Program-made: the position numbers and the translations under genes
Source of the DNA: an uncultured Oscillospiraceae bacterium
GTDB taxonomy: Bacteria; Bacillota; Clostridia; Oscillospirales; Acutalibacteraceae
Reading direction: 5' to 3'
Assembly (NCBI GenBank): GCA_948471205.1
Contig: CAOKRT010000015.1
Coordinates: 1-36,643, forward strand
Length of the DNA: 36,643 nucleotides
The notes under the pieces: model-generated
What the model was told of the DNA's origin: nothing
Seen by the model: the letters and a program-made list of their open reading frames with translations, nothing else
The model's database searches: none
Part shown: positions 1 through 36,643 of the stretch, piece after piece
Layout: each line of letters begins with the position of its first letter
Position numbering within the stretch: the stretch's first letter is position 1

Positions 1-21
1 TTCAATCGTGTAACTTAATCG

Positions 22-44
22 AACCACGCGTCCAACGCGTGGTT
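22..44. repeat. GC-rich palindromic hairpin, left copy
   Basis: Perfect inverted repeat with arms AACCACGCGT (22-31) and ACGCGTGGTT (35-44) and a three-base loop CCA, followed by TTTT on the plus strand. Nearly the same hairpin (CCACGCGT, three-base loop, ACGCGTGG, TTTT) occurs at 36602-36620 at the other end of the window. It is far more GC-rich than its surroundings. It could work as a terminator for a gene entering from the left, or be a dispersed extragenic palindrome of REP/IS200-end type; the sequence alone does not decide. Confidence 0.8.
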
Positions 45-56
45 TTGGTATACAAT

Positions 57-92
57 AAAAACCCTTGACTCTTCATTGAGCCAGGGGTTTTT
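57..92 (-). terminator. Rho-independent terminator of the lysis cassette
   Basis: Imperfect hairpin: AAAAACCC at 57-64 pairs with GGGTTTTT at 85-92, the stem continues inward with one wobble and one mismatch to CTC/GAG, and the loop is 72-77. Read on the minus strand it ends in a run of T and lies just after the stop codon of the CHAP endolysin gene at 118. Confidence 0.75.
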
Positions 93-117
93 GTCATGCC
101 TTATTTAATCTGCCGAA

Positions 118-1053
118 TTATTTCGCATAATTTTTACCGTTGTACCTAAAGCATATCCAGCCGGACGGGATTTTTGCCCAGATGTCCGAGCCAACGGTTT
201 TCAGTTCCTGCACCGTTACCCTTGTGCCTGTTTTGAGTACAGCATAATCATTCGCCTTGCCTGAAGTTGCATTCTTTCTGCCATCTGCCGTAAGCTGTGA
301 TATCTTTTTCCACTTTGCATTTGTTCCGGCAGCTTCTCTTACCTTAACATCCACCGTAAGCGTGTATACATTTCCTTTTTTGAACGGATTACTTGCTTCT
401 GTTTTAAATGGTGATTGGTCCTTCGGACGAAGCACACCGAGGAAAGCAACATAATTATGCTTTACCTTTTTCATTGCCTTGCCGTTCCAGTTCTGATCAT
501 ATGTATACAGTTCTTTTGTGTTGCCCTCGCCTGTTGCTATGGCGATATGACCGTAATTATGTGTATTGCTTACATTCTTACCCCATACACAGATATCGCC
601 CTTTTTCGGAACAAATTCAGGTGTATTCGCAATTCTTGTGAAGTTGTTTTTCAGAGCGGATATATTATTGAAATTCTCGTAATAATCCTTTGCGTTGCCC
701 CATGCGCCCGGTTTCATACCGAATACTTTATTCATATACACTTTGGCAAGGTCTACACACTGCACACCGCTTACGCCGTCATAATCAATGCTTTTGCCCG
801 TATAGGCTTTTACAAAGGCATCAAAGCCCATCGTTCCGCCGGCACCCATTTCCGTTTCTGCAAGCGACTGCAAATTCATCACTGCTGAAAGCCCTGCCGC
901 AACAGCGGATATACAAAGACCGATTAAGGCTGACTTTACAATATCCTTACCCTCAGAAAAATCTACGACTGCAAGGTTTACGGCAATATAGCCGACTGCT
1001 GCCTGTATAAATGTTCTTGCCGTTCTTTTGGCTGTTTCTTTCGTAAAAATCAT
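118..1053 (-). CDS. Holin-like/CHAP endolysin with C-terminal SH3-like domain
   Basis: Predicted peptidoglycan hydrolase of phage-lysis type, 311 residues. Residues 1-62 carry a basic start and two hydrophobic stretches (about 14-31 and 39-59) resembling r1t-type phage holins. Residues 75-210 form a CHAP cysteine amidase/peptidase domain with the likely nucleophile Cys99 (VQCVDLAK) and His169 (NYGHIAIATG). Residues 225-311 look like a bacterial SH3 cell-wall-binding domain. Holin and endolysin are normally separate genes, so the hydrophobic N-terminus on the same chain is odd; it may instead act as a membrane anchor. Its start codon overlaps the stop of the small upstream gene (ATGA), so the two are co-translated. 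CHAP assignment is strong; holin assignment is inference. Confidence 0.85.
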   Translation of the reverse strand: MIFTKETAKRTARTFIQAAVGYIAVNLAVVDFSEGKDIVKSALIGLCISAVAAGLSAVMNLQSLAETEMGAGGTMGFDAFVKAYTGKSIDYDGVSGVQCVDLAKVYMNKVFGMKPGAWGNAKDYYENFNNISALKNNFTRIANTPEFVPKKGDICVWGKNVSNTHNYGHIAIATGEGNTKELYTYDQNWNGKAMKKVKHNYVAFLGVLRPKDQSPFKTEASNPFKKGNVYTLTVDVKVREAAGTNAKWKKISQLTADGRKNATSGKANDYAVLKTGTRVTVQELKTVGSDIWAKIPSGWICFRYNGKNYAK

Positions 1054-1295
1054 CTATTATTCCCCTTTTCCAAATCCTGTATTCTATGACTGAGCACTTT
1101 TATCTTCTCTTCAGCCACAGGTATTCTTTCAGCAAAATGATTATGCTTGTCTACCTTTTCTTCCAGCTTCTGCAGGCGAAAATTTGTTAGTTTGGATGCT
1201 GTAACGATGCCGCCGAATGAGCCTGCACAGGTGCCAAGCAATGCAATTGCCGCAACAATAATACTGTCTGTTATTTTTAACATCTCCTTTTGCAC
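1050..1295 (-). CDS. Small membrane/coiled-coil protein of lysis cassette
   Basis: About 80 residues: one hydrophobic N-terminal segment (about residues 9-33, glycine/alanine rich) followed by a charged, heptad-like helix to the C-terminus (QKLEEKVDKHNHFAERI and onward). This architecture is typical of small holin-associated proteins such as the XhlA group in Bacillota phages; an exact family cannot be claimed. It overlaps the endolysin gene by four bases. The start is uncertain: a GTG at 1295 has no evident ribosome site, while the ATG at 1283 directly follows AAGGAG with almost no spacer. No phage structural genes lie upstream; the next gene to the right is argC in the opposite direction. 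Confidence 0.65.
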   Translation of the reverse strand: MQKEMLKITDSIIVAAIALLGTCAGSFGGIVTASKLTNFRLQKLEEKVDKHNHFAERIPVAEEKIKVLSHRIQDLEKGNNR

Positions 1296-1419
1296 TTATT
1301 AAGGAACAGTTTTACAGATTATACGGTTTTCAGAAAAAGTCAAGAACATCCGAAAGCAAGGGAATAAATTTACGCTTCCTATATAGACTTTAAAGCGTAT
1401 AAAAGACAATAAACTTTAC

Positions 1420-1453
1420 TGCATATTTATTCGTTTTTATGTATATTTATAAT
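1420..1453 (+). promoter_or_regulatory. Tandem ARG boxes (ArgR/AhrC operator candidate)
   Basis: Two sites match the 14-base ARG-box core TGNATWWWWATNCA. TGCATATTTATTCG at 1420-1433 matches 13 of 14 positions and TGTATATTTATAAT at 1440-1453 matches 12 of 14. They start 20 bases apart, which leaves a gap of about 2 bases between full 18-base boxes, like the paired boxes bound by ArgR hexamers. They lie 17 bases upstream of the -35 element of the arg operon. Arginine-dependent control by ArgR is inferred; no argR gene is in the window. Confidence 0.65.
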
Positions 1454-1469
1454 ATTTTTGCTATTTCTA

Positions 1470-1497
1470 TTGACTTTAAAATATGCAAGTGTATAAT
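1470..1497 (+). promoter_or_regulatory. SigA-type promoter of the arginine operon
   Basis: TTGACT (1470-1475) and TATAAT (1492-1497) with a 16-base spacer. The implied transcript start near 1504 gives a leader of only about 34 bases, too short for an attenuator, so control probably acts at initiation through the ARG boxes just upstream. Confidence 0.75.
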
Positions 1498-1537
1498 ATA
1501 AGAATAATTAATATAGCGTGGGAGTTTATGTATAAAA

Positions 1538-2485
1538 ATGATAAAAGTATTCATTGACGGTCAGGCCGGAACAACAGGTCTTCGTATTAAGGACCGGCTG
1601 CAGAAAAGAGACGATATTGAGCTTCTTGTTATTGATAACGATAAAAGAAAAGACAATCACGAAATAAAAAAATTTATAAATGAATCGGATGTTACTTTTC
1701 TGTGCCTTCCTGACAGTGCGGCTGTTGAAGCGGCGGCACTGCTTGATATAAACAATAAAAGAACAAAAATCATTGATGCCTCAACTGCTCACAGAACAAA
1801 TCCCTTGTGGGCATACGGCTTTCCCGAATTATCCGATACATTCAGAAAAAAAATTGAAACAAACCAGCTTATAGCAAATCCGGGATGTTACGCAAGCGGT
1901 TTTAACGCAATTGTTTATCCGCTTGTGTCACACCAAATCATTTCAGACAGCTATCCCCTTACCTGCTTTGCGGTTTCAGGATACAGCGGCGGCGGAAACA
2001 AAGCAATTGCACAGTATGAAGACTGCGAACGCAATACAGAGCTTGATTCACCGCGGCAGTATGCTTTAACACAAAATCATAAGCATCTTAAAGAAATGAC
2101 GGCTGTAAGCAAAATTTCAAGAGTACCTGTTTTTTCACCGATGATCTGTGATTATAAATGCGGAATGGTTGTAAGCATTCCCCTTTTCTCGGATTTAATG
2201 AATAAAAAATACAGCGTTGAAGAAATAAGAAATATTCTTGCCGCTCATTACAGCGGTAGTGAAATTGTTAAAGTGCGACCTGTCGGCTATACGGAAAACA
2301 TGATCGGTGCAAACAATTTTGAAGGCAGAGACGATATGGAAATTGAAGTGAACGGAAACAGCGACAGAATGGTTATTACCTGCAGGTTTGATAACCTTGG
2401 AAAGGGTGCTTCCGGCGCGGCAATTCAGTGTATGAATTTAAGCCTTGGAATGGACGAAAAAAAATCACTTGTATTAGGAGAATAA
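1538..2485 (+). CDS. argC: N-acetyl-gamma-glutamyl-phosphate reductase
   Basis: Third step of arginine synthesis: NADPH-dependent reduction of N-acetyl-glutamyl-5-phosphate to the semialdehyde, in the cytosol. The 315-residue protein belongs to the shorter ArgC type. It has an N-terminal dinucleotide-binding start (FIDGQAGTTGLRI) and the catalytic cysteine Cys117 in NPGCYASGF. The ATG at 1538 is preceded by GGGAG at 1520-1524 with a rather long 13-base spacer; an ATG at 1528 is out of frame. First gene of the arginine operon; argJ follows after three bases. Confidence 0.96.
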   Translation: MIKVFIDGQAGTTGLRIKDRLQKRDDIELLVIDNDKRKDNHEIKKFINESDVTFLCLPDSAAVEAAALLDINNKRTKIIDASTAHRTNPLWAYGFPELSDTFRKKIETNQLIANPGCYASGFNAIVYPLVSHQIISDSYPLTCFAVSGYSGGGNKAIAQYEDCERNTELDSPRQYALTQNHKHLKEMTAVSKISRVPVFSPMICDYKCGMVVSIPLFSDLMNKKYSVEEIRNILAAHYSGSEIVKVRPVGYTENMIGANNFEGRDDMEIEVNGNSDRMVITCRFDNLGKGASGAAIQCMNLSLGMDEKKSLVLGE

Positions 2486-2488
2486 AAT

Positions 2489-3736
2489 ATGGAAATTATT
2501 TCAGGCGGAATATGCGCCCCTAAGGGGTTTAAAGCAAACGGAATTTACTGCGGAATAAAAAAAACGAACATTGATAATCAAAATTCAAAAACACCTCATA
2601 AAAACGATCTTGGTCTTATATTCAGCGAGGCAGTATGCACCACTGCCGCTGTTTACACAACAAACAAGGTTAAAGGTGCTCCGATTATTGTTACGAAAAA
2701 AAATCTTGAAAAGACGAACAAAAAAACAAAAGCTGTTATCGTCAATTCTAAAAACGCAAACACCTGCAATGCGGACGGCGAGGAAAAAGCATACAGAATG
2801 TGCTGTCTTGCCGCAGAAAAGCTTGCCGTTAAACCGGAAGAAGTAATTGTTGCTTCAACCGGTGTTATCGGTCAGGTGCTCCCGATAGAACCAATAGAAA
2901 ACGGCATCTCAGATCTTGTAAACGGTCTTTCGGAAAACGGAAACGAAGCCGCCGCAACCGCTATTATGACAACTGATACAATAAAAAAAGAATATGCCGT
3001 TCAGTTTGAAGCAGGCGGAAGAATTTGTAAAATCGGCGGAATGGCAAAAGGTTCCGGCATGATACATCCAAACATGGCAACAACACTGAATTTTATAACA
3101 ACCGATACGGCAATCTCTGCAGAAATGCTTCAGAAAGCACTTGACGATATTGTAAAAGTAACCTATAACTGTCTTTCCATTGACGGAGATACTTCAACAA
3201 ACGATATGGTTTCGTTAATGGCAAACGGTCTTGCAGAAAATAAAGAAATAACCGGTTTCGGCGAAGATTTTGAAACATTTAAATCCGCACTTTATGCGGT
3301 TATGATGAACCTTACAAAAATGCTTGCAAAAGACGGCGAAGGCGCAACCAAGCTGCTTGAATGCAAATGCACAGGCTGTCCTGACAAAGACAGCGCAATT
3401 ATTATCGCAAAATCCGTTATCGGCTCTACCCTGTTTAAATGCGCCTTATTTGGCGAAGATGCAAACTGGGGAAGAATTCTTTGCGCAATCGGTTATGCAG
3501 ATGCTGAATTTGACATTACCAAGGTGGATGTAGACATCAAAAGCGAATTCGGCACAGTTACCGTCTGCAGAAGCGGAGCCGGTGTTGCATTCAGCGAGGA
3601 CGCTGCGGCTAAAATTCTTTCAAGCGATGAAATACAGGTACTGATTAATCTGAATCAGGGCAATGAATCTGCTATGGCTTGGGGCTGCGATTTAACATAC
3701 GATTATGTAAAAATTAACGGAGATTACAGAACTTAA
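2489..3736 (+). CDS. argJ: Bifunctional ornithine acetyltransferase / N-acetylglutamate synthase
   Basis: Transfers the acetyl group from N-acetylornithine to glutamate, closing the cyclic arginine pathway, and in bifunctional members also makes N-acetylglutamate from acetyl-CoA. The 415 residues are the usual length. The self-cleavage site is visible in KGSGMIHPNMATTLNF: cleavage is expected between Ala197 and the nucleophile Thr198, giving alpha and beta chains. Whether it is monofunctional or bifunctional cannot be read from sequence; no argA or argE is in this operon, so at least the recycling role is implied. A hairpin lies between this gene and argB. Confidence 0.95.
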   Translation: MEIISGGICAPKGFKANGIYCGIKKTNIDNQNSKTPHKNDLGLIFSEAVCTTAAVYTTNKVKGAPIIVTKKNLEKTNKKTKAVIVNSKNANTCNADGEEKAYRMCCLAAEKLAVKPEEVIVASTGVIGQVLPIEPIENGISDLVNGLSENGNEAAATAIMTTDTIKKEYAVQFEAGGRICKIGGMAKGSGMIHPNMATTLNFITTDTAISAEMLQKALDDIVKVTYNCLSIDGDTSTNDMVSLMANGLAENKEITGFGEDFETFKSALYAVMMNLTKMLAKDGEGATKLLECKCTGCPDKDSAIIIAKSVIGSTLFKCALFGEDANWGRILCAIGYADAEFDITKVDVDIKSEFGTVTVCRSGAGVAFSEDAAAKILSSDEIQVLINLNQGNESAMAWGCDLTYDYVKINGDYRT

Positions 3737-3739
3737 TGA

Positions 3740-3770
3740 TTTATCCGAAAACCAAATATACTCGGATAAA
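3740..3770 (+). other. Intercistronic hairpin between argJ and argB
   Basis: Perfect 9-base stem TTTATCCGA (3740-3748) / TCGGATAAA (3762-3770) with a 13-base loop, right after the argJ stop codon. No T-run follows, so it is not a typical terminator; it may protect or mark a processing point in the operon mRNA. This 124-base gap is the only sizeable one inside the arg operon. Confidence 0.5.
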
Positions 3771-3812
3771 CCGCAAACGAATGTCCGAATTTTAAGGTGC
3801 AAGCCGCAAAAT

Positions 3813-3842
3813 TTTTCAGATAAAATATTACGGATTTATAAT
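3813..3842 (+). promoter_or_regulatory. Possible internal promoter before argB
   Basis: TATAAT at 3837-3842 is consensus; TTTTCA at 3813-3818 matches four of six -35 bases with an 18-base spacer. Any transcript would begin about 12 bases before argB. AT-rich sequence makes such matches common, so this is tentative. Confidence 0.3.
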
Positions 3843-3860
3843 AAATAAAAGGAGAACAAA

Positions 3861-4718
3861 ATGGATATTACAAATGCAATGAAAGCGGATGTTATTGCCC
3901 ATGCTTTACCGCATATTCAGGCATACAGAAAAAAAATTGTTGTTGTTAAATACGGCGGCAACGCAATGATTAACGAAGAATTAAAAGAAGCTGTTATGCG
4001 CGACCTGGTTCTTCTTTCAACAGTCGGCATAAATGTTGTGCTTGTTCACGGCGGCGGCCCCGAAATAAACAAAACACTTGATGCAATGCAGATTAAAAGT
4101 GAATTTGCAGACGGGCTTCGCGTAACAACAAAAGAAACGGCAAATGTGGTTCAGATGGTGCTTGCCGGCAAGGTAAACAAGGATTTAGTATGCCAAATCG
4201 GCAATCTCGGAGGGCACGCAATCGGGTTATCCGGTATGGACGGCAATATGATAAAATGCAGACCGCTTGACGATAAACACGGCTATGTCGGAGAAATAAC
4301 GGAAATTAATATGGATGTTGTAAAAGAAGTGCTTGCCAACAGCTTTATTCCGGTTATTTCAACAATAGGCTATGATGAAAACGGAAACTGCTATAATATC
4401 AATGCTGATACAGTTGCTGCCTGCGTTGCCGGAGCTCTTAAAGCAGAAACCCTTGTTTCCATGACAGACGTTGTGGGTCTTTTAAGAGATAAGAACGACG
4501 AAAGCACGCTGATTCACAAAGTATTTATATCCGATGTGCCCGCCCTTATTGCCGAAGGTGTTATCGGCGGCGGAATGATACCGAAAATAGATTCTATGAC
4601 AAGCGCACTGCGTGAGGGTGTAAAAAAAGCATTTATTATTGACGGAAGAGTTCCCCATTCTATTCTTATGGAGCTTCTTACAGATGAAGGTATGGGAACC
4701 ATGTTCAGAAGCAGGTGA
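3861..4718 (+). CDS. argB: Acetylglutamate kinase
   Basis: Phosphorylates N-acetylglutamate with ATP, the committed arginine step. The 285-residue amino-acid-kinase fold shows VVKYGGNAM near residue 30 and VLVHGGGPEINK (substrate/phosphate loop), and a C-terminal glycine-rich VIGGGMIPK. An extra N-terminal helix of about 25 residues precedes the first strand; in this family such a helix goes with hexamers that are feedback-inhibited by arginine, so inhibition is inferred. AGGAG lies six bases before the ATG. Its stop codon overlaps the assigned GTG start of argD. Confidence 0.96.
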   Translation: MDITNAMKADVIAHALPHIQAYRKKIVVVKYGGNAMINEELKEAVMRDLVLLSTVGINVVLVHGGGPEINKTLDAMQIKSEFADGLRVTTKETANVVQMVLAGKVNKDLVCQIGNLGGHAIGLSGMDGNMIKCRPLDDKHGYVGEITEINMDVVKEVLANSFIPVISTIGYDENGNCYNINADTVAACVAGALKAETLVSMTDVVGLLRDKNDESTLIHKVFISDVPALIAEGVIGGGMIPKIDSMTSALREGVKKAFIIDGRVPHSILMELLTDEGMGTMFRSR

Positions 4719-5884
4719 TTGAATTGATTATTAAAGATACAGATAAGAAATACGTTGCCGCAGCTTACGGCAGATTTGATGTTGCACTGGTTAAAGGAAA
4801 AGGTTCAACACTTTATGATGAAAACGGAAAAGAATATATAGATTTCGGCTCCGGCATAGGTGTTACCGCCTTCGGCACAGCCGATAACGACTGGAAAGAC
4901 GCCGTAATAAATCAGCTTAATAAATTACAGCATACTTCCAATCTTTATTACACTGCACCGTGTGCAGAGCTCGCAAAGCTGCTTTGTGAAAAAACAGGTA
5001 TGAAAAAGGTGTTTTTTTCAAACAGCGGCGCAGAAGCGAATGAAGGCGCAATTAAATTTGCAAGAAAATACAGTTTTGATAAATACGGCGAAGGCAGAAG
5101 CACAATTATAACACTTGTAAATTCTTTTCACGGAAGAACAATAACCACACTTGCCGCTACAGGACAGGAAAGCTTTCATACAACTTTCGGTCCGTTTACG
5201 GACGGTTTCAGATACTGCCCCGCAAACGATATAACCGCTCTTGAAAAAATGATTACAGAGGATGTTTGCGCAATTATGTTTGAGTGTGTTCAGGGCGAAG
5301 GCGGCGTTTTGAATCTTGAGGAAAACTTTGTGAGAAGAATATCCGAAATTGCCGCCGAAAAAGATATTCTGACGGTGGTTGATGAAGTGCAGACAGGAAA
5401 CGGCAGAACCGGAAAATATTTTTCATATATGCATTTCGGAATAAAACCCGATATTGTAAGCACGGCAAAAGGGCTTGCCGGTGGTTTGCCGATGGGTGCA
5501 GTGCTTTTCGGTGAAAAAACACAGCACACGGTTATTCCGGGTTCTCACGGTTCTACCTTCGGCGGAAATCCGATTGCGGCGGCAGGTGCAATAAGCATAG
5601 TAAGCCGAATTGATGATAAATTTTTAAAAGGTGTTTGTGAAAAAAGCGAATACATAAAAAACTTTCTCAGCAAAGTCAGCGGTGTAAAAAGCATAAGCGG
5701 TATGGGGCTGATGCTTGGTATTGAAACAGAAAAAGCGGCAAAAGAAATTGTAGAAAAATGCATTGAAAAAGGACTTCTGGTGCTGACAGCAAAAACAAAA
5801 ATCAGACTGCTTCCGGCGCTGAACATAACTTATGATGAACTTGATAAAGGATTAAATATACTGAAAGAGGTAATTGAAAAATGA
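4715..5884 (+). CDS. argD: Acetylornithine aminotransferase
   Basis: PLP enzyme of aminotransferase class III that makes N-acetylornithine from the semialdehyde and glutamate. Family motifs include the phosphate-binding FFSNSGAEANEGAIK, VVDEVQTGNGRTG with the PLP-contacting Asp, and STAKGLAGGLPMGA whose Lys252 should form the Schiff base. Length 389 is normal. The start is ambiguous: GTG at 4715 overlaps the argB stop as GTGA but lacks a clear ribosome site, whereas TTG at 4724 sits six bases after AGGTG. Either start leaves the fold intact. Its last bases overlap argF (ATGA). Confidence 0.94.
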   Translation: MIELIIKDTDKKYVAAAYGRFDVALVKGKGSTLYDENGKEYIDFGSGIGVTAFGTADNDWKDAVINQLNKLQHTSNLYYTAPCAELAKLLCEKTGMKKVFFSNSGAEANEGAIKFARKYSFDKYGEGRSTIITLVNSFHGRTITTLAATGQESFHTTFGPFTDGFRYCPANDITALEKMITEDVCAIMFECVQGEGGVLNLEENFVRRISEIAAEKDILTVVDEVQTGNGRTGKYFSYMHFGIKPDIVSTAKGLAGGLPMGAVLFGEKTQHTVIPGSHGSTFGGNPIAAAGAISIVSRIDDKFLKGVCEKSEYIKNFLSKVSGVKSISGMGLMLGIETEKAAKEIVEKCIEKGLLVLTAKTKIRLLPALNITYDELDKGLNILKEVIEK

Positions 5885-6783
5885 AGCATTTATTAAAATT
5901 ACAGGATTTAAGCACAAACGATATTCTTGATATTTTAAATCTTGCAGATCAGCTTAAATACGAAACAAAACACGGCATTGAGCATCATCTTTTAAAAGGA
6001 AAAACGCTTGGCATGATTTTTCAAAAAAGCTCTACAAGAACAAGGGTTTCTTTTGAAACAGGCATGTATCAGCTCGGAGGTCAGGCTCTGTTCCTTTCAA
6101 ACCGTGATTTGCAAATCGGCAGAGGTGAACCGATTCATGATACTGCACGGGTGCTTTCACGCTATCTTGACGGAATTATGATAAGAACCTTTGAACAGAA
6201 GGAAGTAGAGGATTTGGCTGAATACGGTTCCATTCCGATTATAAACGGACTTACAGATTACTGCCATCCTTGCCAGGTACTTGCAGATTTGATGACAATA
6301 CGTGAACATAAAAACACCTTTGAAGGTCTTAAATTCTGCTTTATCGGCGACGGAAACAATATGGCAAACAGCCTGATTGTGGGTGCGGTTAAAATGGGTA
6401 TGGAATGTGCTGTTGCATGCCCGGATGAATATAAGCCCGATGCTGAAATCATGAAATGGGCAGAAGAAAACGGCACATTCACCTGCTCTTCCGATATTCT
6501 TGCATGTGCAAAAGGTGCAGATGTACTTTATACGGATGTTTGGGCTTCGATGGGACAGGAAGAAGAAAAAGCAGAACGTGAAAAAATCTTTAAAGATTTT
6601 CAGATTAACGACGCTGTTATGGCAGCAGCCAATGACGGTGCAATGGTGCTTCATTGCCTGCCGGCGCACAGAGAAGAAGAAATTACCGCAAAAGTATTTG
6701 AAGCGCACGCAGATGAAATTTTTGATGAAGCAGAAAACAGACTTCATGCGCAGAAAGCAGTTTTAGTAAAACTTTTAGGATGA
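5881..6783 (+). CDS. argF: Ornithine carbamoyltransferase
   Basis: Condenses ornithine with carbamoyl phosphate to citrulline. The 300 residues show the carbamoyl-phosphate loop SSTRTRVSFE (about 51-60), the DYCHPCQ motif, and the ornithine-side HCLPAHREEEI that separates ornithine from aspartate carbamoyltransferases. It starts inside the argD stop (ATGA) and is followed six bases later by carA, so the enzyme that uses carbamoyl phosphate is co-expressed with the synthase that makes it. Confidence 0.97.
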   Translation: MKHLLKLQDLSTNDILDILNLADQLKYETKHGIEHHLLKGKTLGMIFQKSSTRTRVSFETGMYQLGGQALFLSNRDLQIGRGEPIHDTARVLSRYLDGIMIRTFEQKEVEDLAEYGSIPIINGLTDYCHPCQVLADLMTIREHKNTFEGLKFCFIGDGNNMANSLIVGAVKMGMECAVACPDEYKPDAEIMKWAEENGTFTCSSDILACAKGADVLYTDVWASMGQEEEKAEREKIFKDFQINDAVMAAANDGAMVLHCLPAHREEEITAKVFEAHADEIFDEAENRLHAQKAVLVKLLG

Positions 6784-6789
6784 TAAAAA

Positions 6790-7875
6790 ATGGATAACGA
6801 AAAAGTATATATATGCCTTGCAGACGGGCACATATTTGAAGGAAAACGTTTCGGAGCAGGCGGAAATATCACCGGCGAACTGGTTTTTACAACCGGAATG
6901 TGCGGCTATATTGAAACATTGACCGATCCCAGTTATTTCGGACAGATTGTTTTACAGACATTTCCTCTTATAGGAAACTACGGCTTTATTAAGGATGATA
7001 TGGAAAGCGGAAAATCATACGTTTCCGGCTATATTGTAAGAGAAAAGTGTGACATACCTTCCAACTTCAGGTGTGATAAAACACTGGATGATTTCCTGAA
7101 AGAAAACGGAATACCCGGTGTTTACGATGTAGACACAAGAGAAATCACAAAAATCATCAGAGAAAGCGGCGTTATGAATGCGGTTATCTGCTCCAATCCG
7201 AATGATGTTGACTATGATAAACTCAAAGCATATACGGTAACGGATGCCGTAAAATCAACCTCTGTTCAGAAACCTACACTTGTTCCGAGTGAAGCACATA
7301 AATTTAATGTTGTTCTGCTTGATTACGGAAAAAAAGACAATATCCCGAAGGAGCTTGCAAAGCGTGGCTGTAATGTGGCAGTTGTACCGTACAATACAAA
7401 CGCTGAGGATATTTTAAATCTTAATCCCGATGGAATTATGCTTTCAAACGGACCGGGAGACCCAAGCGACAACACGCAGTGCATTGAACAGTTAAAAAAT
7501 CTGATAGGAAAAAAGCCTATTTTCGGTATTTGTCTCGGTCATCAGCTTCTTGCACTTGCAATGGGCGGAAAAACGGTTAAGCTGAAATACGGTCACAGGG
7601 GTGTTAATCAGCCTGTTAAGTGTATTGAAACAGGCAGAACTTATATATCATCTCAAAATCACGGCTATGCCGTTGTTAATGATGAAATAGAAAAATGCGG
7701 CGGCGTTATCAGTTATATAAATGCAAACGACGGCACGAATGAAGGTATTGAATACCCTGATAAAAATGCATTTTCCGTGCAGTTTCATCCCGAAGCCTGC
7801 AGCGGACCGCATGATACAAGATTTTTGTTTGATAAATTTATTTCTATGATGGGAGGTAAAAATAATGCCTCTTAA
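6790..7875 (+). CDS. carA: Carbamoyl-phosphate synthase small subunit, arginine-type
   Basis: Glutamine amidotransferase subunit that delivers ammonia to CarB. A class I amidotransferase domain occupies roughly residues 175-355, with nucleophile Cys248 in [16 protein letters not shown] and the His/Glu pair in VQFHPEA. The N-terminal CPSase small-chain domain covers about residues 5-150. Length 361 is normal. Position between argF and carB marks it as the arginine-operon enzyme; a second copy sits in the pyrimidine operon at 25697-26785. Its end overlaps carB by 11 bases. Confidence 0.96.
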   Translation: MDNEKVYICLADGHIFEGKRFGAGGNITGELVFTTGMCGYIETLTDPSYFGQIVLQTFPLIGNYGFIKDDMESGKSYVSGYIVREKCDIPSNFRCDKTLDDFLKENGIPGVYDVDTREITKIIRESGVMNAVICSNPNDVDYDKLKAYTVTDAVKSTSVQKPTLVPSEAHKFNVVLLDYGKKDNIPKELAKRGCNVAVVPYNTNAEDILNLNPDGIMLSNGPGDPSDNTQCIEQLKNLIGKKPIFGICLGHQLLALAMGGKTVKLKYGHRGVNQPVKCIETGRTYISSQNHGYAVVNDEIEKCGGVISYINANDGTNEGIEYPDKNAFSVQFHPEACSGPHDTRFLFDKFISMMGGKNNAS

Positions 7876-10800
7876 TAAAAGCATAAAAAAAGTTCTTGTT
7901 ATCGGCTCGGGACCGATTGTAATCGGTCAGGCAGCCGAATTTGACTATGCAGGGGCACAGGCATGCCGTGTACTGAAAGATGAAGGCATTGAAGTTGTTC
8001 TTATCAATTCAAATCCGGCAACCATTATGACGGACAAGGCACTTGCAGACCATATATATCTTGAGCCGCTGACGGTTGAAACGGTAAAACGAATTATTGA
8101 AAAAGAAAAGCCGGACAGCATTCTCGGCGGTCTTGGCGGTCAGACCGGTCTTACAATTTCAATGCAGCTTGCAAAAGACGGATATCTTGAAAAAATGGGT
8201 GTGCGTTTGCTGGGAACCAATGCCGAAGCGATTGACAAAGCTGAGGACAGGCAGATGTTCAGAGATACAATGCTGAAGATTAATCAGCCTGTTGTACCAA
8301 GCGATATTGCAAACACCATTGAAAAATCAAAGGAAACAGCAGATAAAATCGGCTATCCGGTTATTATACGGCCCGCTTTTACGCTTGGCGGAGCCGGCGG
8401 TGGTGTTGCCTACAATGAGAAAGAACTTGAGGTTATTGCCAAACACGGTTTAATGCTTTCCCCTATCACACAGGTGCTTGTTGAAAAATATATAGCCGGC
8501 TGGAAAGAAATAGAATTTGAGGTAATGCGCGACAGTGCAGGCAATGTTATTGCCGTTTGTTCAATGGAAAACTTTGATCCGGTTGGTGTTCATACAGGCG
8601 ACAGTATTGTAATTGCTCCCGCTGTTACGCTTGGCGACAAGGAATATCAGATGCTTCGTTCCGCTTCACTTGACATTATTACCGAGCTTGGTATTGAAGG
8701 CGGATGCAACTGCCAGTTTGCGCTTAATCCTGAAAGTTTTGAATACAGCGTTATAGAGGTTAATCCGCGTGTTTCACGCTCTTCTGCGCTTGCTTCAAAA
8801 GCAACGGGTTACCCTATTGCAAAGGTTACAACCAAAATTGCGCTGGGCTATACTTTGGATGAAATCAAAAACGATGTTACGGGAAAAACCTGTGCCTGCT
8901 TTGAACCTACATTGGATTATGTGGTTGTGAAACTGCCTAAATGGCCTTTTGATAAATTTGTGAATGCTTCCAGAATTTTAGGCACACAGATGAAGGCCAC
9001 CGGCGAAGTTATGAGCATTGCCCCCTCTTTTGAAATGGCAGTTATGAAAGCTGTAAGAGGAGCTGAAATAGGGCTTGATACACTTAACAGTAAAATACCT
9101 GACGGAAAAGATATAAGAACACTGCTGAAAACACAGGATGACTTACGTTTGTTCAGTGTATTCAAGGCTTTAAAAAGCGGAATCACACCGGAAGAAATAC
9201 ACAGCATAACCATGATTGACGAATGGTTCTTATATAAGCTCAAAAATCTTGCAGATTATGAAAAACAAATTGAAAATACACCAATCAGCAAGGATTTATA
9301 TATCAAGGGCAAAAAACTCGGATATACAGACAAAGCGCTGGAAAAACTGAGCGGCGGTTCACTTGCTTTCCACAGAGATGCCGTTTATAAAATGGTGGAT
9401 ACCTGCGGCGCAGAATTTGCGGCAGAAACACCTTATTTTTATTCAACTTACGATACTGCATGTGAAAGCAGAGAATTAAACCGTTCGGAAAAAGAAAGAA
9501 TTATTGTTTTAGGTTCCGGACCTATCCGCATCGGCCAGGGCATTGAATTTGATTATTCATCTGTTCATTGTGTATGGACCTTGAAGGAACTGGGTTACGA
9601 GGTTATTATTATAAACAATAATCCCGAAACCGTTTCAACCGATTTCGATACAGGCGACAGGCTGTATTTTGAACCGCTTACCCCTGAAGATGTAATGAAT
9701 ATCATTAAGGTTGAAAATCCGATTGGTGTTGTTGTTGCTTTCGGCGGGCAGACTGCTATTAAACTTACAAAATTCCTTGATGAAAACGGTATAAAAATCC
9801 TGGGCACTTCTGCGCAGAGTATAGATGTTGCAGAGGACCGTGAAAGATTTGATGCACTGCTTGAGAGTTTTCATATTTTCAGACCGAAGGGTACTTCCGT
9901 TATGACACTGGATGAAGCACTTCGTGCTGCCGAAGCCCTCAGTTATCCTGTTCTGCTGCGCCCAAGTTATGTAATAGGCGGTCAGAATATGACCATCGCC
10001 TACACAGATGATGATGTAAGACAATATATGAACATCATTCTGTCTCAGGGAATTGAAAATCCTGTTCTTGTGGATAAATATATGATGGGCACAGAGCTTG
10101 AAGTTGACTGTATTTCAGACGGCACGGACGTACTTATCCCCGGAATTATGGAGCATATTGAACGTGCAGGCGTGCACAGCGGCGATTCCATTGCAGTTTA
10201 TCCACCATACAATATTCAGGATAAAATGCTTGAAAAAATCTGCGATATTTCAAAAAAACTTGCCCTTTCGCTTAAAACGCAGGGATTAATTAACATTCAG
10301 TATCTTATATATCAAAACGAACTTTATGTTATAGAGGTTAATCCAAGAGCCTCCCGAACCATTCCCTATATCAGCAAGGTAACAGGCGTGCCTATGGTTG
10401 AGCTTGCATCAAAAATCATGGTTGGTGCAAAACTCAGCGAGCTTGGCTACGGCACAGGCTTATATAAAACACCGCCGTATTACGCTGTTAAAGTGCCTGT
10501 TTTCAGTTTTGAAAAGCTGAACGATATAAACAGCCAGCTCGGACCGGAAATGAAATCCACGGGCGAAGTTTTAGGGGTCGGCAAAAATCTTAATGAGGCG
10601 CTGTTTAAGGGTCTTGTGTCCGCAGGCTTCAAGGTTGATTTCCAAAAGCGTGAAAAGCTCGGTGTTCTGATAACCGTTACGAAGCAGGACAGATTTGAAA
10701 TCGTAAATCTTGCAAAAAAGCTTGATGATTTGGGCGTTAAAATCTGGGCAACTCCCGAAACAGCCAAATCCATTGAAAGTCTTGGTATAGAGGCGGAAAC

Positions 10801-11896
10801 CGTTAACAAGCTGTATGAAGACAATTCGATTATGGATCTTGTGGAAAGCGGAAAACTGGATTACATTGTTTATACCGGAAAAAGCGACAAAAAGAGCATT
10901 GCAGATTATATCAGGCTGTTTAACAGAGCCAATCAGCTTGGCATTGCGGCATTAACTTCTTTGGATACAGCAAACGCTTTGGCAGATATTATAGCAAGCC
11001 GATACAATCAGCAGAATACCGAACTTGTTGATATAAACAATATGCGTGAAGAAAAAGGCATTTTAAAATTCAGTAAAATGCACGGCACCGGTGATGATTA
11101 TATTTTCTTCAATAATCAATGCGGAATTATTACCTGCCCCGAAAGTTTTGCCATTGAATTTTCCGACCGCCATAAAGGTATAGGCGGAGACGGAATTGTG
11201 CTTATTGAGGAATCACAAAAAGCCGATGCCAAAATGAGAATCTTTAACATTGACGGCTCTGAAGGCAAAATGGCAGGAAACTCCATAAGATGTCTTGGAA
11301 AATATCTTTATGACAACGCCATGGTAGAAAAGGAAAATATGAAAATTGAAACAGCAAGCGGTATCAAATCCTTGAAACTGTTTACAAGAAACGGAAAGGT
11401 TTCATCGGTTACCGTTAATATGGGTAAAGCCGAATTCTCTCCGGCTCTTATTCCGGCTGCTTTAAACGGAAACGATATCGTAAACAGAGAGACCGACATT
11501 GCCGGTGGAAAATACAATATCACCTGCGTTTCCGTAGGCAATCCGCATTGTGTTGTTTTTGTTGATAATACAGACAGAATTGATATTGAAAAAATCGGAC
11601 CGTTGTTTGAAACAAACGAAATATTCCCGGAAAGAGTAAATACGGAATTTGTCAGAATTGTAAACAGCAGAACGCTTAAAATGCGCGTATGGGAACGCGG
11701 AAACGGTGAAACCCCCGCATGCGGCACAGGTGCATGTGCAGCAGTTGCAGCGGCTGTTAAAAACGGATTTTGCAAAATGGGTGACGACATTACGGTTAAA
11801 CTCAAAGGCGGAGATTTAATTGTGAATTATACAGAAGAGTATATTACCCTTACCGGCGACTGCAATCTTGTTTTCACAGGCGAAATTGAATATTGA
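7865..11896 (+). CDS. carB: Fusion: carbamoyl-phosphate synthase large subunit + DapF-like epimerase domain
   Basis: One uninterrupted 1343-residue frame. Residues 1 to about 1050 are a complete CarB: two ATP-grasp halves, starting [20 protein letters not shown] and [20 protein letters not shown], and the C-terminal MGS-like domain. From about 1065 to the end it is diaminopimelate epimerase-like: FSKMHGTGDDYIFF, FNIDGSEGKM, SVGNPHCVVF, ERVNTEFV, ERGNGETPACGTGACAA. Cys1286 matches the second catalytic cysteine of DapF, but the first is Ala1137 (MAGNSIRC) and the Asn of GND is Asp1077. Met1060 could in principle start a separate DapF but has no ribosome site. Compared with the pyrimidine CarB here, the MGS domain reads TPET and IVYT where effector-binding CarB reads T-x-G-T and I-N-T, so UMP control is probably absent. 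GGGAGGT precedes the start by seven bases. Confidence 0.95.
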   Translation: MPLNKSIKKVLVIGSGPIVIGQAAEFDYAGAQACRVLKDEGIEVVLINSNPATIMTDKALADHIYLEPLTVETVKRIIEKEKPDSILGGLGGQTGLTISMQLAKDGYLEKMGVRLLGTNAEAIDKAEDRQMFRDTMLKINQPVVPSDIANTIEKSKETADKIGYPVIIRPAFTLGGAGGGVAYNEKELEVIAKHGLMLSPITQVLVEKYIAGWKEIEFEVMRDSAGNVIAVCSMENFDPVGVHTGDSIVIAPAVTLGDKEYQMLRSASLDIITELGIEGGCNCQFALNPESFEYSVIEVNPRVSRSSALASKATGYPIAKVTTKIALGYTLDEIKNDVTGKTCACFEPTLDYVVVKLPKWPFDKFVNASRILGTQMKATGEVMSIAPSFEMAVMKAVRGAEIGLDTLNSKIPDGKDIRTLLKTQDDLRLFSVFKALKSGITPEEIHSITMIDEWFLYKLKNLADYEKQIENTPISKDLYIKGKKLGYTDKALEKLSGGSLAFHRDAVYKMVDTCGAEFAAETPYFYSTYDTACESRELNRSEKERIIVLGSGPIRIGQGIEFDYSSVHCVWTLKELGYEVIIINNNPETVSTDFDTGDRLYFEPLTPEDVMNIIKVENPIGVVVAFGGQTAIKLTKFLDENGIKILGTSAQSIDVAEDRERFDALLESFHIFRPKGTSVMTLDEALRAAEALSYPVLLRPSYVIGGQNMTIAYTDDDVRQYMNIILSQGIENPVLVDKYMMGTELEVDCISDGTDVLIPGIMEHIERAGVHSGDSIAVYPPYNIQDKMLEKICDISKKLALSLKTQGLINIQYLIYQNELYVIEVNPRASRTIPYISKVTGVPMVELASKIMVGAKLSELGYGTGLYKTPPYYAVKVPVFSFEKLNDINSQLGPEMKSTGEVLGVGKNLNEALFKGLVSAGFKVDFQKREKLGVLITVTKQDRFEIVNLAKKLDDLGVKIWATPETAKSIESLGIEAETVNKLYEDNSIMDLVESGKLDYIVYTGKSDKKSIADYIRLFNRANQLGIAALTSLDTANALADIIASRYNQQNTELVDINNMREEKGILKFSKMHGTGDDYIFFNNQCGIITCPESFAIEFSDRHKGIGGDGIVLIEESQKADAKMRIFNIDGSEGKMAGNSIRCLGKYLYDNAMVEKENMKIETASGIKSLKLFTRNGKVSSVTVNMGKAEFSPALIPAALNGNDIVNRETDIAGGKYNITCVSVGNPHCVVFVDNTDRIDIEKIGPLFETNEIFPERVNTEFVRIVNSRTLKMRVWERGNGETPACGTGACAAVAAAVKNGFCKMGDDITVKLKGGDLIVNYTEEYITLTGDCNLVFTGEIEY

Positions 11897-11912
11897 TTTA
11901 CCTGATAAAATG

Positions 11913-11944
11913 AAAACCGCAGACTGATAACAGCCTGCGGTTTT
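11913..11944 (+). terminator. Terminator of the arginine operon
   Basis: Perfect 10-base stem AAAACCGCAG (11913-11922) / CTGCGGTTTT (11935-11944), ending in T residues, 16 bases after the carB-dapF stop codon. Confidence 0.85.
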
Positions 11945-11949
11945 CTCTA

Positions 11950-11978
11950 AAAAAGAGAGGCATAAAGCCTCTCTTTTT
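11950..11978. terminator. Bidirectional terminator between convergent units
   Basis: Perfect 12-base stem AAAAAGAGAGGC (11950-11961) / GCCTCTCTTTTT (11967-11978), loop ATAAA. T-runs are present in both directions, so it backs up the arg terminator and ends the leftward lipoprotein gene whose stop lies at 11984. Confidence 0.85.
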
Positions 11979-11983
11979 ACTGT

Positions 11984-13822
11984 TTAATCAACAACCCAAT
12001 AATCAAGGGTTAAATATTTTGACTGTGCAATACTTTCCACTGTGTTACCGTCCGAAACGGAAACAGGCTGAATGGTTTTGCTGCCGAGTGCATCAAACAC
12101 AGCATTGTAACTGTCGGCATTTTTTTCATCAACAAAGGTCATGGATATACCGTTATTTGAACAATCGCCTACATAAACTGTTCCGCCTTTAAACTGTTCA
12201 AGGCAGGCTTTGATTGCATTGCCGTATTCCTTAATCGTTGTGCTATAATAATGATCCCAACCGGCCTGCCAGTTTTCTGCGCCGATAGCCTGTTTAAGAT
12301 AATTATATTTCCATGTTGCTTCTGATACAACATTGCATTCGTCATTTCCGCCTGCATATATAATTGAAACGCCTTCATTATACATTGTTTCAGCAACAGA
12401 CTGATAGCGGTTTACCATATTGAAGGATGTAACAGGATAATATTCGTTATCCATTGAAATCCCTGTACCGTAACCGTTTTCATCCGCATTGCTCCAGGAA
12501 GTAAAAATATAGCCGTCTTCAGGCAGTGCCGCTGACAGCGAAACCACATCGCCTGTTACATATGAACCTGAACCCATAGATTCTCCGTTGCCGCCTTCTC
12601 CTGTTACAACAGTAACATCAAAGGTAGGAACTGCGCTCTTTGCATATACAGGAACAAGAGTAATTCCCTTTTCTGTTATATGAATCCATGTTGATTTTGC
12701 GTTTACATCATCTATAACACCTTCTGCATCCGTATTTAAATCCCAGTGATCAAATACCATGCCGGGCTTTGCAGCGGGCGCAGTAATCATACAGGAAGCA
12801 CCCGAAACAAGATACTGCTCTGAAAACGCTTCTGTATTTTCAGCGTTCATAACAATAACAGGATAGGTGGTACTTTCTGCATCCTTATATACGGCTGTTA
12901 TAGTTGCATCGCACGCTTCCACAAGAAGATTTGTCTGCGGTTTTGATTTTGTTGACAGATTTACCTTACTGTCTTTAACACCGGCAGTATCACTCTTCAC
13001 TTCCCATTTATCAAAAACCTTACCCTCAGGTGCAGAATCGGCAATAAGCGAAACATTGGAGCCTTCCGTATAAACGCCTGAGCCAATGCCGTTTACAACA
13101 TTGATTTTATATGTAGTATCCTCAATATCTTCGATTTTTGAATAATTCGCCTTTACTGTAAAGGCATAATTATAATTGAGCTTGGCAGAATCATATTCGG
13201 CATATTCAAGCACAGCAGGAATGCGAAGCTGTTCTGCCGCATATTTGGCACCCTGCACAAATCCTGCGCCGTATCCTGCAGAGCGCTCATTGTTTACAGA
13301 GCCGAAATATCCCAGTTTAAAATTTCCTGCAAGCACAGCATTGTATCCGGCAAGAAAACCGCTTTGAAGTGTATCAAAGGTAATGCTTACAACATTAGGA
13401 AGCGTAACAGCTTCTCTGCTTTCCTGTGAATGAAGCACTGCATCTGCAAGAATGAAATTAACATCTGTATATTTCATTGCCGCCTCATAACAGGCATCCT
13501 CCAGTTTTTCTGTAGGCAAAACAATATACTTTGCACCTGTTTCAACAGCAAGATCAATATACTGCATTGCGGTTTCAGGCGCAATTTCATTTTCTGCTTC
13601 AGTTACAGGCTGATAATAACGGCATGATACACCGGCCTGCTCTGCATAGGAAACAACACCTTTCCATGCACTTTCATTATACGCACCGTCGGTAACCGTT
13701 CCGCCGTCTGTAATCAGAATAATATCATACTTCATTTCTTCGGCAGATGAGCAGGCGCTGAGTGAAAAAACAGAAACCGCCGCAAGTGCCAAACACAAAA
13801 TAACAGAAAAAAACTTTTTCAT
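11984..13822 (-). CDS. BMP-family lipoprotein with inserted InlB-type repeats
   Basis: Surface lipoprotein, 612 residues. Signal peptide with lipobox LSAC; Cys24 should be lipidated. Residues 31-205 match the first part of BMP/Med-type nucleoside-binding proteins (DIILITDGGTVTDGAYNES, then GYFGSVNNERSAGYGAGFVQG). Residues about 236-312, 318-394 and 400-470 are three beta-rich repeats of the divergent InlB B-repeat kind (each with a GKVFDKWEV-like core). Residues about 474-612 return to the BMP fold (GVSIIYAGGNDE). The repeats thus interrupt the binding protein rather than being appended. BMP proteins usually bind nucleosides for ABC import; no transporter genes adjoin it. Divergence from mtnA and a deaminase suggests a nucleoside-type ligand, which is inference. 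GGAGG precedes the ATG. Confidence 0.8.
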   Translation of the reverse strand: MKKFFSVILCLALAAVSVFSLSACSSAEEMKYDIILITDGGTVTDGAYNESAWKGVVSYAEQAGVSCRYYQPVTEAENEIAPETAMQYIDLAVETGAKYIVLPTEKLEDACYEAAMKYTDVNFILADAVLHSQESREAVTLPNVVSITFDTLQSGFLAGYNAVLAGNFKLGYFGSVNNERSAGYGAGFVQGAKYAAEQLRIPAVLEYAEYDSAKLNYNYAFTVKANYSKIEDIEDTTYKINVVNGIGSGVYTEGSNVSLIADSAPEGKVFDKWEVKSDTAGVKDSKVNLSTKSKPQTNLLVEACDATITAVYKDAESTTYPVIVMNAENTEAFSEQYLVSGASCMITAPAAKPGMVFDHWDLNTDAEGVIDDVNAKSTWIHITEKGITLVPVYAKSAVPTFDVTVVTGEGGNGESMGSGSYVTGDVVSLSAALPEDGYIFTSWSNADENGYGTGISMDNEYYPVTSFNMVNRYQSVAETMYNEGVSIIYAGGNDECNVVSEATWKYNYLKQAIGAENWQAGWDHYYSTTIKEYGNAIKACLEQFKGGTVYVGDCSNNGISMTFVDEKNADSYNAVFDALGSKTIQPVSVSDGNTVESIAQSKYLTLDYWVVD

Positions 13823-13857
13823 TTGTATTCCTCCGAAAAAGAAAATATCACTAATTT

Positions 13858-13886
13858 ATAATATCAAAAAATAAAATATAATGCAA
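13858..13886 (-). promoter_or_regulatory. Promoter of the BMP lipoprotein gene
   Basis: On the minus strand TTGCAT (13881-13886) and TATTAT (13858-13863) are separated by exactly 17 bases. A GGAGG ribosome site follows just before the ATG at 13822. Confidence 0.5.
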
Positions 13887-13895
13887 TAGAATTTA

Positions 13896-13924
13896 TTGAT
13901 TTAAAAGGGAAAAACATTTATAAT
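13896..13924 (+). promoter_or_regulatory. Promoter of the mtnA-deaminase operon
   Basis: TTGATT (13896-13901) and TATAAT (13919-13924) with a 17-base spacer, about 29 bases before the mtnA start. It is back to back with the lipoprotein promoter; no palindrome or riboswitch-like leader is evident. Confidence 0.65.
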
Positions 13925-13952
13925 GAATTGAAACAAAGAAAAGAGTGATTGT

Positions 13953-14927
13953 ATGCAGAATATCAGATTTGAAAACGGAAGACTGTTTATTTTGGACCAG
14001 ACGCAGCTTCCCGAAAAAGAAGAATATATTGAAATGCATAATATTGAGGATTGTTTTTATGCAATTAAAATTCTTCAGGTCAGAGGCGCACCGGCAATCG
14101 GTATTTTTGCCGGATATGCACTGGCTCTTTTTCACGGAAACAATATACAAAAGGCAAAAACGTACCTTGACAGCGCACGGCCAACAGCAGTTAATCTTTC
14201 TTGGGCAACCGAAAGAATCGTACAGGCATTTAACAATGGGAAAAATTTAATTGATGAAGCTGTTTCCATACATAACGAAGATATGGAAATGTGCAGAAAA
14301 ATAAGTGAATACGGCTTGTCGCTTCTTAAAGACGGAGACGGCATTTTAACACATTGCAATGCCGGTGAGCTTGCAACCTCAAAATACGGAACCGGACTCG
14401 GTCCGCTTATTCTCGGCAAGGAAAAGGGATTGAATTTTCACGTATTCTGTGATGAAACAAGACCTTTGCTGCAGGGTGCGCGGCTTACAGCTTACGAACT
14501 TGAAAAATGCGGCACGGATGTTACATTAATATGTGATAATATGGCAAGCCTTGTCATGAAAAAGGGACTGATAAACGCTGTGCTTGTAGGGTGCGACAGA
14601 GTTGCCGCAAACGGAGATACCGCAAATAAAATAGGTACAAGCGGTGCGGCAATACTTGCAAAGCATTACGGTATACCGTTCTATGTTTTAGGACCATATT
14701 CAACCATAGATTTTCAGACTCTTACGGGAGATGACATTGTTATCGAAGAACGTGATGCGGATGAAATAAAAACAATGTTTTATGAAAAGCCCACTGCACT
14801 GCCTGAAACAAAATGTTTTAATCCTGCCTTTGATGTTACAGACAACAGTCTGATAACCGCAATTATTACCGATAAAGGCATTGCATATCCCCCGTTTAAC
14901 AAAAGTTTAAAGGAGCTGCTTGTATGA
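13953..14927 (+). CDS. mtnA: S-methyl-5-thioribose-1-phosphate isomerase-like protein
   Basis: Member of the MtnA/eIF2B-alpha-like family, which opens 5-methylthioribose-1-phosphate to methylthioribulose-1-phosphate in methylthioadenosine salvage. Visible motifs are RGAPAIG (44-50), [10 protein letters not shown] with the catalytic Cys135, [19 protein letters not shown], and [18 protein letters not shown] with the catalytic Asp215. Length 324 is slightly short of the usual 340-350. It overlaps the next gene by ATGA, coupling it to an MTA-deaminase-like amidohydrolase. The same family can also act on 5-deoxyribose-1-phosphate, so the natural substrate could be a 5-deoxy sugar. Confidence 0.88.
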
Positions 14928-16186
14928 TAAGATTTTACAACGGTAAAGTATTAACTCTGAAAAACGGTTTTGAAATAACCGATGACGAAGTCTGGACAGA
15001 TGCAGACAAAATTGTTTATGTAGGAAAAAACTGCGATAAAAAGGCAGACCGTGAAATAAACCTGAACGGTAATCTTTTAATGCCTTCGTTTAAAAATGCG
15101 CACACACATTCTGCAATGACCTTTGCCAGAAGCCTTGCAGACGATATGCCACTGCAGCCTTGGCTGTATGATATGATATTTCCTATGGAAGCAAAATTAA
15201 CCGCAGACGATATTTATCATCTGTCAAAGCTTGCTTTTCTTGAGTATTTAACAAGCGGAATAACAGCCTGTTTTGATATGTATTACTTCCCTGAAGAAAC
15301 AGCAAAAGCCAGTGTTGACTTGGGATTCAGAACTGTTATGACCTGCGGTCTTAATAATTTTAAAGAAAGTACAGAAAAACTTGAAGAATATTTTATAAAG
15401 TTTAATCAATATCATGAATTAATAAGCTATAAATTAGGCTTTCATGCCGAATATACAACATCTGAAACCATTCTTAAAGGTGTTGCAAAACTGGCACAAA
15501 AATATGAAGCGCCTGTTTTCACACATTCCTCCGAAACAGAAAGCGAAGTTAAGGAATGCATTTCCAGATACGGAAAAACACCCACCGCTTTATTTGATGG
15601 GCTGGGGTTGTTTGACTTCGGCGGCGGTGCTTACCACAGTGTATGGGTAAATGACGATGATTTGGAAATTTACAGAAAACGCAGTATTTATGCTGTAATC
15701 AATGCAGGCTCAAACAGCAAACTTGCTTCGGGTATTGCGCCTGTATCAAAAATGCTGGACAAAGGCATTCATCTTGCCGTTGGAACAGACGGGCCAAGCA
15801 GCAACAACGCACTTGATATGTTCAGGGAAATGTATTTGATTGCCGCAACACAAAAGCTGAATGACAGCGATGCAGCATCAACAGATGCAAATAAAATTCT
15901 TGAAATGGCAACTGTGGGCAGTGCAAAATGTATGGGGCTTGATGACTGCGATATAATAGATACCGGTAAAAAAGCGGATTTGATTGTTATTGATTTAAAC
16001 AGACCGAATATGCAACCGATAAACAATATTACAAAAAATATTGTTTACAGCGGTTCAAAGGAAAATGTGAAATTAACAATGGTAAACGGTAAAATTCTTT
16101 ATGAAAACGGCTGTTTTATATGTACGGACATTGAAGAAATCTATTATCATGCGCAAAAAATAACAGATAGAATTAAAAACGGTTAA
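14924..16186 (+). CDS. mtaD: MTA/SAH deaminase-like amidohydrolase
   Basis: Metal-dependent amidohydrolase of the TRZ/ATZ-MtaD group, 420 residues, predicted to deaminate 5-methylthioadenosine, S-adenosylhomocysteine or related adenosines to inosine forms. Metal-ligand motifs are NAHTHSAMT (His60, His62), [20 protein letters not shown] and [14 protein letters not shown]. Coupling to mtnA suggests a deaminate-first salvage route: MTA to methylthioinosine, phosphorolysis by an enzyme encoded elsewhere, then isomerisation by MtnA. Substrate range of this family is broad (adenosine, 5-deoxyadenosine, SAH), so the exact substrate is inference. The gene ends in a terminator hairpin. Confidence 0.85.
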
Positions 16187-16212
16187 AAGCAGGCTTTTGT
16201 CTGCTTTTTTTT
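16185..16212 (+). terminator. Terminator of the mtnA operon
   Basis: Stem AAAAGCAG (16185-16192) / CTGCTTTT (16201-16208), eight-base loop, followed by further T residues. It overlaps the deaminase stop codon. Confidence 0.8.
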
Positions 16213-16221
16213 AATAGGGTA

Positions 16222-16250
16222 TTGACAATTGCGTTGATACTGTGTATACT
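16222..16250 (+). promoter_or_regulatory. Strong promoter of the gntR-ABC cassette
   Basis: Consensus TTGACA (16222-16227), 17-base spacer and TATACT (16245-16250). The operator-like palindrome described next overlaps the -10 element. Confidence 0.8.
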
Positions 16251-16263
16251 GTATATGTACAGT
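16248..16263. promoter_or_regulatory. Operator palindrome for the GntR regulator
   Basis: ACTGTATATGTACAGT: perfect arms ACTGTA and TACAGT around TATG. It spans the end of the -10 element and the transcript start of the regulator's own promoter, the usual place for autorepression. Binding by the adjacent GntR protein is inferred from position and symmetry. Confidence 0.65.
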
Positions 16264-16288
16264 TAACTGAATGATAAGGAGTTCGCAT

Positions 16289-16663
16289 ATGCTGATTTTT
16301 ATAAACAACAAAAACGGCGTTCCGATTTACGATCAGATTTATTCTCAGATGAAAGCACAAATAATAAACGGTGCGCTTGAGGAGGACGCTCCCCTGCCGT
16401 CTATCAGAAATTTGGCAAAGGATTTGCATATCAGTGTTATAACAACAAAGCGTGCTTATGAGGAATTGGAACGGGATGGTTTCATTTACACCGTTCCGGG
16501 TAAAGGCAGCTTTGTTTCCGCCAGAAACACAGAACTTCTGAGAGAAGAAAATCTGAAGAAAATTGAAAAACATCTTGAAGAAATTATGAATCTTGCAGCA
16601 ACATGCAGTCTGAATAAGGATGACATAATTTCTATGATTCATATTCTATTTGAGGAGGAATAA
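16289..16663 (+). CDS. GntR-family transcriptional regulator, YtrA type
   Basis: 124-residue regulator with an N-terminal winged helix-turn-helix (about residues 10-75: GVPIYDQIYSQMKAQI, LPSIRNLAKDLHISVITTKRAYEELERDGF, VPGKGSFV) and only a short C-terminal helical tail, as in the YtrA subfamily that controls neighbouring ABC exporters. The ATG at 16289 is chosen because AAGGAG (16276-16281) precedes it by seven bases; an in-frame ATG at 16271 lies upstream of that ribosome site. It probably represses its own operon through the palindrome at 16248-16263 and is released by an unknown signal, often a cell-wall stress or antibiotic in this subfamily. Confidence 0.9.
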   Translation: MLIFINNKNGVPIYDQIYSQMKAQIINGALEEDAPLPSIRNLAKDLHISVITTKRAYEELERDGFIYTVPGKGSFVSARNTELLREENLKKIEKHLEEIMNLAATCSLNKDDIISMIHILFEEE

Positions 16664-16665
16664 CC

Positions 16666-17502
16666 TTGAACGCAATAGAAATTCAAAATTTATCAAAGGA
16701 TTACAAAGGTTTTAAACTTGATAATATAAGCCTTACTCTGCCCAGCGGTTGCATTATGGGTCTGGTGGGCGAAAACGGCGCAGGAAAAAGTACAACAATC
16801 AAGCTGATTTTGGATATGATAAAAAAATCCGGCGGAGAAATCCGTTTGCTCGGAAAGAAATACACCGCCTGCTCCAAAGAGGATATAGGGGTTGTACTGG
16901 AAGAAAACGGTCTGCCCGAAAGCTTTAATGCAAAGGAGATACATTCTGTTTTCAAAAACATTTACAGACAGTGGGACGAAAACACATTTTATTCCTATCT
17001 GAACCGGTTTCATATTCCGATGAATAAAAAAATCAAAACCTTTTCAAAGGGAATGAAAATGAAACTTTATATTGCTGTTGCCCTTTCCCATAACGCAAAG
17101 CTTCTTATTTTGGATGAAGCAACAAGCGGACTTGACCCTGTTGTGCGTGATGAAATTCTTGATATTTTCTATGATTTTACAAGAGATGAAAACCATTCTG
17201 TATTAATTTCCTCTCACATTGTAAGCGACCTTGAAAAACTTTGCGATTACATTGCCTTTATGCACAAAGGAAAACTGATTTTGTGCGAAGAAAAAGACAA
17301 TCTGCTGAATAATTACAGCATCATACAATGTGATGAAAACACATTAGGCAACATTAACAATAAAGATATTATAAGTGTTCGGAAATCAGAATATGCAGTA
17401 AAAGCAGTAGTAAAAAACACAGCCGTTACAAAAGAAATGAATGCTATGCCTGTAAATCTGGAAGATTTATTTGTGTATATGATAAGGGGGAAGAAATCAT
17501 GA
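16666..17502 (+). CDS. ABC transporter ATP-binding protein, BcrA/YtrB-like
   Basis: 278-residue ATPase: Walker A GENGAGKSTT, signature FSKGMKMKL, Walker B LLILDEATSGLDP, and a switch His in ISSHIVSDLEKL. It starts with TTG at 16666, supported by AGGAGG seven bases upstream, and overlaps the permease by ATGA. In this arrangement (YtrA regulator, ATPase, one ABC-2 permease) the transporter is likely an exporter or a resistance module; the substrate is unknown. Confidence 0.92.
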   Translation: MNAIEIQNLSKDYKGFKLDNISLTLPSGCIMGLVGENGAGKSTTIKLILDMIKKSGGEIRLLGKKYTACSKEDIGVVLEENGLPESFNAKEIHSVFKNIYRQWDENTFYSYLNRFHIPMNKKIKTFSKGMKMKLYIAVALSHNAKLLILDEATSGLDPVVRDEILDIFYDFTRDENHSVLISSHIVSDLEKLCDYIAFMHKGKLILCEEKDNLLNNYSIIQCDENTLGNINNKDIISVRKSEYAVKAVVKNTAVTKEMNAMPVNLEDLFVYMIRGKKS

Positions 17503-18122
17503 AGGGTTTATTGATAAAAGATTTTAAATATATAGCCAAACACCATTTGGGATTTCTGTTTGTTTCCGCATTATTTTTCTGTATGTCCGTTTTTTCAGAT
17601 GCTTCTGTATTTTTTTGCTATTATTCCGTTGCCATGATTTCATTGATGCCTGTTTTTACAATGGCATATGACGAAGCCTATAAATGGAGTAAATATGAAG
17701 CCGTCATTCCTGTAAAAAAACATTTAATTGTTTTGGAAAAATATATTCTTGTTTTCATTGCTTCAATACCGGCAATTTTCATTGAAACAGCAATATTTCA
17801 TTTTTATAAAAAAACAGACCCTCAGACAACCGCAAGCCTTGCATGTATGATGCTTTTTATTTCACTTTTATCTCCTGCTGTTGTTTTACCGTTAAATTTT
17901 CGGTTTGGATATTTAAAAGGAAAATTAATCAATATAATTGTTATAGCTGTTATGGCGGCATCAATTACAGCTATAAATATGAAAAACAGCATTGCACAAA
18001 CAGCAATTGAAAAAAGATTTACACCACTGCCGGATGCGCAGTTATTTGCAGTATTTGCTTTGATAATCATTTCAGTTTCTATATTTATTTCTGTAATGCT
18101 TTACAAAAAAAGAGAATATTAA
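17499..18122 (+). CDS. ABC-2 type transporter permease
   Basis: 207-residue membrane protein with about six hydrophobic segments (for example residues 18-31, 38-55, 75-95, 109-130, 138-160, 180-200), matching the short ABC-2 permeases that pair with BcrA-type ATPases. It has a loop AYDEAYKWSKYEAVIPVKK after the second segment, a feature common in this permease group. No extracellular sensor domain is present. It is co-translated with the ATPase and ends at a terminator shared with the pyr operon. Confidence 0.85.
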   Translation: MKGLLIKDFKYIAKHHLGFLFVSALFFCMSVFSDASVFFCYYSVAMISLMPVFTMAYDEAYKWSKYEAVIPVKKHLIVLEKYILVFIASIPAIFIETAIFHFYKKTDPQTTASLACMMLFISLLSPAVVLPLNFRFGYLKGKLINIIVIAVMAASITAINMKNSIAQTAIEKRFTPLPDAQLFAVFALIIISVSIFISVMLYKKREY

Positions 18123-18131
18123 CAGAAAACA

Positions 18132-18156
18132 AAAAGAGGGCTTTACGCCCTCTTTT
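18132..18156. terminator. Bidirectional terminator, ABC cassette / pyr operon
   Basis: Stem AAAAGAGGGC (18132-18141) / GCCCTCTTTT (18147-18156), loop TTTAC, T-runs on both strands. It ends the rightward ABC cassette and the leftward pyr operon; it touches the pyrI stop codon at 18155-18157. Confidence 0.85.
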
Positions 18157-18562
18157 ATTTTGCCTTTGTTTCGCAGTAAATGCAACGGTAAGTACCTTTA
18201 TTATCTGTTAATTCAAACACATAATCAATATCTTCCGCATTGGAAATACAGCGCGGATTTGAGCACTTGACAACATTTACTATTTTTTCGGGAAGCGTTA
18301 ATGCCTTTTTCTCGGCTTTGCCGTTTTTGATAATATTAACCGTAATGTCCGAATCTATATAGCCAAGTACATCAAGGTTTATATCAATCAGCTCATTTAT
18401 TTTAATTATATCCTTAACGCCCTGTTTTACTGATTTTGCATTTTGAATAATTGCAACCTGACATTTAAGCTTATTCAGTTTCAACGCTTCATAAACTTTC
18501 ATACCGTTTCCGGCCTTTATATGATCAAGCACAATACCGTTTTCAATTTCATCTATTTTCAT
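18155..18562 (-). CDS. pyrI: Aspartate carbamoyltransferase regulatory subunit
   Basis: 135 residues. The N-terminal part is the nucleotide-binding allosteric domain; the C-terminal zinc domain has Cys100 and Cys105 (CSNPRC) and Cys127 and Cys130 (CIYC), which hold the zinc that docks onto PyrB. It should give allosteric control (CTP/ATP) to the ATCase. The ATG at 18562 is chosen because GGGAGGT precedes it and it overlaps the pyrB stop as ATGA; an upstream ATG at 18580 lacks a ribosome site. Last gene of the pyr operon. PyrI is absent from Bacillus but known in many Clostridia. Confidence 0.94.
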
Positions 18563-19485
18563 GAAAGCGCACCTCCCCATTTAAGAAGTGTAATGATAAG
18601 CGCCATACGAACGAATTTTCCGTTCAATGCCTGCACAAAATATTTTGCTCTTGGGTCATCATCCACGGCTGTTGTAATTTCATTCACTCTTGGCAACGGG
18701 TGCATAATTGTTAAGTCTGCCTTTGCATTTTGAAGTTTATCCGTATCCAGAATAAAGGCGTCCTTATATTTCAGATATTCATCCTCCGAAAAGAAACGTT
18801 CACGCTGAATTCTTGTCATATACAGAATATCAAGCTGGGGCATAACGGCTTCCATATCGTCTGTTTCTATATATTCCATTCCCTTTTCTTCAAGATAATT
18901 TGTTTTAATGTAATCGGGAACAGAAAGTTCTTTAGGTGCAATAAGAACAAACTTAATATTGCTGTAACGGCACATAGCCTTAATAAGACTGTGAACCGTT
19001 CTGCCGAATTTTAAATCACCGCAAAGCCCGATGGTCAGATTATCAAATCTTCCCTTTTCCCTGAAAACAGTAAGTAAATCCGTCAGGGTCTGCGTCGGGT
19101 GGCTGTGACCGCCGTCTCCTGCATTGATAACAGGAACATCACTTTTACAGGAAGCAACTCTGGGTGCACCCTCAAGCGGATGACGCATAGCAATAATATC
19201 TGCATAGCAGGATACCATTTTGATGGTATCACTTACAGATTCCCCCTTAGAGGCACTTGAGGATGACGCTTCTGAAAATCCCAGCACATTGCCGCCAAGC
19301 TCCATCATAGCAGCCTCAAAGGATAATCTGGTTCTGGTGCTCGGTTCAAAGAAAAGAGTTGCAAGCTTTTTTCCGTCACACATATGCGAATATTTCTGCT
19401 TGTTTTCGATGATATCCATTGCAAGCGCAACCAAATCATCTATTTCTTTAACAGATAAATCTGTTGTATCCAATAAGTGACGCAT
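18559..19485 (-). CDS. pyrB: Aspartate carbamoyltransferase catalytic subunit
   Basis: Joins carbamoyl phosphate and aspartate to carbamoyl-aspartate. The 308 residues include the carbamoyl-phosphate loop [11 protein letters not shown] (about 47-57), the SSSASKGES loop that reaches into the neighbouring active site, and HPLPRVNEI in the aspartate-binding domain. Coupled to pyrI by a four-base overlap, so the holoenzyme should be the allosteric catalytic/regulatory type. Confidence 0.97.
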
Positions 19486-19505
19486 TTTCAGCTTCCTTTC
19501 TTTGC

Positions 19506-20162
19506 TTATGCTTTTGCTCCGTTTATTTTAAGATAATTCTTTATACGTTCAACATTTTCCCGGTTTGTATCATCTTCTTCAAGATATTCAATAATATCAT
19601 AAACATCAACAACCGAATATACAGGGAAACCGTATTCGTCCGCAACCTCTGCGATTGCCGATTTATCCGTCTGCCCTTTTTCTTTGCGGTCAACCATAAC
19701 GAATGTTGCGGCAACACTTGTACCTTCAAGTTTTGAAAGAATAGCCATACTTTCTCTTATCGCTGTTCCGGCAGTAACAACATCCTCAACAATAACAATT
19801 TCTTCGCCCTGCTTGGGTGTGTAGCCTACAAATACACCGCCTTCGCCATGGTCTTTTTCCTCTTTTCTGTTAAAGAAAAACGGAACATCAAGCCCTTCTT
19901 TTGCAAGGGCAACCGCAACTGAAACAGCAATCGGAATACCTTTATAGGCAGGTCCGTAAAGAACCGACTTTTTATTGCCTATCTTATCAAAATAAGCCTT
20001 TGCATAAAATTCGCCCAGTTTCTGTATTTGTTCACCGGTTTTAATATCGCCCGCATTAATGAAATAGGGGATTTTTCTGCCGCTTTTTGCAGTAAAATCA
20101 CCAAACTTCAAAACGCCTGCATCCTCTAAAAATTTTATAAATTCCTTTTTATAACCTTCCAT
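19506..20162 (-). CDS. pyrE: Orotate phosphoribosyltransferase
   Basis: Makes orotidine 5-phosphate from orotate and PRPP. The PRPP-binding motif [17 protein letters not shown] is clear, and the flexible-loop region ([12 protein letters not shown]) is intact. The start at 20162 ([14 protein letters not shown], 218 residues) is preferred because AAGGAG lies seven bases before it; the longer frame would run back into pyrF. Twelve bases separate it from the pyrF stop. Confidence 0.96.
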
Positions 20163-20173
20163 ATGCAATCTCC

Positions 20174-20872
20174 TTATCCCACAAATTCCTTTACGCATCT
20201 TCTGTATGCTTCAACAGGATTTTCTGCCGCAGTTATCGGTCTGCCGACTACAATATAATCAGAGCCTATTTCCTTTGCTTTTTCAGGTGTTGTTACCCTT
20301 ACCTGATCGCCTACGTCGCCGTCTGCAAAGCGCACACCGGGTGTAACTGTCATAAATTCTTTTCCGCAGGCTTCCTTAACCATTCCTGCTTCAAGCGGAG
20401 AACACACAACACCGTCAAGTCCTGCGGCCTTGGCATTTTCTGCATACTTAACAATTGTATCGTTAATGGAAGCATTGATAAGAAGTTCATTCTGCATTCT
20501 TGCTTCACTTGTGGATGTAAGCTGTGTTACAGCAATAAGAATCGGGCGTGTGCCGTCTTCCTTAGTAAGTCCTTCAACAGCGGCTTTCATCATTTCCACC
20601 GTTCCTGCGGCATGAAGATTTGTCATATCAACATCAAGTGAAGATAAAACAGACATTGCCTTTTTTACCGTATTCGGAATATCATGAAGCTTTAAATCCA
20701 GAAAAATCCTGTGCCCTCTTTTCTTGATTTCTTTTACAATAGAAGGACCTTCTGCATAATAAAGCTCCATACCTATTTTTACAAAAGGCTTTTCTTCTGT
20801 AAATTTGTCAAGAAAATTGAATGTAGCTTCGGCACTGCTGAAATCGCAGGCAATAATTACATCTTTTCCCAT
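20174..20872 (-). CDS. pyrF: Orotidine 5-phosphate decarboxylase
   Basis: Last step to UMP. 232 residues, TIM barrel. [17 protein letters not shown] at the N-terminus and [16 protein letters not shown] carry the Asp-Lys-Asp catalytic array; the C-terminal [16 protein letters not shown] binds phosphate. It is the compact PyrF type 1. Its start directly abuts the pyrD stop codon. Confidence 0.97.
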
Positions 20873-21784
20873 TTAATCAATCACTCCTATAATATCACTT
20901 AATTTTTCTATGCCGAGTTTTTCACATTCCCCCGGCAATAATTCAATAATTTCCTTGCATATATACGGATTAATAAGATTTGCCGCACCGATTTCCACGG
21001 CTGACGCACCCGCCATCATCATTTCTATAACATCCTTTGCCGACGAAACGCCGCCGCATCCGATTACAGGAATTTTACAGGCTTTTGCAACCTGATAAAC
21101 CATTCTTACAGCAACAGGAAAAACAGCGTCTCCGCTGAAACCGCCCATTGTATTTGCAATAACAGGTACTCTGCGCTTTAAATCAATTCTCATGCCGAGC
21201 ATGGTATTGATAAGGCATATACCGTCTGCACCGGCGTCCTCACAGGCCTTTGCAATTGACACAATATCCGTTACATTGGGTGTAAGTTTTATCACAACAG
21301 GCTTTTTGGTTACAGCCTTAACCGCTCTGGTAACCTCTGCCGCACAGGCCGCTTCCGTTCCAAAACTCATTCCGCCGCCATGAACATTGGGGCAGCTTAT
21401 ATTAACCTCAAGAATGCCAACCTGTTCCTGCTTATCAAGCAATGCACAGGTATAAACATAATCCTCAACGGAAAAACCGCCTACATTCGCAATAACCTTT
21501 TTATGAAAATAGTTTTTCATTTCCGGCAGTTCATGCTCTATTACATGATGCACACCGGGATTCTGCAATCCCACCGCATTAATCATTCCTGCCTTGCATT
21601 CTGCAATTCTTGGTGTGGGATTTCCGAAGCGTGCTTCCCTTGTTGTTCCTTTAAAAGAAAATGATCCCAATATATTTATGTCATAAAAATCTTTAAATTC
21701 TTTGCCGTAACCAAAGGTTCCGCTTGCAGGAATAACCGGGTTATCCATCTGCATACCGCAGAGATTTACTGATAAATCTACCAT
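20873..21784 (-). CDS. pyrD: Dihydroorotate dehydrogenase, class 1B catalytic subunit
   Basis: FMN-dependent oxidation of dihydroorotate to orotate, with electrons passed to NAD through PyrK. NISCPNVHGGG holds the class 1 catalytic cysteine, and CGGVSSAKDVIEMMMAGASAV is the phosphate/FMN end of the barrel. The start at 21784 (MVDLSVNLCG, 303 residues) follows GGGAGGAG and overlaps the end of pyrK by seven bases; the upstream in-frame codons belong to pyrK's coding region. Confidence 0.96.
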   Translation of the reverse strand: MVDLSVNLCGMQMDNPVIPASGTFGYGKEFKDFYDINILGSFSFKGTTREARFGNPTPRIAECKAGMINAVGLQNPGVHHVIEHELPEMKNYFHKKVIANVGGFSVEDYVYTCALLDKQEQVGILEVNISCPNVHGGGMSFGTEAACAAEVTRAVKAVTKKPVVIKLTPNVTDIVSIAKACEDAGADGICLINTMLGMRIDLKRRVPVIANTMGGFSGDAVFPVAVRMVYQVAKACKIPVIGCGGVSSAKDVIEMMMAGASAVEIGAANLINPYICKEIIELLPGECEKLGIEKLSDIIGVID

Positions 21785-22506
21785 ATAATCTCCTCCCTTA
21801 CAAGAACAGGACCATCCTTGCATATACGCTTATCGCCGTATTTTGTTTTGCAGGAGCAACCCATACACGCGCCGAAGCCGCAGCCCATTCGTTCTTCAAA
21901 GCTGTACTGCCCGGAAGTTTTAACTGCATTTTCTATTGCCCTGAACATCGGCATAGGACCGCAGGTATAGAAATAATCATAATTCTGCGGCAGCGCATCT
22001 GTTACAAAGCCCTTTACTCCGTAAGAACCGTCGGCAGTTGCAACAATAACATCTGCGCCAAGTGCCCTGAACTCGTCTTCATAAAATATTTCGTTTTCTG
22101 TATTAAATCCCAAAATCACAGTCGGCTTCTGCCCCGCTGCTATAAGACATTTGGTAAGATTATACATAGGCGGCACACCCACGCCGCCGCCGATTACAAG
22201 CGGATTTTCCGATTTGCTTATATCAAATCCGTTTCCAAGTCCCGTAATACAGTCTATTTCCATGCCTGCTGCCATTTCTGACATCTGCTTTGTTCCTTCA
22301 CCGACAACCTTATAAATAATGGTTATTGTTTTATCATCGTAATCACATACGGATATAGGACGGCGAAGGAATTTACCCTCTAATTTAAGATTTATAAACT
22401 GACCCGGAGCGGTAATATACTGTGTATCACCCTCCAAAATCATTTTATAAACATCCTTTGTTAATGCTTTATTTTCTGAAATTGTGTAAATATTCTGTTT
22501 ATACAT
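21778..22506 (-). CDS. pyrK: Dihydroorotate dehydrogenase electron-transfer subunit
   Basis: FAD and 2Fe-2S subunit of the PyrDK complex, 242 residues. FAD-binding RRPISVCDYD, an NAD-binding GGGVGVPPMYNL, and a C-terminal cluster motif ERMGCGFGACMGCSC with a later Cys (RICKDGPV) that together bind the 2Fe-2S centre. Sits three bases after pyrAB and overlaps pyrD, as expected for subunits made together. Confidence 0.96.
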   Translation of the reverse strand: MYKQNIYTISENKALTKDVYKMILEGDTQYITAPGQFINLKLEGKFLRRPISVCDYDDKTITIIYKVVGEGTKQMSEMAAGMEIDCITGLGNGFDISKSENPLVIGGGVGVPPMYNLTKCLIAAGQKPTVILGFNTENEIFYEDEFRALGADVIVATADGSYGVKGFVTDALPQNYDYFYTCGPMPMFRAIENAVKTSGQYSFEERMGCGFGACMGCSCKTKYGDKRICKDGPVLVREEIIW

Positions 22507-22509
22507 AAA

Positions 22510-25500
22510 TTACTCCGCATCTATCGTTGACACCCCAAGGGTTATTTCTTCAAGAACATCAAGAAGAACCTTAACCGTATCAAGAGATGTAAACATTGTA
22601 ACATTATTCTCAACAGCAGCACGGCGGATTTCAGAACCGTCTGAATGACTGTCGCCATGGCTTACATCAATTGTATTGATTACATAGGCTATATGCCCCT
22701 GGCGAAGTGCCATCAGAATTTCGTCACTGCCGTCACTTGTCAGTTTTGCACGGATTCTTGTTCTTATTCCGTGCTCTTTCAGGAATCTGGCGGTTCCCTC
22801 TGTTGCTTCAATATTAAAGCCTAAATCGTAAAAGCGCTTTATCAGCGGCAAAGCTGTCGGCTTATCCATATCTGCAATTGTAACAAGGACTGTGCCGTAA
22901 TTGGATACATTCAATCCGCTTGCCTGAATCGCTTTGAATAACGCTCTGTTCAATGAATTATCATATCCTATTGCTTCTCCTGTTGATTTCATTTCAGGAG
23001 AAAGATATGTATCCATGCCCTTCAGCTTTGAGAAAGAAAAGGCAGGCGCCTTAACATACCAGCGCTTCTTTTCCTTTGGATAAACCTCTGTTATTCCCTG
23101 CTCCTTTAAGCTGTGCCCAAGAATAACCTGTGTAGCAATATGTGCCATCGGCACAGAAGTTGCTTTTGAAAGGAACGGCACTGTTCTTGAAGAACGGGGA
23201 TTCACCTCTATAACAAATACATCATCATTTGAATCTGCTATAAACTGAATATTAAACAAACCGATTATACCGATTGCTTTTCCGAGCTTCACGGTATAGT
23301 CAATAATCTTATCTTTAACAGCCTGCGAAACATCAAAGGTCGGATAAACAGAAATAGAGTCACCGCTGTGAACGCCCGTTCTTTCAACATGCTCCATAAT
23401 GCCCGGAATGAAAACATTCTCACCGTCGCATATTGCGTCCACCTCAAGCTCTTTTCCCATAATATATTTATCTACAAGCACCGGCTGGTCTGTATTGATT
23501 TCAACAGCAGTCTGAAGATAATGGCGCAAACTTTCTTCATTGGCAACAATCTGCATTGCTCTGCCGCCGAGTACGAATGACGGACGCACAAGCACAGGAT
23601 AGCCGATATTTTCAGCAACTTTAACGCCTGCTTCAATATCTGTTACAGCAAGACCCTTTGGCTGCGGAATGCCAAGCTCTGTCATTACCTTTTCAAAAGA
23701 ATCCCTGTTTTCAGCCTTGTCGATTGCTGAAACATCCGTGCCTATAATCGGTACACCAAGCGCATCAAGCGGCGGGGCAAGATTTATGGCTGTCTGCCCG
23801 CCGAGGGAAACAACAATGCCCATCGGTTTTTCAAGTTCAATTACATTCATTACATCTTCAACGGTAAGCGGTTCAAAATAAAGCTTATCCGATGTAGTAT
23901 AATCCGTTGAAACCGTTTCGGGGTTATTATTGATAATAATTGCTTCATAGCCGGCTTCACGGATAGACCAGATTGCATGAACCGTTGAATAGTCAAATTC
24001 CACACCCTGTCCTATACGGATAGGACCCGAACCAAGAACGATAATCTTCTTTTTATCTGAAATGATGCTTTCATTTTCATCTTCATATGTTGAATAGAAA
24101 TAAGGCACATACGAATCAAATTCCGACGCGCATGTATCTATCATTTTATAAACCGGGAAAATGCCGTTTTCTTTTCGCATAGCAAAAATTTCGGCTTCCG
24201 TCATATCCCACATTTTACCGATGAATTTATCGGAAACGCCCATTTTCTTTGCGTCTTTCAGAAGCTCTGCATCTTTTGGTTTTGCTTTAAGTTCTTTTTC
24301 AAAATCTACAATGTTTTTGAATTTTTCAATAAAGAACATATCTATCTTTGTTGCATTGTAAATTCTGTTCAAATCAACCTTCATTCTGATAAGCTGCGCA
24401 ATTGCATACAATCTGTCGTCCGTACCGATTTTTATATAATCAAGAAGCTCATCAACCGAATAATCGTCAAATTTGCTGAGATAAAGATGGCATACGCCGG
24501 TTTCAAGAGAACGAACGGCTTTAAGCAGGCTTTCTTCAATGGTTCTTCCGATTGCCATAACCTCGCCTGTTGCCTTCATCTGTGTATTAAGGCTGTTGTT
24601 TGCATCTGCAAATTTGTCAAACGGAAAACGTGCAATTTTAGAAACCACATAATCAAGCGTTGGTTCAAAGGAAGCAGGTGTATTTGCAATCTGAATTTCA
24701 TCAAGATGCATGCCAACTGCAATTTTGGCAGATACTCTTGCAATCGGATAGCCTGATGCCTTTGATGCAAGCGCAGAGGAACGCGATACACGCGGATTTA
24801 CCTCTATCAGATAATACTGGAAAGAATGCGGATCAAGCGCAAACTGCACATTGCATCCGCCTTCAATATTAAGCTCTCTGATAATACGCAGAGCAGAATC
24901 GCGGAGCATATGATATTCCTTATTGGTAAGTGTCTGCGACGGACAGACAACAATTGAATCGCCTGTATGAATACCGACCGGGTCTATATTTTCCATATTA
25001 CAGATTGTAATGGCCGTATCGTTGGCATCACGCATTACTTCATATTCAATTTCCTTGTAGCCTTTTATACTTTTTTCAACCAGTACCTGATGAACCGGAG
25101 AAAGCGCAAGCGCATTTTTAAGCATAAGACTGCATTCTTCCTCGTCATCGGCAAAACCGCCGCCCGTTCCGCCAAGCGTAAAAGCAGGGCGAAGTACAAC
25201 CGGATAACCGATTTTTTCTGCAATTTCAAGACCTTCTTCCAGTGTATTGCATATATCGGAAGGAAGAACAGGTTCACCGAGTTTTTCACAAAGATCCTTA
25301 AACAGTTCTCTGTCCTCTGCCCTTTCAATTGCTTCAAAGCGAGTGCCGAGTATTTCAACATCACATTCCTCAAGTATTCCCTTTTTTGCAAGCTGAACAG
25401 CAAGATTCAGACCTGTCTGACCGCCAAGCGAAGGAAGAATGGCATCCGGGCGTTCATGGCGGATTATTCTTGCAACATATTCAAGGTTTAAAGGTTCCAT

Positions 25501-25695
25501 ATATACCTTATCGGCAATATCCGTATCTGTCATGATTGTGGCAGGGTTTGAGTTGATAAGAACAACCTCATACCCCTCTTCACGAAGAGAAAGGCATGCC
25601 TGCGTTCCCGAATAATCAAATTCGGCAGCCTGTCCGATTACAATAGGACCTGAGCCGATTACAAGTATTTTATGTATATCTGTACGCTTTGGCAT
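22510..25695 (-). CDS. pyrAB: Carbamoyl-phosphate synthase large subunit, pyrimidine-type
   Basis: 1061 residues, the normal CarB length, with two ATP-grasp halves ([20 protein letters not shown] and [20 protein letters not shown]) and a C-terminal MGS effector domain. That domain keeps the T-x-G-T motif (EATEGTARF) and the I-N-T motif (YVINTIDV) that bind UMP in regulated synthases, unlike the arginine-operon copy at 7865. This supports pyrimidine feedback control, by inference. AGGAGG lies eight bases before the ATG. No fusion partner is attached here. Confidence 0.97.
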
Positions 25696-25696
25696 A

Positions 25697-26785
25697 TTAC
25701 TCAGCCTCCTTTTCCATCAGTGATATAAATTTATCAAAAAGATATGCACTGTCCTGCGGACCGGGTGCGCTTTCAGGATGATACTGAACAGAAAACAGCC
25801 TGTTTTCCATACTTTCAACACCTTCTGCCGTATTATCAAGCAGATTTTTATGCGTAAGCGTAAGTTCCGTGCCCGCAAGTGAGTTAACATCCACCGCATA
25901 GGAATGATTCTGCGAGGTTATTTCAATTTTACCTGTTTCCAGGTTCATAACAGGATGATTTCCGCCGCGGTGACCGAATTTCATCTTGAATGTTGCAGCG
26001 CCGAGCGCAAGTGAAATCATCTGATGACCAAGGCAAATTCCGAAAATAGGAAGTTTGCCTTTAAGCTGTCTTACAACGCTTATCACCGTCTGAACATCCT
26101 CCGGATTTCCCGGACCGTTTGAAAGAAACAGACCGTCCGGATTCATATTCATAATCTCTTCAGCCGAAGTATCAAACGGAACCACTGTAACATTGCAGCC
26201 TTTTTCATTCAGTTTTCTTACAATATTCATTTTAATGCCGCAGTCTATTGCAACAACATCATATTTATGATTCGGCGTTCTTGAATACCAGCGCTTTTTA
26301 CAGCTTACACGGCTTACCATATCTGTCGGCAACACATAGGATTTTACCTTTGCAAGCGCTTCCTCATAAGGTGTTGAAGCATCTGTAATAAGCACCTTCT
26401 GGCTTCCCTCATCACGGATAATTCTTGTGATTTTTCTTGTATCAACACCGCTGATACCCGGTATGCCGTATTCATCCAGCACCTCAGACAAAGTTTTGGT
26501 ATAGCGGAAATTAGACGGCAAATCGTTATATTCCCTTACAATAAGACCGCCCATGGTAGGTACTCTTGTTTCGTAATCTTCATCTGTCATTCCGTAATTT
26601 CCGATAAGCGGATACGTCATACAAACCATCTGATCTGTATAGGACGGGTCGGAAATAATTTCCTGATAACCCGCCATGGATGTGTTGAAAACAATTTCAT
26701 TCACTGCCTCTTTATCTGCGCCGAAGGCATAGCCGTAAAATTCACTGCCGTTTTCAAGCACTATTTTTTTGTTAAATGGCTTCAT
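25697..26785 (-). CDS. pyrAA: Carbamoyl-phosphate synthase small subunit, pyrimidine-type
   Basis: Glutaminase subunit partner of pyrAB, 362 residues. [15 protein letters not shown] holds the catalytic cysteine and [11 protein letters not shown] the catalytic His/Glu. The ATG at 26785 is preferred, about eight bases after AGGAGA; a TTG at 26791 is in frame but too close to that site. Start overlaps the end of pyrC by 14 bases. Confidence 0.95.
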
Positions 26786-28046
26786 AAACAATCTCTCCTC
26801 TCAATATCGTTAAAAGGTTTACACCCTGTAATTGCCAGTTTTCAAACGGTGTTGCCCTGCCCATTGAAACAAATTCATCCGGATTAACAACCCATTCCCT
26901 TTCAAGATCAAGCAAACATAAATCTGCCGGTTCTCCCTCTTTCACTGCACCGCCTTCAATATGAAATATTTCACGCGGTTTTACAGACATCATATCAACA
27001 AGCTTTTCAAGCGTTATAACCCCTGTTTTCACAAGCTTTGTATACAGAACAGAAAAAGCGGTTTCCAGCCCCACAACACCCATGGCGCTTTTTGCCAGCC
27101 CTTTGCCCTTTTCCTCGGTGCTGTGCGGTGCATGGTCTGTTGCAATAACATCCACCGTACCGTCCTTAACACCTTCAATAAGCGCCAGCATATCCTCCTC
27201 GGCTCTCAGCGGAGGATTCATTTTAAATCTGCCGTTTTCCTGCAGATTTTTATCGCACATGGTAAGATAATGCGGACCTGTTTCACAGGTAACCTTAACG
27301 CCTCTTGCCTTTGCCTTTCTGATTATATCAACGCTTTCTTTTGTTGAAATATGACATACGTGATAACGGCAGCCTGTTTCTTCTGCCAGCTTGCAGTCTC
27401 TTTCAATCTGCTTCCATTCGCTTTCACTGCATATTCCTTTATGATTATGCTGTCTGCAATAATCACCATCATGAATATAGCCGCCGCGAAGCAGTTCATT
27501 AACTTCACAGTGCGCAGAAATAATACTTCCCTGCTGCGCACATTCTTTCATTGCCTGCGCCATCAATGCATCCGTCTGCACACCTGTGCCGTCATCCGAA
27601 AAACCGATAACATCTTTTTTCATCCGTTTAAAATCAACGCACTCTCCAACGCCTTTTCTGCCCTTTGTAATTGTACCGAACGGAAATACATCTATAACAG
27701 CGTCCTGTTTGATTATATCCCACTGCACCTTCAGATTTTCAGGTGAATCGGGAGCAGGATTAAGATTCGGCATCGTGCACACAGCGGTATATCCGGCTTT
27801 CGCCGCCGCCATAGTGCCGCTTTTTACCGTTTCCTTATAAGAAAAACCGGGCTCTCGAAGATGAACATGAACATCAACAAAACCCGGAATTAAAAAATAC
27901 TTATCCTTACAATCAAAAACACGATCTGCTCCATCAGCAGAAATGGAGGGGCTAAGGCTGTGAATTTTAGAATTTTTTATAAGCACATCAGACTTTTTAA
28001 AATTTTCGCCCGTGAAAACCAGAGCGTTTTTTATAAGCAACGCCAT
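26772..28046 (-). CDS. pyrC: Dihydroorotase
   Basis: Zinc amidohydrolase closing carbamoyl-aspartate to dihydroorotate; first gene of the pyr operon. 424 residues, class I type as in Bacillus. Metal motifs: GFVDVHVHLREPGF, the region ISAHCEV, HVCHISTKESV and ATDHAPHS. The ribosome site is weak (AAAGG about 12 bases upstream), and an out-of-frame ATG lies at 28055-28057 between them, which could modulate initiation. Confidence 0.96.
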   Translation of the reverse strand: MALLIKNALVFTGENFKKSDVLIKNSKIHSLSPSISADGADRVFDCKDKYFLIPGFVDVHVHLREPGFSYKETVKSGTMAAAKAGYTAVCTMPNLNPAPDSPENLKVQWDIIKQDAVIDVFPFGTITKGRKGVGECVDFKRMKKDVIGFSDDGTGVQTDALMAQAMKECAQQGSIISAHCEVNELLRGGYIHDGDYCRQHNHKGICSESEWKQIERDCKLAEETGCRYHVCHISTKESVDIIRKAKARGVKVTCETGPHYLTMCDKNLQENGRFKMNPPLRAEEDMLALIEGVKDGTVDVIATDHAPHSTEEKGKGLAKSAMGVVGLETAFSVLYTKLVKTGVITLEKLVDMMSVKPREIFHIEGGAVKEGEPADLCLLDLEREWVVNPDEFVSMGRATPFENWQLQGVNLLTILRGEIVYEAI

Positions 28047-28076
28047 TTTAAGCCCATACCTTTCTCATTTTACAGT

Positions 28077-28105
28077 ATTATATATTATAGAATAATATAA
28101 GTCAA
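28077..28105 (-). promoter_or_regulatory. Promoter of the pyrimidine operon
   Basis: On the minus strand TTGACT (28100-28105) and TATAAT (28077-28082) are 17 bases apart. Transcription would begin near 28070, leaving only about 24 bases of leader before pyrC. There is therefore no room for a PyrR-type attenuator. A second TATAAT lies seven bases upstream with wrong spacing. Confidence 0.8.
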
Positions 28106-28136
28106 TTACAAATTAGTTACAAAGCAATCTATTTGA

Positions 28137-28166
28137 TTGAAAAGAATTATACATATTGTTTATACT
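28137..28166 (+). promoter_or_regulatory. Promoter of the GH4-kinase pair
   Basis: TTGAAA (28137-28142) and TATACT (28161-28166) with an 18-base spacer; the GGGGG ribosome site at 28184-28188 precedes the ATG by seven bases. Confidence 0.6.
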
Positions 28167-28195
28167 GATATACGTAAAAGAATGGGGGTAATTTT

Positions 28196-29560
28196 ATGAA
28201 ATTAACAGTAATCGGCGGCGGTGGCGTCCGCTCCATGTTTCTTGCTAAAAGCATAGCGCAGAAAGCCGCAGAATTAAACATAGACAATCTTGTTTTTATG
28301 GATAACAACGAAAAGAAATTGAACATATACGGTAAAATGGCTAAAAAAGTTTCAAACCTGCTGTGCCCTGCTTTGAAATTTGATTTAACCGCAGATGCGA
28401 AGGAAGCTGTGGAAAATGCAGATTATGTAATCACAACCATACGTGTAGGCGAAGATGAAATGCGCGTTCAGGATGAAAGAGCTGCACTTAACCTTGGTAT
28501 TCTGGGTCAGGAAACAACAGGCGCTGCCGGATTATCCTTTGCAATGAGAAGTATATCCGCCCTGGCAGAATATTGTGAACTTATAAAAAAATATGCAAAA
28601 CCCGGCTGCAAAGTATTTAATTTCACCAATCCCGCAGGTGTGGTAAGCCAAACGCTGCGCGATATGGGATATGATTTTACATACGGAATATGCGATGCGC
28701 CAAGCGGAATGCTGCGCACATTTGAAAAACTTTATAATGCACCCGAAGGTTCTGCAAAAGGTGAAATATACGGATTGAATCATCTTTCCTTTTTTAAATC
28801 CGTAACAATGAACGGAAAAGAAATTCTGCCAGAACTTATAGAAAACGAAAAAGCTTACACGGATACGGATATGCGTTATTTTGAAAAAGATTTGCTGAAA
28901 ACAAGAAATGCTATATTAAATGAATATCTGTATTATTTTTATTACCGTGAAGAGGCAGTCGATAATATATTAAAAGCCGGCAAAACCCGCGGTGAACAGA
29001 TTTGTGAAATAAACAAAAAAATGACTGCCGAACTTGAAACAATAGATATTGACAATGATTTTGAAAAAGCGCTGAAAGTATTTGAACATTGGTATGGTGA
29101 GCGTGAAAACAATTATATGGCGTCCGAAACCGGCATAAAACGCACCCAGCCTTGGCATTTTGACATTTATGAAAAAGACGAAGGCGGATATGCGGGTGTA
29201 GCATTGAACTTTATCAAAATTGCACAAAGCGGTAAAAGCGATTCCATGATATTATGTGTGCCGAACGGAAATGCAATTGACGGTCTTCTTCCGGACGATA
29301 TTGTTGAAATAACCTGCAATATCAGCCGTGACGGCGCTGTTCCCCACTGTATGGGTGAGATTGACAGGCAGAATTTTGAATTAATCAGACGTGTTAAAAT
29401 ATACGAACGTCTTGCCAGTGAAGCAATAAGAGAAAAATCAAAGCAAAAAGCAATAGAAGCTCTTACGCTTCACCCGCTTGTAAACAGCTACAGCCTTGCA
29501 AAAAAACTTGTTGAATACTATAACGAACTGAACAAGGAATATACAGGAGGCTGGAATTAA
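28196..29560 (+). CDS. Glycoside hydrolase family 4 enzyme
   Basis: 454-residue member of the GH4 alpha-glucosidase/6-phospho-glucosidase family, which hydrolyses glycosides by an NAD- and Mn-dependent redox mechanism. Features: N-terminal nucleotide fold (TVIGGGGVRSMFL), FNFTNPAGVVSQTL, the metal-ligand Cys166 in GICDAPSG and His196 in GLNHLSFF. Substrate (alpha or beta, phosphorylated or not) cannot be read. No phosphotransferase system genes adjoin it, but a PfkB kinase follows two bases later, so the kinase may make or consume its phosphosugar. Confidence 0.9.
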   Translation: MKLTVIGGGGVRSMFLAKSIAQKAAELNIDNLVFMDNNEKKLNIYGKMAKKVSNLLCPALKFDLTADAKEAVENADYVITTIRVGEDEMRVQDERAALNLGILGQETTGAAGLSFAMRSISALAEYCELIKKYAKPGCKVFNFTNPAGVVSQTLRDMGYDFTYGICDAPSGMLRTFEKLYNAPEGSAKGEIYGLNHLSFFKSVTMNGKEILPELIENEKAYTDTDMRYFEKDLLKTRNAILNEYLYYFYYREEAVDNILKAGKTRGEQICEINKKMTAELETIDIDNDFEKALKVFEHWYGERENNYMASETGIKRTQPWHFDIYEKDEGGYAGVALNFIKIAQSGKSDSMILCVPNGNAIDGLLPDDIVEITCNISRDGAVPHCMGEIDRQNFELIRRVKIYERLASEAIREKSKQKAIEALTLHPLVNSYSLAKKLVEYYNELNKEYTGGWN

Positions 29561-29561
29561 T

Positions 29562-30461
29562 ATGAATTTTGTAGCCGGAGCAGGCGCAACAAATATAGAC
29601 CTGCTTTATGAAAACATGCCCAAAATTCCCGATGTGGGCGAAGAGGTTTATACCGATAGATTTTCACTTCAGCTTGGCGGCGGACTTCCTGCCACGCTTA
29701 TAAATCTGGGAAGACTTGGCATTCAGGCAAAAATAGCAACGGAGCTGGGCACAGATATTTTTTCTGAATTTGCAAAAGAAAAATATAAAGAAAATAAAGT
29801 TCAGCCTGTAAATCTGTATAAGGGAAACGGCATTCCGCTGAATATTACCTCGGCAATTATTCTGAAAAACGACAGAAGCTTTCTTACTTACGGCAAAGGA
29901 AGTATTGCGCCTGACGATAAAGCCAAAGAGGAATTTTACAATATTGCAAAAGGCGCAAAAATATGCCTGATGGCACCCGGCGGATTTACAGAGGTATATA
30001 AAAAACTTAAAAGTGAAGGCACGGTTATGGTGCTTGATATGGGCTGGGACGATGAACTTAACTTTGAAAAATACAGCGAACTTTTTGAAATTGCCGATTA
30101 CTATACACCAAACCAAAAGGAAGCGCTTGCTGTTACCGGATGCAGCAATGCAAAAGATGCGGCATATACATTAAAAAAATATTTTGATAAGGTTGTTGTT
30201 AAGGTTGACAAAGACGGCTGTATCGGAATAGACGGAGATGATTACTTTTTCTGTCCAAGCCTTGCGCAGTTTAAAAATGTAGACAGCACCGGAGCAGGAG
30301 ATGCTTTTCTTGCCGGATTTGTTTACGGATTGTTTTATGATTATCCGCTGAAAGACTGCATTGAATTCGGAAATATTACAGGCGGAAAAGCTGTAACCGC
30401 CGTAGGCGCATTATCCGCCTATGTTCATGAAAAAGAACTGCTGGAGCTGAAAAAACAATAA
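29562..30461 (+). CDS. PfkB-family carbohydrate kinase
   Basis: 299-residue ribokinase-fold sugar kinase. The N-terminal substrate motif LQLGGGLPATLINLGRLG (about 37-54) and the C-terminal VDSTGAGDAFLAGFVYG (240-256) with catalytic base Asp247 are both present. PfkB members phosphorylate ribose, fructose, nucleosides, inositols and ketogluconates; the substrate here is unknown. Immediately follows the GH4 gene with its own GGAGG, so both act in one small sugar pathway. Confidence 0.9.
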   Translation: MNFVAGAGATNIDLLYENMPKIPDVGEEVYTDRFSLQLGGGLPATLINLGRLGIQAKIATELGTDIFSEFAKEKYKENKVQPVNLYKGNGIPLNITSAIILKNDRSFLTYGKGSIAPDDKAKEEFYNIAKGAKICLMAPGGFTEVYKKLKSEGTVMVLDMGWDDELNFEKYSELFEIADYYTPNQKEALAVTGCSNAKDAAYTLKKYFDKVVVKVDKDGCIGIDGDDYFFCPSLAQFKNVDSTGAGDAFLAGFVYGLFYDYPLKDCIEFGNITGGKAVTAVGALSAYVHEKELLELKKQ

Positions 30462-30463
30462 AC

Positions 30464-30496
30464 AAAAGAGTGAAGACCAAATATCTTCACTCTTTT
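30464..30496. terminator. Bidirectional terminator, kinase / dlt-like operon
   Basis: Perfect 13-base stem AAAAGAGTGAAGA (30464-30476) / TCTTCACTCTTTT (30484-30496), seven-base loop. It ends both the rightward sugar genes and the leftward dlt-like operon, whose last stop codon is at 30499. Confidence 0.9.
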
Positions 30497-30498
30497 TA

Positions 30499-31485
30499 TT
30501 ATTTTTCTTTTGATTTTTTTATTTTTTCACAGGTTTTCTGAAAGTGATTGTATGCCTTACCCCATTCAGCATAATTACTGTCATGCCTATGGTCTTCAAG
30601 CTTGCCTTTTTGATTGAAAAATGCACCAAGATAGCCGGTTACTTTTACAGCACCTGAATAATTAAGGTGATCTCCCTTGTCCTTTGTATCCTTGGACCAG
30701 TCAATAGGCACTTCTTTTTTTATATTCAAATCAATATATTCAAGATTCATTTCCCGGGAAAGCTCTGCAATAGCATTATGCTTTTTAAAATTCCAGTTTT
30801 TTGTGCTGGGCGTGCTTATAAATATCAGTTCTGCACCGTTTTCGCTACAAAGGCGGGCAATTTTATCAACATACGCTTTGTTTTTTTTGTGAATATTTAT
30901 TTTTTCCTTTGTAGGCTTCATATAATTAGAAAAATCCGCAGCGTCTGTTTCGGTTCCCATTCTGTAGCCCTTATCATTTTCAATGTAATTGTTTTCAACC
31001 TTAAAATGAAAATCTCTTAAAGAAATCTTTTTCCATCGGTCATGATATCTGTAAATCGAAAACCACTGATCTGCCCTTGTTAAAATTGCTGTTTTAACGG
31101 AAAATGCCCTGAAAACAGCATTTGTTTCAAGAACCACAAATTTGGGCTTCTGCTTCACAAAAGCTTTTCGCAGAAAGTCCAGGGAATAATCCAATGTCTG
31201 AGAAGGTGTTCCGCACACATAAGAGGTTATACCGTATTCATTCCACATCTGAAGCGGAATAAAAGAACTGTAGCTTTCACTGTCGCCCACTATAAGAATA
31301 TCAATCGTATTTTCCGGTTCTCCCAGAAAACCGTTTGCCGATTTATCTCGCATATCCTTATTGGTTTTAGGCATAAAAAGCTGAGAAAATCCAAAAAAGA
31401 GAATAGCAATAACAAGCACAAAAACAATAGTTTTTGATAAATTTAAAAACGTACGTTTATTGAAACGTTCGCTGAAATATCTCAT
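30499..31485 (-). CDS. SGNH-fold cell-envelope protein, DltD-like role
   Basis: 328 residues with an N-terminal membrane anchor (about residues 17-37) and an extracytoplasmic domain. GDSE at 67-70 (candidate nucleophile Ser69) and GDHLNYSG at 271-278 (Asp272, His273) give the Ser and Asp-x-x-His-like signature of SGNH hydrolases/acyltransferases that partner MBOAT proteins, as DltD and AlgX/PatB-like proteins do. The start at 31485 follows GGGAGGT and comes after the MBOAT stop; the longer frame would run into that gene. Predicted to receive an acyl or aminoacyl group and place it on a surface polymer; the acceptor is unknown. Confidence 0.75.
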   Translation of the reverse strand: MRYFSERFNKRTFLNLSKTIVFVLVIAILFFGFSQLFMPKTNKDMRDKSANGFLGEPENTIDILIVGDSESYSSFIPLQMWNEYGITSYVCGTPSQTLDYSLDFLRKAFVKQKPKFVVLETNAVFRAFSVKTAILTRADQWFSIYRYHDRWKKISLRDFHFKVENNYIENDKGYRMGTETDAADFSNYMKPTKEKINIHKKNKAYVDKIARLCSENGAELIFISTPSTKNWNFKKHNAIAELSREMNLEYIDLNIKKEVPIDWSKDTKDKGDHLNYSGAVKVTGYLGAFFNQKGKLEDHRHDSNYAEWGKAYNHFQKTCEKIKKSKEK

Positions 31486-31501
31486 TTTTCTACCTCCCCT
31501 T

Positions 31502-33142
31502 TTAGAAATTGGCATAAATCGGGTCAACCGGATCATAGCCGATTCCGTATGCGCCGAAAATAACGATAAACATGATAAGAGAAATAAACACAAGCCAGCG
31601 CAATGCCATGTTTTTTTGCTGAAGTTTTTCACGTATAACAATGCCTTTTTCATTCAGTATGCTGACAACAAATATAATAACCAGCGTTACCGCTACAATT
31701 ATTATATCTTTCAAGTCAACACCCAAGGCAGTAAGATATCCGTCCTTAAAATCAGCAAAACTGAAATCCGTAACCAATTTTTTAAACATTGCAAGCCCTG
31801 CTCTTAAACCATGCGCACGGAAAAACATTTCGCCGATTACAACAAAACCTGCTGTGCGAATAATCTGCATTGCCCTGTAAGCAAAGCATTCTGAATTTAT
31901 ATGCAGTTTTTTATTAAGATTTTTTGCAAACGGCGCAATTATGTTTCCGGACAGAATCAAAGCAAAATGATACATACCGAAGAAAATATAGCTCCATGCT
32001 GCACCGTGCCAAAGCCCGTTGCAGAACCAAACACAGAACAAAGCAACCGCACCCGCAAGAAGCGGACCGAAATGATTACCCAATTTCTTTCTTGCAGAAG
32101 TTGTTAAATTCTTCATCGGACCCGACATGGAAACAGGATAAAATATATAATCTCTGAACCAAGCGCCAAGCGTAATGTGCCAGCGCTTCCAGAATTCCGA
32201 TATGGAGCGTGAGAAAAACGGCCTTTTGAAATTTTCCGGCATTGTTATTCCGAAAATCTGTGCCGTTCCGCACACTGCATCCATTGTACCTGAAAAATCC
32301 ATATAAAGCTGAATGGTATAAGCAACAGCACCGAACGCAATGGTGGGACCGCTGCATTTTGAATAATCACTGAAAATATTTGTTATTATAGGATTAAGCC
32401 TGTCTGCAACCACAATTTTTTTCATAAGACCGTAAAGAATACGCTGCAGTCCAAGGGTAAGATTTGTATATGTAATCTGCTTTGCCTGATAAATCTGATC
32501 TGCCGTATCATTATATTTACAGATAGGACCTTCCACAATCTGCGGAAAAAAGCTGATATACAAAGCAAGTCTCAGCAGATTATTATCTGCCTTTACCGTG
32601 CCGTTATAAACATCAAATATATAGGACATTGCCTGCATTGTAAAAAAGGAAATTCCAATCGGCAGAATAAATTTCGGAATATCAAAGGCAAACTGAATGC
32701 CGATGCTTTCCAGCAGAGAATTTATATTCGTTGTAAAAAACGGCGAATATTTTAAAACAAGAAGCGTTCCTATATGCACAACAGCGGCAAGAAAAACAAC
32801 GCCGCGCTGTTTGCTCTGATAGGCTTTCCGTATTGCTTTCTTTTCGGCTCTGTCAGCGGCTGTTTTTGCCTGAGCCTTACGCATTTGTGTTAGTTTATCC
32901 AGCCACAGACCGAACCAGTGAATGGAAAATGTGGTTAACACAAGAAAAATCGCAAGTTTGCCGCTGATTATCCACACAAAAGAATAACTTGCAAACAACA
33001 GAACCCATCTTCTTGCCTTCTGCGGCATAAGCCAGTAAAGCAACACGGTTACCGGCAAAAAAACTGCCAGATATGCCAGTGAGAAATAGGAGGTAAGCTG
33101 AGCGGCACCGAATCCGCCCTTTAAGATAGAAGAAAGGTCCAC
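31502..33142 (-). CDS. MBOAT-family acyltransferase, DltB/AlgI-like
   Basis: 546-residue multi-pass membrane O-acyltransferase. The family core SEFWKRWHITLGAWFRDY (315-332) and the active-site NGLWHGAAWSYIFFGMYH with the catalytic His379 are present, with about ten or more hydrophobic segments. In the Dlt system the MBOAT protein moves the aminoacyl group from the carrier protein across the membrane. Start codon is two bases from the carrier gene's stop, so the carrier and its presumed acceptor are co-translated. There is a charged cytoplasmic loop at about residues 82-112, rich in Lys/Ala. Confidence 0.92.
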   Translation of the reverse strand: MDLSSILKGGFGAAQLTSYFSLAYLAVFLPVTVLLYWLMPQKARRWVLLFASYSFVWIISGKLAIFLVLTTFSIHWFGLWLDKLTQMRKAQAKTAADRAEKKAIRKAYQSKQRGVVFLAAVVHIGTLLVLKYSPFFTTNINSLLESIGIQFAFDIPKFILPIGISFFTMQAMSYIFDVYNGTVKADNNLLRLALYISFFPQIVEGPICKYNDTADQIYQAKQITYTNLTLGLQRILYGLMKKIVVADRLNPIITNIFSDYSKCSGPTIAFGAVAYTIQLYMDFSGTMDAVCGTAQIFGITMPENFKRPFFSRSISEFWKRWHITLGAWFRDYIFYPVSMSGPMKNLTTSARKKLGNHFGPLLAGAVALFCVWFCNGLWHGAAWSYIFFGMYHFALILSGNIIAPFAKNLNKKLHINSECFAYRAMQIIRTAGFVVIGEMFFRAHGLRAGLAMFKKLVTDFSFADFKDGYLTALGVDLKDIIIVAVTLVIIFVVSILNEKGIVIREKLQQKNMALRWLVFISLIMFIVIFGAYGIGYDPVDPIYANF

Positions 33143-33143
33143 C

Positions 33144-33374
33144 TTAGTCCTCCTCTTCCAGCCTCTTAATCATTTTATACATAGCTGCTGCAGAATTGAA
33201 GTTTGCCGGAATAATTTCCACTGCAGGAATTGTGATATCAAATTCATCTTCAATTTCTGCAACAAGCGAAATAATTGAAAGCGAATCAAGCAAATGTGCA
33301 TCAATAAGCTCTGTGCATTCTGCATAATCAATATCCGGCTGAATATCCTCTAAAATTTCAATAAGTCTTTCCAT
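33144..33374 (-). CDS. Acyl/aminoacyl carrier protein (DltC-like)
   Basis: 76 residues, acidic four-helix carrier protein. The phosphopantetheine attachment site is Ser31 in LLDSLS, followed by the usual second helix IISLVAEIEDEFDITIP. Needs a 4-phosphopantetheinyl transferase encoded elsewhere. Lies between the PLP decarboxylase and the MBOAT, suggesting it carries the activated group between the adenylation enzyme and the membrane. Could be annotated DltC by position, but its cargo is unproved. Confidence 0.9.
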   Translation of the reverse strand: MERLIEILEDIQPDIDYAECTELIDAHLLDSLSIISLVAEIEDEFDITIPAVEIIPANFNSAAAMYKMIKRLEEED

Positions 33375-33376
33375 AA

Positions 33377-34564
33377 TTAAATATTCCTTTCATAAACAGG
33401 GGTATTAAGCTGTGCTGTTTCAAATGTTCTGCGAACCCTTACGGCGTTTTCATTTTCGTCAATAAGATAAACCGCAGGAATATCTCTTGTTAAAAACAGA
33501 GATATACATTCTATCATACAGTAAGCACCCGTATTTTCAAAAATAAGTATATCGCCTATTTCAACAGGCGGAAGGCTCACATATTTTGCTATAATATCGT
33601 TCATGGAGCAAAGCGAGCCGCATATATTCCATTCTGCCGCAGAAGGTTCATTTTCCTTTCCTGCCACAGTAAGTACAGGCTGTTTCATTGCCATATGCTG
33701 ACCGAAATAAACAATATGGTGCATTCCGCCGTCGCACAGCAGATAGCCAACATTTTTATTTATTTTCTTGTCAACAATATGTGTGTAATATTTTCCGCAG
33801 GATGCCGCAATGGATCTGCCAAGTTCCAGGGTAATTTTCGGCTTGTTTTCCATAGACTGTATGATTTGTGAAAATCCGTTCAGCAAAGCGTCTTCATCCA
33901 GCTTTTCATCTTCGAAATACGATACCGGAAATCCGGTGCCGTATTCAAGTTCATCTGCTTCATATCCTAAATCTTCTTTAAGATGTGTAAGAAATGAATC
34001 CAGCTTTTCAAGCTCTCGCCTGAATTTTTTAATTGAGGTTTTCTGTGTGCCGGAAAAATACTGAATTCCGAGAATATCAATATTTTTCTTTAAGTTTTTA
34101 TTTAAAATAATCGTATCTATATCTGTTTTATTAATTCCGAACTGACTGCCGTTTGTAAGGCGCAGCAGCAGCGGAATTTTTTTATTATATATTTCGCTTA
34201 ACCTGCACAGCAAATCATACTGCACAAGAGATTCAACTGTAAAAATACCTCTAAATTCATTATCCCGAACAAGAGTTTCAATAAATTCCGGCGTTTTATA
34301 AACACCTGAAATAACAATCTTTTCCGTGGAAATATTCAATGCTCTGCAAACTTCATATTCTCCCGGAGAACAAACTTCAAGCCTTTCAACACAATTCTCA
34401 ATCTCTTTTATAATAAAAGTATTCGCCTTAACCGCATAGCAGATTGATATGCTTTCCGGCAGATTATTTTTAAGATAAGCCACACGTTTTTTCAGAACAC
34501 CTGTATCAAAGGTATAAAAGGCAGTTCGGTTTTCGGCAATTAATTTTTTCTCGTATTCTTTCAT
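33377..34564 (-). CDS. Fold-III PLP-dependent decarboxylase, BtrK/exosortase-associated-like
   Basis: 395 residues, alanine-racemase-like barrel plus beta domain, of the DapDC/ornithine decarboxylase superfamily. Lys46 in CYAVKANT should hold PLP; CGSLC (315-319) has the general-acid Cys; GAY is at 346-348. Two motifs depart from ordinary diaminopimelate decarboxylase: ELGR (247-250) instead of EPGR, and DGGMHH (278-283). To my recollection these are typical of decarboxylases that work with an AMP-ligase and carrier protein, such as BtrK of butirosin synthesis, which decarboxylates glutamate on its carrier, and the exosortase-associated type. Placement between the ligase and the carrier fits that. 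Free lysine, ornithine or diaminopimelate remain alternative substrates. Start overlaps the ligase stop (ATGA). Confidence 0.85.
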   Translation of the reverse strand: MKEYEKKLIAENRTAFYTFDTGVLKKRVAYLKNNLPESISICYAVKANTFIIKEIENCVERLEVCSPGEYEVCRALNISTEKIVISGVYKTPEFIETLVRDNEFRGIFTVESLVQYDLLCRLSEIYNKKIPLLLRLTNGSQFGINKTDIDTIILNKNLKKNIDILGIQYFSGTQKTSIKKFRRELEKLDSFLTHLKEDLGYEADELEYGTGFPVSYFEDEKLDEDALLNGFSQIIQSMENKPKITLELGRSIAASCGKYYTHIVDKKINKNVGYLLCDGGMHHIVYFGQHMAMKQPVLTVAGKENEPSAAEWNICGSLCSMNDIIAKYVSLPPVEIGDILIFENTGAYCMIECISLFLTRDIPAVYLIDENENAVRVRRTFETAQLNTPVYERNI

Positions 34565-36078
34565 TGCTTTTTTGCCACCTCTGCTTCCTGAAGCTTCTTT
34601 CTGTCTACCTTTCCGTTTTTGGTCAGGGGCATGGCTTCAACCTGTCTAAGTATTCCCGGCACCATAAAAACAGGCAGTGTGCTTTTCATTACGGAATGAA
34701 GCTGTGCCCTGTCAATCGTACCGACATAATAGCCTTTCAGCTTAGACCTTTTTTCGTCAAATATACATACACAGCGCTCCACACCGTCAATCGCAGCCAT
34801 TTCATGCTCGATTTCCTCCAGTTCAATTCTGTGACCCATATATTTTATCTGAAAGTCCTTGCGGCCGCTGAAAACAAATTCGCCGTTTTCATTATATGTG
34901 CCAAGATCACCGGTTCTGTAAATCACATCAGGGTAAAAGCTGTTTAACGGATTCTGTACAAAATGCTTTGCCGTCTGCTCCGGCGAAGAATAATATCCAA
35001 GAGCAAGCGCCGTTCCCCGCACACAGATTTCACCGGCTCTGCCGCTTTCACAAACCAATTCATTGTTATCATCAAGCAGAAATACATCTTCATTGTCAAA
35101 CGGCTTTCCGATTGGAATTCCGCCGGAATAATCACGGTCCTTATCAAGAATATGATATGTACAGTTACAGGTTATTTCTGTTGGTCCGTAAAGATTTACA
35201 AACATTGTCTCAGGCAGATGGCTTTGCCAGTTTATAAGATGCTTATACGGCATTACCTCTCCGCTGAACAGTATTTTTCTGACTGTTTCAGGCGTTTTAT
35301 AATCAAGTCCGTGCAGTGTACTTATAAGGCAAAGTGCCGATACAGCCCAAATCATAACTGTAATTTTGTTTTCACATAAATAATCAAGCAATTCAACCGG
35401 GGCCGAAAAAAGCCTTCTCGGAACGATAACAAGATGCGCACCTGTTTTAAGCGACGAATAAATATCCTTTACTGAAACATCAAAATCAAACGGCGCCTGA
35501 TTTGCAAGAATATCATTATTTGTTATATCAAAGGTTTTGGTAAATACTTCAATAAAATCAATTACACTTCTGTGGCATACGGCTATACCTTTCGGAATAC
35601 CTGTGGAACCGGATGTGAAATTTGCATACAGCGGATCTGTATCTATCTGCTTTTTTCTTATTTCCGACAGTTTATCACTGTTGATTTCAGAAAGCACTGC
35701 CTCTTCGGCAAAAATAAGTTTGCAATCGAAATCCGCCTTCTGAATCTTTTCACAATGCGCTTTGTCCGTTACCACTGCGCAGGGATTCAGCGTTTCAAAA
35801 ATTTTGTTAATTCGTTCAAGCGGCATTTCAAGATCAACAACAACATAAAAATTGCCGCTGTAAACCGCACCGAACATTACCGCCAGCAAATCAACATCTT
35901 TTTCAAGATAAATAGCCACCGGTCTGTTTTTTGCATGGATGGAAGCAAGCGCCGAGCCGATTCTCTGCGATATATCTAAAAGTTCTTTATATGTATATTT
36001 TTTATCAAAATCAGAAACAGCGGTTTTATCTGCAAAAAGCTTTGCATTGCATTCCAGATATTCAAGCACATTCTTCAT
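34561..36078 (-). CDS. Stand-alone amino acid adenylation enzyme, DltA-like
   Basis: 505-residue ANL-family ligase predicted to adenylate an amino acid and load it on the carrier protein. Motifs: P-loop TSGSTGIPKG (155-164), PFDFDVSVKD with amine-binding Asp200, NLYGPTE (295-301), YRTGD (387-391), hinge GRKDFQIKYMG and catalytic Lys490 in LTKNGKVDRK. The overall pattern is closest to DltA, but by eye the Cys that selects D-alanine in DltA is not at the aligned position, so another amino acid may be used. Start at 36078 chosen for AGGTG seven bases upstream; the longer frame would start at 36150, upstream of the -10 element. Confidence 0.9.
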   Translation of the reverse strand: MKNVLEYLECNAKLFADKTAVSDFDKKYTYKELLDISQRIGSALASIHAKNRPVAIYLEKDVDLLAVMFGAVYSGNFYVVVDLEMPLERINKIFETLNPCAVVTDKAHCEKIQKADFDCKLIFAEEAVLSEINSDKLSEIRKKQIDTDPLYANFTSGSTGIPKGIAVCHRSVIDFIEVFTKTFDITNNDILANQAPFDFDVSVKDIYSSLKTGAHLVIVPRRLFSAPVELLDYLCENKITVMIWAVSALCLISTLHGLDYKTPETVRKILFSGEVMPYKHLINWQSHLPETMFVNLYGPTEITCNCTYHILDKDRDYSGGIPIGKPFDNEDVFLLDDNNELVCESGRAGEICVRGTALALGYYSSPEQTAKHFVQNPLNSFYPDVIYRTGDLGTYNENGEFVFSGRKDFQIKYMGHRIELEEIEHEMAAIDGVERCVCIFDEKRSKLKGYYVGTIDRAQLHSVMKSTLPVFMVPGILRQVEAMPLTKNGKVDRKKLQEAEVAKKQ

Positions 36079-36138
36079 AAAATTACACCTGCCAACTTTT
36101 GCTGCAACTGTATCATCACTTACAATACAGTTTTTTAA

Positions 36139-36167
36139 ATCATATAACACCCTGCATAATTTGTCAA
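36139..36167 (-). promoter_or_regulatory. Promoter of the dlt-like operon
   Basis: On the minus strand TTGACA (36162-36167) and TATGAT (36139-36144) with a 17-base spacer, giving a transcript start near 36132, about 54 bases before the ligase ATG at 36078. This supports the shorter ligase start, since the 36150 start would lie within the promoter. Confidence 0.75.
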
Positions 36168-36243
36168 CAAAGAAATAATAAAGAATTTCTAAAGAAAAAT
36201 TAAAAGGATTTTAAAACAATTCTTATTTTCAACAGTTTGAATA

Positions 36244-36260
36244 TGTTACATAATGTAACA
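36244..36260. promoter_or_regulatory. Regulator palindrome 1 upstream of the XRE gene
   Basis: TGTTACATAATGTAACA, a perfect 17-base palindrome around a central A. It shares GTAACA/TGTTAC half-sites with the next palindrome 25 bases away (centre to centre) but in inverted order. Likely bound by a dimer of the XRE protein encoded just downstream. Confidence 0.65.
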
Positions 36261-36266
36261 ATTTAT

Positions 36267-36287
36267 ATTGTAACAAACTGTTACAAT
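36267..36287. promoter_or_regulatory. Regulator palindrome 2 upstream of the XRE gene
   Basis: Arms ATTGTAACA and TGTTACAAT are perfect inverted repeats around AAC. It ends seven bases before the ribosome site AAGGAG (36294-36299) of the XRE gene, so binding here would block its transcription, and the paired sites lie in the region shared with the divergent dlt-like operon. Confidence 0.65.
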
Positions 36288-36308
36288 AAAGTCAAGGAGT
36301 GAAGTTTC

Positions 36309-36512
36309 TTGAAAGGTTTAAAATTAATCAGAAAAGAGCGCAATCTGAATCAGCAAAAAGTTGCCCTGGACCTGAATATCAGCCGGGAGGCTTTGTCTCA
36401 TTACGAAAACGGAAAAAGAGAACCTTCTTTGGATATGCTTGTAAAAATGTCTGATTATTTTAATGTTTCCATTGACTTTCTGATTACCGGAAAAGAATTT
36501 ATAAAAAGGTAA
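36309..36512 (+). CDS. Small XRE/Cro-type transcriptional regulator
   Basis: 67 residues, almost only a helix-turn-helix domain: LRKERN-type first helix, then QQKVALDLNISREALSHYENGKREPS covering the DNA-reading helices, and MLVKMSDYFNVSIDFLIT. It starts with TTG at 36309, supported by AAGGAG nine bases upstream. No ligand or protease domain is attached. The two palindromes upstream suggest autoregulation; control of the divergent dlt-like operon is inferred from the shared intergenic region. Confidence 0.9.
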   Translation: MKGLKLIRKERNLNQQKVALDLNISREALSHYENGKREPSLDMLVKMSDYFNVSIDFLITGKEFIKR

Positions 36513-36601
36513 AAATCAGATTCTTATTCCGACTTTATATTACAATATGAATCTTACTTTTACGTGACTGTTTTCTTACAATTTTGTAATAAAAAAACCA
36601 G

Positions 36602-36620
36602 CCACGCGTCAAACGCGTGG
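36602..36620. repeat. GC-rich palindromic hairpin, right copy
   Basis: CCACGCGT (36602-36609), loop CAA, ACGCGTGG (36613-36620), then TTTTCATTTT. The core arms are identical to those of the hairpin at 22-44. The T-rich tail means it could terminate the XRE transcript. The stretch from 36513 to here is otherwise AT-rich non-coding and includes a 14-base palindrome TTACAATTTTGTAA (36576-36589). Confidence 0.8.
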
Positions 36621-36643
36621 TTTTCATTTTACGGGCAAAGCCC

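Follow-up and report, generated by a model that had tools for sequence, protein, structure and literature searches.

A PLP decarboxylase within a conserved, partly Dlt-like and partly Pat-like five-gene cassette of gut Clostridia: a candidate route to surface decoration

What is an amino acid decarboxylase doing inside an operon whose other genes recall those that place D-alanine on teichoic acids? The question is raised by a stretch of 36,643 nucleotides (nts) from an uncultured Oscillospiraceae bacterium, referred to here as the window, in which five genes on the minus strand (30499-36078) read as a single unit. In order, they encode a standalone amino-acid adenylation enzyme, or ligase (34561..36078; 505 aa), with the pocket code DVKSLSLCNK; a PLP decarboxylase of the alanine-racemase fold (33377..34564; 395 aa), bearing the PLP lysine Lys46, a catalytic Cys319 followed by serine, and an FLTR motif; a carrier protein (33144..33374; 76 aa) with its phosphopantetheine serine at position 31; an MBOAT acyltransferase (31502..33142; 546 aa) featuring His322, His379, and a Tyr543 that lies within a C-terminal PIYANF; and an SGNH protein (30499..31485; 328 aa) that begins with a membrane helix and carries Ser69 (in GDSES), His273, and Asn275. 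From ligase to SGNH, the four junctions measure -4, 2, 1, and 16 nts, in line with the tight five-gene operon described in the first-pass annotation. A promoter-like TTGACA-17-TATGAT occupies 36139..36167 of the same strand, and a terminator-like hairpin, detected on both strands and assigned to the minus strand (30464..30496), sits directly 3′ of the SGNH gene.

The ligase–decarboxylase–carrier–MBOAT–SGNH set is a conserved cassette. A close homolog of the decarboxylase (E < 1e-100) occurs in 6 of 40 relatives, and below these matches a clear gap in E-value opens, the best LysA-type match standing at 2.9e-23. With the source genome counted in both samples, homologs were found in 17 of 394 genomes of the order (E <= 1e-40) and in 4 of 398 genomes drawn across the phylum (E <= 1e-35). 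A scan of named genomes gave 595 stretches, at least 567 of them confirmed as relatives by tblastn at E <= 1e-3, a set that may include other decarboxylases; the counts for named loci refer to the best 80 of these at least 567 stretches. Among the 80 are Ruminococcus bromii ATCC 27255, Agathobaculum, Catenibacillus scindens, Faecalicoccus pleomorphus, and Enorma massiliensis, a range that extends from R. bromii to Erysipelotrichaceae and one coriobacterium. The survey of genome neighborhoods that had been proposed at the outset came down on the side of a conserved gene set: all five genes are present in 76 of these best 80 loci, their order is that of 30499-36078 in 74, and neighbors lie no more than 300 nts apart in 75. 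Departures take several forms. Sets are incomplete in L100, L116, and L125, where genes are missing near contig ends, and among the 80 loci an SGNH match is absent at L107; the distant L074 has ligase, decarboxylase, and carrier with no adjacent MBOAT. The divergent L071 and L072 run ligase–carrier–decarboxylase–MBOAT–SGNH. Within the 80, L115 places its SGNH gene upstream, an additional MBOAT and SGNH pair lies ahead of the carrier in L135, and in L140 the genes are widely spaced and the MBOAT is in two pieces.

The residues around the catalytic cysteine of the decarboxylase speak to its substrate. The glutamate that follows this cysteine in DAP decarboxylase presumably binds the distal amine. 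Cys-Glu and a YN motif are found in all 27 LysA-type rows, a set drawn from the best nonoperon matches in 24 relatives and from three genes annotated as lysA. In the 42 operon rows, the same residue is threonine 32 times, serine 10 times, and never glutamate, and FL[ST]R is present in 41, with LLSR in L095. Because the glutamate is lost, the operon enzymes fit a substrate that would have no free distal amine. Cys-Thr and FL also characterize all nine ligase- or carrier-associated rows, BtrK included. An SbnH-like enzyme, from a siderophore cluster and named by that context, likewise has Cys-Ser/Thr-type and FL motifs, so that what the motifs would mark is a substrate whose tail differs, and not the presence of a carrier in itself.

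The operon decarboxylases come out as a single clade (100/100) in a tree of 79 proteins, where a 100/99 branch separates them from the LysA-type rows, which likewise fall together. The first-pass annotation had set this enzyme apart from decarboxylases of free diaminopimelate, and no grouping with those is seen in the 79-protein tree; ornithine decarboxylases, which are not among the subsets of 79 and 40 rows used for the trees, entered the comparison through profile and fold. Nearest to the operon clade stand TIGR03099, with weak support (93/75), and the long-branched SbnH-like enzyme. In a 40-row tree that omits the long SbnH-like branch, the operon group retains 100/100 and the LysA-type group 100/99. 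On these 40 rows, an AU test of operon plus LysA-type versus carrier-associated rows did not reject the grouping (p 0.125), which leaves more than one candidate for the nearest relative of the decarboxylase outside LysA.

Searched against solved structures, the operon profile finds BtrK best at 160.7 bits, followed by SbnH at 149.6, with DAP decarboxylases at 140.5 or less and human ornithine decarboxylase near 60. Comparison of folds was uninformative as a way to prefer BtrK over LysA, BtrK and a DAP decarboxylase being tied. The decarboxylase scores below the cut-offs of both TIGR03099 (162 bits; cut-off 478) and TIGR01048, the lysA model (146 bits; cut-off 298). The TIGR03099 score was dropped as evidence by itself, since LysA-type controls score alike, at 137-179 bits in 7/7 cases. 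All seven controls score higher with lysA than with TIGR03099, and the enzyme of 30499-36078 scores lower with lysA. Three of the seven exceed the lysA cut-off; the other four, same-genus rows scored on partial stretches, have lysA as their best model at 223-237 bits, short of the 298 required. A LysA identity for the operon enzyme is rejected on score, motifs, and tree, and the source genome has a second, LysA-type decarboxylase match (G000:C8). The link to BtrK and exosortase-linked enzymes drawn at first reading is thereby supported in part, in that the enzyme lies outside the LysA type, has BtrK as its best solved relative, and belongs to a group with Cys-Ser/Thr in 42/42 members.

The ligase, initially called DltA-like, is matched more strongly by a general amino-acid adenylation domain than by DltA, whose model TIGR01734 gives it 282 bits against a cut-off of 560; the DltA-like proteins of the order, at 470-503 bits, are likewise under that cut-off. 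In a 69-row tree made by a quick method, 26 of 28 sampled decarboxylase-linked ligases form one clade (SH-aLRT 99), with those of L071 and L072 outside it and DltA-like ligases in a clade of their own, so that a common pocket code partly reflects common descent. The pocket was mapped by motif onto the ten PheA code positions on the study's alignment. Ninety-nine operon ligases were scored, and merging copies identical over the last 400 residues left 91 distinct ones; operon ligases no longer than 430 aa (L087, L104, L137) and a cut L031 copy were not scored, and at L086 a second, unrelated 446-aa ligase ORF was excluded and the operon's own ligase included. DVKSLSLCNK is the code of 80 of the 91, nine more differ from it at one or two positions, and L071 and L072 read IARxCSQASK. 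At the position of the D-Ala-selecting cysteine, all 91 have serine and all 10 DltA-like controls have cysteine, confirming the earlier impression that this cysteine is not conserved. Model scores and the loss of the pocket cysteine together rule out a canonical dlt identity for the cassette.

Within this pocket, a basic residue occupies position 239 without exception (Lys in 89, Arg in 2 of the 91); by PheA numbering, this position corresponds to Lys204 of the 505-aa ligase. Its conservation points to a dicarboxylic substrate at loading, one that probably still bears its carboxylate when the ligase takes it up, which favors decarboxylation after loading. The glutamate code DAKDLGVVDK likewise has lysine at 239. 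Lys239 was also considered as a marker of the decarboxylase and ruled out, as 16 of 29 ligases from cassettes without a decarboxylase have it too; none of these 29, a selection from matches in 116 genomes and no census, has Asn331 or Ser301. Asp235 and Val236 are each present in 89 of the 91 operon ligases, and Ser301 in every one. Val236 and Ser301 are reminiscent of the bulkier side chains that beta-amino-acid adenylation enzymes have at these positions. The available text of PMC11253843 describes bulkier residues at 236/301 and a shortened loop in beta-amino-acid ligases of the VinN type, citing F231/S299 of VinN and V236 of an evolved TycA; the structural findings on VinN are taken as related there and in the accessible portion of PMC9484153. 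The operon ligases have bulkier residues at 236/301, with valine where VinN has phenylalanine. Their beta13-beta14 loop is not shortened, its length in the alignment equaling that of most sister and DltA-like ligases, with shorter loops in L192 and L193 only. The small serine code, DVWHLSLVDK in the available part of PMC12283262, agrees with the operon pocket at 236, 299, 301, and 322, and these four positions hint, weakly, at a short side chain, and hence at aspartate over glutamate.

Beyond the ligase, each of the remaining proteins carries invariant functional residues. With duplicates kept, that is, with some contigs counted twice and, for SGNH, tandem copies included, the phosphopantetheine Ser31 of the carrier is present in 99/99 sequences, His322, His379, and Tyr543 of the MBOAT each in 99/99, and Ser69, His273, and Asn275 of the SGNH protein in 101/101. 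The carrier scores below the DltC cut-off (33 bits against 68). The MBOAT and SGNH proteins had been read as counterparts of DltB and DltD, and both comparisons call for correction. The MBOAT reaches 160 bits with the DltB model TIGR04091 (cut-off 375) and combines the catalytic histidine with the C-terminal FXYXXF of PatA-type enzymes, a shuttle motif that DltB is without. Proline mostly replaces the first phenylalanine of this hexapeptide (95/99), and the last position is Phe in 95 and Tyr in 4. All six MBOATs adjoining DltA-like ligases lack it. The SGNH protein displays the superfamily fold, block I serine, and block V histidine; it had no DltD model match, and a PDB profile search with it returned no credible relative by sequence. 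Given the shuttle hexapeptide, the chassis is, as judged from motifs, a Dlt-like supply side joined to a Pat-like transfer side.

How might these parts work together? Fold-III decarboxylases take off the carboxyl beside a free amine, and therefore a different carboxyl must form the thioester when the residue is on a carrier. We consider it somewhat probable that an acidic amino acid is loaded, decarboxylated on the carrier, and exported to a surface polymer, with the chemical steps, substrate, and acceptor that we infer as follows. The ligase would activate the side-chain carboxyl of L-aspartate (most likely), or otherwise of glutamate, and load it on the carrier, and the PLP decarboxylase would strip the free alpha-carboxyl from the bound residue, leaving beta-alanyl-carrier or 4-aminobutyryl-carrier; the prediction is a mass 44 Da below that of Asp or Glu on the carrier. 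The MBOAT would then carry the acyl group through the membrane onto the tyrosine of its own C-terminal hexapeptide, from where the SGNH serine may accept it for transfer onto a surface-polymer hydroxyl, the polymer perhaps being of the teichoic-acid type. The outcome would be a decoration with a primary amine, held on a longer spacer than in D-alanine. In the source genome there are six matches to PF04464 and two to PF00884, families that we take to include teichoic-acid polymerases, making a teichoic-acid-type acceptor plausible in this host. The first-pass annotation's surface modification with a carrier-linked decarboxylase is thus retained in part: the gene set, the type of decarboxylase, and the loss of the cysteine speak for it, and the likeness of ligase, MBOAT, and SGNH to Dlt needs qualifying.

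The carrier chemistry has precedents. The load-then-decarboxylate order was tested in VinN/VinL/VinO, where thioester formation is needed before decarboxylation (PMC11284099, in its available text), and BtrK acts on glutamyl-BtrI to give 4-aminobutyryl-carrier (PMC7857480, available sections). The same surface product could nonetheless arise if decarboxylation of the free amino acid came first, turning Asp into beta-alanine or Glu into GABA, and the omega-amino acid were loaded afterward. The arrangement of the genes does not dictate which step comes first, the loop of the ligase differs from that of VinN, and SbnH, according to the sections available of PMC7857480, acts on a free substrate, the SbnH-like row having the same motifs as the operon enzymes. 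However, a product without a second carboxylate would not call for the basic residue at 239, yet 91/91 distinct ligases have one, and VinN refuses the decarboxylated product in the account that PMC11284099 gives in its accessible text; we regard decarboxylation before loading as unlikely.

Two other readings change the product itself, and to both we give little credence. Were the alpha-carboxyl loaded, the substrate could be one with an amino-acid group at its other end too, such as diaminopimelate, and that other end might be decarboxylated on the carrier, for example to lysyl-carrier and a lysyl decoration; Asp235 (89/91) and a loop of normal length are as in alpha-amino-acid enzymes, and the decarboxylase has the fold of DAP decarboxylase. 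Against this, the post-Cys glutamate and YN motif of LysA are missing in 42/42 operon decarboxylases, and the four pocket positions match a code for small serine (DVWHLSLVDK; PMC12283262, available part). Equally slim is the chance that the product of the cassette is not a polymer decoration but a small molecule, either secreted or bound to lipid. VinN-type modules begin antibiotics, the operon has no polymer gene, and L074 keeps the first three genes with no MBOAT adjacent, but MBOAT and SGNH accompany the other three genes in 76 of the best 80 of at least 567 stretches, and an MBOAT-SGNH pair is known for polymer acylation from the available text of PMC12148441.

The favored sequence of loading, decarboxylation on the carrier, and export brings together features of several known systems. 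Like Dlt (DltA, DltC, DltB, DltD, DltX), which D-alanylates teichoic acid, the cassette has a ligase, standalone carrier, MBOAT, and SGNH in one operon, and it would likewise use a carrier thioester as donor; unlike Dlt, it adds a decarboxylase, has serine in place of the D-Ala-selecting cysteine, and possesses a longer MBOAT that ends in a Tyr hexapeptide of its own, absent from DltB, and an SGNH protein not matched by the DltD model. BtrJ, the partner ligase of BtrK, is an ATP-grasp enzyme, so that the AMP-ligase partner originally ascribed to BtrK has to be given up and the nearer chemical precedent becomes VinN/VinL/VinO. That system and FlvN/FlvO, which provide beta-amino acid starters for macrolactams, share with the cassette an AMP-forming ligase, standalone carrier, and PLP decarboxylase, VinO and FlvO being likened by description and not by sequence; they feed a polyketide synthase where the cassette has MBOAT and SGNH, and the cassette ligase differs from VinN in its full-length loop. 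In butirosin biosynthesis (BtrI/BtrK), BtrK is the best solved relative of the decarboxylase by sequence, at an identity of only about 22-23 percent, and the product goes to an antibiotic. The exosortase A-associated pair TIGR03098/TIGR03099 also has adjoining AMP-ligase and decarboxylase genes (S. meliloti L225 and Aureimonas L232), although the cassette proteins score far under both cut-offs, and no MBOAT or SGNH gene is named among the annotated neighbors in these two loci. Finally, PatA/PatB resembles the cassette in its SGNH fold and in the MBOAT shuttle hexapeptide (PIYANF here, FIYANF in Neisseria gonorrhoeae PatA), but PatA takes its group from acetyl-CoA, a role that ligase and carrier seem to fill in the cassette.

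Host-peptide resistance, autolysis, and immune recognition are all influenced by the charge of surface polymers, as is established for D-alanylation. If the proposed pathway is true, the decarboxylase cassette would do the job of D-alanylation by different chemistry in gut species, R. bromii among them, and would link load-then-decarboxylate chemistry of the antibiotic type to MBOAT-SGNH export. Mutual exclusion with canonical DltA was tried and set aside. The best ligase scored against DltA in the 17 decarboxylase-bearing genomes of the order reaches 304 bits, and 15 other genomes of the order have DltA-like matches of 470-503 bits; the overlap between the 17 and the 15 among 394 genomes is zero, and with only 0.65 common genomes expected by chance this zero carries no information. 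Judged by title and start of abstract, none of the papers listed in the literature search describes the five-gene set, most subscription journals and all preprints lying outside the scope of that search. Each module is known, and the combination appears to be undescribed; what would be new here is that combination, its spread through gut Clostridia, and an apparent exchange of the enzyme in one slot.

This exchange comes into view in related cassettes that have no decarboxylase. Three of them hold a different gene in its slot, of 258 aa in L191, L195, and L196, which Pfam assigns to GNAT in L191 and L196. The hexapeptide is missing from four short sister MBOATs (L192, L193, L194, L201). We therefore put forward, tentatively and as a possibility somewhat short of an even chance, that gut Clostridia possess swappable surface-decoration cassettes, in which a chassis of ligase, carrier, MBOAT, and SGNH with a PatA-like shuttle would receive a slotted tailoring enzyme: a decarboxylase, giving beta-alanyl or 4-aminobutyryl polymer esters, a GNAT, or none. 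All 19 sister MBOATs of at least 500 aa end in a related hexapeptide.

In three sister cassettes, which lack the decarboxylase, the interval between ligase and carrier holds a 258-aa gene in the place of the window decarboxylase (L191:5406-6182, minus strand; L195:5140-5916, minus strand; L196:5900-6676, plus strand). The copies in L191 and L196, the two loci scanned, were assigned by Pfam to the GNAT acetyltransferases, and the ligases of all three cassettes carry the pocket code DLKS[AI]G[MV]VDK.

The ligases of L192 and L193, which belong to a different cassette type with a short MBOAT, combine Val236 with a loop after GPTE that is shorter by one residue, matching the features described for VinN, a ligase for a beta-amino acid; their substrate may likewise be a beta-amino acid. 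Two divergent decarboxylase-linked ligases (L071 and L072; code IARxCSQASK) have Arg239 and lack Asp235, and may employ another substrate or another binding mode.

Some cassettes have two to four tandem SGNH genes downstream of the MBOAT (L121:11007-14996, L032:9386-11565, L034:12569-14538), perhaps serving different acceptors. On Streptomyces plasmids, a related decarboxylase is grouped with genes for an AMP-ligase, a protein that binds phosphopantetheine and a holo-ACP synthase (L226:5938-9881, L236:3938-8022), adjoined by ectoine genes.

Upstream of the window operon, two TGTTACA/TGTAACA palindromes, a possible operator, separate it from a divergent small HTH gene, XRE-like as judged by eye; palindromes and gene take up 36244-36285 and 36309-36512.
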